Source of the DNA: Paramesorhizobium leguminum
GTDB taxonomy: Bacteria; Pseudomonadota; Alphaproteobacteria; Rhizobiales; Rhizobiaceae
NCBI RefSeq assembly: GCF_003217235.1
Contig: NZ_QJTF01000017.1
Coordinates: forward strand, 1 to 64,000
Length of the DNA stretch: 64,000 nucleotides
Direction of reading: 5' to 3'
Each line of letters starts with the position of its first letter. Position 1 is the first letter of the stretch. A program made the position numbers and the translations under genes. This document shows positions 1 to 64,000 of the stretch, piece by piece. The notes under the pieces are model-generated. The model made no database searches and was not told where the DNA came from. It saw only the letters and a program-made list of their open reading frames with translations.

Positions 1-114
1 CCCGCAAGCCGGCGACGCCAAAACCGCCATACTGAACCCATAGGACAGGGACAAAATTGCAGGAAGCCATGCCTGTTCCGGCTCTGTGGGACGGGATATA
101 TCGAGGTTCTTTTC

Positions 115-765
115 ATGATCACACCCATTGCCGATACGGATCGCCCGCTGGTCCTCATTGTCGACGACGACGAGGACGTACGGAACTCACTTCAGGAACT
201 GATGCTATCGGTAGGCCTCGACGCCGGCGGTTTCGCCTCACCGCGCGAGCTGCTGGAACGGGAGCTTCCGGACCGGCCCGGCTGTCTGGTGCTGGATGTC
301 CGTATGCCGGGGTCGAGCGGCCTCGACCTGCAGCAACAACTTGCCTCAAAGGGCAACGCAAAGCCGATTATTTTTCTCACCGGCCATGGTGATATTCCCA
401 TGACGGTTCAGGCGATGAAGGCCGGAGCGGTCGATTTTCTGACAAAGCCTTTCCGGGATCAGAGCCTGCTCGACGCGGTGGCAACCGGCATCGAGCGGGA
501 TGTCGCGCAACGGGCTGAAGCCCGGACCGTCAAGCAGCACGTCGAGCGGTTTATGACGCTGACGCCGCGTGAGCGTCAGGTACTGCACGAAGTCGCGCAT
601 GGCCGGCTCAACAAGCAGATCGCCTTCGATCTCGGCATCAGCGAGATCACCGTGAAGCTTCACCGCGGCAATGTGATGCGCAAGATGCAGCTTGCCTCCG
701 TCGGACAACTGATCCGCGCCTGGGAAGCGCTGCCCGGCGATAGTCGCGACCGGTCTCTGGCCTAG
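115..765 (+). CDS. FixJ/NarL-type response regulator
   Basis: A two-domain cytoplasmic response regulator of 216 aa. An N-terminal receiver (about residues 10-125) carries the acidic pocket D17-D19, the phospho-acceptor D61 in LVLDVRMPG, T89 and K111. A C-terminal LuxR-type helix-turn-helix (about 149-200) contains LTPRERQVL and KQIAFDLGIS. This is the FixJ/TodT architecture. It is the first gene of a run with a lone receiver and a PAS histidine kinase, so it is probably the DNA-binding output of that system. A GAGG lies about 8 bases before the ATG. Bases 1-114 hold no gene I can support. A 14-bp sequence just after its stop recurs upstream of the efflux operon and may be its binding site. 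Confidence 0.9.
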   Translation: MITPIADTDRPLVLIVDDDEDVRNSLQELMLSVGLDAGGFASPRELLERELPDRPGCLVLDVRMPGSSGLDLQQQLASKGNAKPIIFLTGHGDIPMTVQAMKAGAVDFLTKPFRDQSLLDAVATGIERDVAQRAEARTVKQHVERFMTLTPRERQVLHEVAHGRLNKQIAFDLGISEITVKLHRGNVMRKMQLASVGQLIRAWEALPGDSRDRSLA

Positions 766-775
766 ACCTTGGTAT
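762..775 (+). promoter_or_regulatory. Candidate FixJ-like regulator box, copy 1
   Basis: CTAGACCTTGGTAT overlaps the stop codon of the regulator at 115-765 and lies about 90 bases before the next response-regulator gene. The same 14 bases occur in inverted orientation at 6532-6545, upstream of the emrAB-like operon. Two such copies in regulatory positions suggest a shared binding site. The assignment to this regulator is inference. Confidence 0.5.
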
Positions 776-865
776 GGTTCCAATGCAGAGGGGATTCGGC
801 GAGACCTGGATAGAGCGGCGCGCTGTCCCCCTTATGAGGATAGGGCCGCAGCAACAGCGAAGGTC

Positions 866-1282
866 ATGGATTTGTTCGAAGCGCCCGTTATTGCGATCGT
901 TGAAGACGACGAGGCCATGCGTGAGGCCCTTTCCGATCTCTTTCAGGTCCTTGGCCTGCCGTGCCATACTTTCGAGCGGGCCGAAACCTTTCTGGCGGCC
1001 CATGAATCCGGCGTGTTTGACTGTCTCATCACCGATGTGCGGCTGCCCGGCATCAGTGGACTGGACCTGCTGCAGCGCCTCAAGACAATGGGTTCGACCA
1101 TGCCGGTAATCGTCGTTACGTCGCACACCGACCCGAACATCCGGTCGCGCGCCATTGCCATTGGAGCGCATGCTTATCTCACAAAGCCACTGGCCTCCGA
1201 CGCCCTCCTTCAGCATTTGAAATCAGCGGTACGCTACGACTTTTCGCCCGGTGACGGGTATGGAGGAAACGCTGATGACTGA
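866..1282 (+). CDS. Single-domain (CheY-like) response regulator
   Basis: A stand-alone receiver of 138 aa with no output domain. The acidic residues E13-D15, phospho-acceptor D57 (CLITDVRLPG), T85 and K107 (LTKPL) are all present, so it should be phosphorylatable. It overlaps the following kinase gene by 8 bases, implying translational coupling. Lone receivers next to FixL-like kinases often act as phosphate sinks or phosphorelay intermediates. Which role applies here cannot be read from sequence. The gap before it (766-865) contains the candidate regulator box. Confidence 0.85.
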   Translation: MDLFEAPVIAIVEDDEAMREALSDLFQVLGLPCHTFERAETFLAAHESGVFDCLITDVRLPGISGLDLLQRLKTMGSTMPVIVVTSHTDPNIRSRAIAIGAHAYLTKPLASDALLQHLKSAVRYDFSPGDGYGGNADD

Positions 1283-3350
1283 CATGGCATGGCGGCGTGG
1301 CTGCGTTGACAATATCGATCTTTCCGCAAACACCGAAGCGAATGAGCTGGCCGACCTCGCATCGGACAGCGTGATCGTCTTCGACCTCACGGGCAATATC
1401 CGATACTGGAATCCTGCATCCGAAACGCTCTATGGCTGGCCGGCCATCGGCGCGGTCGGACGCAGCATTGGAGATATGTCCGCGAATACGGCGGTTCATA
1501 TCACGCAATGGCAGTCGCTCATGCAGGAGGGGGCCTGGGAGGGCCATGTCGACCGGCGCACGTTATGGGGTGGCCGCATTACCGCATCCGTCAGGCAGAC
1601 GGTGAGATGCAGTGCAGACGGCCGTCCGCGCGACGTAGTCGAATATGGGCGATGTGCCGGCAAAGAACCTCCTCTGTCTTCAGCGTTGGATATCGATGTG
1701 CACCGCTTGGCAACCGCCAGCTGGGAATTCGACATATCGGGTGTTCGTCCGCTCATCGAGCAAATAGCGGACCTGTTCAGCCGGGGAGCGATGGCCGAAC
1801 TGGCACAGCAGCCAGATTGGACGGATGAACTCCTGGAGGGTGCGCGCATTGTCGATGTCAACGAGCGGGCCGCGCATCTCGTGGGCGCGCATGTGGGGCG
1901 CGCCGGCATGATCGGCCAATCCGCCAGCGCCTTTTGGCCGCGCGTCGGCCGTGACGTGCTTGCCGAACTCATCGTGGCCGTGGCGACGGACCACTCACGT
2001 GGTATCCCCCGAATGCGCAAGCTTGCTTGCGATGGAGTGCTTCGCGATCCGGTCGTTACCGCGTGGCGATCAGAGGAGGGCGGGCGACCTGACATAGTGT
2101 TCGTGGCGGTCAATGGCGCGACGGACGATGATCGTTCGTTCTGGTATCTGCGCGCCAGCGAAGAGCGCTATCGCAAGCTGATCCACCATCTGCCGACCGC
2201 CCTGCTGCAGGTCGATGCAAGCCGCATGGCGCCAGTGTTCGAGAAACTCAAGAACACCGGCGTAAGCGATCTCAACGCCTATCTGGACCAGCATCCGGAA
2301 CTGGTCGAGTTCATGAAAAATGTGGTGCGCATCACCGAGGCCAACCAAAGGGCAGTTGCGCTGTTCGGCGGAACCGCACCGGCTGATTTCATCACGCCCG
2401 TCGCCTTCCTGTTCGAGGCCTCTCCTCAGACGCCTCGAAGGATCATGCTCGCGCGTTTCGAGGGAAAACGTAATTACACGGAAATCATGAAGGTTCGGAC
2501 CTTCGACGGCCGGTTGCTCGACGTGCAGCTTTCGGTAACTTTTCCGGCGCCGCCGGAACGGCTTGATGTGACGCTCTTTAGCCTGGAAGATATCACCGAA
2601 CGGCTTCGGACGGAGCGGCAGCTTCGTCAGGTAGAGACCGACTTTACCCATGCAGCGCGGGTATCGATGCTCGGCGAGTTCGCCACGTCCATCGCCCATG
2701 AGATCAACCAGCCGCTCTCGGCCATCGTCACCAACGGCGAGACCAGCCTGCGATGGCTGTCGCGCGATAATCCCAACAGAGCCAAGGTCGAGCAGCTCAC
2801 GACACGCATCGTATCCAGTGCGCGCCACGCGAGCGATATCGTGCAACGCATCCGGGGAATGGCGGCGAAGCATGAGCCGGCGCGGGTTTCGCTCGATCTG
2901 AACGATGTCATCGAGGAGGCGCTCCTTTTCGTTCGCCACGACATCGAGGCCAAGTCGATTCACCTCTCAGTGAGGCTCGCCTCTAATCTTCCCGTGATCC
3001 TGGCGGACCGGGTCCAGTTGCAGCAGGTGATCGTCAATCTGCTCGTCAACAGTATTCAGGCTATCGCACAGGGGTGCAGACCGGTACGCAAGATCGATCT
3101 CGCCACGCGTGTGGATGGAGAGGGGGCCGTCGTGTTCTCGATTCATGACAGCGGGCCGGGCATCCCTGACGAGAACCTCGACAATATCTTCGACAGCTTC
3201 TTCACCACCAAAGAGACGGGCATGGGGATCGGCCTGGCGGTCTGCCAATCGATCATATTGGCGCATGGCGGGAGCATCGGCGCGTCGAACTGTTCCGATG
3301 GCGGCGCGCAGTTCCGGTTTTCGTTGCCGGTTCCGCCTAAGGCGGATTGA
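1275..3350 (+). CDS. PAS-domain sensor histidine kinase (FixL-like)
   Basis: A cytoplasmic histidine kinase of 691 aa with no convincing membrane segment. A PAS domain occupies about residues 15-125 and another PAS-like stretch lies around 290-440. The dimerisation domain follows, with H475 in the H-box SIAHEINQPL, then a HATPase domain with the N-box (VNLLVNS, about 588-593) and glycine-rich boxes (DSGPGIP, GMGIGLAV). The ATG at 1275 is chosen because GGAGG sits 8 bases upstream; an in-frame GTG at 1251 has no better site. It should phosphorylate the two receivers encoded upstream. The signal is unknown. It converges with the efflux operon with a 20-base gap. Confidence 0.9.
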   Translation: MTDMAWRRGCVDNIDLSANTEANELADLASDSVIVFDLTGNIRYWNPASETLYGWPAIGAVGRSIGDMSANTAVHITQWQSLMQEGAWEGHVDRRTLWGGRITASVRQTVRCSADGRPRDVVEYGRCAGKEPPLSSALDIDVHRLATASWEFDISGVRPLIEQIADLFSRGAMAELAQQPDWTDELLEGARIVDVNERAAHLVGAHVGRAGMIGQSASAFWPRVGRDVLAELIVAVATDHSRGIPRMRKLACDGVLRDPVVTAWRSEEGGRPDIVFVAVNGATDDDRSFWYLRASEERYRKLIHHLPTALLQVDASRMAPVFEKLKNTGVSDLNAYLDQHPELVEFMKNVVRITEANQRAVALFGGTAPADFITPVAFLFEASPQTPRRIMLARFEGKRNYTEIMKVRTFDGRLLDVQLSVTFPAPPERLDVTLFSLEDITERLRTERQLRQVETDFTHAARVSMLGEFATSIAHEINQPLSAIVTNGETSLRWLSRDNPNRAKVEQLTTRIVSSARHASDIVQRIRGMAAKHEPARVSLDLNDVIEEALLFVRHDIEAKSIHLSVRLASNLPVILADRVQLQQVIVNLLVNSIQAIAQGCRPVRKIDLATRVDGEGAVVFSIHDSGPGIPDENLDNIFDSFFTTKETGMGIGLAVCQSIILAHGGSIGASNCSDGGAQFRFSLPVPPKAD

Positions 3351-3370
3351 GCCGACTTCAGCTTGGGGTG

Positions 3371-4987
3371 TCATATTCCGTCCTCCCCGACCTTGCGGGC
3401 CCGCGACGCGCGCATTTTCGCATATCGGGAAAGCCCGATCTTGATGGTGATCAGCACCGGTGCGGCGATGACAAACAGCAGGGCGACCGCGTTGAACGCC
3501 GTGTCGAAGGCGATCACCGTGGCCTGACCTGTGACGGCACGGCCCAAGAGGCTCGTGGCTGCCCGACTGGCGTCCGCGGCGTCCATTCCCCTTGCCATCA
3601 GCATGGCTGCCGTCGTTGTCAGACGCTGGCTGACTTCAGGAAGGCCTGCGGTGATGTTTGCGCCGAGCACCGCGACATTGGCGGCGATGTTATGGTCGAT
3701 CAGCGTCTGGAGCCCGGCGACGCCCATAAGACCGCCAAGCTGGCGACCCGTGTTGAAAAGGCCTATGCCTGAGGCAAGATTACGGCTGTCGAGGTTGCTG
3801 AACGCGATCAGGGTGATCGACAGAAACAGGAAGCCGAGGCCCAGGCCGCGCAACAGGATGGCTGCCATCATGTCGTCCGCGCCGCTTTGGCTGGTTGATC
3901 CGGAGAGCATCCACATCGCAACCATGATCATCAGAATTCCGAACGGCACCGTGGCGATCGGGGGAATGCGACGGGTCTGCATGAGAAATGCGGCAAGGAG
4001 CAGCGCACCGATGAAAAGCGCGCCACTCGGCAACAGGAGCTGACCGGCGTCGGTAGGCGTGAACGCGAGGACGGACACGGCAAACGACGGAATCAGATAC
4101 GCGCTCCCAAACAATGCGGCGCCGGCGACGAAACTGACGACAAAGGCGAAGGAAAAGTCCTCCGATCCGAACAGGGTAAAGTCGAGCAGGCCCTGGCCCT
4201 TGCCGATCAGTTGGCCGCCGAGAAATGTCAGCAGAGCGGCTGAGCCGATCACCGTCAGCCATAGGATGCGCGGTTCCTCGAACCAGTCCCATCGGCTGCC
4301 CTGGCTGAACACATAGGTGAAGCAGAAAAGCGTGACGCAAATCAGCGGGAAGCCGATCCAGTCGAACGGAGTGCGCGTGGTCATGACGGGCGTCGGGCTG
4401 TCCGCTATCAAAAGCAACCCGGCAGCCGTCAGGGCAATCGGAACGACGCTGAAGAATATCCATGTCCAGGACTGGTTGTCGAGCAGCCACCCCTGAAGGG
4501 CCGGGGCGATCGTCGCGGGCGCGACAACCGCACCCATTGCGAACAGGGCTTGAAGGATCGGCTGGCGGGAGCGCGGAAGGCTAAGAAAAATAATCGTCTG
4601 GCCCCCGACAAGCAGGATGCCGCCGGAGAAGCCCTGCATGATGCGGAGCGCGACCAGCAGGTCCAGCCGGGCGGTGATGGCGGCAATGCCGCAGGCCGTG
4701 CCCATGACGAGAGTTGCGCCAACGATCAGGCTGCGCGGATTGATCCTGGTCATCAGCCAGGGAGCGGTCATGAACCCGATCAGCTTCAACGCGGTATATC
4801 CGATGTCCAGCCAGGCAAACTGATCGGGCGTCGCATAAGTATCGCCGATGATATCGCCGCGGCCGAGCGACAGGACGGTGCTGGCGATCGCTTCCGTCAA
4901 CGTAGCGAGCACGATGCCCGCGACCAGAAGAGTTTCCGCCGCCGACGTGTCGCGGCTCGGCGTAGTGGTGAGGGCCGTCGTGGTCAT
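3371..4987 (-). CDS. DHA2-family MFS drug efflux transporter (EmrB-like)
   Basis: A 538-aa inner-membrane transporter with about 14 hydrophobic segments, the size and layout of DHA2 drug:H+ antiporters such as EmrB. The N-terminal third keeps the DHA2-like stretch GYTALKLIGFMTAPWL and a glycine-rich MQGFSGGILLVGGQ. The start at 4987 overlaps the upstream membrane-fusion gene by 4 bases (ATGA), so the two are translationally coupled; a longer frame reaching 5290 lies within that gene and is rejected. With the adaptor and an outer-membrane channel it would form a tripartite pump. No TolC-like channel is in the window. Confidence 0.9.
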   Translation of the reverse strand: MTTTALTTTPSRDTSAAETLLVAGIVLATLTEAIASTVLSLGRGDIIGDTYATPDQFAWLDIGYTALKLIGFMTAPWLMTRINPRSLIVGATLVMGTACGIAAITARLDLLVALRIMQGFSGGILLVGGQTIIFLSLPRSRQPILQALFAMGAVVAPATIAPALQGWLLDNQSWTWIFFSVVPIALTAAGLLLIADSPTPVMTTRTPFDWIGFPLICVTLFCFTYVFSQGSRWDWFEEPRILWLTVIGSAALLTFLGGQLIGKGQGLLDFTLFGSEDFSFAFVVSFVAGAALFGSAYLIPSFAVSVLAFTPTDAGQLLLPSGALFIGALLLAAFLMQTRRIPPIATVPFGILMIMVAMWMLSGSTSQSGADDMMAAILLRGLGLGFLFLSITLIAFSNLDSRNLASGIGLFNTGRQLGGLMGVAGLQTLIDHNIAANVAVLGANITAGLPEVSQRLTTTAAMLMARGMDAADASRAATSLLGRAVTGQATVIAFDTAFNAVALLFVIAAPVLITIKIGLSRYAKMRASRARKVGEDGI

Positions 4988-6030
4988 GAGCCGCTTCCCT
5001 GAACCACTTCGACACGCGCGGACAGGCCGGGCACGAGGCGCCCGGATAATGGGCCGGGCGATGGATTGCCGGCAAACCGGATCTTCACGGGAACGCGCTG
5101 AACGACGCGGACGAAATTCCCCGTCGCATTGTCGGCGGGGAGCAAGCTGAAGGCCGACCCGCTGCCGGGTGCAAAGCTGTCGACCACGCCTTTGAACGTC
5201 TCGTTCGGATAGCCGTCGATGGTGATACGGACAGGCTGGCCGGCCCGGATATATTCGATCTGGGTTTCCTTGAAGTTCGCGACGATCCATAAGTCGTCGA
5301 GCGGAACAAGATCGAGCAGAGGGGTTCCCGGCGCAACAAGCCGGCCGACGCGGACCTGGCGGTTGCCGACAACGCCGCCGACCGGCGCGCGCACCACGGT
5401 GCTGTCGAGATTGATTTGAGCGAGCTCGCGTGCGGCCTGCGCCTGTGCGACCGCGGCGACGGCAGCTTCGCGCTGGGCCGCAAGAACGGCGATGCGTTGC
5501 TGCTGTGCTTGCACCGTTGCCGATGCCGCTGCTACACCGGCCTTGGCTCTCGACAGCGTGGTATCACTTTGATCGACCTGCGCACGGCTCACCGCGTTGG
5601 TGCGAATGAGTTCGCGGCTGCGGTCGGATGCCAGTTTTGCGAGGTTTAATTCGGCCACGGCCGAAAGTTTCTGGGCCTCGGCCTGTTGAATGACGGCCTG
5701 CTGAAGTTGGGTTTCGGCATCGACATTGTTGAGGCGAGCCTGGGCGGCTTCGACATTGGCCACGGCTTCCGCGAGCCGCGCGCGATAGTCCCGATCATCG
5801 ATGCGGAACAGGATGTCACCCGCGCGGACGGTCTGGTTGTCCGCAACGTCCACCGCCGTGACGTAGCCTCCAACCTTCGGGGCGAGCGAGGTGACATTGC
5901 CACGGACATAAGCATTGTCGGTCGAAGTCTCACCGTTTGAGCGAGCCCAGGCCCATCCCGCAGCCAGCACCACCAAGGCGCCGACGCACAGCGCCAAGCC
6001 GGTGATCTTCTTCTTGTTGAATTGCGCCAC
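4984..6030 (-). CDS. HlyD/EmrA membrane-fusion protein
   Basis: A periplasmic adaptor of 348 aa. One N-terminal membrane anchor (about residues 10-29) is followed by a biotinyl/lipoyl-like half motif (VTSLAPKVGGYV), a long alanine/glutamine-rich coiled coil (about 85-215), the second lipoyl half (VRAPVGGVVGN) and a beta-barrel domain. This is the EmrA/HlyD arrangement. It links the MFS pump encoded just downstream to an outer-membrane channel. It follows a small SPW-family gene with a 21-base gap or more, so all three are likely one operon. A box shared with the two-component locus lies upstream. Confidence 0.92.
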   Translation of the reverse strand: MAQFNKKKITGLALCVGALVVLAAGWAWARSNGETSTDNAYVRGNVTSLAPKVGGYVTAVDVADNQTVRAGDILFRIDDRDYRARLAEAVANVEAAQARLNNVDAETQLQQAVIQQAEAQKLSAVAELNLAKLASDRSRELIRTNAVSRAQVDQSDTTLSRAKAGVAAASATVQAQQQRIAVLAAQREAAVAAVAQAQAARELAQINLDSTVVRAPVGGVVGNRQVRVGRLVAPGTPLLDLVPLDDLWIVANFKETQIEYIRAGQPVRITIDGYPNETFKGVVDSFAPGSGSAFSLLPADNATGNFVRVVQRVPVKIRFAGNPSPGPLSGRLVPGLSARVEVVQGSGS

Positions 6031-6051
6031 TGCGCCCTCCGGTAATGGATA

Positions 6052-6408
6052 TTACTTGTTGCTCGAAGGCGTATGCGCGGTGCGACTGGCCAGAAGCTGG
6101 ATGGTGGCGATCGCCGCGACGCAAAGCCCAATCAGGATATGCGTCCACATCGGCGACTGGGCCGATCCGAAGCCGAGCAGGAACGGCGCGACGACTGCCC
6201 AGCATCCCAAGGTCAAATTAGACCGTTCGGCCCAAGTCCCGTAGCGATAGAGCGCCATGATGGAGCAGCCCACGATCAGCGCGCCGACGATGCCTGCATT
6301 CAAGGCTGCTACAGGCGGCCCGGCGAACCCGGTTGCAGCGCAAGCCAGACAAGCGCCTAGAATGAGATTGGTCCACTCCAACCCCTTGCTTGGTACATTA
6401 TCTCTCAT
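6052..6408 (-). CDS. Small SPW-repeat membrane protein
   Basis: A small integral membrane protein of about 118 aa with four hydrophobic segments. It contains SPMWTH, which matches the SPW repeat family, and a related weaker half (YGTWAERSN). The function of the family is not known to me. The start is uncertain: ATG 6408 and ATG 6414 share an AAAAAGG upstream, and an in-frame ATG at 6453 is less likely. It heads the leftward operon that continues with the EmrA-like and EmrB-like genes. A role in envelope stress or pump support is only a guess from position. Confidence 0.75.
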   Translation of the reverse strand: MRDNVPSKGLEWTNLILGACLACAATGFAGPPVAALNAGIVGALIVGCSIMALYRYGTWAERSNLTLGCWAVVAPFLLGFGSAQSPMWTHILIGLCVAAIATIQLLASRTAHTPSSNK

Positions 6409-6531
6409 CTTCATCACCTTTTTCAGCTCGCTTGCCGCGCCCACATATCTCATCAGGGTGCGGGTGGCCGCTGCGATGACAATGAAGCAGTCCGGGGCGC
6501 CAGCCTATTCTACGCAAGGGTCTGTCGAGTA

Positions 6532-6545
6532 ATACCAAGGTCTAG
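6532..6545 (-). promoter_or_regulatory. Candidate FixJ-like regulator box, copy 2
   Basis: ATACCAAGGTCTAG is the exact reverse complement of the 14-mer at 762-775. It lies about 125 bases upstream of the SPW gene that begins the leftward efflux operon, and in the orientation that matches transcription of that operon. The rest of the 6454-6871 gap shows no gene I can support. Confidence 0.5.
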
Positions 6546-6821
6546 GGCGGCTAGGCATGGTGGTGGGAAGGTATCAAAGCGCTGGAGTTCACGGCGCGCC
6601 GATAGAGAGGCAATATTTCATCTACCTGCCCTCACATTCGCAACACCAGCTATGCAGACTTTGATATATGAATCTTTTTATCAAGTTTATGACAATTTCT
6701 TGCTAGCGCAATAGAGGAGACGGCGGGGCTTGCGGAGCAATCTCTCCCATCCAGGCGGCAGAACCCGTGGCATGGGGACTACGCGGGTCGGAATTCTCGC
6801 CATGAATGCTGAAATAGGCGA

Positions 6822-6849
6822 TTGATATGCAAATTTATGTGCATATATT
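6822..6849 (+). promoter_or_regulatory. Likely promoter of the antitoxin gene
   Basis: TTGATA and TATATT are separated by 16 bases, ending 26 bases before the antitoxin ATG. The spacer holds ATATGCAAATTTATGTGCATAT, read as two TGCA-containing arms, which may be the autoregulatory operator. Called by eye only. Confidence 0.4.
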
Positions 6850-6874
6850 GTGCGAATAAGAACAGGAGGCTTTG

Positions 6875-7264
6875 ATGGTCCAGGCTCAAATAGCGCAGCG
6901 CCACGCGGTTGTTTCCGGCTTTGTCGATAGCCTTCAGGAACCGCGCACACCTTACATCTCGCCCCAGCGCCTGTCGAAGGCCTTGGGTGTAAATGTAACG
7001 AACCTGGCGGAACTGACCGGCGTCCATCGCAATACCTTGCGCAATCCGTCGTCCGAGCGGCTTCAGGGCCGGATGCGCGAGATGGTAAAGGTCATCTCGG
7101 CAGCGACCGAGCTAACCGGTGACCTCGACAAGACGATCTATTGGTATCGAAACGAGCCGATTGCCGACTATGGGCATCGCACCGCAGCCGAGCTGGTTGC
7201 GGAAGGTCACGTCGAAGCCGTGCTGGCCTATATCCGCGATCTGGAGAATGGGGCGCGCGGGTGA
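6875..7264 (+). CDS. Xre/MbcA/ParS-type antitoxin (RES toxin partner)
   Basis: A 129-aa protein. Its N-terminal half carries a helix-turn-helix-like region (LAELTGVHRNTLRNPS) and its C-terminal half matches the toxin-binding domain of the Xre/MbcA/ParS (DUF2384) antitoxins, with YWYRNEPIADYGHRTAAELVAEG followed by VLAYIRDLENGARG, read here as two short blocks. AGGAGG sits 7 bases before ATG 6875. In intact loci this antitoxin neutralises a RES-domain toxin that depletes NAD and is encoded immediately downstream. Here the downstream RES gene is truncated, so the antitoxin is probably an orphan. Confidence 0.85.
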   Translation: MVQAQIAQRHAVVSGFVDSLQEPRTPYISPQRLSKALGVNVTNLAELTGVHRNTLRNPSSERLQGRMREMVKVISAATELTGDLDKTIYWYRNEPIADYGHRTAAELVAEGHVEAVLAYIRDLENGARG

Positions 7265-7494
7265 AGACTGTCCGGATTGGCCCTGACGAAATATTCCATC
7301 GCTACCTGACACCGAAATGGGCATTCCTGCCGACCAGCAGAGCAGGGGCAGCGATCGATGGCAAACTTGTCAAACGGCAGATGTATGGCCGCGGGAAATT
7401 CGATCTGCTCGAAGCCGCATCACTGGCGCAACCTGAAACATCGCCAAAAGTTCGTCAGAGCCAGTTTTGCGCGCCGGTTTACAGGAATCTCTGA
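7261..7494 (+). pseudogene. Truncated RES-domain toxin fused to transposase remnant
   Basis: The GTG at 7261 overlaps the antitoxin stop, as in intact Xre-RES operons. The first 34 codons (VKTVRIGPDEIFHRYLTP then KWAFLPTS and GAAIDG) look like the start of a RES-domain toxin. A RES protein should continue with a GGRFN-like segment and run to about 150 aa. Instead the frame turns at about 7363 into LVKRQMYGRGKFDLLEA, a stretch typical of ISL3-family transposase ends, and stops at 7494. The conserved catalytic region is therefore missing and the toxin is very probably inactive. Confidence 0.7.
7363..7413 (+). mobile_element. Remnant of an ISL3-like transposase C-terminus
   Basis: LVKRQMYGRGKFDLLEA resembles the C-terminal KRQMYGR-x-DLL motif of ISL3-family transposases. 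It is in frame with the truncated RES gene, so a deletion or insertion has joined the two. I could not define terminal inverted repeats. The 3' boundary is set by the end of recognisable similarity. Confidence 0.5.
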
Positions 7495-7517
7495 GCTGTT
7501 GTTTCCGCGCCATGTTT

Positions 7518-8969
7518 TTAAATATGAAGCTGCCCTTTGAAAGCTCGTTCGCAGACAGCCGCTGCTGCGAGGACGCGCTGATCGGCGCCGCGAGGTCCGA
7601 TAATCTGCAAGCCGATGGGCAGATTGTCCGCAGAAAAGCCGCAGGGGATCGAGCAGGCGGGCTGCTGGCTCAGATTAAGCGGAAAGCTGAAGCCGGCCCA
7701 TTCGGTCCACCGCTTTAGATTTGAGCCAGGCGGAACCTCCATCCCGATGGCGAAGGCCGTGATGGCGGTCGCCGGCGAGATGAGGAGATCGAAGGATTCG
7801 AAAAGACGTTCCATTGCCGCGCCAAACTCGGCGCGGCGAACGCTCGCGGCAACGTAGTCGGCGGCTGAGATATGACTTCCAATCTCTGCAATCTCTAACA
7901 GTCCCGGATCCATCCCGCTCCGCTGCGTGGCGGTGAGGGTACGCAAGCGGGTTGCCGCGCCAGCAAACCACAAGGTGTGAAACAGATCGAGCAGTCCGCC
8001 CAGGGGCAGCTCCACCGCTTCGACACGGGCGCCGAGCAATTCGATCGTCGCCGCGGCTTTCTGCACTTGAGCGGCGACTTGGGGCGAAACGCGACCGGCC
8101 GGCGGCGTGGTCCATAGTCCAATGCGGCGGCCATTCAGGCTCGGTTGAGCCTCCATCCTCGCGGGCTTGAAGGCGACCGGGCTCTGATGCCAATCGCGCA
8201 AGTCCCGACCGGACAAAATGTCGAGCATGGCGATAGCATCTTCGACGCGTCTGGCCATTGGCCCGATATGGGAGACGGTGCCAAAGGCGCTTGGTGGAAA
8301 GGCCGGGACGCGCCCGAAGGTAGGTTTGTGGCCAACGATGCCCGTGAATGATGCTGGAATGCGGATCGAGCCGCCACCGTCGCTGCCCAGATGCAACACC
8401 CCCGCACCCGTAGCCGCCGCCACCGCGGCGCCGCCCGACGATCCGCCCGGCGTCAGGTCCGGGTTCCAGGGATTGCGCGTCTTACCGAACAATGGCCCGT
8501 CGGTTACCGCCTTCCAGCCGAACTCCGGCGTGGTGGTCTGCCCGATAAGAACCGCTCCGGCCCGGCGCAGAAGCTGGACCGACGGGGCATCGAGCGGCTG
8601 TGGCGAGGCATCGGTCGTGCGGCTGCCTAGACGGGACGGCCAGCCCTCGGTCGTCACGATGTCCTTGATCGTGGTCGGAACACCATCGAGTGGTCCAGCC
8701 GGGTTGCCGGCCCGCCATCGCGCCTCTGACGCCTTGGCCGCGGACAGCGCCCCGTCATGATCGATCAGGGTGAAGGCATTGAGAGCGGTGTTTACCGCGG
8801 CTGCCCTGTCTAAAGCCGCCAGGGTTACCGCAACAGGCGACAGGATCGCATCCCTGTAGGCATTCACCAATTGTTCGGCACTGAGGTCACACAGCTCTGG
8901 CACATCGACCAATGAAGCTGCTTCGGGCACCTTCAGCGGCGCCTCACCGTGCGAACCAATTTGATGCAT
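7518..8969 (-). CDS. Amidase-signature family hydrolase
   Basis: A 483-aa amidase-signature enzyme, a family that hydrolyses amide bonds with a Ser-cis-Ser-Lys triad. The lysine is in VPTTIKDI, the signature TPGGSSGGAAVAAATG supplies the cis-serine, and the nucleophile segment is GSDGGGSIRIPA. No signal peptide is evident, so it is cytoplasmic. The substrate cannot be inferred; the neighbours include no gatB/gatC, so it is not the GatCAB subunit. A LysR regulator lies upstream on the same strand and may control it. Confidence 0.9.
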   Translation of the reverse strand: MHQIGSHGEAPLKVPEAASLVDVPELCDLSAEQLVNAYRDAILSPVAVTLAALDRAAAVNTALNAFTLIDHDGALSAAKASEARWRAGNPAGPLDGVPTTIKDIVTTEGWPSRLGSRTTDASPQPLDAPSVQLLRRAGAVLIGQTTTPEFGWKAVTDGPLFGKTRNPWNPDLTPGGSSGGAAVAAATGAGVLHLGSDGGGSIRIPASFTGIVGHKPTFGRVPAFPPSAFGTVSHIGPMARRVEDAIAMLDILSGRDLRDWHQSPVAFKPARMEAQPSLNGRRIGLWTTPPAGRVSPQVAAQVQKAAATIELLGARVEAVELPLGGLLDLFHTLWFAGAATRLRTLTATQRSGMDPGLLEIAEIGSHISAADYVAASVRRAEFGAAMERLFESFDLLISPATAITAFAIGMEVPPGSNLKRWTEWAGFSFPLNLSQQPACSIPCGFSADNLPIGLQIIGPRGADQRVLAAAAVCERAFKGQLHI

Positions 8970-9077
8970 AAGCCTCTGTCGCCTCAGTACCTTCGATATG
9001 CGATTTCATTTGATCGCTGTTCGAAAGACTACCGACATTCCCCGCATCGCATAGTTCATTTTCTGGAGTTTATTGTT

Positions 9078-10052
9078 CTATTTCATAATTTGAGATGGCT
9101 CTATACCTGCCCGCGCTGGAGTCTCATAGGCTGTCTCATAGGCTGATGGCAGTCCGTGCGCATCGAAAAATTCCCGCACGACCTGGATGAAGAAGCGCGC
9201 GTATTCCGGCTTTTGCGCCCCATAAGCATCCGCGACCACAAGAGTTGGTTGCGGCAGATCGTCGATCAACGGGCGGCGCACCACACCGCCGGCATCTTCC
9301 TCTGTTGCCAATAGCGGGCGCATGTTCAGAACCGAAACACCGAAACCGGCTGCAACTGCCCGGCTCATGGTCGGATAGGAGCGGGTGCGGAAGCCGACCC
9401 TGGGACAAATCGCCACCGTATCGAACAATGCCAGGAGATAAGTCACGGTGTGCGGCAGGTCGAGCAGCACCAGCGGGCGCTCCGCAATATCGCTGAGCGA
9501 TAAAGCATCCCGTGCCTCCAACTCATCGCCGCACGCAATCATGACGTGCGGCGGAACCCGGCAGATTGGCGTGATATTGCCGTTGAAGCTTGGACCGATA
9601 TCATAGGCAACCACGAAATCGACCGTTTTAGAGACAAGCCAGCGGTGCAATTGTGTCTGATCGCCCTCAAAGAGGGCAACATCGACCGTGCCCACGCGAT
9701 TGGTGTAGGCCCGGATCAAGTCCGGCATGAAAAGAGAGCCGAACGGCTCGAAACAACCGATCTTGATCTCGGCAGCATTTTTGCCGCTGAGTGATGAAAT
9801 CGACTTTGCGAACTCGGCTTCGGCGGCGAGCAACCCTTGAGCCGCACTGACAAAGCGGTCACCGGCAGGCGTCGTGGTAACGCCGCGCGATGGCCGCCGT
9901 TCGAACAACCGCGCGTCCATATCTCCTTCCGCAAGATTGATGGCGGCGATGATCGAAGACTGAGAAACATTGAGAGCCTCGGCGGCGGCAAGAATACTTC
10001 CAAGTCTCGCAACTTCGCTAATATATTTGACCTGCCGCATGGAAAGTTTCAT
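9078..10052 (-). CDS. LysR-family transcriptional regulator
   Basis: A 324-aa LysR regulator. The winged helix-turn-helix spans about residues 1-62 (LGSILAAAEALNVSQSSI, LFERRPSRGV) and the rest is a periplasmic-binding-protein-like effector domain. It precedes the amidase in the same direction with a gap of about 110 bases, so the amidase is the likely target. The effector is unknown. The recognition helix is typical; the C-terminal tail (YETAYETPARAG) has a short repeated ETAYETP-like segment of no known meaning. Confidence 0.9.
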   Translation of the reverse strand: MKLSMRQVKYISEVARLGSILAAAEALNVSQSSIIAAINLAEGDMDARLFERRPSRGVTTTPAGDRFVSAAQGLLAAEAEFAKSISSLSGKNAAEIKIGCFEPFGSLFMPDLIRAYTNRVGTVDVALFEGDQTQLHRWLVSKTVDFVVAYDIGPSFNGNITPICRVPPHVMIACGDELEARDALSLSDIAERPLVLLDLPHTVTYLLALFDTVAICPRVGFRTRSYPTMSRAVAAGFGVSVLNMRPLLATEEDAGGVVRRPLIDDLPQPTLVVADAYGAQKPEYARFFIQVVREFFDAHGLPSAYETAYETPARAGIEPSQIMK

Positions 10053-10182
10053 CAGTCATTCCTGCCTTTCAGGAAAAGGCGCAATCTGGAAATATAACAG
10101 GAAATGCATAATTCACCAACATAAAATGTATTATGAAGCTGGCACGTTCGCGATGTAAACATTCGCGACAAGGTTCGAATGA

Positions 10183-10789
10183 TTGGGAACATTCGTGCGA
10201 GCAATCCGCGTGCCATTCGGCATAAGTGCGACACATCGTGCTTTTGCGCGGCGTAGCGAGGAGTTGTTCGCGGAGCTTGAGCAATGGGCGGGACCGATGC
10301 CGGCCAGAAAGCTTCCGGTGATGTGGGTTGTCAGCTCCTCGCAGCACGCGGACTTCAGCAGGCAGTTGACCAGCGGCATGACCCGTATCGCGACAAGAGA
10401 TGAGGTTGAGTCACTTCGCGGCGGAACTCTCGAACTGGTTCTGGGCACGGATGATACGGTGCTGGTCGATGATGCCGCCTGGTGCGGCGGCATTGTCCCC
10501 CGCCTGCTTCTCGCTTCGCCGGGCCGCTCGCGCGGTGGAAGACTGGTTGGAGCGCGCCGCCGATTATTGCGACACTCCGGACGGAGCCTATTGGTGGCAG
10601 AAGAGCTTTGCTCTGTTGGCTTATCCGCTGATGCCGCGCCTTGGTGAAAGCCTATGGCAGGAACTCGGCCATAACCATCAGCCGACGATGACGGCTTTCC
10701 TTGACCAGCCGTCGCCTCATCGGCGTGACGTCGAACGTGTCCATATCCAAATCTCCCGCTGGGAGATACTCGCGGCCATCGCAGCATAG
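10183..10789 (+). pseudogene. Decayed gene, C-terminus resembling class I aminoacyl-tRNA synthetases
   Basis: Two frames share the coding signal. From TTG 10183 one frame reads plausibly (AFARRSEELFAELEQW) to about 10395-10550. Another frame then continues (RAARAVEDWLERAADYC, FALLAYPLMPRLGESLW) to the TAG at 10789. The last part looks like the anticodon-binding tail of a methionyl-tRNA synthetase-like protein. A frameshift in the middle and lack of any catalytic HIGH/KMSKS region imply a degenerate fragment. It ends 14 bases before the MFS gene. The family call is weak and read by eye. Confidence 0.35.
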
Positions 10790-10803
10790 AGGAGCACGAT
10801 CTC

Positions 10804-12021
10804 ATGATTTTTTCAGCCCAGACTGCCCCATCCTCTCATGCCGGCTCGCGCGCGATTGTCTATCTCGCTTGCTTGTGCATCGCGGCCGCTTATGGCCTGT
10901 TCTTTACTTTGCCGCTTTATGTCGAAGCGCTCGGTGGAAACGAGGCCATCGTCGGCAACATCTTGTTCGCCGGTGCTTTCGGTACGCTCCTGTGCGTCGG
11001 CTTCGCCAATCAGATCATGGACTTCTGGAAGCCGCATATTGTCGTTGCGGCCGGCGCGCTGTGCTATGCGCTCGGCGCCACGGTCTTTGCCTTCACCCAC
11101 GAGATTTCGGCGTTGTTTTATCTAGCCGGCTTCCTGCTCGGCGCCGGGTGGGGGCTGGCCTTCACCATCGGTCCGATCATGCTATCGGGGTTGGTGACCG
11201 ACGCCAACCGGGCGGTGCTGTTCAGTGTGCTGTCGGCGTTCAATATGCTCGGCATGGGCCTTGCTCCGGTCGCTGCGCATGGGCTGCTCGCGGCCGGGGT
11301 GCAGCATTGGGTTATCTTCGCAGGCGCAATGGTGCTGGCGATCGCGAGCGCCATACTCTTCTACATCGCGGGACGAAGCCTGTCCCATATCGCTGCACCG
11401 CAGAGCGAATCGCTGCCGGGCGGAGAAGCCGCGGCGTTGCATCGGATCATCCGCTCGCCGGCAAAATACCCGTTGATCATGGTGTTTCTCGGAGCCTGCG
11501 TTTTCAGCTCGATGGTCAATTTCCAGACAACGTTCGCAGCCTCCAAGGGATTGAACTATTCGATTTTCTACATCTCCTACACCGCTGCGGTCATCGGGGG
11601 ACGTTTCCTCATTAGCGGGTTCGTCAACCGGAAAGAGCCGATGAAGACCACCATCGTCTTGCTGGTGTTGATGTGCCTGTCGCTGATCATGTTCGCCGTG
11701 ATGCCTGCGGGCCCCGCATTCTATGCCGCGAGTTCCCTGTTGCTCGGTCTCAGCTACGGCCTGGTCTATCCGCTCATCCAGGCCCAGGCGGTCAACGCCT
11801 CCGACGAAAACTTGCGCTCCCGCACTCTGGTCTATTTCTCGCTGTTCTATTTCGTTGGCGTGTTCGGCTTTCCCCTGCTTGGGGGGCGGATTATCGTCGA
11901 AGGCGGATATCAAGCGCTGCTGTACGCCTTGCTGATCATGGGTGTTTTGGAACTTCTGGTGGCGGTGTGGCGCTATCTGGCGGCACAACGAGCCGCCGTC
12001 CCGTCGCGTAATTCCGCCTGA
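10804..12021 (+). CDS. MFS transporter
   Basis: A 405-aa inner-membrane protein with about 12 hydrophobic segments, the layout of the major facilitator superfamily. The N-terminal half has GNEAIVGNILFAGAFG, the C-terminal half GLSYGLVYPLIQAQAV. GAGGAG lies 9 bases before the ATG. Its upstream neighbour is a decayed synthetase-like gene, from which it may once have been co-transcribed. A perfect stem-loop follows its stop. The substrate is not recognisable. Confidence 0.85.
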   Translation: MIFSAQTAPSSHAGSRAIVYLACLCIAAAYGLFFTLPLYVEALGGNEAIVGNILFAGAFGTLLCVGFANQIMDFWKPHIVVAAGALCYALGATVFAFTHEISALFYLAGFLLGAGWGLAFTIGPIMLSGLVTDANRAVLFSVLSAFNMLGMGLAPVAAHGLLAAGVQHWVIFAGAMVLAIASAILFYIAGRSLSHIAAPQSESLPGGEAAALHRIIRSPAKYPLIMVFLGACVFSSMVNFQTTFAASKGLNYSIFYISYTAAVIGGRFLISGFVNRKEPMKTTIVLLVLMCLSLIMFAVMPAGPAFYAASSLLLGLSYGLVYPLIQAQAVNASDENLRSRTLVYFSLFYFVGVFGFPLLGGRIIVEGGYQALLYALLIMGVLELLVAVWRYLAAQRAAVPSRNSA

Positions 12022-12022
12022 A

Positions 12023-12054
12023 GTTTACTGCCTGCTCTGTTGCGGGCAGTAAAC
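12023..12054 (+). terminator. Stem-loop after the MFS gene
   Basis: GTTTACTGCC and GGCAGTAAAC form a perfect 10-bp stem with a 12-base loop, starting one base after the MFS stop codon. There is no strong T-run, so it may act as a weak or Rho-assisted terminator or an mRNA 3' end. Confidence 0.5.
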
Positions 12055-12305
12055 AAACCGGGGGGAGAAAATGCATTATGGATACATCTACCCTGCCGTC
12101 CGGCGTTCAAATATCAGGAATGGAGAGGAGAGCGGTGTCATGTCAGGCGTCCAAGTAAAAACCGCCCAGATTTCCCTGCGGGGAGCCTCTCGGCAAAGGA
12201 CTCGTTGGATGACGGTAACGCCTACGGCAGCCAAATCAGTGACTGCAATCGGCAAATTACCTAAGCTTGGCTGCTTCCGTCAAGATCATCACTTCCGCCT
12301 CCGAT

Positions 12306-12359
12306 ACTCTCCTTTTGGTAAGTATAAATCTTTTCAGTGCCTGCTTCAAAATGGAGAGT
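12306..12359 (-). promoter_or_regulatory. HxlR-type operator-promoter, leftward copy
   Basis: A 54-bp block bounded by ACTCTCC and GGAGAGT. Read leftward it contains TTGAAG, 17 bases, TATACT. It matches a second 54-bp block at 12970-13023 that carries the promoter of the HxlR regulator, so this is likely another target of that regulator. The promoter points away from the DoxX gene into 12022-12305, where only an 11-codon reading frame follows a GGAGG (start 12289), so its original target appears lost. The remainder of 12055-12305 and 12360-12495 shows nothing else I can support. Confidence 0.6.
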
Positions 12360-12495
12360 GCCACGCTTAGCCTGATGCTCATGGTCAGCGATCAGGCACT
12401 ACCCATTCGCATCGATGACGTTCTCTAAGCGAACGCTTGTTGAGCGGATTTAATTATCAAACCACTCATTATATCGCCTAACCTGGGAGACAGAC

Positions 12496-12918
12496 ATGCC
12501 CACTCAAATCAGCGGTTTCGCTCCGCAAATTCTCAGCGTCCTGCGCATCTTTGCGGCAGGATCGTTTTTTACCCATGGCACGATGAAGCTTTTCGGCTGG
12601 CCGGCCCCTTTTGAATATCCTCTCAATCCGTTGCTATACACCGCCGGAATATTCGAAGTCGCCGGTGGGCTGCTGCTGATCTTAGGCCTGTTCACCCGCC
12701 CGGTCGCCTTTCTCCTCTCCGGATTGATGGCCTTCGCTTATTTCATCGCGCATGGTTCGGACGGCTTTTTCCCTGTGCTCAACCATGGTGAAGCAGCCAT
12801 GCTTTATTGCTTTGTCTTCCTCTATTTCGCGGCTGCCGGTCCAGGCGTCTGGAGCCTGGATGCCTTGCGGGAACGCAAAGCCGGAGCGAACCTGACCGAT
12901 ACGGCGCAAGCGGTGTGA
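12496..12918 (+). CDS. DoxX-family membrane protein
   Basis: A 140-aa protein with four hydrophobic segments and the DoxX-family start FAAGSFFTHGTMKLFGW, followed by AGIFEVAGGLLLILGLFTRPVA. DoxX proteins are small inner-membrane proteins linked to redox and thiol stress; the exact activity is unknown. GGAGA precedes the ATG at a good distance. The gene is followed at 52 bases by an HxlR operator and the HxlR gene, in the same direction. The pair DoxX-HxlR is a common arrangement, with HxlR as local regulator. Confidence 0.88.
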   Translation: MPTQISGFAPQILSVLRIFAAGSFFTHGTMKLFGWPAPFEYPLNPLLYTAGIFEVAGGLLLILGLFTRPVAFLLSGLMAFAYFIAHGSDGFFPVLNHGEAAMLYCFVFLYFAAAGPGVWSLDALRERKAGANLTDTAQAV

Positions 12919-12969
12919 CATTCAGGAAAAACCTTTCTAACCGTTGTGATCAGGCAAGTTGCGCTCCAT

Positions 12970-13023
12970 ACTCTCCGATCTGAAGTAGACCCTGAAAAGA
13001 GTTATATGCATCAAAAGGAGAGT
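12970..13023 (+). promoter_or_regulatory. HxlR-type operator-promoter, autoregulatory copy
   Basis: A 54-bp block bounded by ACTCTCC and GGAGAGT, containing CTGAAG (12980-12985), 17 bases and TATATG (13003-13008). It lies directly before the HxlR gene, and its right arm overlaps the ribosome binding site. The same structure occurs in inverted orientation at 12306-12359. Confidence 0.65.
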
Positions 13024-13027
13024 GCGG

Positions 13028-13459
13028 ATGCGCAAGCCGGAAGCGGACCCGGAAATAGAGGCGCGACGCTACGGACCGATCCCGGATAAGATCGATCCGG
13101 CCATCGAGGCTCTTGTCGACGACATCATCGGCAAGGTAGCCGACAAATGGACCATGCTGATCCTGGAAGCGTTGCATGAGAATGGCACGCTTCGGTACAC
13201 GGAGTTGCGCAGGAAGGTCGAGGGAATCAGCCAGAAGATGCTGACGCAAACCGTGCGGCGCATGGAGGAGGATGGCCTCGTTCGCCGCACCGTGCACCCG
13301 ATCATACCGCCCCATGTCGATTATACGCTGACACCGCTCGGCGACAGCCTCAGCAAAGCCTTCTGCGGCGTGTGGATATGGGCGGAAACCCACTACGACG
13401 AAATCCAGCAAGCGCGACAAGCCTTCGCCGCCGCCCGGTCGGGCGAAGTGCACAGTTGA
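13028..13459 (+). CDS. HxlR-family transcriptional regulator
   Basis: A 143-aa winged-helix regulator of the HxlR family: VADKWTMLILEALHENG, LRRKVEGISQKMLTQTVRRM and a wing VDYTLTPLGDSL. The family usually has a redox-sensing cysteine near the N-terminus before the first helix; here no cysteine lies in that region, so sensing may differ. ATG 13028 is preferred over GTG 13022 because AGGAG ends 7 bases before it. The operator overlaps its own promoter, which implies autoregulation. Confidence 0.9.
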   Translation: MRKPEADPEIEARRYGPIPDKIDPAIEALVDDIIGKVADKWTMLILEALHENGTLRYTELRRKVEGISQKMLTQTVRRMEEDGLVRRTVHPIIPPHVDYTLTPLGDSLSKAFCGVWIWAETHYDEIQQARQAFAAARSGEVHS

Positions 13460-13633
13460 CCTCCTCAATTCCGGGGTTCGCTTGACACGGCTCGACGTGG
13501 TTGTACGCCGCAGCCCCGTCGGCGATGGTTTTGCCGAAAACAGATCTGAGTGCAGCGGTCGGACGGCAAGTGGAATGGAACTGCAGTTGAATAGGGGAGC
13601 GATGCTTGGCTAATCGATATTGCATTATCCCAA

Positions 13634-13763
13634 ACTCTCGGCTAGGCAGGAAGCATCCGTAAGGACCCGGTGAAACTCCGGGTGGCTCCTCTGGCCGCCG
13701 ATCCGCCAGATAACACAGCAACGCAACCTATTTTCAGGACCGGGTTTCAGCCCGGCCCGTTGC
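13634..13763 (+). ncRNA. Structured 5' leader upstream of SulP gene (candidate cis-regulatory RNA)
   Basis: The leader before the SulP gene can fold into several GC-rich elements. These are ACCCGG/CCGGGT (13665-13670 with 13678-13683), TCTGGC/GCCAGA (13690-13695 with 13705-13710) and CCGGG/CCCGG (13740-13744 with 13751-13755). The last is enclosed by GCAACG/CGTTGC (13718-13723 with 13758-13763). Such density of perfect stems suggests a riboswitch-like element. A sulfate-transporter-linked alphaproteobacterial motif (sul1) has been described and is a candidate identity, but I cannot confirm a match. The part 13460-13633 shows no gene. Confidence 0.45.
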
Positions 13764-13784
13764 ATCAACTGTGAAATTTTCCAT

Positions 13785-15257
13785 ATGTGGTCTCTTTCCA
13801 ACTGCCGCCGGGAGTGGTTCTCCAACATCCGTGGCGATGTGCTTTCGGGTATCGTCGTCGCGCTTGCCCTCATTCCCGAAGCCATCGGCTTTTCCGTCAT
13901 CGCCGGCGTCGATCCGAAGGTCGGCCTCTATGCCTCCTTCGCCATCGCTTGTGTCGCGGCGATCACGGGCGGGCGCCCCGGCATGATCTCCGCCGCCACG
14001 GCTGCCACTGCCGTGGTCATGGTCTCGCTGGTAAAGGAGCATGGCCTTCAATATCTGTTTGCGGCCACCATCCTCATGGGGCTCAGCCAGATTGCCGCGG
14101 GCTTTCTCAAGCTCGGGCGGGTGATGCGCTTTGTATCGCGCTCGGTCGTCACGGGCTTCGTCAACGCGCTCGCGATCCTCATCTTCCTTGCGCAGTTGCC
14201 GGAACTCATCGGCGTACCGGTCCAGACCTATTTCATGATCGCGGGCGGCCTGGCGATCATTTATCTCTTTCCGGTCGTCACCAAGGCCATCCCGTCGCCG
14301 CTCGTCGCCATCGCCGTGCTGACATTCATCGCGTGGTGGACCGGTATGGACCTGCGCACAGTCGGAGACCTCGGCGAGCTTCCCTCGACAATGCCCGTCC
14401 TCACTTTCCCGCAGGTGCCGCTCACCTGGGAAACGTTGCAGATCATCCTTCCCTATTCGGTGACGCTGGCCGCCGTGGGACTGCTGGAATCGCTGCTGAC
14501 GGCGCAGATCGTCGACGACATGACCGATACGCCGAGCAACAAGAGCCAGGAATGCATCGGCCAGGGCGCGGGCAACATCGCCTCCGCCCTCATCGGCGGC
14601 ATGGGCGGCTGCGCCATGATCGGCCAGTCGGTGATCAACGTCACCTCGGGCGGCCGCGGACGGCTTTCCACATTCGTCGCGGGCGCTTTCCTCTTGTTCC
14701 TGATCGTCGTCCTCAACGATCTCGTCCGGATCATTCCCATGGCCGCGCTGGTCGCCGTCATGATCATGGTTTCGATCGGAACCTTCTCATGGCGCTCGAT
14801 CCTGGATCTCCGGCGCAATCCGCTGCCTTCCTCCGTGGTCATGCTGGCGATTGTGGTCACCGTGGTGGCAACGCACGACCTCGCCAAGGGCGTTGTCGTC
14901 GGCGTCCTGTTGTCGGGCATCTTCTTCGCAGGCAAGGTAGCGAGGCTCTTCAGCGTCACGAGGCGGGACGATACGCACGCCGGTACCGTGACCTACATCG
15001 TGGAGGGCCAAATCTTTTTCGCTTCGGCGGAGCGTTTCATCGGCGCGTTCGATTTCTCCGATAACGCCAGGCAGGTGATCATCGACATCAGCGGCGCTCA
15101 CCTTTGGGATATCACCGCTGTCGGCGCGCTTGACAAGGTGGTGATCAAGTTCCGGCGGACAGGCGTGGATGTGCGCGTGCTCGGCTTCAACACGGCAAGC
15201 GCTGATATGGTCGACAGGTTTGCGCTGCACGACAAGGAAGAGCGGCAGGCCGTTTAA
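13785..15257 (+). CDS. SulP-family anion transporter with STAS domain
   Basis: A 490-aa inner-membrane transporter. The transmembrane core (about residues 15-390) has the SulP opening [20 protein letters not shown] and the conserved [21 protein letters not shown]-terminal STAS domain (about 400-480, with [20 protein letters not shown]) follows. SulP proteins move sulfate, bicarbonate or other anions. Next to a sulfatase, its activating enzyme and a sulfonate-type importer, sulfate or a sulfated compound is the likely substrate. Direction (uptake or export of released sulfate) is unknown. A structured RNA leader precedes it. Confidence 0.9.
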
Positions 15258-15278
15258 CCGCAACTCGGGAGGATGACG

Positions 15279-16214
15279 ATGAGTGATTGCTGCTCGGCGG
15301 TCAGCCGCAACAATGGCGGCGCCGGGCCGGGCGAAGCCGAAAGGATTTTGCCTCGCGGAAAGGCAGGGGAGGCCATCCTCGTCAAAGGCGGCGAGACCTT
15401 CGTCGGAACCCATGAGCCGGTGCTGGAGATCGACGGGGAGGGGCCTGAACGCAAGGTCATCATCGGGGATTTCCTGCTTGAGGCCGAAACCGTGACCGTC
15501 AGGCGCTTTGCGGCATTCGTCGAGGCGACGGGCTACATCACGGAAGCGGAGAAGTTCGGCTGCTCCGCCGTTTTCGTTGACCTGATGCAGGATCGGCAAC
15601 CCGCGGCAAACAGCGTGACCGCCACGCCGTGGTGGGGAAGGGTGGACGGCGCCACCTGGAAATCGCCGGAAGGGCCGGGCAGTTCGATCGAGGACCGGAT
15701 GGACCATCCGGTGACGCAGGTCTCATTGAACGACGCCGTGGCCTTTGCGCAATGGGTGGGAGGACGCCTTCCCACCGAGGCGGAATGGGAGCATGCGGCC
15801 CGGGGCGGCAACCGCCGCCGCCGCTATCCCTGGGGCGATGAAGAGCCGACCGACACCGACGTGTTTTGCAATATCTGGCAGGGCCGCTTCCCGCATCATA
15901 ACACCATGGCCGACGGGTTTTTCGGCACCGCGCCGGCGCGCAGCTTCAAGTCAACCGAAGACGGCTTCTATAATCTTGCCGGAAATGTCTGGGAGTGGAC
16001 GAGTGATCCCTTCCGTGTTCGCTCGCTGTCACGCCAAGCGAAAATGCGCAACGAACAGGCGAGGAAGAACGCCGAGAAGGTGCTCAAGGGCGGCTCGTTC
16101 CTCTGTCACAAGAGTTATTGCTACCGCTACCGCATCGCCGCCCGCATGGGCCTGTCGCCGGACAGCGCCTCCAGCAACACCGGCTTCCGGGTTGCCTACG
16201 ATATCAGGGCGTAG
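15279..16214 (+). CDS. Formylglycine-generating enzyme family protein
   Basis: A 311-aa FGE-sulfatase (SUMF1) domain protein. Recognisable blocks are FLLEAETVTVRRFAAFVEATGY, read as the family start, VGGRLPTEAEWEHAARGG, YNLAGNVWEWTSD and a C-terminal VLKGGSFLCHKSYCYRYR with NTGFRVAY. The two cysteines in FLCHKSYC are placed like the catalytic pair of true FGEs, which oxidise a sulfatase cysteine to formylglycine using copper and oxygen. The sulfatase encoded 1.4 kb away has the required CxPSR site. ATG 15279 is preferred over 15273 because GGGAGG ends 6 bases before it. It follows the SulP gene by 21 bases. Confidence 0.9.
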   Translation: MSDCCSAVSRNNGGAGPGEAERILPRGKAGEAILVKGGETFVGTHEPVLEIDGEGPERKVIIGDFLLEAETVTVRRFAAFVEATGYITEAEKFGCSAVFVDLMQDRQPAANSVTATPWWGRVDGATWKSPEGPGSSIEDRMDHPVTQVSLNDAVAFAQWVGGRLPTEAEWEHAARGGNRRRRYPWGDEEPTDTDVFCNIWQGRFPHHNTMADGFFGTAPARSFKSTEDGFYNLAGNVWEWTSDPFRVRSLSRQAKMRNEQARKNAEKVLKGGSFLCHKSYCYRYRIAARMGLSPDSASSNTGFRVAYDIRA

Positions 16215-16352
16215 GGGTAGCCGAGGGATTTTAGCTACCAGGGCAATATCTGACCGGGCCGGATTGGTGGGGATCTGGTAAGCTCCAGGCGCGCTCATGC
16301 ATGATAGTTTCGAAGCCGAGGGTGATTTCCGGAAGTTATCGCCGCCGTCAGA

Positions 16353-17387
16353 TCAAGGCTGACGCCTCGTACTTTTCCTCATCACCAGCTTCCAGTCCAC
16401 GACGGTGGTTCGCGGCTTCGCGCCGTTTATCCGCGCGATAATGGCATCCGCCGTCAGCCTGCCGATCCGTTCACGGTCCGGGCGGATCGTGGTCAGCGAC
16501 GGGGTGACGCAGGATGCCGCCTCGCTGTCGCCGAACCCGATCACGCCGATATCCTCGGGCACGCGCCTGCCCCTGTTTCGCAGCGCCCGAAGCACACCGA
16601 ATGCGACGGCGTCACTGTTGCAGGCGATTGCATCGATCCCGGAATGTTGTTGCAGCAGCTCGATGGCGAGCCGTTCCCCGAGTTCGGGACTGCCGCCCTC
16701 GGCAATCGTATGCCTGATGACGGGCGGGAGACCAGCCGCCGCCGCTGCGGTCTCCAGCCCGCGCAGGCGCTTCTGCGCGCGCTTGTCGTTGTCGCGAACG
16801 CTGCCGACAAAGGCGAGATGCCGGTAACCCTGAGCAATCAGATGTTCCGCCTGGGCCGCGCCGACGCGGGTATGATCGAAGCCGACGGCGGTGTCGATCA
16901 CCTCGCCGCCAATGTCCCACATCTCGATGACCGGAGCGCCTGACGCCCTGAGGAGCTCGACCACCTTTGGCGGATGATCGACGCCAATGATGGCGACTGC
17001 CGCCGGGCGCCAGCTGAGAATAGAGCGAACGAACCGCAATTCTTGGGTCTCATTGTATCGTGTATTGGCGAGCATGACCTGCAAATCATGCTCCAGCAGC
17101 GCGGATTGCAGGGTATCGACGATGCTGGCGAATTCCGAATAATAGAGCGACGTCACCACGACGCCGACAATATCCGACCGCGCGCCGGAAAGGCCGCCTG
17201 CAAGGCGGTTCGGCACGTAATTGAGTTCTTCCATCGCGGCGTTGATCTGGTGGCGCAACTCGATCCGGACCGTGTTCGGAGCGCGAAGCGCGCGGGACAC
17301 CGTATTGACCGAAACGCCCACCCGCTCAGCTATCGAGGCAAGAGTGGGAATGGGACGCGCGCCCTTGTCGGCAATCTCAATTTTCAT
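16353..17387 (-). CDS. LacI-family transcriptional regulator (sulfatase locus)
   Basis: A 344-aa LacI/GalR regulator. The helix-turn-helix and hinge lie at about residues 14-70 (TLASIAERVGVSVNTVSRAL, LNYVPNRLAGGL) and the effector domain has the family features DIVGVVVTSLY and VPEDIGVIGFGDSE. The start at 17387 begins a protein of normal family length; the longer frame to 17648 is rejected. It is divergent from the sulfatase gene across a 226-base region holding a GTTATCGGTAAC-type operator, so it probably represses the sulfatase operon and itself. Confidence 0.9.
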   Translation of the reverse strand: MKIEIADKGARPIPTLASIAERVGVSVNTVSRALRAPNTVRIELRHQINAAMEELNYVPNRLAGGLSGARSDIVGVVVTSLYYSEFASIVDTLQSALLEHDLQVMLANTRYNETQELRFVRSILSWRPAAVAIIGVDHPPKVVELLRASGAPVIEMWDIGGEVIDTAVGFDHTRVGAAQAEHLIAQGYRHLAFVGSVRDNDKRAQKRLRGLETAAAAAGLPPVIRHTIAEGGSPELGERLAIELLQQHSGIDAIACNSDAVAFGVLRALRNRGRRVPEDIGVIGFGDSEAASCVTPSLTTIRPDRERIGRLTADAIIARINGAKPRTTVVDWKLVMRKSTRRQP

Positions 17388-17419
17388 TCTCAGAAACCCA
17401 AAAATTCCGTTAGCGCGCC

Positions 17420-17439
17420 GCGCATCCAATAGGATGCGC
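17420..17439. promoter_or_regulatory. Inverted repeat in lacI-sulfatase intergenic region
   Basis: GCGCATCC and GGATGCGC form an 8-bp inverted repeat with a 4-base centre. It lies 33 bases upstream of the lacI start, in its probable leader. It may be an operator or an mRNA hairpin. Confidence 0.35.
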
Positions 17440-17528
17440 AAAGGACGTTCTAACACTTTTGAATGCCGCACAATTTTATTCTTGAATCGATCCCGATTTA
17501 AGAAATTATGCAGGTGAGTGAGCGTTGC

Positions 17529-17540
17529 GTTATCGGTAAC
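17529..17540. promoter_or_regulatory. Candidate LacI-family operator
   Basis: GTTATCGGTAAC is a near-palindrome with the central CG pair usual for LacI-family operators. It sits about 75 bases before the sulfatase ATG and 140 bases from the divergent lacI start, a suitable place to control the sulfatase operon. Confidence 0.45.
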
Positions 17541-17613
17541 TTTGTGCCATCGTTTTGATGGAGAGGCAAGCGATGCACAGGCAGAAGCCCGGTTCGCTTG
17601 GGAGGAGAGGAAT

Positions 17614-19050
17614 ATGGCCGAAAAGCCGAACATCATTCTGATCATCACGGATCAGCAGCGGTATGATTCGATCGCCGCGCTGGGCTTTCCCTATGCCGTG
17701 ACGCCCAATCTCGACGCGCTGGTCGAAAAGGGGGTGGCGTTCAGCAATTGCCACATCACCGCGCCAAGCTGCGTGCCATCCCGCGCCAGCCTGTTCACCG
17801 GCTATTACCCGCACACATCAGGCGTTCTCGCCAATGGCCAGAAATGGCAGCGGACATGGGTGGAGCAATTGCGCAGTGCTGGCTATCGCTGCGTCAACAT
17901 CGGCAAAATGCACACCATTCCTTATAATGCGGATTCCGGTTTCCATGAGCGCTATGTCGTGGAGAACAAGGACCGCTATATGGAAGGCCGCTGGTACTTC
18001 GACGAATGGGACAAGGCGCTCGCCGCCAACGGCCTCGTCAAGCAGCAGCGCGAAACGTACCGGGAGCGCGACGACTACCGCGACCGGCTCGGCTGCTTCG
18101 ACTGGGAACTGCCGGAAGACCTGCACGCGGACGCATTTGTCGGCAACATGGCGAAATGGTGGGTGAATACCTATCCCCTGAGCGAGCCGTTGTTTTTGCA
18201 GGTGGGCTTTCCCGGCCCGCATCCGCCCTTCGATCCGCCGGCGCGGTTTTCCGAGCCTTACCTGAAACGGAACGACCTTCCGCTTCCCTCACCGACGAAG
18301 GAAGAGCTGGATTCCCTGCATCAGGAATTGAAGGACAAGCGCCAGCACGATGTCGAAGTCGATCACGACTCCGTCGTCTGGAGCCTAGATCCGACACCTG
18401 ACCAGATGCAACGGCTCTGGGCGCATTATCTGGGCAACGTCACGCTGATCGACGAGAAGGTTGGGGAATTGCTGGAGGCGCTGAAGGCGAGGGGCTATCT
18501 GGAGGACGCCATCGTCATTTTCACCTCTGATCATGGCGAGTGCCTGGGCGAGCACGGCCTCATACAGAAATGGTCGATGTACGACGCAGTCACGCGCGTG
18601 CCGACCGTGATCTGGTCGACGGCGAACCGGTTCGAGGGCGGGCGCTCCATTGACGGGCTTTGCCAGCTTTTCGACCTGGGGCCGACCATCCTCGAATATG
18701 CCGGTATTACCCCCCAGGAATCCTTCGAGGCCCGGAGCTTGAAGCCGGCATTGGAGGGGAGGGGATGGACACCGCGCACCCATGTATTCTGCGAGCAGAT
18801 CGGCGACGTGGCGATGGCAGGCGGTGTCGAGTTCATGACCGGTGTTCGAAGCGATCGATGGAAGCTCGTTCACTTCAAGGGCTCGGACGATGGCCAGCTT
18901 TTCGATCTTGAGAACGATCCGAAGGAAGTGAACAATCTCTGGAACGACCCTGCTTGCGCCGAGCAAAAGCGGGAGCTTCTGGACGTAATGCGTGACTGGC
19001 TGATCGAGTCGAACTTCAAGACGCGCGATGTCATGATGGATGCCCGATGA
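17614..19050 (+). CDS. Type I (formylglycine) sulfatase
   Basis: A 478-aa sulfatase of the alkaline phosphatase superfamily. The N-terminus NIILIITDQQRYD supplies the metal-binding aspartate. The signature SCVPSRASLFTGYYPHTSG carries C51 of the CxPSR site, the cysteine converted to formylglycine by the enzyme encoded upstream. The C-terminal metal site is in FTSDHGECLGEHGL. No signal peptide is seen, so it appears cytoplasmic. It looks closer to choline-sulfatase or phosphonate-monoesterase-like enzymes than to GAG sulfatases, but the substrate is not certain. GGAGGAGAGG precedes ATG 17614; the earlier in-frame start at 17518 is unlikely. Confidence 0.92.
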   Translation: MAEKPNIILIITDQQRYDSIAALGFPYAVTPNLDALVEKGVAFSNCHITAPSCVPSRASLFTGYYPHTSGVLANGQKWQRTWVEQLRSAGYRCVNIGKMHTIPYNADSGFHERYVVENKDRYMEGRWYFDEWDKALAANGLVKQQRETYRERDDYRDRLGCFDWELPEDLHADAFVGNMAKWWVNTYPLSEPLFLQVGFPGPHPPFDPPARFSEPYLKRNDLPLPSPTKEELDSLHQELKDKRQHDVEVDHDSVVWSLDPTPDQMQRLWAHYLGNVTLIDEKVGELLEALKARGYLEDAIVIFTSDHGECLGEHGLIQKWSMYDAVTRVPTVIWSTANRFEGGRSIDGLCQLFDLGPTILEYAGITPQESFEARSLKPALEGRGWTPRTHVFCEQIGDVAMAGGVEFMTGVRSDRWKLVHFKGSDDGQLFDLENDPKEVNNLWNDPACAEQKRELLDVMRDWLIESNFKTRDVMMDAR

Positions 19051-19085
19051 TCTGAACAGATGAATTTTTGTGGGGGAGGAGACCC

Positions 19086-19892
19086 ATGTCAGCGACCATG
19101 ACCGAGGAAAATTCCAAGGCGTCCACGAGGCCGTCCCTTCTGTCGCGTCCGATGGGCGTGCTGGCGATCAATGTTGCCGCTGTCGTCGCGGGCATCGCGC
19201 TTTGGGCCGCCGTGACTACGCAGGGGGTCGTTGGCCTGCCGACGCCGCTTGCCGTCGCTCATCAGGCTGTGATCCAGGCGCAAAACGGGCTTCTCTGGTC
19301 CGACGCCGCCGCAAGTCTTGGCCGGGTGTTCAGCGGTTTTGCGCTTGGAATCGCCGTCGCCATTCCGGTCGGCTTCCTGATGGGCTGGTACCGCACCGCC
19401 CGCGGCATCATCGAACCCTATGTCCAGTTCTTCCGCACGATCCCGCCGCTCGCCATCATTCCGCTCGCCATCGTGACCATGGGGATAGACGAAACCCCGA
19501 AGATATTCGTCATATTCCTGGCGTCGTTCCTGTCGAGCGTGATTGCGACCTATCAGGGCGTCGTCAACGTGGACAAGACGTTGATCAACGCCGCCCGGGT
19601 TCTCGGCGCCAACGATTTTGCCATCTTCCGGCGCGTCATCGTGCCAGCGTCGCTGCCCTATATCATGGTCGGCGTCCGTATCGGGCTCGGCTCGTCCTGG
19701 GCGACCGTGGTGGCGGCGGAACTGATCGCCGCCCAGTCCGGGCTCGGCTTCAGGATGCAGCAGGCCCAGCTCTACTATGATCTTCCGACGATTTTCGTGA
19801 GCCTTATCGCCATAGGCGTGCTCGGTCTCATCATGGACCGGATCGTCATCACCCTGGATAATACGATGACCGCCTGGCAGGAAAAGCTATGA
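19086..19892 (+). CDS. ABC transporter permease, SsuC/TauC type
   Basis: A 268-aa inner-membrane permease with about six transmembrane helices. It has the BPD-type cytoplasmic loop ([18 protein letters not shown], followed by [18 protein letters not shown]), which contacts the ATPase. The SsuC/TauC/NitT type imports sulfonates, taurine, nitrate or related anions. GGGGGAGGAG precedes the ATG. It follows the sulfatase by 35 bases and overlaps the ATPase gene by 4 bases. The setting makes a sulfated organic compound the likely cargo. Confidence 0.92.
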
Positions 19893-20659
19893 GCATCAAA
19901 ATCTCGTTCCAGAACGTCACCAAGACTTATTTCTTCGCCGGGCAGAATTCCTTCAACGCGCTGCAGAGTTTGAACCTCGATATCGAAGATGGCGAGTTCA
20001 TCACCGTGGTCGGTCCATCAGGCTGCGGCAAGTCGACCGCCATGAACATCGCCGCTGGTCTGACGACTCCGTCTTCGGGGCAGGTGCTTGTAGACAACGT
20101 GCCGGTAAAAGGGCCGGGACCTGAACGCGGCGTAATCTTCCAGCAATATGCGCTGTTCCCATGGCTGACGGTTCGCGAGAATGTCGAGTTCGGGCTGAAG
20201 ATCGCCCGTCATCCGAAGATGGAACGCCGCAGGATCGCCGATCGCTTCATCGGCCTCGTCGGCCTCACCGATTTCGCGGATGCGCTGCCCAAGACACTGT
20301 CGGGCGGCATGAAGCAGCGCTGCGCCATTGCCCGCGCCTATGCGGTCAACCCGAAGATTTTGCTCATGGACGAGCCGTTCGGAGCACTCGATGCTTTGAC
20401 CCGCGTCCAGCTTCAGGATCAACTGCTCGCCACATGGGAAGCGGAGCGGCGCACGGTCATGTTCATCACCCACGATGTCGATGAGGCGGTCTATCTGGCG
20501 AGCCGCGTCGTCGTCATGGCCGCCCGTCCGGGGCGGCTTCACAAGATCGTTCCGGTCGATCTGCCCTATCCGCGCACCGAGGAAATGCGCCTTTCGCCGG
20601 AATTCTCGAACCTACGCAATGAGGTCTGGCGGTCCGTCTATCACCCGGCCACCGCCTGA
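19889..20659 (+). CDS. ABC transporter ATP-binding protein, SsuB/TauB type
   Basis: A 256-aa ATPase. Walker A is [12 protein letters not shown] (about residues 47-58), the Q-loop is in [12 protein letters not shown], the signature is [15 protein letters not shown], Walker B is [13 protein letters not shown] and the switch histidine is in [12 protein letters not shown]. The FPWLT Q-loop and the overall length are typical of the nitrate/sulfonate/taurine group. It overlaps the permease gene at ATGA, and the binding-protein gene follows at 36 bases. Confidence 0.94.
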
Positions 20660-20695
20660 CCTCACATAATCAGCTTTCAGAGGGAGGAATGAAAC

Positions 20696-21673
20696 ATGCT
20701 GACGAGACGAAATCTGATGAAATCCACGGCGGCGGTTGCTGCCGCAAGCGTATTTTCCATCGGCGGAAGGGCGCGGGCCCAGTCCGCCGACATGACCATC
20801 GGCTACATCGCCGACTTTCCCAACGCCAGCGTGCTGGCGATTGCCGAGGACCAGAAGCTTTGGGAAGCCGAGGGCATCACGCCATCGGTGAAAGTCTTTA
20901 CCAACGGTCCTATCCAGATCCAGGCGATGGGCGCGGGCAGCCTCAACTTCGGCACCATCGGTCCCGGCGCGCTCTGGCTTCCGGCGAGCGGCCGCGCCAA
21001 GGTGGTCGGCGTCAACGATATCGGCTTTTCCGACCGCGTCATCGCTCACAGCGGCATCAGCTCCATTGCGGGCCTCAAGGGCAAAAAGGTCGGCGTACCG
21101 CAGGGTACGTCCGGCGATATGATCCTGCGGCTGGCGCTGACCAAAGCCGGCATGACGGTCAACGACATTCAAGTCGTGCCGATGGACCCATCGACGGTGG
21201 TCGCCGCCTTCACCTCGAAGCAGATCGATGGCGCCGGCATCTGGTATCCGCTGATCGACACGATCAGGCCGCGCGTTCCCGACATGAAGGAAATCGCCTC
21301 CAACCAGGATTTCTATCCGGAGACGTCATTCATCAACACCTTCGTCGCCCGCAATGAGATTGTGGCGGAGAATCCCGACCTCGTGAAGAAATTCCTCCGC
21401 GTCATGAAAAAGGCGATGGACTATCGTATGGGCGATCTCGACCGAACCATTGAAATCACGACGGCTTTCCTCAATGCGCCGGCCGCCGCGACGGACAAAG
21501 TCGCCCGAAGCCGCAAGATGCTGACCGCGAGGGAACTGGACACCTTTACCAAGGACGGCACCGTCAACAAATGGCTTGATGATTTCAACAGGATGTTCGT
21601 GGAATTCGGAACAGTGAAAGATCCGCTGCCGCCGGAACAATTCTATACGGGCGATCTCTTTGTGAATGCCTGA
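20696..21673 (+). CDS. ABC substrate-binding protein, NitT/TauT type
   Basis: A 325-aa periplasmic binding protein. The signal TRRNLMKSTAAVAAASVF carries a twin arginine, so export may use the Tat route, with cleavage probably after ARA-Q near residue 29. The mature part has the NMT1/SsuA-like fold (NASVLAIAEDQKLWEAEGI, GSLNFGTIGPGALWL). It is the last gene of the sulfatase-permease-ATPase unit and defines its substrate specificity. A sulfate ester or sulfonate is the likely ligand; this is inference from neighbours. Confidence 0.9.
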   Translation: MLTRRNLMKSTAAVAAASVFSIGGRARAQSADMTIGYIADFPNASVLAIAEDQKLWEAEGITPSVKVFTNGPIQIQAMGAGSLNFGTIGPGALWLPASGRAKVVGVNDIGFSDRVIAHSGISSIAGLKGKKVGVPQGTSGDMILRLALTKAGMTVNDIQVVPMDPSTVVAAFTSKQIDGAGIWYPLIDTIRPRVPDMKEIASNQDFYPETSFINTFVARNEIVAENPDLVKKFLRVMKKAMDYRMGDLDRTIEITTAFLNAPAAATDKVARSRKMLTARELDTFTKDGTVNKWLDDFNRMFVEFGTVKDPLPPEQFYTGDLFVNA

Positions 21674-21678
21674 GAGTA

Positions 21679-21707
21679 AAACCGGCCGGTTTCAAACCGG
21701 TCGGTTT
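21679..21707. repeat. Two tandem AAACCGGyCGGTTT palindromes
   Basis: AAACCGGCCGGTTT (21679-21692) is a perfect 14-bp palindrome and AAACCGGTCGGTTT (21694-21707) is a near-perfect second copy one base later. They start five bases after the binding-protein stop. They resemble TetR-family operators but no TetR gene is nearby; an mRNA 3' stem-loop is another option. Confidence 0.45.
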
Positions 21708-21813
21708 CAACCGTGCGCAGCTCGGCCTCTTTTTTCGGCCTTCTGTTTCACCCCGGTCCGCCTGCCATCTCCAGAGATAATGATATTCGATGATCTGTCC
21801 GGCCTTTGGAAAA

Positions 21814-22044
21814 TCAGCGGCCACGGAAATGATCCTCTACGCCCTTGTCCCAAAGCTTGCCCAATTCTTCCGGCATATCTGCACCATCGATAGATACTTG
21901 CTGATTTGCGCTTCTGGTAAGCGCCTCGTAGCGTTCCATCGACATGACAACATAACGAGGCTTTCGGTGCTTGGTTATAGCGACTGGAGCGACGGACGCA
22001 GCCGAAATGCCCCGCCTACGACAGGCGATATACCTACCGATCAT
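21814..22044 (-). pseudogene. Phd/YefM-type antitoxin remnant without toxin
   Basis: The frame contains APVAITKHRKPRYVVMSMER followed by YEAL, the core of Phd/YefM antitoxins (normally about 80 aa, with an N-terminal V-T-x-x-x-x-x-N-x-G-R-Y segment). IGRY is present at the start but the bases upstream give no open frame for the expected first 10 residues, so the gene appears N-terminally damaged. No Doc, YoeB or RelE-like toxin follows on the same strand. It is probably a decayed locus. The remaining parts of 21708-22230 contain only a GntR-type palindrome. Confidence 0.55.
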
Positions 22045-22176
22045 GATCTATCTGCGACGTAACCCCGACCAACGGCATCTTCGCGGCGAGCGGCAGGCTC
22101 GCCATGTAGATTTACCGCATTGGCAATATGCTCGCATGATTAATCGCGGAATGCACTGTCTGCAAATTAACTATTT

Positions 22177-22190
22177 ACTGACATGTCAGT
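22177..22190. promoter_or_regulatory. Palindrome ACTGACATGTCAGT, candidate GntR operator
   Basis: A perfect 14-bp palindrome 40 bases before the DapA-like start codon. It is flanked by direct repeats of TGCAAAT (22161-22167 and 22193-22199). The next gene but one encodes a GntR regulator, which is the likely ligand. Confidence 0.5.
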
Positions 22191-22230
22191 GTGTGCAAAT
22201 CTATGGCTCACTCTTGGGGAGGAGGTAGTT

Positions 22231-23133
22231 TTGCCGCAACACCATTCCGGGCAGGAGCGCTTCGGGCTCTCCGTGGCGCTTACGACGCCATTCGATGAAA
22301 ACGGGAATATCGATTTTGGCCGGGCAGTCGCCCATGCGCGCTGGTGCCTGGAAAACGGTTGCTCCAGCGTCACACTTTTCGGCACGACCGGCGAGGGCGC
22401 ATCGATTGCGGATGCAGAGCGGGGTGTATTGATTGATGCGCTGGTTGCGGGCCGTGTCCCCGCCAGCGCCATCGTTGCAGGCGTCATGGAAAACTCGATA
22501 GCCGATGCCTGTCGTCAGGCTGTGGAGGCCCTGCAGCGCGGTTGCAAGAGCATCCTTCTTGCGCCGCCGTCCTATTACAAGAACCTGTCGGACGACGGGC
22601 TTTTTGCCTGGTTCTCGGCGGTCTTCAACGGGCTTGGCGCTGCAGCGCGTGGCATTATCCTCTACAATATTCCGTCCGTAACTGCTGTGGAATTGTCGGT
22701 TGATCTCGTCAGCCGCTTGCGCGCCGCGTTCGGCGCGGTCATCGCCGGCGTGAAGGATTCTTCCGGCAATTGGGGCTATACGGAGAAGCTTCTTGCCGCG
22801 CATAAGGACATCGCAATCCTGATCGGCGATGAACGCGATCTGGCTGCCGGTGTGCGCCTTGGCGGGCAGGGGGCTATTTCGGGCATGGCCAATCTGGTGC
22901 CTCACCGCATGTTGCCGATGGTGTACGATGGCCGTGACGATGCGGAACTGGTCGCCGCGGTGCGTGAACTTTTGACCTATCCGGTTACGCCGGCGGTCAA
23001 GGCCATGCTGGCGCGCCGCACGAAGGATCAGGCCTGGCGCCGTGTCCGTGCGCCGCTGGTTGCGCTTGATGATGCGGATTTCGATGCGATCAGTCGTGTA
23101 TTCGACCGGCTGAATATGGCAAAAGCGGCCTGA
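22231..23133 (+). CDS. DapA-like (dihydrodipicolinate synthase family) lyase
   Basis: A 300-aa TIM-barrel lyase of the DHDPS/NAL family. It has the substrate-binding FGTTGEGAS, the catalytic tyrosine in ILYNIPS and the Schiff-base lysine in AGVKDSSGNW. TTG 22231 is preferred as start, with GGGGAGGAGG 5 bases upstream. The family cleaves or forms pyruvate-derived bonds or dehydrates keto sugar acids. It lies with a GntR regulator and a sugar-type importer, so a catabolic aldolase or dehydratase role is more likely than lysine synthesis. Exact substrate unknown. Confidence 0.88.
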   Translation: MPQHHSGQERFGLSVALTTPFDENGNIDFGRAVAHARWCLENGCSSVTLFGTTGEGASIADAERGVLIDALVAGRVPASAIVAGVMENSIADACRQAVEALQRGCKSILLAPPSYYKNLSDDGLFAWFSAVFNGLGAAARGIILYNIPSVTAVELSVDLVSRLRAAFGAVIAGVKDSSGNWGYTEKLLAAHKDIAILIGDERDLAAGVRLGGQGAISGMANLVPHRMLPMVYDGRDDAELVAAVRELLTYPVTPAVKAMLARRTKDQAWRRVRAPLVALDDADFDAISRVFDRLNMAKAA

Positions 23134-23146
23134 GAGAGGTGCGTCG

Positions 23147-23806
23147 GTGGACGATACGAGCGAACCGGTAAAGTTACGGGACAAGGCTTATCAGAGCTTC
23201 ACCCGGCATTTGCTGGCGCGTGACTTTCATCCGGGACAGTTCGTTTCGCAGCGCCAGCTGGTGACGATGACCGGGCTTCCGCTGGGTGCAATCCGGGAAC
23301 TCATTCCACGCCTTGAAGCCGAAGGGCTTATCAAGACCGTGCCGCAACGCGGATTGCAGATCGCGCATATCGACCTCAATCTCATCCGCGAGGCGTTCCA
23401 GTTCCGTCTCTTCATCGAGAAGGAGTCGGTCGCGCTCTTCTGCCAGTCGGCTTCCGATGAGCTGCTGCGTTCCCTGCGCGCCGAGCATGAGGAAACACTG
23501 GAACGGGCAAAAGCCGAAGGTGAAACGCCGGAGCTTGAAAAACGGGCGCAGACTATCGACTGGAACCTCCATGACACGATTGTCGGCTCGCTCGACAATG
23601 AGATCATCTGGCGCGCCTACCAGACGAATACGATCAAGATGCGCCTCATCAATCAGGAGCGCTTTCGCATTACCGGGCGGGTGATCCCCGTCATGCAGGA
23701 ACATCTGGCTGTGCTTGACGCAATCGAAACGCGCGATCCGCGGAAAGCCATGGATGCCATTGCCGTTCACATCAACAATGCAAGGAAACTCGCATTGCAG
23801 ATCTGA
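23147..23806 (+). CDS. GntR-family regulator (FCD type)
   Basis: A 219-aa GntR regulator. The winged helix lies at about residues 12-75 (FVSQRQLVTMTGLPLGAIRE, VPQRGLQIAHI) and the rest is an all-helical FCD ligand domain with the usual metal-site residues (LHDTIVGSLDN, HLAVLDAI, VHINNA). The start is GTG 23147, 13 bases after the lyase stop. It is placed to sense an intermediate of the lyase-transporter pathway and probably binds the palindrome at 22177-22190. Confidence 0.9.
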   Translation: MDDTSEPVKLRDKAYQSFTRHLLARDFHPGQFVSQRQLVTMTGLPLGAIRELIPRLEAEGLIKTVPQRGLQIAHIDLNLIREAFQFRLFIEKESVALFCQSASDELLRSLRAEHEETLERAKAEGETPELEKRAQTIDWNLHDTIVGSLDNEIIWRAYQTNTIKMRLINQERFRITGRVIPVMQEHLAVLDAIETRDPRKAMDAIAVHINNARKLALQI

Positions 23807-23869
23807 ATATGTGGAACCGAAGGCGCCGCTGGAGGAGCAGCTTCGCCGGGAAAAGAGGGAGGAGTAGAA

Positions 23870-25204
23870 ATGAAATTGTTTCATCCAACGCGCCGCCAGT
23901 TTCTGGCGGGGTCAGCGGCCATTGCGGCGTCAGGCATGACGGGCGTCAGCCCAAGCTTCGCGGCGTCATCGGTCGACTGGAAGAAATATGCCGGCACCAC
24001 GCTCGAAGTGAATCTGGTCAAGAGCCCGCGCGGCGCGATCCTTCAGAAGTACCAGAAGGAATTCGAGGAATTGACCGGGATCAAGGTCAATTCCGAGCAG
24101 ACGCCGGAGCAGCAGCAGCGCCAGAAGGCGGTGATCGAGCTGACATCCGGCCGTCCGAGCTTCGACGTCATCCATATCAGCTATCATGTGCAAAAGCGCC
24201 AGTTTGAGAAGGGCGGCTGGCTGGCTGATCTCTCGGGCTTCATGAAAGACCCCACGCTGACTGACGCGTCATTGACGGAAGATGATTTTGCAAGCGCCGG
24301 CCTCGCCTTTGCCAAGGATGCCAATGGCCGCTTCGGTTCGCTGCCGTTCTCGGTGGACTACTGGATCGTCTATTGGAACAAGGAGCTCCTCGCCGCCAAG
24401 GGCATCGAATATCCTGGGACATTCGAGGAACTCGTCACCGCAGCCGAGGCGCTGACCGACCCGGCCACCAACACCTACGGTTTCGTGGCGCGCGGCATGA
24501 AGAACGCCAACGTTCCGGTCTGGACCAGCCTCATGCTGGGCTATGGCAAGCAGTCGGTCGATGCCGGCGGAAATCTGCAGACGGATTCGGCGGAGGCCGT
24601 CGAGGCGGCAAAACTCTATCAGCGCCTGATGACCAAATCCGCGCCTCCCGGCGTTGCCGGCTTCAACTGGGCGGAATGCCAGTCGAGCTTTTTGCAGGGC
24701 AAGGTGGGTATGTGGCTCGACGGCATCGGCTTCGCGCCGCCGCTGGAAGACCCGAACAAGTCGCGGGTGGTCGGCAAGGTCGGCTACGGCGTCATTCCGG
24801 CTGGGCCAAAGGCGCAGGCCGCGCCTACGACGGGCGACGGCATCGGCGTCGTCGAAGCCTCCACCAAGAGGGAAGCGGCCTATCTCTACTGCCAGTGGGC
24901 CATTTCCAAGGAAATGGGCGCGCGCCTGCTGCAAACGGGTTCCGGCGTTCCGTTCCGCAAGTCGATCGTCAATGACGAGGCGGTGCGCAAGGGCGTCACC
25001 ATGCCGGAGGGATGGGTGGAAGCGCTTTCGAAATCGGCGCCGATCAGCCAGCTTTGCCTGCCGGTCATCGTGCCGGTCACGGAGTTCCGCGATATCATGG
25101 GCGTCGGTCTTACCAATCTTCTCAGCGGTGCCGAACCGGAAGCTGAAATGAAGCGGGCAACGGAAGAATTCCGCCCCGTGCTGGCGCGGAGTGAAGGAAA
25201 ATGA
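23870..25204 (+). CDS. ABC sugar-type extracellular solute-binding protein
   Basis: A 444-aa family-1 solute-binding protein. The signal peptide has a twin-arginine motif (TRRQFLAGSAAIAASG) with likely cleavage after SFA-A near residue 31, so Tat export is plausible. The mature part shows the family pattern EQTPEQQQRQKAVIELTSGR and PSFDVIHISYHV, then GKVGMWLDGIGFAP. It begins an importer cassette with two permeases; it overlaps the first permease by 4 bases. Ligand probably a sugar or polyol; not identifiable. Confidence 0.9.
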   Translation: MKLFHPTRRQFLAGSAAIAASGMTGVSPSFAASSVDWKKYAGTTLEVNLVKSPRGAILQKYQKEFEELTGIKVNSEQTPEQQQRQKAVIELTSGRPSFDVIHISYHVQKRQFEKGGWLADLSGFMKDPTLTDASLTEDDFASAGLAFAKDANGRFGSLPFSVDYWIVYWNKELLAAKGIEYPGTFEELVTAAEALTDPATNTYGFVARGMKNANVPVWTSLMLGYGKQSVDAGGNLQTDSAEAVEAAKLYQRLMTKSAPPGVAGFNWAECQSSFLQGKVGMWLDGIGFAPPLEDPNKSRVVGKVGYGVIPAGPKAQAAPTTGDGIGVVEASTKREAAYLYCQWAISKEMGARLLQTGSGVPFRKSIVNDEAVRKGVTMPEGWVEALSKSAPISQLCLPVIVPVTEFRDIMGVGLTNLLSGAEPEAEMKRATEEFRPVLARSEGK

Positions 25205-26151
25205 ACTCCGCCGCCCCGATAGCAGCAACAAGGGACAGGCAAGGAAAAGCCACCGCCAGGATGGCTCCCTCCGCCAAGCCCGGCAAGAGCCTGATAAAGC
25301 CGAGCTACTGGCCGTTTGTCCTTCCCGCCTTGATTACCGTCGGGGCGGTGATCGTCTTTCCATGGCTGTTCACCCTCTGGATGAGCGTCCATCAATGGCA
25401 GCTCGGCGGTATCAAGAGCTTCGTCGGCTTCGACAATTTCATCCGCCTGGCAGGCGACGCCCGGTTCTGGGATTCGATGTGGCATACGATCGTCTACACG
25501 GTCCTGTCCGTGGTGGCGCCGATGGTGCTCGGCACGATCGCGGCGCTTGTCTTCGATAGCAAGCTGCCGATGCGCGGGCTGTTGCGCGGCATCTTCGTCA
25601 TGCCGATGATGGCGACGCCCGTCGCGGTCGCCTTGGTCTGGACCATGATGTATCACCCGCAGCTGGGCGTGCTGAACTATCTGCTTTCACTCGTCGGCAT
25701 CGGCCCGCAGGAATGGATATTCAATCAGAACACCGTCATTCCATCGCTGGTCGCAGTGGAGACATGGCAGTGGACGCCGCTGGTCATGCTGATCGTGCTG
25801 GGCGGCCTTGCCTCCATGCCGCGCGACCCGTTTGAAAGCGCTGAGATCGACGGCGCCAATGGCTGGCAGAAATTCCGCTATATCACGCTGCCGATGATCC
25901 TGCCTTTCATCATGGTGGCCGTCATCATCCGCTCCATCGATGCGCTTAAAAGCTTCGATATCATCTATGCGATGACGCAGGGCGGCCCAGGCACTGCATC
26001 GGAAACCATCAATATCTATCTCTATAACGTGGCGTTCTCCTATTACGATATTGGCTATGCCTCGGCGATCGCCGTGGTCTTCTTCATTATCATCATCGCC
26101 ATGTCGCTGATCCTGCTGGCATTACGGCAACGAACGAAGTGGGGCAACTGA
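25201..26151 (+). CDS. ABC sugar-type permease (MalF/UgpA-like)
   Basis: A 316-aa inner-membrane permease with six helices. The cytoplasmic EAA-type loop is SAEIDGANGWQKFRYITLPM, and the typical QGGPGTAS segment is near the C-terminus. It pairs with the permease encoded 3 bases downstream. The 5' end overlaps the binding-protein stop (ATGA). No ATPase follows, so the pair must use an ATPase encoded elsewhere. Confidence 0.92.
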   Translation: MNSAAPIAATRDRQGKATARMAPSAKPGKSLIKPSYWPFVLPALITVGAVIVFPWLFTLWMSVHQWQLGGIKSFVGFDNFIRLAGDARFWDSMWHTIVYTVLSVVAPMVLGTIAALVFDSKLPMRGLLRGIFVMPMMATPVAVALVWTMMYHPQLGVLNYLLSLVGIGPQEWIFNQNTVIPSLVAVETWQWTPLVMLIVLGGLASMPRDPFESAEIDGANGWQKFRYITLPMILPFIMVAVIIRSIDALKSFDIIYAMTQGGPGTASETINIYLYNVAFSYYDIGYASAIAVVFFIIIIAMSLILLALRQRTKWGN

Positions 26152-26154
26152 GCC

Positions 26155-26979
26155 ATGGCACGCAAATCGATCCTGTCGAAGCTCGGCACCGCGCTTCTCG
26201 TCTTCGTCATCGTTTCGCCCGCGATCTTCTTCTTCGTCTGGATGTTGTCGCTTTCGCTCAAATACGAGATCGACAACGGCGCCTATCCGCCGATCCTGAT
26301 CCCGGAGCGTTTCGCCTGGTCGAACTATACGCAGATATTCGCAGAGAACGATTTCCTGCTTTATTTCTGGAATAGCCTTCTGGTGACCGGCATGGCTACA
26401 TTGCTTGCCCTTCTTGTCGGTGTGCCCGCAGGCTACGGCATCGCGCGGCTCAAGGCGCATAAGTCGGCGGTCGTCATCATGATCGCCCGCATGACGCCGG
26501 GCTTGTCCTATCTGATCCCGCTGTTCCTGTTGTTCCAGACGCTCGGCCTGCTCGGCACGCTCTGGCCGCAGATCATCATTCATCTGGTCGTGACCGTTCC
26601 CATCGTGATCTGGATCATGATCGGCTATTTCGAGGCGACGCCGATGGAACTGGAAGAAGCAGCCCAGATCGACGGCGCCAACGCCTGGCAGGTGTTCAGG
26701 CTGGTGGCGCTGCCTATCGCCAAGCCGGGCATCGTGGTGTCACTCATCCTTGCGGTGATCTTCTCCTGGAACAATTTCGTCTTCGGCATCGTGCTGGCAA
26801 GCCGCGAGACACGCACCCTGCCGGTCGCGGTCTACAACATGCTGTCCTTTGAACAGGTGAGCTGGGGTCCGCTTGCCGCCGCCGCCCTCGTGGTCACGCT
26901 GCCGGTCCTTTTGCTCACCGTCCTCGCCCAGCGCCAGATTGTCGCCGGACTTACAGCCGGTGCTGTCAAAGGCGGCTGA
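26155..26979 (+). CDS. ABC sugar-type permease (MalG/UgpE-like)
   Basis: A 274-aa permease of the MalG type with six helices. The loop ELEEAAQIDGANAWQVFRLV is the site that docks to the ATPase, followed by LPIAKPGIVVSLIL. It forms the second half of the membrane channel with the product of 25201-26151. The cassette ends here. The next 180 bases hold no gene except the operator of the following toxin-antitoxin unit. Confidence 0.92.
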   Translation: MARKSILSKLGTALLVFVIVSPAIFFFVWMLSLSLKYEIDNGAYPPILIPERFAWSNYTQIFAENDFLLYFWNSLLVTGMATLLALLVGVPAGYGIARLKAHKSAVVIMIARMTPGLSYLIPLFLLFQTLGLLGTLWPQIIIHLVVTVPIVIWIMIGYFEATPMELEEAAQIDGANAWQVFRLVALPIAKPGIVVSLILAVIFSWNNFVFGIVLASRETRTLPVAVYNMLSFEQVSWGPLAAAALVVTLPVLLLTVLAQRQIVAGLTAGAVKGG

Positions 26980-27122
26980 TGTAGAGACCTGGATAACGAT
27001 GCGGGCTAGGCGGAGCGGACTGCCTCCGACACCCTTCGGGCTCCGCTTCGACTTGCGCTCACCTTGGCCTCCCTCGTAGGCATATTACGCCCGCAGTGGA
27101 CAGCGGGGCACGGAAGGGCTAT

Positions 27123-27151
27123 CTTATCGCTTGGTATTACCCAGTGATAAG
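27123..27151. promoter_or_regulatory. Inverted repeat, likely operator of the ParDE-like unit
   Basis: CTTATC and GATAAG flank a 17-base centre (27123-27128, 27146-27151), with extra symmetry GCTTGG/CCCAGT-like inside. It ends 8 bases before the antitoxin ATG at 27160, the usual place for antitoxin autoregulation. Confidence 0.5.
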
Positions 27152-27159
27152 AGGCAGCC

Positions 27160-27432
27160 ATGGCAACATCCCTCAAGATTGACGATAGCCTGAAAAGCCG
27201 CGTTCAAGAACTCGCCAGTCAGCGCCGGCGCTCCGCGCACTGGATCATGCTCGAAGCCATCCAGCAATATGTCGACCGTGAGGAAGCTCGCGAGAGCTTC
27301 AAGCAGGAAGCCCTGGCCTCCTGGGCGGCCTATCAGGAAACCGGTCGCCACCTGACCGGGGAGGAAGTCCGCACCTGGCTGAATAGCTGGGGCACCGATG
27401 ACGACAAGACGGTACCCGAGTGCCACAAGTAA
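27160..27432 (+). CDS. CopG/ParD-type (RHH) antitoxin
   Basis: A 90-aa antitoxin. The N-terminus MATSLKIDDSLKSRVQELAS and SAHWIMLEAIQQYVDREE form a ribbon-helix-helix DNA-binding domain (about residues 1-45). The C-terminal half, with WAAYQETGRHLTGEEVRTWL, is the toxin-binding tail. It overlaps the following toxin gene by 13 bases, as in many parDE operons. It should bind the inverted repeat upstream and repress the pair. Confidence 0.9.
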   Translation: MATSLKIDDSLKSRVQELASQRRRSAHWIMLEAIQQYVDREEARESFKQEALASWAAYQETGRHLTGEEVRTWLNSWGTDDDKTVPECHK

Positions 27433-27713
27433 TCGTTACGGAAGGCGCGGCCCAAGGCTTGGAGCGCTGCCGTCGGTTTCTAACTACCAAAGCCCCGGAA
27501 GCGGCGAGGCGAGCCGGACAGGCCATCAATCGGCACTTCCTGCTTCTGGAAAACACACCGGACATGGGACGGCCGTTTCCTGAACAGCCGGAGTTGCGCG
27601 AGTTGGTAATCCCATTTGGAGATTCCGGCTACGTCGCGCTATATCATCATGCACCGGCTGACGGTGCAGTGTATGTGCTGGCCTTTCGGCACCAGAAAGA
27701 AGCAGGGTACTGA
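27420..27713 (+). CDS. RelE/ParE-family toxin
   Basis: A 97-aa protein of the RelE/ParE superfamily: AAQGLERCRRFLTTKAPEAA, MGRPFPEQPELRELVIPF and a C-terminal YVLAFRHQKEAGY. The closing AFRHQKE matches ParE-like toxins, which inhibit gyrase, while RelE members cleave mRNA; the subtype is not decidable by eye. It overlaps its antitoxin gene. It ends 14 bases from the end of a second toxin gene on the opposite strand. Confidence 0.88.
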   Translation: MPQVIVTEGAAQGLERCRRFLTTKAPEAARRAGQAINRHFLLLENTPDMGRPFPEQPELRELVIPFGDSGYVALYHHAPADGAVYVLAFRHQKEAGY

Positions 27714-27727
27714 CCTGATAAAAGATG

Positions 27728-28036
27728 TCACGACGGCATCATCCTGTCGCGCATCACCCGTGCAAGATCGCGCGCGGTGTGGAATACGGCCAAGATCGTC
27801 ACCGTCTCCGGCCCAACCTCGTAGACGATGAGATACGGCAGGCCCGGAACGACCAACTCCCTTGTCTCGGGATGGCGCCCGGGGCGACCAATGCCAGGGA
27901 ACTGGGGCAGCTTCTGCGCCGCCTTCATGATCTCTCGGTAGACGCCCTCAGCAGCAATTGGATTGTCCAGCGCGATGTAATCTACGATCCCTCCAAGATC
28001 GTGGGCGGCGGGCTCAGCAATGACCAAGTTTTTCAA
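27728..28036 (-). CDS. RelE/ParE-family toxin (second unit)
   Basis: A 102-aa toxin: NLVIAEPAAHDLGGIVDYIA, GIGRPGRHPETRELVVPGLP and the C-terminal YLIVYEVGPETVTILAVFHT with ARDL. It is clearly related to, but not a copy of, the toxin at 27420-27713. It overlaps its antitoxin gene (28033-28284) by 4 bases. Its 3' end faces the other toxin, so the two toxin-antitoxin units form a tail-to-tail block. Confidence 0.9.
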   Translation of the reverse strand: MKNLVIAEPAAHDLGGIVDYIALDNPIAAEGVYREIMKAAQKLPQFPGIGRPGRHPETRELVVPGLPYLIVYEVGPETVTILAVFHTARDLARVMRDRMMPS

Positions 28037-28284
28037 CGCGACCAGCCGTGCTTCGCGGCGATCCCGGCAAAGACCTCATCGGCAGGCAGAACCTTACCTT
28101 CACGCGCCGCGGCGATCCCGGCTGTGATCCGCTCCACCTGCCATGCGTTGGCTTCCAGATATTGCTCAATCGCCTGATTAACGATGTAGTTGCGGGAACG
28201 GTCCATCGCACTCGCCAAGGCGTCGATCTCCGAGACCTTGGATGTGCGGATGGTGATCGGTTCGGATACGGCGCGCTGCGACAT
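28033..28284 (-). CDS. RHH antitoxin (second unit)
   Basis: An 83-aa antitoxin. VSEPITIRTSKVSEIDALAS and MDRSRNYIVNQAIEQYLEAN form the ribbon-helix-helix, followed by an acidic, amphipathic toxin-binding tail (VERITAGIAAAREGKVLPAD). ATG 28284 is preferred over 28296 because GGAG lies 7 bases upstream. Direct repeats of TGTAATCA upstream look like its operator. It resembles antitoxins of the RelB/StbD-like RHH group. Confidence 0.88.
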   Translation of the reverse strand: MSQRAVSEPITIRTSKVSEIDALASAMDRSRNYIVNQAIEQYLEANAWQVERITAGIAAAREGKVLPADEVFAGIAAKHGWSR

Positions 28285-28296
28285 GGTGTACTCCAT

Positions 28297-28314
28297 TGTA
28301 ATCAGGTGTAATCA
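28297..28314 (-). promoter_or_regulatory. TGTAATCA direct repeats, likely antitoxin operator
   Basis: TGTAATCA occurs at 28297-28304 and 28307-28314, a 10-base period that fits side-by-side binding of ribbon-helix-helix dimers. It lies 13 bases before the antitoxin start, overlapping where its promoter should be. The gap 28315-28412 holds nothing else I can support. Confidence 0.5.
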
Positions 28315-28412
28315 TATCATCTGTTTTGCCAAATCCAAGTGCGCAAGATGCTATGGCTTATTTTCATTTGGCGAGAAGGCCCGTTTCGCGGAGCAGCGAG
28401 CGTAGAATGCCT

Positions 28413-29309
28413 TCAGCTTTGCTGCATTTGGCGCAGGAATTCGTTCAAGCGCCCTTGCTGGGTTTGTGTCAGCGGCCATGCGGAGGGGGGGCGTGTCGGG
28501 CCGCAGTCCTGGCCAAGTGCCTGTAGGGCCGCCTTGACTCCGGTCACGTTGGTGCCGTTAAGCTCCTCGGCCCTTACTTCTTCGAAATCCTTCATTTGGG
28601 CGATCAACGCATTGGCCGCGGTGTAATCGCCTGCATCAAGAGCGGCGTGAATAGCGACGGAATGTTCCGGCCAAATGTTGATCAGTCCAGAGGTGAAGCC
28701 GCGCGCGCCGACAGCATAAAGCGGAGGAGCCCAAACTTCGGCAAGGCCGCAGACCCATACAAGTGATGGGTCGCAAGCTGAGATGGCGTCCACCAGTTTC
28801 AGCGCGTTGGGGGTGGCCCATTTTACGCCTTTGACACCCTCCACGGAGCAAAGATCGGCTATGGCCCTGGTACCGATTGCGTCATTGCGCAAATAGAGCA
28901 TCATCGGCAGACCAGCCGCATCGGACACCGCTTTGAGATAATCGACCGTGCCGCGCGGCGAGACGAAGGGGTCGGGCGGCTGATGGATCATCAGCGCCGT
29001 TGCTCCTGCTTCAGCTGATGCTTTTGCCAAGCGGCAAGCGTCCCGCACGCCGCGCCCCACGCCCGCCAGGACCGGCGCGCGACCGTCGACCATCGCGACG
29101 ACCTCGCGTACCATGGTACAGGCTTCATCCGTGGTCAGGGCATAGAATTCGCCGGTATTGCCGTTGACGACGGGCATATGCATGCCTGCGCCAATGGCGC
29201 GGTCGATGATGGGGGCCAATCTTTGCGGCGCGATGTCGCCCATCTCGTCATAGGGGGTGACGAGAATGCCGGAAATGCCGGTCAGGGCCTGATCGAGAGT
29301 GAGTGTCAT
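28413..29309 (-). CDS. DapA-like lyase of sugar-acid operon
   Basis: A 298-aa DHDPS/NAL-family protein. ILVTPYDEMGDI opens the barrel, NGNTGEFYAL is the substrate loop, the tyrosine lies in LPMMLYLRND and the Schiff-base lysine in VKGVKWATPN. The NIP segment after the tyrosine is replaced by RND, as in the keto-deoxy sugar acid dehydratase/aldolase branches. It is the last gene of an operon with an IlvD/Edd dehydratase, so it probably acts on the 2-keto-3-deoxy acid that the dehydratase makes. GAGG precedes ATG 29309; the longer frame to 29636 lies inside the IlvD gene. Confidence 0.88.
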   Translation of the reverse strand: MTLTLDQALTGISGILVTPYDEMGDIAPQRLAPIIDRAIGAGMHMPVVNGNTGEFYALTTDEACTMVREVVAMVDGRAPVLAGVGRGVRDACRLAKASAEAGATALMIHQPPDPFVSPRGTVDYLKAVSDAAGLPMMLYLRNDAIGTRAIADLCSVEGVKGVKWATPNALKLVDAISACDPSLVWVCGLAEVWAPPLYAVGARGFTSGLINIWPEHSVAIHAALDAGDYTAANALIAQMKDFEEVRAEELNGTNVTGVKAALQALGQDCGPTRPPSAWPLTQTQQGRLNEFLRQMQQS

Positions 29310-29319
29310 TGAGGGTTCC

Positions 29320-31059
<1,740 letters not shown>

Positions 31060-31109
31060 GGTGGCGACCTATCTGCAATCTGGCGTGTGGTTCATCGGGA
31101 GCATCACGC

Positions 31110-32273
31110 TCAATGCGAGACATACCCCGCGCCATGTGCGGCACGTTCCCATTCAACCAAAGGCGCGCGGAGGGTTTCCAAGGCGTCTTCGTCCAGTTCC
31201 ATTCCCAGACCGGGTCCGGTCGGCACGATCAGGCGGTTGCCCTCGAACCGAATACGTTCCTTGACCACATCCTCCACATAGAGCAGCGGCCCCACCGTAT
31301 CGGAGGCGACATGGAGTTCCGGAACCGAGGCGCCCAGATGGGCATGAGCCGCACTGCCGATGCTCAGTTCCTGCGTGGTGCCGATCAGGACGCGGATACC
31401 CGCAAGCTCCGCCAGCGCCATCAGCTTTTTCACCTGAAGCAACCCGCCCGAGTTCACCGTGATGTTGAAAACATCGCAGGCGCCGGCGCGTATCATCTGC
31501 ATGGCCTGCGACGCGGACGAGCAATGCTCGCAGATCTCGACGTCCACGCGGCGGCGCAGTTCCGACATGCCGTCGAAATCCTCGCGCCAGCTGGGGCTTT
31601 CGATCAGCTCGAAGCCGAACTGTTTCAGCCGGTCATAGGCGCGCAGCGTGTCTTTCCAGTAATGGCGAGCCTGAAAGTCGAGGGCTTTCAGCATCACCCG
31701 GTCGCCAAACCGATCGCGCACGGACGCAAGGAACGTCTCATCCTTCTGGAAATCCACGCCGACATAGTAGCGAAAGCGCGAGATGCCCTGGCTCAGCAGC
31801 GTTTCGATGTAGCCCAGATTGCGGTCGTAATCTTCCTCGGCCTTGACCTGGAACAGCGGATAGCAAATCTCCATCGCGTCACGGGTCTTCCCGCCCAGCA
31901 GGTTGTAGACCGGGGTATTCAACGCTTTGCCGACGATGTCGTAGCAGGCCATGTCGATGCCTGCGGCGATCTGCGAAGCAGGCGTGAACGGCGGATAGCT
32001 GGGCGCCGACATGAAGTAGTTGTGCAGGTATTTCGCCATTTCGGTATGGATCGACTGAATGGCGAAGGGATTGCGGCCAAGGACGATCTTTTCGATACCC
32101 AGCCGGACCGCATCCACATCGGGCATGTACATCCGGTAGCAGTCGAGGTCGGAAATTTCGCCCAGCCCCGTCAGCCCCTCATCGGTGTGTATCTGCAGAA
32201 TAAGATGCGAGCTGATCGACCCGGTGCGGCGGTGGGTCTGGATGGGGGTGAGGGTGATGCGAGAAATCTTCAT
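31110..32273 (-). CDS. Enolase-superfamily (MR/MLE-type) protein with altered active site
   Basis: A 387-aa member of the mandelate racemase/muconate-lactonizing group. The metal ligands appear as D in LKALDFQA, E in LIESPSWRED and E in VEICEHCSS. The usual KxK motif on the second barrel strand is replaced by RFRYYVGVD, so the standard general-base lysine is absent. The capping domain (HTEMAKYLHNYFMSAPSYPP) is present. It follows tctA by 85 bases. A sugar-acid dehydratase or an epimerase is expected from the setting, but the changed KxK makes the reaction uncertain. Confidence 0.85.
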   Translation of the reverse strand: MKISRITLTPIQTHRRTGSISSHLILQIHTDEGLTGLGEISDLDCYRMYMPDVDAVRLGIEKIVLGRNPFAIQSIHTEMAKYLHNYFMSAPSYPPFTPASQIAAGIDMACYDIVGKALNTPVYNLLGGKTRDAMEICYPLFQVKAEEDYDRNLGYIETLLSQGISRFRYYVGVDFQKDETFLASVRDRFGDRVMLKALDFQARHYWKDTLRAYDRLKQFGFELIESPSWREDFDGMSELRRRVDVEICEHCSSASQAMQMIRAGACDVFNITVNSGGLLQVKKLMALAELAGIRVLIGTTQELSIGSAAHAHLGASVPELHVASDTVGPLLYVEDVVKERIRFEGNRLIVPTGPGLGMELDEDALETLRAPLVEWERAAHGAGYVSH

Positions 32274-32357
32274 GATAAATTCCGTTCGGCTTCCGCGTCG
32301 GTCGCGGGATGGCAGTCTCGTTGATGGACGGTTTCCGGCTCGCTTGGGCAATGCAGG

Positions 32358-33845
32358 TCAGATGGCATTCTTTCGCTTCATGCGCGTGGCGCTCCACATG
32401 CTGAAGGCGAAGAACAGCGCCGCCGCCGCCAGCAGCGCGGCAGAGATCGGGCGGGTGACGAAAGTGCTCCAATCACCGTCCGCGAACATCAGCGCCCGGC
32501 GGAAATTGGTCTCCAATATGCCGCCCAGCACGAAGCCCAGCACCGCGGGTCCGAGCGGGAAACGATATTTTTCCATGCCATAGCCAAGAACACCGAAACC
32601 CAGCATCAGCCACAGCTCGAAGGTGCGGTATTCCGAGGCATAAACCCCGATGACCATGAGGAGCGCCAGAATGGGCAACAGATAATGGCGCGGCACCATC
32701 AGGATCTTGGGAAACAGCCGGATCGTGCCGAGCTGGAGCGCCAGCAGCATGATTGTCGCCAAAAGGAAAGCCGCATAGATCATCGCAATCAGATCCGGGC
32801 TGCTCTGAAACAGCATCGGGCCGGGCTGCAGGCCATGGATGGTGAACCCTCCGATCATGACCGCAGTCACGCCATCGCCGGGGATGCCGAGCGTAAGGAG
32901 CGGCAGCAGGGCACCGCCAACAGCCGCGTTGTTCGCGGTCTCCGGCGCGTAGATGCCGGCAACGCTGCCCTTGCCGAATTCCTCGGGATTTTTCGCGGCG
33001 GACCGTGTAGCGCCGTAGGCGACAAGGTTCGCTGCCGATCCGCCGATCCCCGGAAGGACCCCGATACCGATACCGATGGCGGCCGATCGCAGCATATTCG
33101 GAATATTGGCGATGAACTCCACGGCCTTGATACCACCGCCGTGAAGCTGCTTTCCGCTGCGCATCGAAATGCCGGGAGAGGTGCCGTCGCGCAAAAGCTG
33201 CGATACGGCAAAAAGACCGACCATGAAGGGGATTATGCTAATCCCAGCCATCAGATCGACATTGCCGAAGGTAAACCGCGCGGTCCCTCCGATCGGAGCC
33301 AAACCGACCATTGCGATGGACAGACCGATCACTGCCGCGATCAGCCCTTTTATCATGTCGGATTCCGACAGCACGATGACCAGCATCAGCGCCGCTACCG
33401 TCAGCGCAGTATATTCGGCCGGCCCGAACTGGATGGCATAACGTGCGATGACAGGGGCAAAGGCCACAAGCACAACCAGTCCAAGGATGCCGCCCACCGC
33501 GCTCGCCACCATGCCGGTCGCCAGGGCCTTGATCGGATAGCCTTTTTGCGCCAGCGGATAGGCGTCGAATGTCGTGGCGATGGAAGATGGCGTGCCGGGG
33601 ATGCGCAGCAACGTCGCCGCGACAAGGCCGCCCGAGACGCCCCCGATATAAGCGCCGACCAGCATGGCGATGCCGGTGTTCGGCGCCATCGCGAAGGTCA
33701 ATGGCAAGAGCAGCGCCACCGCCATCGTGGCCGAAAGCCCCGGCAGCGCGCCGAAGATCAGGCCCACGGCGACGCCGAGCGCCATCAGCAGCAGGGTCTG
33801 CGGCTCGAACAAAGTGCCGAAGCTGGATAGGAAAAGCTCGAACAT
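32358..33845 (-). CDS. Tripartite tricarboxylate transporter, large membrane subunit (TctA-like)
   Basis: A 495-aa membrane protein with about 11-12 helices. It carries the TctA hallmarks GALPGLSATMAVALLLPLTF and GVLPGIGGSAANLVAYG with ETANNAAVGGALLPLLTLG. TctA subunits drive ion-coupled import of carboxylates captured by the TctC-type binding protein. The start MFELFLSSFGTLFEP at 33845 fits the family better than an in-frame codon at 33869. It is between tctB and the enolase-superfamily gene in one leftward operon. Confidence 0.92.
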   Translation of the reverse strand: MFELFLSSFGTLFEPQTLLLMALGVAVGLIFGALPGLSATMAVALLLPLTFAMAPNTGIAMLVGAYIGGVSGGLVAATLLRIPGTPSSIATTFDAYPLAQKGYPIKALATGMVASAVGGILGLVVLVAFAPVIARYAIQFGPAEYTALTVAALMLVIVLSESDMIKGLIAAVIGLSIAMVGLAPIGGTARFTFGNVDLMAGISIIPFMVGLFAVSQLLRDGTSPGISMRSGKQLHGGGIKAVEFIANIPNMLRSAAIGIGIGVLPGIGGSAANLVAYGATRSAAKNPEEFGKGSVAGIYAPETANNAAVGGALLPLLTLGIPGDGVTAVMIGGFTIHGLQPGPMLFQSSPDLIAMIYAAFLLATIMLLALQLGTIRLFPKILMVPRHYLLPILALLMVIGVYASEYRTFELWLMLGFGVLGYGMEKYRFPLGPAVLGFVLGGILETNFRRALMFADGDWSTFVTRPISAALLAAAALFFAFSMWSATRMKRKNAI

Positions 33846-33856
33846 GCTGTACTCCG

Positions 33857-34348
33857 TCAACCGATCCAAACGCCAGGGATCGTCAGGCCCAGAAGGCCGT
33901 TGAGTATATATCCAAGAGCCAGGGCCACGCTGAGCGACAGCCCCCCGGCGCGCATCAAATGGGCGCGGGTAAAAGGGCCGAGCAGCGCCATCGTCGCCAT
34001 CAGGAACAGCACCGCCGAAAGCGTGAATCCCAGCTTGTCGAACAAAGCGATGAAGGCCACCAGCGCCACGCCGAGCAGGATCTGCCTGTTACGGCTGGGC
34101 GCTGCGATCCGCACAACCTGCTCGTCTGCGGGCAAGCTTTCCTCGGTCGCCTCACCCGGCTGGGTGCGCGGTTTACGAAGTGCCAGCAGGAGGCCGAGTA
34201 TCGTCATCAGGATTCCAAGAAGCTGCGGCAACACCGCGGGGCCCAGATCGCCGCTGGACGCAAACGGCGCAGGTATCGTCATGCTGTAGGCCGTCATCGC
34301 GACGCCCAGAATGGCGAGAACGGTGCCGATCACCCTGTCTTCAGGCAT
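33857..34348 (-). CDS. Tripartite tricarboxylate transporter, small membrane subunit (TctB-like)
   Basis: A 163-aa protein with four hydrophobic segments (around residues 6-24, 40-58, 87-106 and 115-160), the TctB layout. Its order between the TctC and TctA genes confirms the call. ATG 34348 is preferred because AAGGAGG lies 5 bases upstream; ATG 34351 is also in frame. TctB proteins are poorly conserved and have no catalytic motif. Confidence 0.85.
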   Translation of the reverse strand: MPEDRVIGTVLAILGVAMTAYSMTIPAPFASSGDLGPAVLPQLLGILMTILGLLLALRKPRTQPGEATEESLPADEQVVRIAAPSRNRQILLGVALVAFIALFDKLGFTLSAVLFLMATMALLGPFTRAHLMRAGGLSLSVALALGYILNGLLGLTIPGVWIG

Positions 34349-34396
34349 CATTTCCTCCTTATGCGTGGGCCGATACCAAGCTGGCCCTCTGTCACG

Positions 34397-35335
34397 TCAC
34401 TTCGTGAAGTAGCTTTGGATCGTCGCGTATTCATTGCTCAGGAACTGCGAGGTTCCCGTGGCATTGCGCAGTGCCACGGTCTGGCCTTGCTTTTCGACGA
34501 GCGCCTTGAACGCCTGGTCCTCACCCATCTGCTTGATCAATGCTTCGATGGCGGCAATCGCCGCCGGGTCCATGTCCTTCGGTCCATAGACGGTCTGCAC
34601 CAGAGGCAGCGAGATATCGACGCCTTGCGAGACGGTGGTGGGAATCTCCGGCGCGGTAGCGTCGGGCACCTTGTTCATGACAGCCAGCGCTTTCATCTGC
34701 CCGGCCTTCACATATTGCCTTGCAACGCCGACACTCATCGAGATCACGTCGATCTGGCCGCCAAGCAGCGCGGTGACGCGGTCAGATTCGGTGCCCGCAT
34801 CCACGATCCGCATCGTGTTGCCTGCCGCCGCATTCAATGCCTGCGCCTTGACCTGCGTGGTGCCACCCAGCTGGGTGCCAATGCTCATCGTGTTGGGATT
34901 GGCTTTCGCCGCCGCGATCAAATCGGCCAGCGTGTTGTAGGGCGTGTCTACGCGCACAGCATAAACTTCATTGCTTTCCGTTACGGTGGCGATGGGGGTG
35001 AACTGGTCCCACTTGAACGGTGAATTGCCGGACAGATTGGCGGTGTGGAAAGCGGCATGGAAGAAAAGCAGCGTCGCCCCGTCCGGGTTTGCCGTTGACA
35101 CTGTCTGCGCGGCCACAACGCCGCCGCCGGCGGCCTGATTGACCACGGCAGTCACCGCATCGCTGTTACGCTGAAAATAGTCGGCAAAGATGCGCGCGGC
35201 GGCATCCGTGCCGCCACCGGGGTTTGCCGGCACGATAATTCGCACGGAACCAACAGGGTAATCGACCTGTGCGAATGCATTTTGCGGAATGAAAGGCAGC
35301 GCCAGGCAAAGCAGGCCCGTCAACATTTTCGACAT
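34397..35335 (-). CDS. Tripartite tricarboxylate transporter binding protein (TctC-like)
   Basis: A 312-aa periplasmic binding protein of the Bug/TctC family. The signal peptide is LTGLLCLALPFIPQNAFA with cleavage near residue 20. The mature protein has IIVPANPGGGTDAAARIFAD and the beta-turn NPNTMSIGTQLGGTTQ that bind a carboxylate through water. The start at 35335 follows GGGAGG. It is the first gene of the sugar-acid operon, divergent from a GntR gene. A sugar-acid ligand is inferred from the enzymes encoded downstream. Confidence 0.9.
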   Translation of the reverse strand: MSKMLTGLLCLALPFIPQNAFAQVDYPVGSVRIIVPANPGGGTDAAARIFADYFQRNSDAVTAVVNQAAGGGVVAAQTVSTANPDGATLLFFHAAFHTANLSGNSPFKWDQFTPIATVTESNEVYAVRVDTPYNTLADLIAAAKANPNTMSIGTQLGGTTQVKAQALNAAAGNTMRIVDAGTESDRVTALLGGQIDVISMSVGVARQYVKAGQMKALAVMNKVPDATAPEIPTTVSQGVDISLPLVQTVYGPKDMDPAAIAAIEALIKQMGEDQAFKALVEKQGQTVALRNATGTSQFLSNEYATIQSYFTK

Positions 35336-35503
35336 GATGTTTCCTCCCTCAAGAACAATCGGGGCATCCCAGCCCCATGGCACGAGCAAAACTCCGCCTG
35401 CGCCGCAAAATGATGCGGGCGTCAGCCCCTACAGGGCGCAGGTCGAATTTTGAGCTGGCTCCTCCCAACTTCGGAAAATTAGTAGGGCTGCATAGCGGCC
35501 ATT

Positions 35504-35534
35504 GTCAATAGTCTTACCAATAGAATATTGACAT
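35504..35534. promoter_or_regulatory. Inverted repeat with promoter elements between tctC and gntR
   Basis: TGTCAATA (35504-35511) and TATTGACA (35527-35534) form an 8-bp inverted repeat. Read leftward, TTGACA (35509-35504) is followed after about 18 bases by TACTAA, a plausible promoter for the tctC operon. The repeat would let the divergent GntR block it. The rest of 35336-35628 shows no gene. Confidence 0.5.
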
Positions 35535-35628
35535 ACAAATACAGCCGGTCGGCACCTTGCGGCCCACCGGACGGCTGTAATAAACAAACTGCGGATGGGA
35601 GCGTTCATCCAGGAAGGAGCGACGCGTG

Positions 35629-36339
35629 ATGTCAGGACCACTCGACCGTGCCGGCAATGCTTCGGGTTCGCTGAGCGACGGGGTTTATGAACAGATATAT
35701 AAGTCGATCAGCACGGGCGACTGGCCGGTGGGGGCCAAGCTTCCTCCGGAAATTGACCTCGCGTTGAGGTTTGGTGTGTCGAGGCCCGTCGTGCGCGAGG
35801 CTATGCTTCGCCTGCGGATCGATGGGCTGATCGAAAGCCGGCCAAGAGCAGGAACGCGGGTCATCAGCGCCCCCAGCCGTTCGGTGATCGAGTTTGCCGA
35901 GCCCGGCAGCATTGCCGATCTGCAGCGCTGTTACGAGTTTCGGGTCGGTGTCGAGGGCGAGGCGGCTTATCTCGCGGCTCAAAGGCAATCACGTGCCAAA
36001 ATTGCGGATATCCAGGCGGTTGTCGAGCGTTTGCGCGTCGCAGCGATGCAGATGGACGACATTGCGGCGGAAGACGACATTGCGTTTCACGTGGCCGTCG
36101 CCACTGCAACCGAGAACAGTTACTATTTCTCGGCGGTCAAGGCGGCGACGGTCGCGCTGCATGTCGGAACAAGGATAGCCCGAACGCTCGCCCACTCGAC
36201 AAAGGGGCGCAGCGCGTTGGTGTATGAGGAACACAAGCTCATCCTCGATGCTATTTCCATTGGTGATGCCGAAGGCGCGCGAGCATCGATGCGCGCCCAT
36301 ATCGAGAGCGCGCGGCGACGCGTCTTTGTCGGCGCCTGA
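35629..36339 (+). CDS. GntR-family regulator (FCD type) of sugar-acid operon
   Basis: A 236-aa GntR regulator: DGVYEQIYKSISTGDWPVGA, KLPPEIDLALRFGVSRPVVR and a wing RPRAGTRVISAP form the DNA-binding part; the FCD domain follows, with FHVAVATATENSYY and EEHKLILDAI. ATG 35629 and GTG 35626 both lie behind AGGAAGGAG. It is divergent from the tctC operon, so it probably represses that operon and is relieved by a sugar-acid intermediate. It converges with an ABC ATPase gene across a strong stem-loop. Confidence 0.9.
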   Translation: MSGPLDRAGNASGSLSDGVYEQIYKSISTGDWPVGAKLPPEIDLALRFGVSRPVVREAMLRLRIDGLIESRPRAGTRVISAPSRSVIEFAEPGSIADLQRCYEFRVGVEGEAAYLAAQRQSRAKIADIQAVVERLRVAAMQMDDIAAEDDIAFHVAVATATENSYYFSAVKAATVALHVGTRIARTLAHSTKGRSALVYEEHKLILDAISIGDAEGARASMRAHIESARRRVFVGA

Positions 36340-36343
36340 AGAA

Positions 36344-37396
<1,053 letters not shown>

Positions 37397-37411
37397 GATG
37401 GGATCCGTTGT

Positions 37412-38254
37412 TCAGCCCTTGAGGCCGGTATGCGCGAGCCCTTCGACGAACTGCTTCTGCGCGATGATGAAGACGATGAGAACGGGCAGCGCCGTCAGCG
37501 TGGCGGCGGCGAGCTGGATGTTCCACATCGGGCCGCCATAGGCGTCGGTATATTGGGTGAGCGCCTGCGGCAGCGTGAACTTTTCGGCACTCGACAGGAA
37601 CACGATTGGCTCAAGAAACAGGTTCCAGGAATGCAGGAAGGTGAAGATCGCCACCGACGCCAGCGCGGGTCTCGCAAGCGGCAGCGCGATCTTGCGGAAG
37701 ATTTTGAAGCGTCCGAGGCCATCGACACGGGCGGCTTCCTCCAGTTCAGGCGGAAGCGTCACGAAGAACTGCCGCATGACGAAAGTGGCGAACACGCTTG
37801 GCGCGCCGAAGATCGGCACCAGGATCAGCGGCCAGTGGGTGTTCACCATGCCGGCCTTCAGGAACATCTGGAACAGCGGCACGATCGTTACCTCCGACGG
37901 GATAAGAAGACCGAGCAGCACGATCATGAAGGCCGTGTTGGCGAACGGGAACTTGATCCGCGCGAAGGCATAGCCCGCCATCGATGAGACGATCATCGTG
38001 CCTGTTGTGACCATAGCCGCGATATAGGCCGAATTCCAGTATTGCCGCACGAAGGGCTGTAGCTCGAACACCTTGCTATATGTCGTCCAGTCGTAGCTTT
38101 GCGGAACCAGGTGTGGCGGGAAGGCGAAGATGTCGCTGATCGGCTTGATCGACGAGGTCACCATCCACCAGGTCGGAAAGACGAAGGGGATGAGCAGCAC
38201 GCACATGAGGCCATAGAGCGCCACCTTCATGCGGGGGGAAAGGTCAGCTTTCAT
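37412..38254 (-). CDS. ABC sugar-type permease (MalG-like)
   Basis: A 280-aa permease with six helices and the ATPase-docking loop ELEEAARVDGLGRFKIFRKI. It overlaps the preceding permease gene by 11 bases and precedes the ATPase by 15 bases, so the four transport genes form one transcription unit. The C-terminal KQFVEGLAHTGLKG is the usual MalG-group ending. Confidence 0.93.
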   Translation of the reverse strand: MKADLSPRMKVALYGLMCVLLIPFVFPTWWMVTSSIKPISDIFAFPPHLVPQSYDWTTYSKVFELQPFVRQYWNSAYIAAMVTTGTMIVSSMAGYAFARIKFPFANTAFMIVLLGLLIPSEVTIVPLFQMFLKAGMVNTHWPLILVPIFGAPSVFATFVMRQFFVTLPPELEEAARVDGLGRFKIFRKIALPLARPALASVAIFTFLHSWNLFLEPIVFLSSAEKFTLPQALTQYTDAYGGPMWNIQLAAATLTALPVLIVFIIAQKQFVEGLAHTGLKG

Positions 38255-39176
38255 AGAAGACGATCCTCTTGCGAAGCTGCCACTGGGCGAAGGTGAGCAC
38301 CGCGACGATGACGAAGAGCAGGATCGACAGCGTCGAGCCGTAGCCGAAGAAATGAAACTGGAAGGCCTGCTGGTAGAGGTAATAGACCAGCACCGTGGTC
38401 GAAAGGCCGGGGCCGCCCTGGGTGAGGATTGCGATCTGCGCGAACACCTGCAGCGAACCCACGATTGTGATGATCGAGGTGAGCAGGATGGTCGGACTGA
38501 TCAGCGGCAGCGTGATGCGGCGGAACTGCTTGAAGGCCGGCGCGCCGTCGATGCGCGCCGCCTCGTAAAGTTCGTTCGGCACGCCCTGCAGCGCCGCCAG
38601 AAACAGGATCATGTTGAGGCCGACATTCTTGAAGACCTGCACGACGATGACCGAAATCATCGCCGTCGTCTCCTCGCGAAGCCAGTTCGGCCCTTCGATA
38701 CCGAAAACCTGCAACATGCCATTGATGCCGCCGTTCTTCTGCAACAGAAAGCCCCAGACGATCGTCCAGGCGACGAGCGAAACGACGACCGGCGAGAAGA
38801 ACAGCGTGCGGAACACGGCAATGCCGGCAAGCTTCTGGTTGAGCAGGACCGCCAGCAACAGCGCCAGTGACATGTTCAGGACGACGAGGCCGACGGAGAA
38901 GATCGCGGTCGCGCCAAGCACTTCGCGAAGATTGGTATCCTCAATCACCATCCGGTAGTTCTGCGCGCCGGTATAGGTGAAGGTATTTGCCAGCACGTTC
39001 CACTCGTGCAGCGAATACCAGAAGACGAGCGCGAGCGGGATCAGCACGAAAATGACGATGCCGATCAGCTGCGGGGCGATGAACAGGAAGCCGGCGAGGC
39101 TGTCGCGCCGCGCCATCGTCCAGAACGGCTGCGAGGAGCGGCCCCTTGACGTTTCGTGATGCGGCGTGACAGCCAT
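38244..39176 (-). CDS. ABC sugar-type permease (MalF/UgpA-like)
   Basis: A 310-aa permease with six helices. The docking loop is ELYEAARIDGAPAFKQFRRI and the typical TQGGPGLSTTVLV lies near the end. ATG 39176 is 10 bases after the binding-protein gene; the longer frame to 39413 runs through that gene and is rejected. It forms the channel with the MalG-like partner. Confidence 0.92.
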   Translation of the reverse strand: MAVTPHHETSRGRSSQPFWTMARRDSLAGFLFIAPQLIGIVIFVLIPLALVFWYSLHEWNVLANTFTYTGAQNYRMVIEDTNLREVLGATAIFSVGLVVLNMSLALLLAVLLNQKLAGIAVFRTLFFSPVVVSLVAWTIVWGFLLQKNGGINGMLQVFGIEGPNWLREETTAMISVIVVQVFKNVGLNMILFLAALQGVPNELYEAARIDGAPAFKQFRRITLPLISPTILLTSIITIVGSLQVFAQIAILTQGGPGLSTTVLVYYLYQQAFQFHFFGYGSTLSILLFVIVAVLTFAQWQLRKRIVFYES

Positions 39177-39186
39177 TGCAAGCTCC

Positions 39187-40458
39187 TCAGCGCCGCAGAA
39201 GCGGGCCGAGCTGGCCGCAGATTTTCTGGAGCGTGCCGGGAACATCCGCTTCGGGGCGCCAGACGGCATCGAGATTGGAACGCACCGTCTGCTGGATCTG
39301 GGCAAAGCCGGTATGGCCGGGCATGACCTTGCCTGTCGCGATGCCTGATATAACCACCTTTTCGATCTGCTCTCGGCTGAGCAGCGGATTGGTCTTCTCC
39401 AGCACTTCGGCATTGAGCAGGGATTTGCGCGCCGAGGGGAAGAACTGGCTGAGCTTGGCCGAATTTTCCGGATTGGTCATGTAGGCGACGAATTGCGCGG
39501 CCGTTTCGACGTGTTTGCCCGATTGCATGACGCCGATGCCGGCCTGCCCGATCAGCGCATATTCGCCCGCCGGTCCCTTCGGCAGCGGCACAAGATCCCA
39601 GGCGAAGGGCTTGTCCTTCGGCAGCAGCGAGGCGCGGCTGATCTGGGTGATCGTCATCGCCGCATTGCCGGCGAAGAAATCGACATTTTCGCCCGGACCG
39701 GGCATCGCCTTCTTGGCGAAGATGGCGTCGTGAATGAACGAGACCGCGTCGGCCATCGGCTTTTCGGCCATGCTGCAGGTCTTGCCATCCTCGCTCCATG
39801 GCGAGGCGCCCCAGCCGTTCCAGACCGATGTCAGGTACTGCCAGTTCTGATAGTTGAAATCGCGAACGATCAGCCCGCCCTTGCCGGTTTTGCCGACGGC
39901 GGATGCGGCGGCGATGGCGTTCTCCCAGGTCCATTCGCCAGCGGCGATCATCTCCGCCGGTGTCTTTGCGCCGGCTGCCTTGATGAGATCGTTGTTGACG
40001 AACATCGCGAAGGGCGAGGTGGAAAACGGATAAGCGTAGAGCTTGCCATCTTGCGACCAGCGCTCGGTGGCGCCGGGGCTCACTTCGTCAAGATTGTAAC
40101 CCTTTGCCGCATTCAACGTGTCTGTCAGCGGGTAGAGAGCGCCGGACTTGACGAAATCATAGGCCGAGGTCTCGAATATCCAGGCCATGTCAGGGGCATT
40201 GCCCCCGGCGATCTGGGTCGTCAGCGCCGTCGTATAGGTATCGAACGGCAGCGACTCGTAGGTGACGCTGACATCAGGATGGTCCTTTTTAAAGCCTGCG
40301 GCAATCTCGTTGAACAGCTTCAGATGCGCCTCGTTGGCGCTCCAGATGGTCATGCGCAGATTGACCGCCTCCTGCGCCTGGGCAATGCCACTCCAACCGA
40401 GCGGCAGGGCAATCGCCATCGCGGCCACCGCCGATTTCCATGTTCTATGATATGCCAT
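39187..40458 (-). CDS. ABC sugar-type solute-binding protein
   Basis: A 423-aa family-1 binding protein. A signal peptide AAMAIALPLGWSGIAQA with a cleavage site near residue 28 is clear. Typical elements are FDTYTTALTTQIAGGNAPDM and GNAAMTITQISRASLL. It is the periplasmic receptor of the importer; the operon also includes an FAD oxidoreductase, so the ligand may be a compound that enzyme oxidises. The ligand cannot be named. Confidence 0.92.
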   Translation of the reverse strand: MAYHRTWKSAVAAMAIALPLGWSGIAQAQEAVNLRMTIWSANEAHLKLFNEIAAGFKKDHPDVSVTYESLPFDTYTTALTTQIAGGNAPDMAWIFETSAYDFVKSGALYPLTDTLNAAKGYNLDEVSPGATERWSQDGKLYAYPFSTSPFAMFVNNDLIKAAGAKTPAEMIAAGEWTWENAIAAASAVGKTGKGGLIVRDFNYQNWQYLTSVWNGWGASPWSEDGKTCSMAEKPMADAVSFIHDAIFAKKAMPGPGENVDFFAGNAAMTITQISRASLLPKDKPFAWDLVPLPKGPAGEYALIGQAGIGVMQSGKHVETAAQFVAYMTNPENSAKLSQFFPSARKSLLNAEVLEKTNPLLSREQIEKVVISGIATGKVMPGHTGFAQIQQTVRSNLDAVWRPEADVPGTLQKICGQLGPLLRR

Positions 40459-40488
40459 TCCCGTTCTTCCTCCAAAGATGGGTTAATT

Positions 40489-42090
40489 TTAGTAAGCAGC
40501 GACCTCCGGCCACCGGATTTCAATGCCCTCGCGGGTCAGCGCCGTCTGGAAATCATGAAGGCGCGCGTCCTCTTCCTGCACCTGATGCGGCGTAAGCCCC
40601 TTCTCAAGGCAATAAGCGGCGAGCATACCGGCCACTTCGCCGATGTTCCATTCGACTGGATGCAGGCGATAGCAGCCGTTGGTGATATGCGTCGTGCCGA
40701 TGTTCTTGCCTGCCGGGATCAGGTTCTTCACGCGTTCGGGTATGAGTGCGCCCAGCGGAATTTCGAACGGGCAGGACGGCACATCGACATAATTGTCGCC
40801 GCCGGTAGAGGGATGCAGGTCGATGCGGTACATGCCGATGCCGACGCTATCACGATAACGAACCGCCCCCTTGTCGCCGCGTACCGTGTAGGACAGGTCC
40901 TGCTCGACGATGCGGGTGACGGGCTTGATGCGGCGGCTCTCGCGGATATAGGGCGCCATGGCGAGCCCGTGTTCGGTACCGGTGATGTCGCCGCGCAAGC
41001 GCAGGCCACGGAAACCCTGCCCGCCATCGAGGCGCGGAGCCTCCGTCTGCAGCCAGTAGAACACCGAATAGGAAAGATCGGCGGCGGATTTCAGGTGCTG
41101 CGCCTTCTCTTCCTCGGAGATATCGATGATCGTGCCGTCCATGTAGTCGATCATCGGCCAGTTCACGAGGCAGATGTCGGATTTGTAGAAGCCCGGCGCA
41201 AAGTTGTTGCGCGCGGCAATGCGGCGAAAGGTCCAGAGGTTCTCATCGCCCCCGCCCTTGCGCTGGTCGGCATCGACCAGCAGCGGATCGTCATCGGGAT
41301 TAGGCGTGAACGAGCGCGTGGTATGCTCCAGCGTACGCGGGTGCGGCGCGGTGAAGCCAAGCAGCGGGCCACCCCAGAAATGCGGCTGGACCTCGCGCCA
41401 GTAGTCGTAATTGTCCGGTTTGTCGATCGTCTGGTCGCCATCGACGTGATCGATCGCAAAGCAGATCGAAACGGCCTGGACATTGTCCGGCTGGGCCACT
41501 CCCGGCGCGCTCGGCTCGCCGGTATCGGACTGGGCTTCGAAGCCTTTCGCATATTCCGTGCCGGTCATTGGCAACAGATCGCCAAGCTCGGTAGCGTCGA
41601 GAATATAATCGGCGGAAATGATGATCTTCGCGCCGCTATCGCGATGCCGGACCGTGACGGAACGGACGGTGTCACCATCGACATCGGTCGCGACGGGCCG
41701 GTAGGGCTGCAACACCTTGAGCCTGCCCGAGCCGATGTAGGGCATCAGCATGCTTTCCATGACGGCAAGGCTGACGCGCGGTTCAGCGCAGATGCGGCTG
41801 ACCCAGCCAGCGCCGGGATTGAGGTCGCCCCAGGCGCGCGCGCTTGTCGTCAGCGGGTAGTGGTCACGGTAATATTGCCGCACGCCGTTGCGCAATTTGC
41901 GGCACGAGCGCGTGATGCCGAACTGCTCGACCCATGTATGTTCGTCCGAAGGCACGGCCTGGCTGGTCAATTGACCGCCGATCCAGTCGTATTCTTCCGT
42001 CATGATGACGCTACGACCGGCGCGCGCGGCGCCCAGCGCCGCCGCCACGCCGCCGAGGCCGCCACCCACCACAAGAATATCTGCTCGCAT
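40489..42090 (-). CDS. FAD-dependent oxidoreductase
   Basis: A 533-aa flavoprotein. The N-terminal Rossmann fold ADILVVGGGLGGVAAALGAA binds FAD, followed by EYDWIGGQLTSQAVPSDEH. The family (FAD_oxidored, PF12831-like) acts on many small organic substrates; the reaction is not known here. The C-terminal segment VKNLIPAGKNIGTTHITNG is also typical of the group. ATG 42090 is preferred over TTG 42099, with GAGAGAG directly upstream. It is first in the operon after the LacI gene, before the importer genes, so it probably works on the imported compound. Confidence 0.85.
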   Translation of the reverse strand: MRADILVVGGGLGGVAAALGAARAGRSVIMTEEYDWIGGQLTSQAVPSDEHTWVEQFGITRSCRKLRNGVRQYYRDHYPLTTSARAWGDLNPGAGWVSRICAEPRVSLAVMESMLMPYIGSGRLKVLQPYRPVATDVDGDTVRSVTVRHRDSGAKIIISADYILDATELGDLLPMTGTEYAKGFEAQSDTGEPSAPGVAQPDNVQAVSICFAIDHVDGDQTIDKPDNYDYWREVQPHFWGGPLLGFTAPHPRTLEHTTRSFTPNPDDDPLLVDADQRKGGGDENLWTFRRIAARNNFAPGFYKSDICLVNWPMIDYMDGTIIDISEEEKAQHLKSAADLSYSVFYWLQTEAPRLDGGQGFRGLRLRGDITGTEHGLAMAPYIRESRRIKPVTRIVEQDLSYTVRGDKGAVRYRDSVGIGMYRIDLHPSTGGDNYVDVPSCPFEIPLGALIPERVKNLIPAGKNIGTTHITNGCYRLHPVEWNIGEVAGMLAAYCLEKGLTPHQVQEEDARLHDFQTALTREGIEIRWPEVAAY

Positions 42091-42103
42091 CTCTCTCAAT
42101 TGT

Positions 42104-43165
42104 CTAAATCCGTCTTATTGCAGGGCCCAAGCGGGGCAGGTTCGAGGGGGCCGGCCCAAGGGTTTCGCCCTCGACCGGATCGCAGGTAAGAAGAATCTGG
42201 TCGCCGGCGCTGCCGGTCTCGATGCGGTTCACCAGCATGGCGGTCGCCTGCCGTCCCATCTCCTCGCGCGGGATCGTGTAGGAGGTGAAGCGCACAGGGC
42301 TGCGACTGGCGCGGATATGGCTGCCAAGCACGATCATGGAAAAATCCCGCGGCACGGAAAGCCCGCGTTCGCGTGCGAGCGCTTCGACGCGGACCGCATC
42401 CGCCAGTTCGATGAAGAATGCCGCCGTAGCGCCACTGCCAAGGATCGCATCGAGTATCTCGCCAGCCGGCCGGTTGACGTCATTTACATGGAGGACAAGC
42501 TCGGTCCCCTCCCCCAGCGCGGAGGCGAAGCCCCGCCAGCGGTCGACGATGGATTCGGCAGGGCCATCCGGGCCGATATAGGCGAGCCTCATATGACCGA
42601 GCGCCCTCCCCTTCTCGACAAGCTGCCGCGTGGCCGCGGCATAATCGCCGCCGACATAAGGAACGGGTCCGCCGGCATCCTCACGGCGGCCGATTGCTAC
42701 GAATGGATAATCCTCCGCCACCAGCCGAGCCAGTTCCTTGCGGTCGAATTCGCGGCCCAGCACCAGGCAACCATCGGCGATCCTCAGCCGGTTGCCCTCG
42801 GAAAAGATCTTGCGGTTGCCACCCACGCCTGCGCTGGTCAGGAGCAGGAGATCGTAATTCTGCTGCTGCGCCGCTTCCTCTATGCCGAGCAGGAAAGGCG
42901 CGAAGAAATCGGCCTGCTCGCTCGGGAATGCCGGTTCGTAGGTGAACACGCCCAGAATCCGGTTCAGGCCCTTCGCCATGCGCCTTGCGATCGGATCGGC
43001 GACATATCCCGTTGTGCGAATGACGCGCTGGACCCGTTCCCGGGTTTCCTGCGGAATACGCGCGAGAGTCGCCGGCGCGCCATTCAGAACAAGCGAGACC
43101 GTCGCCTGACTGACACCGGCCAGTTTCGCAATATCATTCTGAGTGAGCCGCCTGTTCCCTGCCAC
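42104..43165 (-). CDS. LacI-family transcriptional regulator
   Basis: A 353-aa LacI/GalR regulator. The helix-turn-helix is TQNDIAKLAGVSQATVSLVL, the hinge TTGYVADPIARRMAKGL, then a periplasmic-binding-like sensor domain. The start is GTG 43165 with GGGGAGGAG 6 bases upstream; the codon at 43189 is less likely. It is followed by the FAD oxidoreductase gene after 13 bases, so it is co-transcribed with the operon it controls. Two palindromic operators lie just upstream of its start. Confidence 0.9.
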   Translation of the reverse strand: MAGNRRLTQNDIAKLAGVSQATVSLVLNGAPATLARIPQETRERVQRVIRTTGYVADPIARRMAKGLNRILGVFTYEPAFPSEQADFFAPFLLGIEEAAQQQNYDLLLLTSAGVGGNRKIFSEGNRLRIADGCLVLGREFDRKELARLVAEDYPFVAIGRREDAGGPVPYVGGDYAAATRQLVEKGRALGHMRLAYIGPDGPAESIVDRWRGFASALGEGTELVLHVNDVNRPAGEILDAILGSGATAAFFIELADAVRVEALARERGLSVPRDFSMIVLGSHIRASRSPVRFTSYTIPREEMGRQATAMLVNRIETGSAGDQILLTCDPVEGETLGPAPSNLPRLGPAIRRI

Positions 43166-43195
43166 GCAGTGCTCCTCCCCAAAGCGCAAAAATTT

Positions 43196-43228
43196 GCTAA
43201 TACGTATTAGCTGTTAATGCGCATTAGC
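43196..43228. promoter_or_regulatory. Tandem LacI-type operators
   Basis: GCTAATACGTATTAGC (43196-43211) is a perfect 16-bp palindrome, and GTTAATGCGCATTAGC (43213-43228) is a close second copy. Their centres are 17 bases apart. Both have the central CG or GC expected for LacI-family sites. They lie 31-63 bases before the lacI GTG, so they probably control the leftward lacI-oxidoreductase-importer operon. Confidence 0.75.
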
Positions 43229-43273
43229 ACTATTTTCAGCGGGCGTGTCAAGGGACGTTCGCGCGCCATCGCC

Positions 43274-44041
43274 TCATTGCGTGCCGGGCAGCAGATGCCG
43301 TCCCTCATAGGCCAGCGACGTTTCGATCAGTTCTCGGGCATAGGGATGCACCGCCTCGGCGCGTTCCAGCGCGGTGCGGTTCAGGACCTCGACGATATCG
43401 CCGCGCTGCATGATGGCAAAGCGGTCGCACATATAGGAGACGACCGCCAGATCATGCGTCACCATGATGGAGGTGAAGCCGCGCTCCTGCCGCAGCCGGG
43501 TGAGCAGATTGAGGATCTCCGCCTGCACCGAGACATCAAGCGCCGAGGTGGGCTCATCGAGCAAGAGCAGCGCGGGGTCGAGGATCAGCGCGCGGGCGAT
43601 GGCGACGCGCTGGCGCTGGCCGCCGGACAATTGGTGCGGGTAGCGGTCAAGGAAATCGACCGGCAGACCGACATCGGCGATCGCCCGGCGAATACGCCCT
43701 TCCCGGCGGTCGAGGCCGTGGATACGCAGCGGTTCGCTCAAGGCGGTGCGGATCGACTGACGCGGATGCAGCGAGCCATAGGGGTCCTGAAACACCATCT
43801 GCACCATGCGGCAGCGTTCAACCGGGGCCATGTCGCGAACGGGTGTGCCGCCAAGCCTGATATCGCCGGTCCAGAAGCCGTTCAGCATCGAAATGCAGCG
43901 CAGAACGGTCGATTTACCCGACCCGCTTTCGCCAATGAGGCCGAAACACTCGCCGGGCTCGACATGGAAGGACACATCCGGCAGCATCTTGGTGGCGCCG
44001 AAGGTGATCGACAGATTGTTCGCAGTGACGGCGATGCTCAC
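43274..44041 (-). CDS. Peptide-type ABC ATP-binding protein (OppF-like)
   Basis: A 255-aa ATPase of the oligopeptide/dipeptide group. Walker A GESGSGKSTVLRCISM, signature LSGGQRQRVAIARALI, Walker B ALLLLDEPTSALDVSVQ. The start GTG 44041 overlaps the stop of the OppD-like gene (GTGA) and has GGGAG upstream. Compared with canonical OppF the C-terminal extension is short. It is last in the oppB-oppC-oppD-oppF order on the minus strand. Confidence 0.9.
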   Translation of the reverse strand: MSIAVTANNLSITFGATKMLPDVSFHVEPGECFGLIGESGSGKSTVLRCISMLNGFWTGDIRLGGTPVRDMAPVERCRMVQMVFQDPYGSLHPRQSIRTALSEPLRIHGLDRREGRIRRAIADVGLPVDFLDRYPHQLSGGQRQRVAIARALILDPALLLLDEPTSALDVSVQAEILNLLTRLRQERGFTSIMVTHDLAVVSYMCDRFAIMQRGDIVEVLNRTALERAEAVHPYARELIETSLAYEGRHLLPGTQ

Positions 44042-44877
44042 GATTGAATCTCCCGGCTCCATGGCGCGCTGCGGTCGAGCACCGGCAGCGGTGTACGCGG
44101 GCCGCCGATACGGGGCTGCGCCGCCATCAGGCCGCGCGTATAGGGGTGGCTGGCATTGTCGAGATCGCGGGCGGCCAGGGTTTCGACAACGCGCCCGGCG
44201 AACATGACCATTACCCGGTCGCAGAAATTGCGCACGAGGTTCAGATCATGGCTGATGATGATGAGCCCGATGCCGCGCTCCCTGACCAGATCCTCAAGGA
44301 TCTTGAGCACGCTGAGCCGTACGGTCACGTCCAAGGCTGAGGTCGGCTCATCGGCAATGACAATGCGCGGATCGGCAAGCAGCATCATGGCGATCATGAT
44401 CCGCTGCCCCATGCCGCCTGACACCTCATGCGGGTAGAGGCTATAGACCCGTTCCGGCTCGCGGATTTTCACCGCCTCCAGCATATCAAGCGATTTCTCA
44501 CGCGCCTCGCGTTTCGATATCTTGAAATGCCGGAGCAGCGTTTCCGCAATCTGGTCGCCGACGCGGTGGATCGGGTTCAGCGAATATTGCGGGTCTTGCA
44601 GGATCATGGAAATCTGCCGCCCCCGGATTTTCAGCATCTCCGCCTCGCTGAGCTTGAGGAGGTCCGTTCCCAGAAAATCCATCCGGTCGGCGCCGATCCG
44701 CGCATCGGGCAGAAGCCGCATCAGCGCCCGGCCCATGGTGGATTTGCCGGACCCGCTTTCACCGACGATGCCAAGCCGCTCGCGGCCAAGTGTGAATGAA
44801 ACCCGCCTCACCGCATCGCTCCCGGCATTGCCATAGCGGACGCTCAAATTTTGCACGTCGAGCAGAATATCGCTCAT
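44038..44877 (-). CDS. Peptide-type ABC ATP-binding protein (OppD-like)
   Basis: A 279-aa ATPase. Walker A GESGSGKSTMGRALM, signature EVSGGMGQRIMIAMMLLADP, Walker B IVIADEPTSALDVTVR. Following the ATPase core, SHPYTRGLMAAQPRIG is the C-terminal motif of peptide-transporter ATPases. It starts with AAGGA upstream of ATG 44877, one base after the OppC-like stop. The two ATPases form the motor of the importer. Confidence 0.92.
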   Translation of the reverse strand: MSDILLDVQNLSVRYGNAGSDAVRRVSFTLGRERLGIVGESGSGKSTMGRALMRLLPDARIGADRMDFLGTDLLKLSEAEMLKIRGRQISMILQDPQYSLNPIHRVGDQIAETLLRHFKISKREAREKSLDMLEAVKIREPERVYSLYPHEVSGGMGQRIMIAMMLLADPRIVIADEPTSALDVTVRLSVLKILEDLVRERGIGLIIISHDLNLVRNFCDRVMVMFAGRVVETLAARDLDNASHPYTRGLMAAQPRIGGPRTPLPVLDRSAPWSREIQS

Positions 44878-44878
44878 T

Positions 44879-45763
44879 TCAGCGTCCTTTCTGCTTGGGA
44901 TCGAGCGCGTCACGCAAGCCGTCGCCCAGAAGGTTAAAGGCGAGGCTGACGCTGACGATCGCAATGCCGGGGAAGAGGACGAGCCAGCTGCTGTCGATCA
45001 TATAGCGTCGTCCGGTCGCGATCATCGCGCCCCATTCCGGCAGGGGCGGCTGCGCGCCGAGGCCGAGGAAGCCAAGGCCCGCAGCGGTGAGGATCACAGT
45101 CGCCATGTTGAGGGTCAGGCGGATGATGACCGAGGGCAGGCACATCGGCACGATGGATTTGATAATGATCCGCGCGCTGGAGGCCCCCTGCAACCGCGCC
45201 GCCGCTATGTAATCGGCCCTGCGGATGGTCATCGTCTCGGCCCGGGCGAGACGCGCGATGGGCGGCCAGGCGGTGAGCGCGATGGCGATGATGGCGTTGC
45301 GCAAATTCGGGCCCAGCGCCGCGACGAAGGCGAGCGACAGGATGAGGCTTGGAAAGGACAGGAATATGTCGGTGATGCGCATCATGATGGTGTCGTAGCG
45401 CCCGCCGAAATAGCCGGCCGTCGTGCCGACGAGCAGCCCGACGGGCCCGACGATGACAGTGACGAGCGCGATGATCGTGAGGCTGATGCGGGCGCCATGA
45501 ACAACTCGGCTGAAGATATCGCGGCCCAGCTCATCCGTGCCGAACAGATGGCCATTGCCGGGCGGCTGCAGCACATTGTCGAGGTTCTGCATGTAAGGAT
45601 CGTGGGTGGCGATGAGGGGCGCGAAAAGCGCGGTGAGGCAGAGAATGGAGATAACGATCAACCCGAAAGCAGCCGTCGGGCTCATCATCAGCGTGCGCAA
45701 CAGGCTGATGGCTTGACCGATGAAAGGGATACGGCGCGTATGAGCGGTGTCGGTAGTGGCCAT
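44879..45763 (-). CDS. Peptide-type ABC permease (OppC-like)
   Basis: A 294-aa permease. The N-terminal LIATHDPYMQNLDNVLQPPG and HLFGTDELGRDIFSRVVHGA are the OppC/DppC hallmarks; the docking loop is around IIKSIVPMCLPSVI. Its start codon shares one base with the OppB-like stop (TAATG), showing coupling. The long frame to 46585 includes a different gene and is rejected. Confidence 0.93.
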   Translation of the reverse strand: MATTDTAHTRRIPFIGQAISLLRTLMMSPTAAFGLIVISILCLTALFAPLIATHDPYMQNLDNVLQPPGNGHLFGTDELGRDIFSRVVHGARISLTIIALVTVIVGPVGLLVGTTAGYFGGRYDTIMMRITDIFLSFPSLILSLAFVAALGPNLRNAIIAIALTAWPPIARLARAETMTIRRADYIAAARLQGASSARIIIKSIVPMCLPSVIIRLTLNMATVILTAAGLGFLGLGAQPPLPEWGAMIATGRRYMIDSSWLVLFPGIAIVSVSLAFNLLGDGLRDALDPKQKGR

Positions 45764-46785
45764 TAGCGCGTCCTCGGATCGAATACCCGGTAAAGAATGT
45801 CGGACAACATGTTGAGCGCGATGAAGATGACGCCCACGAGGAGCACGCAGGTCATCACCGCGTTCATATCGCCGATGATCAGATTGCTGGTGAGATATTG
45901 CCCGAAGCCGGGCCACGCAAAGACCGTCTCCACCAGCACCGCGCCCTCGAGCAGCGAGCCATAGGCCAGCGCCACGATGGTGATGAGCTGGACGCGGATG
46001 TTGGCGAAGGCGTGCCGCCAGATCGTCTGCCGCTTCGACAGGCCTTTGACCCGCGCGGTGACGATATATTCCTGCCCCAGCTGGTCCAGCATGAAGCTGC
46101 GCACCATGCGGGTGATATAGGCCGAGGAGGCATAGCCCAGAAGCAGCGCGGGCAGGATCAGATGCCGGAGCGCGGAGAGGAAAATGTCGATGCGTCCGGC
46201 AAGCAGGCTGTCGATGAGGAGAAATCCAGTGGGCGTCGGGATTTCGCCGGTATAGAAGAAATCCATCCGCCCGCTGCCGCCGGCCCAGCCGAGCCATGCA
46301 TAGAAGACGAGAAGCCCAAGCATACCGGTCCAGAAGATCGGCATCGAATGGCCCATCAGGCTGAACACCCGGATGGCATGGTCCTGCCAGCGGTCCTTGT
46401 TGACCGCCGCCAGCACGCCGAGCGGAATGCCGAGCCCCGCGCCTAGCAGGATGGCGAGTGTCGCCAGCTCGATGGTCGCGGGGAAAACGTGCAGGATGTC
46501 CTGGATGACCGGGTGGCCGGTGCGGATGGAGGTGCCGAAATCGCCGGTGGCGACGTTCTTCAGATAGACGGCAAACTGCTCCCACATCGGGCGGTCCAGC
46601 CCCAATTGCCGGTACACCTGCTCATAGGTTTCCTGACTGGCATCCTCGCCGATCATCGCCCGGACCGGATCGGCAGGCATGACGCGGCCGATGACGAATG
46701 TCAGCAAAAGCAGCCCGAACAGGGTGGCCGCAATCGACACCGCCTGCTGCCGGAGCCCTTGAAATCGTGCCTTCCCCAAAGACAT
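45763..46785 (-). CDS. Peptide-type ABC permease (OppB-like)
   Basis: A 340-aa permease of the OppB/DppB type: GRVMPADPVRAMIGEDAS near the start, the helices, and LIIGDMNAVMTCVLLVG near the end. GGGAGGAG precedes the ATG. It starts the leftward transporter operon. A GntR-type box lies about 250 bases upstream. The binding protein is not in this operon but is encoded at 49382-50977 on the other strand. Ligand may be a small peptide or a sugar-acid derivative. Confidence 0.93.
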   Translation of the reverse strand: MSLGKARFQGLRQQAVSIAATLFGLLLLTFVIGRVMPADPVRAMIGEDASQETYEQVYRQLGLDRPMWEQFAVYLKNVATGDFGTSIRTGHPVIQDILHVFPATIELATLAILLGAGLGIPLGVLAAVNKDRWQDHAIRVFSLMGHSMPIFWTGMLGLLVFYAWLGWAGGSGRMDFFYTGEIPTPTGFLLIDSLLAGRIDIFLSALRHLILPALLLGYASSAYITRMVRSFMLDQLGQEYIVTARVKGLSKRQTIWRHAFANIRVQLITIVALAYGSLLEGAVLVETVFAWPGFGQYLTSNLIIGDMNAVMTCVLLVGVIFIALNMLSDILYRVFDPRTR

Positions 46786-46917
46786 CGCTCCTCCCTCGAT
46801 GTTATCTTGACTTATTAGAGCGGCTCACTCTGCACCGTCATTCTCGGACGTATCCGAGAACGCGAAAAGCTCCTGCCATGCCGGTGGATTACAAAATCAT
46901 CCCGGCGTGGGGTGAAG

Positions 46918-46998
46918 CTATATTTCGGCGTTGCGGGTGAGAACCTGACGCGGCTTGCCGGGCCTGCTGACGATAACTGAATGGTGATTTTCTGGCAT
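46918..46998 (-). other. Short reading frame with strong ribosome binding site
   Basis: Leftward from ATG 46998 a 26-codon frame (ending RNAEI) has GGGAGGAG 4 bases upstream. It lies between the GntR box at 47039-47047 and the transporter operon. It may be a leader peptide or the truncated start of a lost gene; I do not recognise it. The remaining bases of 46786-47042 hold nothing else I can support. Confidence 0.25.
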
Positions 46999-47038
46999 CG
47001 GCTCCTCCCGAATTGAGGCACCCTAGCCTATCCAAACA

Positions 47039-47047
47039 TGTATTACA
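47039..47047. promoter_or_regulatory. GntR box TGTATTACA, copy near opp operon
   Basis: TGTATTACA overlaps the end of the gntR gene and lies about 250 bases before the opp-type operon on the same strand. The inverted equivalent TGTAATACA occurs at 47916-47924 before the enolase-superfamily gene. The shared 9-bp core suggests co-regulation by this GntR. Confidence 0.45.
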
Positions 47048-47816
47048 AGTGCCGAACATGTGGCGTGCCGCCGCTGCGGGCTGGAAGCTCGTTTTCCCCA
47101 TCCGTCCGGGTCGCCCGACTGAGGAGAAGCGCGCGATAACGCTCCATAGAGCCGCGCAAATGATCGGCCATGTATTGCCGGGCGAGCGCGGAATCGCCTT
47201 GAATGATGGCATCGACGATTCGCCCGTGCTCTTCCTCGAGATGCAGATTGTAATCGCGTGGACGCTCTCCGACGGGGGCGCCCTGCAACTCGCCGCGGGG
47301 GATAATTCCCGAACGAATCAGTTGCAGGAATTCGGGAAAGCGCCGGTTCTGCGTCGCTTCGGCGATGGCATGGTGGAAATCATAGTCCGCATCGCGCGTC
47401 GACAGGCCCAGACGCAGGCATTCGGCAACTTTGCGATGCGCGTCGATGATCTTTTCCAGTTGCGAGGCCGAACGCCGCGCCGCTGCGAAAGCCGCCGCCT
47501 CGACCTCGAAAACCGTACGCAGCTCAAGCAGTTCGATAACGGACGAGATCCTGTCGACATTCAGCCCTGAGAACGGCGATTGCAGCGGCGCCCGCTCCAG
47601 AACGAAGACCCCCGCCCCTTTGCGCGATTCCACCAGCCCATCGGCGCGTAAGTTTGCGAAGGCCTCGCGGGCCACGGTGCGGCTCACGCCATAGCGCTCG
47701 GTCAGATCCTTTTCGCTCGGCAGGCGCGTACCGGGCGCATACGCCCCGGTCTCGATCGCCTGGCGCAAATCGCCGCTGATGCGGTGCACCATCGACTGCG
47801 TTCCTCCGGGCTGCAT
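47043..47816 (-). CDS. GntR-family regulator (FCD type)
   Basis: A 257-aa GntR regulator. RISGDLRQAIETGAYAPGTR, LPSEKDLTERYGVSRTVARE and KGAGVFVLERAP make the winged helix; the FCD effector domain has VIELLELRTVFEVEAAAFA and FHHAIAEATQNRRF. It is divergent from the enolase-superfamily gene (188-base spacer) and lies upstream of the opp-type operon in the same direction. This position fits a repressor of both units. Confidence 0.9.
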   Translation of the reverse strand: MQPGGTQSMVHRISGDLRQAIETGAYAPGTRLPSEKDLTERYGVSRTVAREAFANLRADGLVESRKGAGVFVLERAPLQSPFSGLNVDRISSVIELLELRTVFEVEAAAFAAARRSASQLEKIIDAHRKVAECLRLGLSTRDADYDFHHAIAEATQNRRFPEFLQLIRSGIIPRGELQGAPVGERPRDYNLHLEEEHGRIVDAIIQGDSALARQYMADHLRGSMERYRALLLSRATRTDGENELPARSGGTPHVRHL

Positions 47817-47915
47817 GGTTCACTCCTGATCTGTCGGCGCCCGCATTCAAAGCACACGGCAATACGACCGTGCAATCGGCAGGTCGCGGCAATCTGCAGG
47901 ACAATATCCATAACA

Positions 47916-47959
47916 TGTAATACAGATTGTTGACAACTTTTCCCGCGCCCTCCATTAAT
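47916..47959 (+). promoter_or_regulatory. GntR box and promoter before the enolase-superfamily gene
   Basis: TGTAATACA (47916-47924) lies 5 bases before TTGACA (47930-47935), which is followed at 17-18 bases by CATTAA/ATTAAT. A regulator bound to the box would be beside the polymerase site. The promoter serves the gene at 48005. Confidence 0.5.
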
Positions 47960-48004
47960 CGCGGCAATCGCCCGCGCGCCGGGCCATGCAATCGAGGGAA
48001 GTTC

Positions 48005-49153
48005 ATGATCATCACCGACGTTCAGGTCCGGCTGTTCGAAACCACGACGCGCAGGCATTCGGACAGCGCCGGGCATGCACATCCGGGGCCGCCGCATAAG
48101 GTGCGGCAGGCGCTGCTGACGATCCGGACCGAGGACGGCCATGAAGGCCACTCCTTCACCGCGCCGGAGATCGTACGCCCCCATGTGATCGAGAAATTCG
48201 TGAAGAAGGTGCTGATCGGGCAGGACCACCGCGACCGCGAGCGGCTCTGGCAGGAACTGGCGCATTGGCAGCGCGGATCGGCGGCGCAATTGACCGACCG
48301 CACGCTCGCCGTGGCCGATTGCGCGCTGTGGGACCTTGCAGGGCGGACGCTGGGTCAGCCCATCCATAAGCTGATCGGCGCCTATCGTGACAAGGTGCTC
48401 GCCTATGGCTCGATCATGTGCGGCGATGAGTTGCCGGGCGGCCTCGCTACCCCTGAGGATTACGGCCGCTTTGCCGAAACGCTGGTCAAGCGCGGCTATA
48501 AGGGCATCAAGCTGCATACCTGGATGCCGCCGGTCAGTTGGGCGCCGGACGTGAAGATGGACCTGAAAGCCTGCGCCGCGGTGCGCGAGGCGGTCGGCCC
48601 AGATATCCGCCTGATGATCGACGCCTTTCACTGGTATTCCCGCACGGACGCGCTGGAACTTGGGCGCGGACTGGAAAAGCTCGGCTTCGACTGGATCGAA
48701 GAACCGATGGATGAGCAGTCGATGTCGTCCTACAAATGGCTGGCGGACAATCTCGATATTCCGGTGGTCGGCCCGGAAAGCGCGGCGGGCAAGCACTGGC
48801 ACCGCGCCGAATGGGTCAGATCCGGGGCCTGCGATATCCTGCGCACCGGCGTGAACGATGTCGGCGGTATCACGCCCGCGATCAAGACGATGCGGATGGC
48901 GGAATGCTTCGGCATGGAATGCGAGGTCCACGGCAATACCGCGATGAACCTGCATGTGGTCGCCGCGTCCAAGAACTGCCGCTGGTACGAGCGCGGGCTT
49001 CTGCATCCCTTCCTCGAATATGATGACGGGCACGATTACCTGAATTCGCTGTCCGACCCGATGGACGAGGACGGCTTCGTCCATGTCCCCGACCGTCCGG
49101 GCCTTGGCGAGGACATCAATTTCGACTTCATCGAAAACAACCGCGTGGGCTAG
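48005..49153 (+). CDS. Enolase-superfamily (mandelate racemase-type) dehydratase/racemase
   Basis: A 382-aa MR-group enzyme with the expected active site: K-x-H in GYKGIKLHTW, metal ligands D in LMIDAFHWY, E in WIEEPMDEQ and E in VVGPESAAG, then D in GVNDVGGI and H in ECEVHGNTAMN as the Asp-His base pair. It should abstract the proton alpha to a carboxylate, as sugar-acid dehydratases do. GAGGGAAG precedes ATG 48005. It lies with a GntR gene, an opp-type importer and a binding protein, which suggests one uptake-and-degradation pathway. The substrate is unknown. Confidence 0.9.
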   Translation: MIITDVQVRLFETTTRRHSDSAGHAHPGPPHKVRQALLTIRTEDGHEGHSFTAPEIVRPHVIEKFVKKVLIGQDHRDRERLWQELAHWQRGSAAQLTDRTLAVADCALWDLAGRTLGQPIHKLIGAYRDKVLAYGSIMCGDELPGGLATPEDYGRFAETLVKRGYKGIKLHTWMPPVSWAPDVKMDLKACAAVREAVGPDIRLMIDAFHWYSRTDALELGRGLEKLGFDWIEEPMDEQSMSSYKWLADNLDIPVVGPESAAGKHWHRAEWVRSGACDILRTGVNDVGGITPAIKTMRMAECFGMECEVHGNTAMNLHVVAASKNCRWYERGLLHPFLEYDDGHDYLNSLSDPMDEDGFVHVPDRPGLGEDINFDFIENNRVG

Positions 49154-49176
49154 AGCTGTTTAATGGAATCGCCAAG

Positions 49177-49236
49177 CGCCCTCGCCCTTCGAGGCTCCGC
49201 TCCGCTTCGCTCCACTACGCACCTCAGGATGAGGGC
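49177..49236. repeat. REP-like palindromic repeat, copy 1
   Basis: The segment from CCCTCGCCCTTCGAGGCTCC to CACCTCAGGATGAGGG is of the CCCTCATCCTGAGG-type dispersed palindrome common in alphaproteobacterial intergenic regions. It is inverted relative to the copy at 49254-49315. It follows the enolase-superfamily gene by 24 bases. Confidence 0.6.
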
Positions 49237-49253
49237 TACTGCGGCGTTGCAAC

Positions 49254-49315
49254 CCTTCACCCTCATGGTGAGGTGCGAGCGTGAGCTAAGCCTCGAACCA
49301 CGGGGGTGAAGGGCG
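49254..49315. repeat. REP-like palindromic repeat, copy 2 (inverted)
   Basis: CCCTCATGGTGAGGTGCGAG and AGCCTCGAACCACGGGGG match, on this strand, the reverse complement of the first copy. The two copies flank a 17-base spacer, a bimary-like arrangement that can form a large hairpin between the two genes. The rest of 49154-49381 has no gene. Confidence 0.6.
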
Positions 49316-49381
49316 CACAGTTGTTTCCGTGCGAATATGAAATGCTCTGAAAAGTTCGACATGGAAGGGAGGAGAAGGTGC

Positions 49382-50977
49382 ATGAACGTCTTTCTGAAAA
49401 GCATGGTGCTGGTCGCCTTGCTCGCAAGCGCGGCTGTCGTTCCGGCGCATGCCGGCACGCCTGATGACCAGCTGGTCGTGGCGACGACGATGAACAACAT
49501 CCTGACGCTCGATCCTGCCGGGATTACCGGGCGCGAGACGGTGCAGGTGCTGAACAACATCTACGACACGCTTGTCATTCTCGATCCGAAGGACCGCAGC
49601 CTGCGCCCTCGCCTGGCGGAACGCTGGGAGATTTCGGCGGACCGTATGACGGTGCGCTTTTATCTTCGCCCGGATGCGCGCTTTTCGTCCGGCAATCCGG
49701 TCACCGCCGAGGATGTAAAATGGAGCCTGACGCGCCTGCTCGCGCTCAATCTGGCGCAGGCGTCGGCGTTGAAAACGCGGGGCTTCAAGGCCGGGAACGC
49801 AGAGAAACTGTTCGTGGCCGAAGGCCCGCATACGTTTATCCTCCACCTGCCCCAGCCTGATGATCCAACGCTGGTCATGATGATCCTTGCACAGAACGGC
49901 TTCGGCACCATTCTGGACAAGCAGACCGTTCTGAAACACGAGGTGGCCGGCGATTGGGGCGCGGCGTGGCTACGCACCAATGCAGCCGGGTCCGGGCCAT
50001 ATGTCTTGAGCGCATGGGCGTCGAACGAATATGTCATCATGACGCGCAATCCCGCCTTTTGGGGGCCGAAGCCGGCCATGCGCCGCATCCTGTTCCGCCA
50101 TCTGCCTGAATCGCAGACGCAGCGGCTGATGCTGGAAAAGGGCGATATCGATGTCGCCTATTCCATGCAGTCTCCGGATTTGCGGGCGCTCGAATCCGAT
50201 CCTGATATCGAGATCGAAACGGCCTATGGCTCGGGCTTCTACTATCTCGCCGCCTCGATGAAGGATGAGCGCTTCAAGGACCCGCGCGTGTTGCGGGCGC
50301 TGCGCCATCTGATCGACTATGAGGGCGTGAACCGCGCGGTCATGCCCTATTTCGGCACGCTCCGGCAGCGCCCGATCAGCACCGGCATCATCGGCTCGCT
50401 GCCCGACCCGGGGTACAAGCTCGATATCGCCCGCGCCCGCGCATTGCTCGCCGAAGCGGGCTATTCCAACGGCATGGACGTCACCTTGCGCTTCCTCTCG
50501 GAAGAGCCGTTCTCAAAGGCCGCAACGGCGATCCAGAACACGCTGGAACAGGGAGGCTTTCGCGTGCGCATGATCAGCGGTTCGGGCGACACCATTTACG
50601 GCGCGATGCGCGATCGCAATTTCGAGTTGCTGATCGGCCGCGGCGGCGGCGGCCAGCAGCCGCACCCGGACAACAATCTGCGCGCGCTTGCCTATAATCC
50701 TGATAATTCCGACAAGGCGAAGCTTACGAACTATCAGGGCTGGCGCGCGAGCTATTATGATCCGGAACTCAACCGTAAGGTAGAAAGCGCCCTGCTTGAA
50801 GCCGATCCGGCAAGGCAGAAGGCGGCTTACGAGGACATTCAGACCTATATCGACGCCCATCCGATGCCGATCCAGCCCTTCTCCGAGGTCCTGGACACGG
50901 CGGCGTTCCGGAAAACCGTCCATGGCGTCGTCGCCAGCCCGTGGCTGTCACGCTTCGAGTGGGTCAGCAAGTCGTAA
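49382..50977 (+). CDS. Peptide-type ABC solute-binding protein (family 5)
   Basis: A 531-aa family-5 (OppA/DppA-like) binding protein. The signal peptide is SMVLVALLASAAVVPAHA with cleavage near residue 24; no lipobox is present, so it should be a soluble periplasmic protein. Key segments are LRPRLAERWEISADRMTVRF and YLRPDARFSSGNPVTAEDVK with SGPYVLSAW. GGAGGAGAAGG precedes the ATG at 49382. It is downstream of the enolase-superfamily gene on the same strand, while the matching permeases and ATPases are on the opposite strand. Confidence 0.92.
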   Translation: MNVFLKSMVLVALLASAAVVPAHAGTPDDQLVVATTMNNILTLDPAGITGRETVQVLNNIYDTLVILDPKDRSLRPRLAERWEISADRMTVRFYLRPDARFSSGNPVTAEDVKWSLTRLLALNLAQASALKTRGFKAGNAEKLFVAEGPHTFILHLPQPDDPTLVMMILAQNGFGTILDKQTVLKHEVAGDWGAAWLRTNAAGSGPYVLSAWASNEYVIMTRNPAFWGPKPAMRRILFRHLPESQTQRLMLEKGDIDVAYSMQSPDLRALESDPDIEIETAYGSGFYYLAASMKDERFKDPRVLRALRHLIDYEGVNRAVMPYFGTLRQRPISTGIIGSLPDPGYKLDIARARALLAEAGYSNGMDVTLRFLSEEPFSKAATAIQNTLEQGGFRVRMISGSGDTIYGAMRDRNFELLIGRGGGGQQPHPDNNLRALAYNPDNSDKAKLTNYQGWRASYYDPELNRKVESALLEADPARQKAAYEDIQTYIDAHPMPIQPFSEVLDTAAFRKTVHGVVASPWLSRFEWVSKS

Positions 50978-51020
50978 AGGCTGCGGCAGCGCTCTTGTGG
51001 GTTCGGGCGCAACGCGTTTC

Positions 51021-51040
51021 CGGTTAGCCGCGGCTAACCG
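51021..51040. promoter_or_regulatory. parS centromere site 1 (repABC palindrome)
   Basis: CGGTTAGCCGCGGCTAACCG is a perfect 20-bp palindrome matching the repABC parS form GTTnnnnGCnnnnAAC. It lies about 190 bases before repA. RepB should bind it, and with RepA it segregates the replicon. Confidence 0.85.
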
Positions 51041-51064
51041 ATGTTTCTTGCTCCGGTTCCTGAA

Positions 51065-51080
51065 GTTAGCCGCGGCTAAC
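51065..51080. promoter_or_regulatory. parS centromere site 2
   Basis: GTTAGCCGCGGCTAAC is an exact copy of the 16-bp core of the first site, 42 bases away centre to centre. Together with site 1 it forms the partition site upstream of repA. The gap 50978-51227 also holds the repA promoter region; nothing else is supported. Confidence 0.85.
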
Positions 51081-51227
51081 CGAGCGGAATCGGGGTAGGG
51101 AAAGCATAGGGATTTGTTAACCCTTATTTCCTTGCTGTTTTGGGCGAATCGGACATATCTTTTCATCTGCGGAGATTTTCGCATTCTTGGAATTTTTCCG
51201 CAGCTAGTGTCCAGATGGAATATATTG

Positions 51228-52442
51228 ATGACAACCGTCGCCCAAAAGCGAATCGACGCCGAACCGGACGAATTGAAGACGCTGCTCCAGCGCCATTCGG
51301 CGGCACTGGCTGCGCAGCTGCAGGCGCATCATCTCAGCATCTATCCGCCGAGCGCCGAGAAGGGAATCCGCCACTTTTCTCCAGCCGAAACAGCCAAGCT
51401 CATTGGCGTAACGGAAGGATATCTTCGGCAGGTCGCAGCTGAAATACCGGATGTCTCGACCATCTCGTCCGGCGGTAGACGGTCTTATTCCGTGGAAGCC
51501 ATCCATGAATTCCGGAAGCATCTCCATGCCGGGGCCCGGGGCAATCGCCGTTATCTGCCGTGGCGCAATGACAATGAGCAGCTTCAGGTCGTTTCGGTCA
51601 TGAACTTCAAGGGAGGCTCAGGCAAGACCACAACGTCAGCGCATCTGGCGCAGTATCTTGCGCTGCGGGGTTACCGCGTGCTGGCAATCGATCTCGATCC
51701 GCAGGCCAGTCTCTCGGCCCTGTTCGGCCATCAGCCGGAACTGGACGTAGGGCCCAACGAGACCCTGTACGGTGCGATCCGGTATGATGCCGAGAAACGT
51801 CCGATCTCCGAAATCGTTCGTGCCACCTATATTCCGGACATGCATCTCATCCCCGGGAATCTGGAGCTTATGGAGTTCGAACACGATACGCCAAAGGCGC
51901 TGCTCAACCGCGCGCCGGGCGATACCCTATTCTTTGCCCGCATCGGCCAGGCGCTTGCCCAAATCCAAAAGCTTTATGATGTTGTCGTCATCGACTGTCC
52001 GCCGCAACTGGGCTTTCTGACCATGTCGGCGCTCACGGCGGCCACCTCCGTCCTGATCACGGTTCATCCGCAGATGCTTGACGTCATGTCGATGAACCAG
52101 TTCCTGGCGATGACCAGCGATCTTCTCGAAGAGATCGGCAGGGCAGGGGCTTCCTCGCAATATTCGTGGATGAAATATCTCATCACACGCTTCGAGCCGA
52201 GTGATGGTCCGCAGAACCAGATGGTTGCGTTTCTCCGCTCGATTTTCGGGGATCACGTTCTTAATCATCCGATGCTCAAGAGCACGGCTATCTCCGACGC
52301 GGGCCTGACAAATCAGACAATCTTCGAAGTGGACCGCGGCCAGTTCACGCGCGCGACGTACGATCGTGCGCTTGAATCGATGGAAAATGTCAATGGCGAG
52401 ATTGAAGGCCTTATCAAGAAGGCCTGGGGCAGGATCGCATGA
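51228..52442 (+). CDS. repA: Plasmid partitioning protein RepA (ParA ATPase)
   Basis: A 404-aa ParA-type partition ATPase of the repABC family. The deviant Walker A is FKGGSGKTTTS (about residues 126-136), Walker B region VVIDCPPQLGFLTM and the late LSMNQ-like part DVMSMNQFLAMTSDL. The N-terminal part (SPAETAKLIGVTEGYLRQVA) is a helix-turn-helix-like region used for autorepression. ATG 51228 gives normal RepA length; longer in-frame starts are rejected. It overlaps repB at ATGA. With RepB and parS it distributes replicon copies. Confidence 0.95.
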   Translation: MTTVAQKRIDAEPDELKTLLQRHSAALAAQLQAHHLSIYPPSAEKGIRHFSPAETAKLIGVTEGYLRQVAAEIPDVSTISSGGRRSYSVEAIHEFRKHLHAGARGNRRYLPWRNDNEQLQVVSVMNFKGGSGKTTTSAHLAQYLALRGYRVLAIDLDPQASLSALFGHQPELDVGPNETLYGAIRYDAEKRPISEIVRATYIPDMHLIPGNLELMEFEHDTPKALLNRAPGDTLFFARIGQALAQIQKLYDVVVIDCPPQLGFLTMSALTAATSVLITVHPQMLDVMSMNQFLAMTSDLLEEIGRAGASSQYSWMKYLITRFEPSDGPQNQMVAFLRSIFGDHVLNHPMLKSTAISDAGLTNQTIFEVDRGQFTRATYDRALESMENVNGEIEGLIKKAWGRIA

Positions 52443-53473
52443 GCCGGAAGCAAATCTTCGCAAATCTGACGCCGCCGGCAGAAAGCGCCGAAGCAGCTTC
52501 GGCTAGTTCCCAAGATGCTCTCGCACGGCGTCCGTCCCGCATTCGGCCGCTACTGGGCTCGCCCGATTTGGTGGATGATGCCGGCAGGTCCCCCGTCGGT
52601 GCCCTTGGCCGGTCCCTGGGTGAATTGAGCGAGCGCTCGCGCCGTGCCGATGAGATCGAGGAAAAGCTGCGCGCCGGCCAAGCCGTCGTTGAGCTTGATC
52701 CTGCGTCTATCGACCCGTCTTTCATTCCAGATCGCATGCTTTCCGACGACGAACCATTCCGGTCATTCGTCGAATCCATTCGCGAGCAAGGCCAGCAGGT
52801 GCCTATCCTCGTGCGCCCGCACCCTCAAAAGACGGGCGCGTATCAGGTTGCTTTCGGACACCGGCGGCTGCGGGCTGCACTGGAGCTGGATATCGGGGTC
52901 AAAGCAATCGTTCGCAATCTCACCGACCAGGAACTGGTCGTAGCCCAGGGGCAGGAGAACAATGAGAGGCAGGACCTCTCCTACATCGAGAAAGTTCGGT
53001 TCGCCCAGAAGCTGGCGGAGCGCTTTTCACGTGATGTCGTCATGGCGGCTCTCGCGATTTATAAAAGTGACTTATCCAACATGCTTGCTGTTGCGGTTAA
53101 GATCCCAACCGAGCTGGTCGATGCAATTGGCCCAGCCCATGGTATCGGCCGGCGCAATTGGATGGCGCTTGCTGAGGTGTTGACGGCAGGCAAGGAGCGG
53201 ATGGAAATGGCCTTAAGCGTTGCTACCAAGCCCGAAGTCGCAATGCTCCCCTCGAAGGAACGATTCGAGGCGGTGGCTCGGGCATTGACTGAAAAGGCGT
53301 CCGTGCGAAACGCCAACGCTGTCCTTCTGCCGGGAGGGCAGGAAATCGCCCAGATTGCGCAGACAAAACAGAAAATCACGCTCACGATCGACCGGCGCAC
53401 GTCTCCGGATTTCGCGGACTTCGTGATGAACGAGCTTCCTCGCCTCTACGCCGAGCACACAAAATCGCGGTAG
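52439..53473 (+). CDS. repB: Plasmid partitioning protein RepB (ParB)
   Basis: A 344-aa ParB-type protein. The N-terminal RepB/ParB box is VPILVRPHPQKTGAYQVAFG with HRRLRAALELD; the NERQDLSYIEKVRFAQKLAE segment and central helix-turn-helix (KSDLSNMLAVAVKIP) bind parS. The start overlaps repA (ATGA), so it is co-translated. The 196-base gap after it encodes the ctRNA that controls repC. Confidence 0.95.
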   Translation: MSRKQIFANLTPPAESAEAASASSQDALARRPSRIRPLLGSPDLVDDAGRSPVGALGRSLGELSERSRRADEIEEKLRAGQAVVELDPASIDPSFIPDRMLSDDEPFRSFVESIREQGQQVPILVRPHPQKTGAYQVAFGHRRLRAALELDIGVKAIVRNLTDQELVVAQGQENNERQDLSYIEKVRFAQKLAERFSRDVVMAALAIYKSDLSNMLAVAVKIPTELVDAIGPAHGIGRRNWMALAEVLTAGKERMEMALSVATKPEVAMLPSKERFEAVARALTEKASVRNANAVLLPGGQEIAQIAQTKQKITLTIDRRTSPDFADFVMNELPRLYAEHTKSR

Positions 53474-53525
53474 GGGCAAGGGATATATGAAGTAAACAGG
53501 AGAACTGAATCCGCAAAAGGAAAAA

Positions 53526-53601
53526 GGCCCCCGAAACGACGTCCGGAAGCCCTTCTCAAGTGTGGTAACGAGAGAATCGCATTTCCGCGAATCACTGTCA
53601 A
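53526..53601 (-). ncRNA. Counter-transcribed RNA controlling repC (ctRNA/incA)
   Basis: On the minus strand TTGACA (53601-53596) and GATTCT (53578-53573) are 17 bases apart. Transcription would start near 53566 and end in a 10-bp GC-rich stem (about 53526-53551, arms GGCTTCCG and CGGGGGCC) followed by a T-run. This is the location and form of repABC ctRNAs (like ctRNA of p42d), which base-pair with the repC leader to limit replication. The whole repB-repC gap (53474-53669) is therefore explained. Confidence 0.8.
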
Positions 53602-53669
53602 GAGTCCTTGTGACTTGAGCGCCGTTTCGGCGAGCGGATTTCTTTTGCCTTAACCATAGGTGAAGAAAA

Positions 53670-54956
53670 ATGCAGACGCATATATCAACGACGCCCTTTG
53701 GGCGGCGGCGGGTGTTGCTTGGCCAGATTTCGAGCCAGAAGGCCGCTCGGGAAATGCCAAGGGACGCCTCTGTCCAGAAATGGCATGTCTTCCAGCATAT
53801 CCGCGAGGCGCGGGATCTGCTCGGCGCGACCGACCGCGCGCTGGCGATCCTTAACGCCCTGCTGTCGTTCCATCCCGAGACCACGCTGACCGGTGATGGC
53901 GAACTAGTGGTCTGGCCGTCGAACGAGCTTCTGAGCGCGCGCGCCAATGGCATGCCGGCGACGACGCTGCGGCGGCATCTGGCGGTGCTTGTCGATTGCG
54001 GCCTCATCATCCGGCGCGACAGCCCCAACGGCAAGCGCTTCGCCCGCAAGGGGAGGGGAGGGGAGATCGAGCAGGCTTATGGCTTCGACCTGTCACCGCT
54101 TGTCGCCCGTGCGGCGGAGTTCAGGGATTTGGCCGAAGCGGTGCAGACGGAGAAAAAGGCTTTTCGCGTTTCGAAGGAGAAACTGACGCTCATTCGCCGC
54201 GACATCGTCAAAATGATCGACGTCGGCATTGAGGAAGGCGTTCCGGCGCCATGGGGCCGGATGCAGATCGTTTATCGCCAGATCCTGGCCAAGCTGCCGC
54301 GCTCCGCGCCGAAACAGGTGATCGACGCGGTCTGCGAGGAGCTGCAGCTGCTGTGGCAGGAAATCCGCGACACATTGGAATCCTTCACGGATTCTCAGAA
54401 TCAGGACGGCAATGAGTCCCATTTTGGGCGCCATATACAGAATTCAAAACCAGACTCTTATTCTGAATCTGAATATGGCTCAGGAATAAAACAAGAAGCG
54501 GGCGGCACCGTTGCGGAAAGCGACAACATTCGCGCCCTGCCCAAACGAGAGTTGCCCTTGGGGATCGTACTGGACGCCTGCCCAGGCTTGGCCGAGCTTG
54601 CCGAAGGCGGCGCCATCCGGCACTGGCGCGAATTTCTGGCCGCGGCGGAAAAGGCTAGGCCGATGCTGGGGATCAGCCCGAGCGCCTGGCGCGAGGCACG
54701 AGAGGTGATGGGCGAGCAGCAAGCGGCGATCACGCTGGCGGCGATTTATGAACGGTCCGATCAGATCAACAATGCCGGCGGTTACTTACGCAGCCTGACC
54801 GAGCGCGCCAGGCAAGGCAAATTCTCCACCTGGCCGATGATCATGGCCCTGCTGAGAAACAAGCTCGACGCGAAGAAAATGGCGGGCGAGGGGGGCGGTC
54901 GCAGGCTGCAGGTCTCCGAAGCACTGCTGAACAGTCTCAGAAAGCCGGGATCGTGA
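53670..54956 (+). CDS. repC: Replication initiator RepC
   Basis: A 428-aa RepC initiator. The N-terminal part (HISTTPFGRRRVLLGQI, VQKWHVFQHIREARDLLG, WPSNELLSARANGMPATTLR) is a winged-helix replication domain; the C-terminus has INNAGGYLRSLTERARQGKF typical of the family. An AT-rich stretch inside the gene (about 54430-54490) is where the origin of repABC replicons usually lies. It follows repB after the ctRNA gap. It converges with the ureohydrolase gene. Confidence 0.95.
   Translation: MQTHISTTPFGRRRVLLGQISSQKAAREMPRDASVQKWHVFQHIREARDLLGATDRALAILNALLSFHPETTLTGDGELVVWPSNELLSARANGMPATTLRRHLAVLVDCGLIIRRDSPNGKRFARKGRGGEIEQAYGFDLSPLVARAAEFRDLAEAVQTEKKAFRVSKEKLTLIRRDIVKMIDVGIEEGVPAPWGRMQIVYRQILAKLPRSAPKQVIDAVCEELQLLWQEIRDTLESFTDSQNQDGNESHFGRHIQNSKPDSYSESEYGSGIKQEAGGTVAESDNIRALPKRELPLGIVLDACPGLAELAEGGAIRHWREFLAAAEKARPMLGISPSAWREAREVMGEQQAAITLAAIYERSDQINNAGGYLRSLTERARQGKFSTWPMIMALLRNKLDAKKMAGEGGGRRLQVSEALLNSLRKPGS
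54430..54490. other. AT-rich stretch in repC, probable oriV location
   Basis: About 60 bases rich in A and T (encoding NSKPDSYSESEYGSGIKQ) stand out from the GC-rich surroundings inside repC. In repABC replicons the origin lies within repC at such an AT-rich segment. The exact limits are not defined. Confidence 0.5.
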
Positions 54957-54988
54957 TATGCAGGGAGGGAGCTATGGCGTTCCCTGTC

Positions 54989-55900
54989 TCAACTCTGCCG
55001 GACGACGGCGCCAATCGCATTGACGAGGAGGCGAGAAGCCGTCAGCGTGGACAAGCCGTCGAGATCGGCTGGAGGGTAGAGTTCGACCAGGTCGAATCCT
55101 GCGATTGTCGCCCGCTTGCCGAGACCGGCGATCAGGTCGATGACATGTGTATACGTAAGGCCTCCGGGTGTCCGCGCCGCAACGCCGGGCATGATGCTCG
55201 GGTCAAGGCCGTCGCAGTCGAGGGTGATGACAACCTTGGCGCCTTCCGGAATATGCCGGAGCGCGGCGTCGATGCCATGGGCATGAACCTCGCGGGCGGT
55301 TACGAAGCGGCTGCCATATTGCCGCGCCGCTTCGATCTCGGCGGGGCGGGCGCTGCCGACGCCGCGAAGGCCAACCTGCACGATGCCGGCCACATGCGGC
55401 ATTTCGCTCGCCCGCCGCATCGGGCTCGAATAGCCGTAGGGCTCGCCATCCACCGTGTCGCGCCAATCGATATGCGCGTCGATCTGCAGGATCCAGACCG
55501 GCCCGTGATCCGTAAAACCGGTGAGAAAGGGAATAACCACGGAATCATCGCCGCCAAGCATGACCGGCACGGCCGGCAATGCCAGGATTTCGCGCGTCTT
55601 CGCTTCGATCCGTGCGCGGTTTCCGGCATTGTCATGCATGGTCGTGGGGATATTACCGGCATCGATGCAGCACATGGGATGGCCACCGAACAGCGGGCCG
55701 CCGAGATCGAAATCCCAATGTGCAATAAGCCCGGCATCTTCCTGGCTTGCGGCGCGGATAGCATCGGCAGCCATGGCGTGGCTGCTGCTGTCCTTGCCCG
55801 GATAGGTGCTGGCGTGGCCGGCGCCGAAGATCACCGCGCGCGGCTTGATGCCGTCGGCGAGACGATCGGGTAGGCCGAGAAAGGAAGGCGAGACGCTCAT
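54989..55900 (-). CDS. Ureohydrolase (agmatinase/arginase family)
   Basis: A 303-aa ureohydrolase fold protein. It has the metal motifs DAHIDW and TLDCDGLDPSIMPG (Asp/His ligands). The usual GGDHS is GGDDS here, so one ligand differs from canonical agmatinase. AGGA precedes ATG 55900. The family hydrolyses guanidino compounds to urea plus an amine. Without other pathway genes nearby the substrate cannot be named. It converges with repC, with 32 bases between stops. Bases 55901-56105 show no gene. Confidence 0.85.
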   Translation of the reverse strand: MSVSPSFLGLPDRLADGIKPRAVIFGAGHASTYPGKDSSSHAMAADAIRAASQEDAGLIAHWDFDLGGPLFGGHPMCCIDAGNIPTTMHDNAGNRARIEAKTREILALPAVPVMLGGDDSVVIPFLTGFTDHGPVWILQIDAHIDWRDTVDGEPYGYSSPMRRASEMPHVAGIVQVGLRGVGSARPAEIEAARQYGSRFVTAREVHAHGIDAALRHIPEGAKVVITLDCDGLDPSIMPGVAARTPGGLTYTHVIDLIAGLGKRATIAGFDLVELYPPADLDGLSTLTASRLLVNAIGAVVRQS

Positions 55901-56105
55901 GTCCAAATCCTGATGCAGGTGCGACGGAAATTGCGGAGCCGGGAGGAGGCCTCCAGCCTGCATTTAAGCATATCATCTTCTGTTAGGCAGCGGGGGCCTC
56001 CAGATCTGTCGGTTCTACTTTATGATTTCAATTGAAGCGCTAAGCTGAAAATCCAGCACGCATTTTTGACCTGACGATTTCACGCCGGCAGCAGGGGAGG
56101 GACTC

Positions 56106-57239
56106 TTAAAGCCCCGACGCCTTGGTGAGATTGGTGCGGAAACGGTCGCGCCGCCGCTGATATTTGCGCGTCATTTCTGCCGAAGCGTGGCCGAGCTGTT
56201 TTTGCACGTAGCGCTCCTCGATGTCGGCCGATGAGGCCAGGCCGGCGCGCAGCGAGTGCCCCGAGAACAGCAGCGCGCGCTCCGCTTCCGGCAGATCGGA
56301 GCGGACGCCGGCGGCCAGCGCGGTCTGCTTGACCAGGCGGGCGACATGCTTGTCGGCGAGCCGTTCGGCGGCGACGGTTGTGTTGTCCCTGTATATGCGG
56401 CGGAACAGCGGGCCGCGCGCAATCCGACCGTATTTGATCCACAGATCCAGCGCGGCGACCGGGCAGGTTTGCTCGGACGTGCCGAGGCCGACCTCGACCT
56501 GGCGCCAGCCCGTCTTGCCGCGCAGCGTCACCAGCACGCCCTGACCGGGAAAAATCTCGATCCAGCCGGCGCCGGCGCCGGGGTTGCCATCGGGATGGTC
56601 GTCGCGGACGACGTCGAGGCCGACGATCTCGGAACGGCGCAGGCCGCTGGCGAAGCCGAGCAGCAGGATGGCGCGGTCGCGCAGGCCGCGCAGATCATGA
56701 CCGAGCGTGCCGACCATCGCCTTGATGTCGTCGCCCAGCACAGCCTCTTTCTGGCGCGGCGGCTTGGCGTGCTTGCGGCGGATGCCGGCGAGCACCGTCG
56801 CAATATGCCGGTCGGCGCGGTCCATCGGTGCGCCGCGCTGGGTGAAGTTCCAGGCGAGGCCGGAGAGGCGCCGTTCGATCGTCGCGACCGCGAGGGGAGG
56901 GATGCCGCGCTTGCGCTCGCCGGCAACGGTGCCTGCGGCACAGGCGCCGATATAGAGCCCGATGACTTGGCTCGACGGCGGCAGTGGCTCGAAACCTTCC
57001 CGGCGGCACCAGGCGGTGAAATGCCGCCAGTCCTTGGCATAGGCGCCGCGGGTGTTTTCGGAACTGGCGGCCTTGGCGTAGGCGGTCGCGGTCTCGACCA
57101 GGGCTTGCAGCCGCGCCGGGACACGGGGTGCGGCGCCCATACTCATGACCATATCGACGATATCCGGCAGTGCGCCTTCGCTATGGTCGGTGGGCGGCTT
57201 TCGGTCGATTTGGTGTGGATTTTCCGGGGGCTTTTGCAT
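56106..57239 (-). CDS. Tyrosine recombinase (integrase)
   Basis: A 377-aa tyrosine recombinase. The SAM-like core-binding domain (about 45-165) has STRGAYAKD-type helices and VATIERRLSGLAWN. The catalytic set is complete: R201 in SGLRRSEIVGL, K242 in LRGKTGWRQV, H328 and R331 in GHSLRAG, H351 in QLGHAS and Y360 in TRKYQRR. It could cut and exchange DNA at an inverted-repeat site. Such a 13-7-13 site lies 20 bases upstream of its start. Next to it is a broken DUF1403 gene, often seen beside such recombinases. Confidence 0.93.
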   Translation of the reverse strand: MQKPPENPHQIDRKPPTDHSEGALPDIVDMVMSMGAAPRVPARLQALVETATAYAKAASSENTRGAYAKDWRHFTAWCRREGFEPLPPSSQVIGLYIGACAAGTVAGERKRGIPPLAVATIERRLSGLAWNFTQRGAPMDRADRHIATVLAGIRRKHAKPPRQKEAVLGDDIKAMVGTLGHDLRGLRDRAILLLGFASGLRRSEIVGLDVVRDDHPDGNPGAGAGWIEIFPGQGVLVTLRGKTGWRQVEVGLGTSEQTCPVAALDLWIKYGRIARGPLFRRIYRDNTTVAAERLADKHVARLVKQTALAAGVRSDLPEAERALLFSGHSLRAGLASSADIEERYVQKQLGHASAEMTRKYQRRRDRFRTNLTKASGL

Positions 57240-57258
57240 GGCTTGCCAAGCTAGCCGC

Positions 57259-57291
57259 TTATGTCCGATAAGGCAAGGTTATCGGACATAA
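57259..57291. other. Lox-like inverted repeat beside the recombinase gene
   Basis: TTATGTCCGATAA (57259-57271) and TTATCGGACATAA (57279-57291) are perfect 13-bp inverted arms with a 7-base core (ggcaagg). This is the architecture of a tyrosine-recombinase crossover site and lies 20 bases before the recombinase ATG. It may be its recombination site, its operator, or both. I saw no second full copy in the window. Confidence 0.6.
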
Positions 57292-57365
57292 AAGCGACAC
57301 GACAAGCGCGGCGGTTATCTGGGAAGCTCGATCAATAAAGCGCCGTATCGCGGTGGCGGCTCGGC

Positions 57366-57855
57366 ATGGATTCGCCTGCATTTCGCCCCCCCGGCAACCG
57401 CCTTAATCCTGTCGTCGCTGCCCGGTTGGGCGCTGCCGCGCGGTAATAATCTGACCGAGCCCGACGCCGCCTTTGCCGCCGGCATCGCCCTGAAATCGCT
57501 GGCCGATCTGGTGCGCGCCGAGCCCGCTTGGGCCGGCTGCTGGCGCGCCCGACAAGCCCTGAAATGTGCTGTTGTGGCGGCGTGATTGATGGGCCGGAAC
57601 GAGGACGAAAACGCGCTGCGCAACGCCGTGCTGCTGACCGCAGCCGGCGACGATCCGGGCCCGGCCGGAAAGGTGTTTTTGGCCTGCAAAAGGGTTCGCC
57701 AATCGAAAACCAGCGTTCTCGTCGCCGTGCCCGCCACCGCTCCCGGTTGCAATCGTTCCCGCTGGGCCACCAGCCGGCTGTTCGAGCGCCTGGAAGGCCG
57801 CGGCGCCGTGCGGGAACTCTCCGGCCGAACCTCGTTTCGGATTTATGGATTATAA
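57366..57855 (+). pseudogene. Degenerate DUF1403-family gene
   Basis: From ATG 57366 the first codons (MDSPAFRPPGNRLNPVVAA) match the start of the DUF1403 family. A frame change near 57415 leads into LPGWALPRG, then EPDAAFAAGIALKSLADLVR and WAGCWRARQALKCAVVAA in the second frame. An in-frame TGA then splits it from MGRNEDENALRNAVLLTAAG, and the middle of the protein is missing before a C-terminal LFERLEGRGAVRELSGRTSF. At least one frameshift, one nonsense codon and one deletion are present. The family is unknown in function and often adjoins plasmid recombinases. Confidence 0.7.
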
Positions 57856-57902
57856 TGATTACCAGACTGGGCAGAGCATAATCGGGGGGCGGCGAGCCAA
57901 AA

Positions 57903-57921
57903 AAGCCCACTAGAAGGGCTT
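57903..57921 (+). terminator. Short stem-loop after the DUF1403 remnant
   Basis: AAGCCC and GGGCTT form a 6-bp stem with a 7-base loop followed by TCT. It may be the old terminator of the DUF1403 gene; weak evidence. Confidence 0.3.
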
Positions 57922-57966
57922 CTATGTCGCAAATTGAACCCGCCCTGATCGCGCTGGCGCCATGCC

Positions 57967-58290
57967 GTGAGCTATGTCATAGCTTTTAAAGCGGGCCGTA
58001 GAGGGGCGGCGAAGGACATCTCGCTGGGGGCGCTGGCGGCCAAGGCCGGACTGGAACGCCGTACTTTGTTGCGCCGGTTTCGCAAGGCAACAGGCATGAC
58101 GACATCGGAATATGGTCAGCGGATACGTGTAGGCAGAGCCTGCGAGCTTTTACAGTTCAGCGCCAAATCGGTGGAACAGATCGCTTGGGAGACCGGCTAT
58201 GGCAATCCCGGCGCGTTCCGCAAGATATTTGCCCGGTTCGTCGGCTTGACTCCCAGTGAATATCGGCGGCGTTTCGCCGTAACATCCTGA
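57967..58290 (+). pseudogene. AraC-family regulator fragment (C-terminal HTH only)
   Basis: The frame from GTG 57967 encodes 107 aa, almost wholly the C-terminal double helix-turn-helix of a GlxA-like AraC regulator: AAKAGLERRTLLRRFRKATG, IAWETGYGNPGAFRKIFARF and VGLTPSEYRRRF. The N-terminal DJ-1/PfpI-like sensor domain (about 200 aa) is missing. It looks like a truncated gene left by rearrangement; a functional short regulator cannot be excluded. Confidence 0.75.
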
Positions 58291-58326
58291 GGGGAGCGTC
58301 ATTTCGCCGAGAATTAGCCTTTCGCT

Positions 58327-58343
58327 CTTAAGCTGGGCTTAAG
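58327..58343 (+). promoter_or_regulatory. CTTAAG direct repeats upstream of the L,D-transpeptidase fragment
   Basis: CTTAAG occurs at 58327-58332 and 58338-58343, an 11-base period that suits OmpR-family regulator dimers. The same arrangement lies at 58823-58839 before the OmpR-type regulator fragment. Confidence 0.5.
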
Positions 58344-58392
58344 CTGAGCCTTGTGCGCTGAGGGAATTCCAAAAGCACAAGGCCCACGAACA

Positions 58393-58617
58393 TTGAGCAA
58401 ACACCATATACCCTCCATCCCCAGGCGTACTTTTCTCCTCGGCGCCAGCGCCTTGACGCTGTCAGGCTGCGTGTCGGCCATGCAACCCACCACGACCGCA
58501 TTGACATCGAAGCCCATTCGTCCAGTCAGGCCACCGATGTATGCCGCGATGCCCGACGAACGGTTCCCGATCCCGACGGTCGACGTGTCCCAGGTCGACG
58601 AGAAATGGTGGCGCCAT
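58393..58617 (+). pseudogene. Truncated L,D-transpeptidase (YkuD-type) N-terminus
   Basis: From TTG 58393 the frame has a signal or lipoprotein region RRTFLLGASALTLSGCVSA, with LSGC as a possible lipobox, then MYAAMPDERFPIPTVDVSQV and DEKWWR. This is the N-terminus of the secreted ErfK/YbiS/YcfS/YnhG group. The catalytic domain is absent: at about 58610 the sequence changes to the reverse strand of a response regulator. The product cannot crosslink peptidoglycan. Confidence 0.7.
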
Positions 58618-58783
58618 CGGGCAGCATCAGATCGAGCACGAGCGCGTCGAAATCGTGATTCTTGAGAACGGCGTTCGCCTCCTCGCAGGTTTCAACCGCG
58701 TCCGCCGTGAATCCGCCTATGGCCAAGCCTACCTTGAGACCGTCCCGCAGGACGGCATCATCCTCAACAATAAGTATCCGCAT
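58610..58783 (-). pseudogene. Truncated OmpR-type response regulator (receiver only)
   Basis: Leftward from ATG 58783 (GTG 58792 also possible) the frame encodes MRILIVEDDAVLRDGL and DFDALVLDLMLPDG, the first 58 residues of an OmpR-type receiver, including the acidic pair and the phospho-acceptor aspartate in LVLDLML. It then breaks at the junction with the L,D-transpeptidase fragment. The DNA-binding domain is missing. Confidence 0.75.
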
Positions 58784-58822
58784 CTCGCTCACCTCATCGA
58801 CCGTTCCTCCTTGTTCATGCGG

Positions 58823-58839
58823 CTTAAGGCAGTCTTAAG
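58823..58839 (-). promoter_or_regulatory. CTTAAG direct repeats upstream of the regulator fragment
   Basis: CTTAAG at 58823-58828 and 58834-58839, 11 bases apart, 40 bases upstream of the truncated regulator start. Identical in form to the repeats at 58327-58343, which suggests that both genes were once controlled by this regulator. Confidence 0.5.
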
Positions 58840-58957
58840 GATTGCGGGCGTCTGCGGCTAAAGAAATCGATGGATTATGGCTTGTCGATTCGGCTCCTCC
58901 AACAGCAACGCGGGAATAGTTTGGCGGTCGCTGCCGTCTGCCCGACTGTCGATTATA

Positions 58958-60052
58958 TCATCCTGCGCCTTGCGTACCGACATAAAGCGCATAGAGCGAG
59001 TGACTGCTCGCCATATATAGACGGTTGCGTTTCGGGCCGCCGAAAGCCAGGTTCGCGCAGCGCTCCGGCAGACGGATGAATCCGATCGGCTTGCCGTCTG
59101 GGTCGAAGATCATGACGCCGTCCAGGCTTTCCGAGCTGCCCTTGAGTTCATAGGTCTTACGCCCGGCAACGTCGCTACTGGTGGCATCGTCATTGAGCGC
59201 CCCGTTGCTGCCATAGCCGCACCACAAATTGCCGTCACGGTCCACCTTGAAGCCATCCAATGCGCCAAAATCCGCAGCATCGATCAGCTTGACCTTGTTG
59301 GATACTGCGCCCTGTGAACCGATATCGTAACTCCAGATGCTGCGGTTGGGCGTACCTTTCCACTCTACGACGTAGAGCTTCTTTTCATCGGGCGAGAAGG
59401 CGAGTCCGTTCGGGTTCACCAGATCGGTGATCACGGCCTTAAGTTTGCCATCGATATCGAGACAATATACATTGGTCGTTGCCTGCTCCGGTTCGGCTTT
59501 CTCGCCCTCGTAATTGCCGTTGATGCCGAATAGCGGATCCGTGAACCAGATCGTTCCATCCGACCTGACAACTACGTCGTTCGGCGCATTGAGCCGCTTG
59601 CCTTCGAATTGATCGGCCAGGACGGTGATCGAACCGTTCTTCTCGGTACGGGTGACGCGCCGTGTCATCGAATGCTCGCAGGTGATCAGCCGCCCCTCCC
59701 TGTCCCTGGCATTTCCGTTGGCGAAATTGGCGGGTGAGCGGAAGACGGTGAAAGTGCCGCTCACCTCGTCATATTTCATGATCCGGTTGTTGGGGATGTC
59801 GGACAAAAGAAGACACCGCTCCTCCGGAAAATAAGCAGGACCTTCGGCCCAGCGCATGCCCGTGGCAAGCTTTTCCACGGAAGCCGAATAGATGCGATAT
59901 TTGGCAAAGCTCGGATCCAGGATCTCAACTGATGGATCCGGATAGCGTTGGTTCAATATGGTTGGGAGAGATTGCCCCCAGGCTTTGCCAGCAACAGCGG
60001 CGGCGAGCCCGGCGCCACCGATCGACAGAATAGTTCGGCGAGTCATCTCCAT
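58958..60052 (-). CDS. SMP-30/gluconolactonase-family protein
   Basis: A 364-aa secreted or periplasmic lactonase-like protein. The signal MTRRTILSIGGAGLAAAVAG has a twin arginine, so Tat export is likely. The beta-propeller has the divalent-metal ligands E70 in RWAEGPAYF, N158 in LNAPNDVVV and D266 in GALDGFKVD. GGAGG lies 7 bases before ATG 60052. In a sugar-acid operon it would open an aldonolactone to the acid, which the IlvD/Edd enzyme encoded upstream can dehydrate. Confidence 0.9.
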   Translation of the reverse strand: MEMTRRTILSIGGAGLAAAVAGKAWGQSLPTILNQRYPDPSVEILDPSFAKYRIYSASVEKLATGMRWAEGPAYFPEERCLLLSDIPNNRIMKYDEVSGTFTVFRSPANFANGNARDREGRLITCEHSMTRRVTRTEKNGSITVLADQFEGKRLNAPNDVVVRSDGTIWFTDPLFGINGNYEGEKAEPEQATTNVYCLDIDGKLKAVITDLVNPNGLAFSPDEKKLYVVEWKGTPNRSIWSYDIGSQGAVSNKVKLIDAADFGALDGFKVDRDGNLWCGYGSNGALNDDATSSDVAGRKTYELKGSSESLDGVMIFDPDGKPIGFIRLPERCANLAFGGPKRNRLYMASSHSLYALYVGTQGAG

Positions 60053-60121
60053 GGTAATTCCTCCTCCAGTTTGCCATTAACAAATTCTTCGCCGGCCTGC
60101 CGCGGCACAGCATGTTTTAGG

Positions 60122-60847
60122 CTACCGACCCTTCGCCTTCCGCCACTCGGCAAATTCCTGCCGGGGTGCGTCGCTGGTCGCGGGATAGAGGCCGATGATG
60201 GTCGCACCGGCCAGGACTTTTTCGGTGACGAAATCCTCGTAGGCTGTCATCTCCACCGTCTCGTCGGCAATTTCATCGGCCAGATGCGCCGGGATGACGA
60301 TGACGCCCTCGTCGTCGCCGACGATGACGTCGCCGGGCCAGACTGCAACGTCGCCGCAGCCGATAGGAACATTGATGTCGAGCGCCTGGTGCAGTGTCAG
60401 ATTGGTCGGCGCGGAGGGGCGGTTGTGATAGGCGCGGATGTCGAGCTCGGCGATTTCCGGCGTATCGCGGAAGCCGCCATCGGTCACGACGCCCGTCACC
60501 CCGCGCACCATCAGGCGCGATATGAGTATGGAGCCAGCCGATGCCGCCCGCGCATCCTTCCGGCTGTCCATGACAAGCACGGCTCCCGGCGGGCATTGCT
60601 CCACGGCGGCGCGTTGCGGATGCTCCGGATTCTTGAAGACCTCGAGGCTGTTGATATCCTCCCGCGCCGGAATGTAGCGCAGGGTGAAGGCTTGTCCGAC
60701 CATGTTCCGCTTTTTTGCGGAGAGCGGATGGACATCCTGGATGAACTGGTTGCGCAGGCCCCGCTTGTAAAGCGCCGTAGCGATGGTGGGGGTAGCGACG
60801 CCCATCAGCTTGTCGCGGGTGGCTTCGCTCAAGATATAGTCGGTCAT
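60122..60847 (-). CDS. RraA-family protein (possible aldolase)
   Basis: A 241-aa RraA/MenG-like fold protein. SEATRDKLMGVATPTIATAL, RKDARAASAGSILISRLMVR and GVTGVVTDGGFRDTPEIAEL are family segments, with the aldolase-type GGFRD and DVIVGDDEGVIVIPAH. Many members are retro-aldolases or decarboxylases for 4-hydroxy-oxo acids rather than RNase regulators. Sitting between an IlvD/Edd dehydratase and a lactonase, a keto-acid aldolase is the likely role. The ATG at 60847 begins 16 bases after the dehydratase stop. Confidence 0.85.
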   Translation of the reverse strand: MTDYILSEATRDKLMGVATPTIATALYKRGLRNQFIQDVHPLSAKKRNMVGQAFTLRYIPAREDINSLEVFKNPEHPQRAAVEQCPPGAVLVMDSRKDARAASAGSILISRLMVRGVTGVVTDGGFRDTPEIAELDIRAYHNRPSAPTNLTLHQALDINVPIGCGDVAVWPGDVIVGDDEGVIVIPAHLADEIADETVEMTAYEDFVTEKVLAGATIIGLYPATSDAPRQEFAEWRKAKGR

Positions 60848-60863
60848 TCCAGCGTCCTCTGTT

Positions 60864-62606
60864 TCAATATATGTCGGGTTCAGCCGCGGTCGGCCCAAAG
60901 CTTGTTTCCAGAAAATCGAAATCGGCGCCCGTATCGGCCTGGCCGACATGGCGGGCAAACATCCAGCCATAGCCGCGGCCGATCTTGTCCTGCGGCTTGA
61001 CCCATGCGGCGCGCCGGCGTTCGAGTTCCTCATCGCTGATCAGCATGTCGATGCGGCGCGCTTCGAGATCGAGCCGGATAATGTCGCCATCCTTAAGCAA
61101 CGCCAGCGGGCCGCCGACATGCGATTCCGGCGAGACATGGAGGATGCAGGCGCCGTAGCTGGTGCCGCTCATGCGTGCATCCGAGATCCGCAGCATGTCG
61201 CGATAGCCCTGCTTCAGCAGCGCCTTGGGGATCGGCAGCATCCCCCATTCCGGCATCCCCGGTCCGCCCTGCGGGCCCGCGCCGCGCAGCACCATCACAT
61301 GATCAGGCGTGATGTCGAGATTTTCATCATCTACCGCCGCCTTCATTTCCGGATAGCTGTCGAAGACGAGCGCCGGTCCCTGATGCCTATGAAAGCGCGG
61401 ATCGCAGGCGGCGGGCTTGATGACCGCGCCGTTGGGCGCGAGATTGCCCTTCAGCACCGCGAGCGAACCTTCATGGTAGACCGGATTGTCGAGCGAACGG
61501 ATGACGTCATCGTTGAAGCATTCTGCGCCATCAAGCGTTTCGCCCAGCGTCTTGCCGGAAACGGTCATCACGGAGCGATCGAGGAGGTCGCCCAGCTTCG
61601 CCATCAGCGCGCGCAGGCCGCCGGCATAGTAGAAATCCTCCATCAGATAGGTCTTTCCCGTCGGGCGGATATTGGCAAGCACAGGCGTTTTCCTGCCCGC
61701 ATCGTCGAGATCGTCGAGCGTCAGATCGATCCCGGCGCGCCGCGCCATCGCTAGAAGATGCACCACGGCGTTGGTGGAGCAGCCCGTCGCCATGGCGACC
61801 GCCACGGCATTATGCACCGAGGCGGCGGTGATGATCTTCGATGGAACCAGATCCTCCCAGACCATCTCGACGATCCGGCGGCCCACTGCCGACGACATGC
61901 GGATGTGGTTGGAATCCGCCGCCGGGATCGAACTCGCGCCCGGCAGGGTGAGCCCCAGCGCTTCGGCGATGGCCGTCATGGTGCTCGCGGTGCCCATGGT
62001 CATGCAATGGCCATAGGAGCGCGCAATTCCGGCTTCCGCCTCCACCCATTCCCGCTCGCTCAAGAGCCCGGCGCGGCGTTCGTCCCAGAATTTCCAGGCA
62101 TCCGAACCGGAGCCGAGCGGCTGGCCACGATAGTTGCCGCGCAGCATCGGCCCGGCTGGCAGGTAGACCATAGGTAGTCCCATGCTGATCGCGCCCATCA
62201 CGAGGCCGGGGGTGGTCTTGTCGCAGCCGCCCATCAGCACCGCCCCATCGACGGGGTGGGAGCGCAGCAACTCCTCCGCTTCCATGGCGAGCATGTTGCG
62301 GTAGAGCATGGTCGTCGGCTTCACATAGCTCTCGGAAAGCGACAGCGCCGGGAGCTCCAGCGGAAAGCCGCCCGCCTGCAGGATGCCGCGTTTCACATCC
62401 TCCACCCGATGCTTGAAATGGGCGTGACATGGATTAGCGTCCGACCAGGTGTTGAGGATGGCGATGATGGGCTTCCCCATCCATTCTTCCAGCGCATAGC
62501 CCATCTGCATGGTGCGGGAGCGGTGGCCGGAGCTTCGCAAATCGTCGGGCGCGAACCAGCGCGCGCTTCTCAGCGTTTCGGCAGTCTTCTTCTGTTGCAT
62601 GGTCAT
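60864..62606 (-). CDS. IlvD/Edd-family sugar-acid dehydratase (second copy)
   Basis: A 580-aa paralog of the enzyme at 29320-31059. Cysteines at DANPCHAHF, LMGGCDKTTPG and GHCMTMGTASTM supply the Fe-S ligands; the motif ARMSGTSYGACILHV is shared. ATG 62606 or 62600 may be the start (AAGG suits the latter). It should dehydrate an aldonate. Its operon partners differ from those of the first copy: a NitT/TauT-type importer, an RraA-like enzyme and a lactonase, so the substrate or fate is likely different. Confidence 0.92.
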   Translation of the reverse strand: MTMQQKKTAETLRSARWFAPDDLRSSGHRSRTMQMGYALEEWMGKPIIAILNTWSDANPCHAHFKHRVEDVKRGILQAGGFPLELPALSLSESYVKPTTMLYRNMLAMEAEELLRSHPVDGAVLMGGCDKTTPGLVMGAISMGLPMVYLPAGPMLRGNYRGQPLGSGSDAWKFWDERRAGLLSEREWVEAEAGIARSYGHCMTMGTASTMTAIAEALGLTLPGASSIPAADSNHIRMSSAVGRRIVEMVWEDLVPSKIITAASVHNAVAVAMATGCSTNAVVHLLAMARRAGIDLTLDDLDDAGRKTPVLANIRPTGKTYLMEDFYYAGGLRALMAKLGDLLDRSVMTVSGKTLGETLDGAECFNDDVIRSLDNPVYHEGSLAVLKGNLAPNGAVIKPAACDPRFHRHQGPALVFDSYPEMKAAVDDENLDITPDHVMVLRGAGPQGGPGMPEWGMLPIPKALLKQGYRDMLRISDARMSGTSYGACILHVSPESHVGGPLALLKDGDIIRLDLEARRIDMLISDEELERRRAAWVKPQDKIGRGYGWMFARHVGQADTGADFDFLETSFGPTAAEPDIY

Positions 62607-62639
62607 AGCCTTATTACTGGATGCGCGAATGGGAACGGC

Positions 62640-63509
62640 TCATTCCTTCATTCCCCATTTCTGGATCGTGTGGCGTTCGATCGTCTGGAACACCAGATTC
62701 TCGACGATCAGGCCTATGATGATGACGGTGAGAAGCCCGGCGAACACGGCGGGAATGTCGAGCAGATTGCGGTTCTCGAAGATGAACCAGCCAAGGCCAC
62801 CCTGGCCGGAAGAGACGCCGAAGACGAGCTCGGCGGCGATCAGCGTGCGCCAGGCGAAGGCCCAGCCGATCTTGAGACCGGTGAGTATGGAAGGGAACGC
62901 CGCCGGCACGAGGATCTTCAGCACATAGGGCAGGCCGGTCAGCCCATAATTGGCGCCGACCATGCGCAGCGTCCGCGAAACGCCGAGGAAACCGGAATGC
63001 GTGTTCAGCGCCACGGCCCAGAGCACCGAATGGATGAGCACGAAGACCAGGCTGGAGGCGCCGAGGCCAAACCAGATCAGCGCCAGTGGCAGCAGCGAAA
63101 TCGCGGGCAGCGGGTTGAACATCGCCGTCATCGTCTCGAGGAAATCCGTGCCGATCTGCGTATTGATGGCGACAACCGTCAAAAGCGCGGCCAGTACGGT
63201 TCCGGCGAAATAGCCCATGAACAGGATCTGCAACGTCGTCCAGATGCGGTTGGGCAAGGTGCCGTCGACGAAGCGATCATAGAGCGTGATCAGCGTATCG
63301 CTGAGCGTGGGGAAAAGCAGCGGATTGTCGAGATAGGTTGCGTAAACCTGCCAGATGATGGCCAGGACAAGGATGAGCGCGGTCTTGCGGACCGCGCCGA
63401 TGCCCCAGACCGTTTCGAACGGGCTGAGCTTCTGCTCGACGGCGCTGACATTGCCGAGCGGTCCGCTGGGCTGAACGTCCGAAGCGAGAATGATTTGCGG
63501 AGAGTTCAT
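62640..63509 (-). CDS. ABC permease, SsuC/TauC type
   Basis: A 289-aa permease with six helices and the docking loop SRTLRMVGANYGLTGLPYVL followed by AFAWRTLIAAELVFG. It is similar in type to the permease at 19086-19892 but clearly different in sequence. It lies between the ATPase gene (5 bases upstream) and the dehydratase gene. The start at 63509 is used; a codon at 63611 is inside the ATPase frame and rejected. It probably imports a small acid. Confidence 0.9.
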   Translation of the reverse strand: MNSPQIILASDVQPSGPLGNVSAVEQKLSPFETVWGIGAVRKTALILVLAIIWQVYATYLDNPLLFPTLSDTLITLYDRFVDGTLPNRIWTTLQILFMGYFAGTVLAALLTVVAINTQIGTDFLETMTAMFNPLPAISLLPLALIWFGLGASSLVFVLIHSVLWAVALNTHSGFLGVSRTLRMVGANYGLTGLPYVLKILVPAAFPSILTGLKIGWAFAWRTLIAAELVFGVSSGQGGLGWFIFENRNLLDIPAVFAGLLTVIIIGLIVENLVFQTIERHTIQKWGMKE

Positions 63510-63513
63510 CGGT

Positions 63514-64000
63514 TTATTCCTTGTGTCCCGGTTCGGACGCGAACAGCAGATTATGAATGTCGCGTTCCAGAGCGGCTGCGCTGCCATCGTCCTGCCGGGC
63601 CTCGTCCACATGCACCACTTCCGCCTTGACCCGCCCGGGGTGCGGCGAGAGCAGGAGGATGCGGTTGGAGATTTTGATGGCTTCGGCGATGGAGTGGGTG
63701 ACGAAAATCACGGTGAATTTCGTGTCTTCCCAAAGTTGCAGAAGCTCGTCCTGCATCTGGCGGCGGGTGAGGGCATCGAGCGCGGCGAAAGGCTCATCCA
63801 TCAGCAGGATGTCGGGCTGCATCGCCATGCCGCGGGCAATGGCGACGCGCTGCTTCATGCCGCCGGAAAGCGTGTGCGGGTAACTATCGACGGCGCGGGT
63901 GAGCTTGACCTTGTCGATGTATTCCCGCGCGATTGTCTCGGCTTCATGTTTCGGAAGTTTGCGCGCCACGGTGAGTGGAAACATCACGTTCTCCAACACC
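63514..64000 (-). CDS. ABC ATP-binding protein, SsuB/TauB type (partial)
   Basis: The C-terminal 162 residues of an ATPase that continues beyond the right edge, so Walker A is not seen. The signature [16 protein letters not shown], Walker [18 protein letters not shown] and switch VIFVTHSIAEAIKI are intact. LENVMFPLTVA follows the Q-loop as in the NitT/TauT group. It powers the permease encoded next. The binding protein is presumably outside the window. Confidence 0.92.
   Translation of the reverse strand, partial: VLENVMFPLTVARKLPKHEAETIAREYIDKVKLTRAVDSYPHTLSGGMKQRVAIARGMAMQPDILLMDEPFAALDALTRRQMQDELLQLWEDTKFTVIFVTHSIAEAIKISNRILLLSPHPGRVKAEVVHVDEARQDDGSAAALERDIHNLLFASEPGHKE

Follow-up and report, generated by a model that had tools for sequence, protein, structure and literature searches.

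A perfect lox-like inverted repeat immediately upstream of a tyrosine recombinase gene is probably the crossover site of that enzyme, serving the everyday resolution of multimers of the repABC plasmid that carries them. Both lie in the window, the whole stretch of DNA analysed (64,000 nt of contig NZ_QJTF01000017.1, GCF_003217235.1, from Paramesorhizobium leguminum). The crossover role is strongly supported by sequence comparison, with the switch points of a natural exchange falling inside a homologous site; multimer resolution is the best reading of its main role. The pairing of recombinase and site that an earlier note had read from these letters is thereby upheld, and for the repABC plasmids of Alphaproteobacteria, a large class to which Ti plasmids belong, the pair supplies a candidate site of crossover together with its enzyme.

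The site (57259–57291, minus strand) is formed by perfect 13-bp inverted arms (57259–57271 and 57279–57291) about a 7-base spacer, reading TTATGTCCGATAA-GGCAAGG-TTATCGGACATAA on the plus strand and TTATGTCCGATAA-CCTTGCC-TTATCGGACATAA on the minus strand; the asymmetric core CCTTGCC occupies 57272–57278 (minus strand). Its edge lies 19 bases from the recombinase ATG; both the 13-7-13 layout and the position directly upstream stand as the earlier note had given them. The likeness to a Cre/FLP-type design drawn there holds for the inverted arms and asymmetric core but not for the spacer, which is 7 bases between perfect arms rather than the 8 of the Cre/lox type. No other perfect inverted repeat (arms of 13, spacer of 3–20) occurs in the 64-kb window, and 20 random sequences of equal length, drawn from a first-order Markov model, contained none of this type. 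A genome-wide search for the arm, proposed at the outset, finds it exactly at this one place in the genome of origin; allowing one mismatch adds two lone half-sites, and the full site occurs once.

The recombinase (377 aa; 56106–57239, minus strand) matches PF00589 (E = 4.9e-10; 39.9 bits against a cut-off of 27.1). Five residues, R201, H328, R331, H351 and Y360, are invariant across 17 aligned recombinases and K242 is almost so; we take these six to be the catalytic set of tyrosine recombinases (R-K-HxxR-H-Y), in agreement with the claim of a full set. Profile and residues together place the protein in the tyrosine recombinase family. Six comparisons with relatives give dN of 0.09–0.16, dS of 0.51–0.80 and dN/dS of 0.16–0.20, values by which the gene is under purifying selection. 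A profile built from these 17 recombinases hits structures of the XerA, Cre and XerD types (E = 4e-6 to 2e-5), Cre being one of four distinct solved sequences matched (E = 9.7e-6). Identity with XerC or XerD was rejected, the best scores being 42.8 and 34.2 bits against curated NCBIfam cut-offs of 335.15 and 329.6, respectively. No further copy of the recombinase is found in its own genome at E = 0.001. An AlphaFold model of the enzyme was poor (mean pLDDT 55.4) and was set aside.

The pair sits on a repABC replicon (repA–repC at 51114–54956, plus strand), differentiated into repA (51114–52442; TIGR03453, 631 bits; the start is that of the listed open reading frame, with the profile match running from residue 56), repB (52439–53473; TIGR03454, 363 bits) and repC (53670–54956; NF040974, 532 bits). 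An arginase-family gene lies between repABC and the recombinase. On the opposite side of the site is a decayed DUF1403 gene (57366–57855, plus strand), recognizable as two Pfam pieces (57409–57714, which contains one TGA, and 57724–57852) that lack the middle of the profile (positions 112–269); we place the start at 57366, at an ATG whose frame differs from that of the first piece. No ScpB gene follows among the open reading frames of the window. With a decayed DUF1403 and no ScpB, the system in the window may be partly disabled. A full-length DUF1403–ScpB pair is present elsewhere in the same genome (contig C33, 19600–21236; L124:7601–9237), downstream of a gene reading as hisD and with no recombinase or site next to it in view, the contig stopping about 190 bp past ScpB. 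Further out in the window, 57967–58792 holds a short AraC-type C-terminal reading frame and, on the opposite strand, a short frame that we read as resembling the start of a response regulator, which suggests that the DNA past the module is a scrap region.

Scanning genome contigs for relatives of the recombinase turned up 55 loci, of which 52 were tested (L053, L058 and L059, partial matches, were left out), a site being called at a score of at least 17 of 26 and no more than 300 bp upstream. By this measure a site is found upstream in 40 of the 52 loci, a set to which a single R. altiplani genome contributes seven near-identical loci, and in 29 of the 40 it lies 51–52 bp from the match start. 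Shuffled upstream regions gave a site in 0 of 52; on this comparison, the repeat in the window is thus a non-chance feature. Core positions 3–4 are TT in all 40 site-bearing relatives, the core again being asymmetric, and the innermost three arm positions pair in 50 of 50 loci (the outermost in 17 of 50); the true core may span 6, 7 or 8 bases. The 12 loci under the threshold count against the main reading. Two of them (L034 and L041) hold weaker sites, L036 shows a sequence resembling the site at another place in the locus, and in a plasmid of the L019 species the site adjoins DUF1403 and is separated from the recombinase by other genes; no site was seen in the remaining below-threshold loci. 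Among 247 genomes of the window's family, 36 hold the site at up to two mismatches and none holds a reversed control pattern. Recombinase relatives (E ≤ 1e-5) occur in 2,030 plasmid records, many of them distant, since 1,507 fall below 60% identity.

In these relatives, DUF1403 and ScpB adjoin the site and diverge from the recombinase, L102 being an exception. DUF1403 is present in 36 of 55 related loci and ScpB sequence in 39 (E = 1e-5, counted by eye), some of the ScpB sequence being partial or in truncated loci; DUF1403 is mostly accompanied by ScpB. The description of the pair as simple therefore does not survive, most relatives having this operon together with a second conserved inverted repeat. 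VapBC or other toxin–antitoxin genes sometimes lie between site and recombinase, joined in L101 by a TniABQ element, and there the site still adjoins DUF1403.

A natural exchange in Agrobacterium tumefaciens 1D1609 locates recombination at the homologous site. Two plasmids of this strain, pTi1D1609 and pAt1D1609a, hold reciprocal parts of a pTi15955-like plasmid. With an octopine-type Ti module as the query, the 99.9% match to pTi1D1609 begins one base ahead of the site and does not extend outward of it. Compared with pTi15955, pTi1D1609 is 99.88% identical over 7,976 bp, up to and through the site; past it, about half of the next 100 bp are alike, and similarity then drops to chance level. 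On the opposite side it is pAt1D1609a that follows pTi15955, at 99.79% and 99.96% over 32 kb. The three plasmids have 25 bp in common (GTCCGATAATCTTGCATTATCGGAC), centred on the core TCTTGCA, and base-by-base comparison places both switch points within it: on one flank only pAt1D1609a equals pTi15955, and on the other only pTi1D1609 does. The sequences beside the switch are homologous but diverged: the second repeat in pTi1D1609 remains in that plasmid's own form, and the recombinase gene of pAt1D1609a differs from that of the Ti plasmid (78% alike). The comparison thus puts a crossover within the site, in one event of one strain. A further plasmid, pLN1-233332, has the layout of the other parent. 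On the left flank it agrees with pTi1D1609 at 90 of 90 bp (96.4% over 138 bp including the site), and on the recombinase side it is 85.6% like pAt1D1609a.

The segment moved to pAt1D1609a is 34 kb long and includes virA (NZ_CP026927.1, about 194455–232200; NZ_CP026926.1, about 7919–11255). It is bounded by the lox-like site and, at the far end, by a Tn3-type element present as two 100% identical copies of 3,219 bp, one per plasmid; the flanking matches at this boundary overlap by 7 bp (pTi15955, about 42246–42252). Intramolecular replicative transposition splits a circle and leaves an element copy in each product, with a 5-bp target duplication. Fusion at the site followed by such a transposition would leave the pattern seen in 1D1609, which points to whole plasmids fused through one site each rather than to a mobile segment with a site at either end. 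The suggestion that the pair moves its adjoining segment is right in that a segment did move in 1D1609, but the pattern speaks for whole-plasmid fusion. Reports on 1D1609 place virA, with virK and virH2 or with virJ, on another plasmid, and their passages on this displacement give no mechanism (PMC6629968, PMC8756689); the words recombinase, integrase and co-integrat are absent from the main text of PMC8756689. Exchange at the site can account for the position of virA off the Ti plasmid, and it offers a mechanism for plasmid mosaics more widely, of which virA and its neighbours on the accessory plasmid of 1D1609 are one case. An older mosaic is visible in L099, which is 79–98% alike L117/L118 on the DUF1403 side and 49–69% on the recombinase side, with the L099 megablast matches stopping two bases short of the site end. 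As the site itself is conserved, such older mosaics place the change only near it.

We infer that the recombinase binds the arms, cleaves the site and perhaps regulates itself. Two monomers would occupy the two arms, two sites would synapse and strands would be exchanged across the asymmetric core, converting multimers of a repABC plasmid to monomers before partition. Different plasmids with matching cores could be fused by the same reaction, and a later event that splits the fusion would leave their segments exchanged.

A 65-nt consensus, used as a BLAST query, matches 115 places across 114 plasmid records. Of twelve plasmid records picked for holding a site, 11 have exactly one, which suits the multimer resolution suggested by the earlier note, short of proving it. 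The twelfth, A. tumefaciens F2 p2, has two, one given by pattern search and the second shown by BLAST and confirmed by a follow-up check (AFSD01000008.1, 42855–42887 and 265286–265318; L168 and L100). Both have the core TCTTGCA and point the same way, each lying within a complete module of this 402-kb plasmid, which has two MOBQ relaxases and comes from a whole-genome shotgun record; F2 p2 is possibly an unresolved fusion of two module-bearing plasmids, or an assembly effect. Its retention of two same-core direct sites counts against active resolution, as an active system should split it unless it is misassembled. At the level of genomes, the site is found in 27 of 29 searched (the genome of origin and 28 reached via related loci), at a single place in 24 of them; G005 and G012 have three places each and G008 seven, the three cores of G005 all being different. 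In eight multi-site genomes of the family, the cores are all identical in four, identical in two of three sites in one and all different in three, a tally made by eye on draft genomes whose sites may share one replicon. A rule of core avoidance between sites of one genome was rejected, given the four of eight with identical cores, and this lack of separation also speaks against the main reading. Seven R. altiplani contigs (L013, L014, L015, L016, L018, L038 and L047) share an identical stretch, 4.2 kb or longer, that includes recombinase and site, which is either real multi-copy or an assembly effect; as a breakpoint test these copies are uninformative, being identical over all 4,214 bp shared.

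The same reaction could instead have plasmid fusion for transfer as its main role, a non-transmissible replicon joining a conjugative one, as proposed for IntA; we regard this as unlikely, if the most serious of the alternatives. It has a precedent in IntA/attA–attD and in the similar inner arms at the p42a and p42d sites, and it fits the 1D1609 exchange, the resemblance of F2 p2 to a fusion awaiting resolution, and the cores that sites of one genome often have in common. The two sites of F2 p2 make the resolution reading slightly weaker and this one slightly stronger. Set against it, 11 of 12 plasmids hold one site with a recombinase of their own, and 9 of 12 are typed conjugative, so they need no transfer partner.

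That the repeat might be a mere operator for transcription of the recombinase and DUF1403 is very improbable. The site does lie between divergent genes, mostly at a fixed distance, and by our own reading a minus-strand TTGCCT-17-TAGCTT could pass for a promoter across the core and one arm; a consensus promoter scan finds none over the site, however, and in L094 and L101 the site is kept beside DUF1403 though other genes part it from the recombinase. The reciprocal switch points of 1D1609, inside the site, argue that it is not merely an operator, the alternative the earlier note had named as refuting its proposal. Least probable of all is an attachment site of a mobile element carrying the recombinase: tyrosine recombinases of the phage integrase type often adjoin att sites, but neither the genome of origin nor 11 of 12 plasmids has a second site that would delimit a segment, and repC, wherever in view (L091, L092, L094, L095, L098 and L118), is always on the recombinase side in the same gene order.

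A second inverted repeat accompanies the crossover site on its DUF1403 side. It is located 18–54 bp past the site and has 8-bp arms with 21 bp between them (for example, TGCGGTTT with AAACCGCA, and GGCGCTTT with AAAGCGCC); the window has a version at 57309–57345 (minus strand; arms 57338–57345 and 57309–57316, 8 bp each, 21 bp between), pairing at 7 of 8 arm positions. These arms covary, with 23 two-sided changes against a maximum of 17 in 2,000 column shuffles (52 rows minus L119 and L078, the best centre picked beforehand and the shuffles ignoring relatedness). The arms of the lox-like site give 25 two-sided changes, where the shuffles average 16 and reach 27 at most; this signal is not clear over the shuffles because these arms hardly vary. 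The second repeat is possibly an accessory or operator site.

DUF1403 belongs to family PF07183 (L007:1872–2873, minus strand), and its AlphaFold model (mean pLDDT 84.7) matches Fic proteins across most of its length. The best match is 3zcn (Z = 18.2, r.m.s.d. 4.8 over 287 residues); the top 13 rows are all Fic proteins with Z of at least 11.7, after which Z falls to 5.7, and the best Foldseek E-value is 1.1e-3. Winged-helix proteins match the C-terminal part, and the protein is thus predicted to adopt a Fic fold with a C-terminal winged helix. The Fic motif is HPFx(D/E)GNGR; at this position DUF1403 has PGDDxGPxG (read by eye), which is why the enzyme is probably altered or inactive. The place of the gene before scpB had prompted the idea of a kleisin (ScpA), which found no support, as the best folds are Fic, with no kleisin among the best 50 rows of each of two structure searches. 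The word DUF1403 was not found in the open-licence literature searched.

A DNA-binding Fic-like protein and ScpB beside a recombination site suggest an accessory role there, which links two genes without a known plasmid role to a recombination site. A more specific proposal, which we offer tentatively, is that the site is composite: DUF1403, bound at the second repeat, would form an accessory complex with plasmid-borne ScpB that couples the lox-like recombinase to condensin-type plasmid segregation and favours resolving over fusing. Were this true, it would constitute a monomerization system gated by a chromosome-organizing protein.

Other elements cluster around the module. TniA–TniB–TniQ genes (Tn402/Tn5053-like) are near it in L092, L093 (where TniA- and TniQ-type profiles were confirmed), L094, L101 (where they directly adjoin the site), L117 and L118, and L100 has a similar unnamed gene set, perhaps of the same type. 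Of 18 plasmid regions viewed, 6 thus have TniQ-type genes close to the module, with L100 a possible seventh. The opening lines of published abstracts term Tn5053-family elements res site hunters. Such targeting was rejected as evidence for a resolution site, since common inheritance may also lie behind the 6 of 18. A second integrase, often with VapBC, is seen at L091:17292–19077, L093:11742–13570, L117:1683–2831 and L122:39297–41114, and may represent an IntA-type system alongside.

Several known systems share features with the pair. In IntA/att of R. etli p42a and p42d, too, a tyrosine recombinase encoded on a repABC plasmid adjoins a short site made of inverted repeats, and the inner arms CCGATAA-N7-TTATCGG are common to the window site and the p42a and p42d sites. 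The two plasmids share a 53-bp stretch, 88.7% identical, next to the p42a integrase. We take the p42a site to be attA, the adjoining gene intA and the p42d site attD; this match is consistent with the attA/attD description reportedly given by Brom et al. in 2004. Over 316 columns the window recombinase shares just 29% identity with the integrase adjoining the p42a site, against orthology with IntA, and the core there (GTACTGC) is unlike that of the window; no DUF1403 is annotated in 20 kb around the p42a site. Elsewhere on p42a (NC_007762.1, 142213–143266) is a decayed recombinase of the window type, 57–62% alike in two main pieces, with a site-like sequence in front. In the R. etli account, as far as its relevant passages go, IntA-dependent attA × attD recombination may fuse plasmids, and a few of the fusions resolve into recombinant plasmids (PMC3224233).

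S. meliloti pSmeLPU88b is similar in that a Cre-like tyrosine recombinase adjoins repABC and is discussed for dimer resolution, the recombinase and a toxin–antitoxin block lying downstream of repABC (PMC10194956). A crossover site is not mentioned in that paper's section on dimer resolution, nor does the term "condensation" appear in its main text. These two related systems, as portrayed in the sections cited, qualify the earlier note's phrase "previously undescribed", although no description of a window-type site appears in the titles and abstract openings of the best matches from open-licence literature searches.

XerCD with dif and cer-type sites uses the same recombinase family and has a role in monomerization; the window system differs in its plasmid-encoded recombinase and near-symmetric arms. 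Accessory sites are a feature of cer. Cre/loxP of phage P1 resembles the window pair in having one recombinase, two inverted arms and an asymmetric core, and differs in spacer length, loxP having 8 bases and the window site 7. It keeps a low-copy plasmid monomeric, according to the part of the source that treats it (PMC2409434). On these comparisons, the system works like a Cre/lox or an IntA/att pair, set apart from Cre/loxP by the partner genes of its relatives and by their second conserved repeat.
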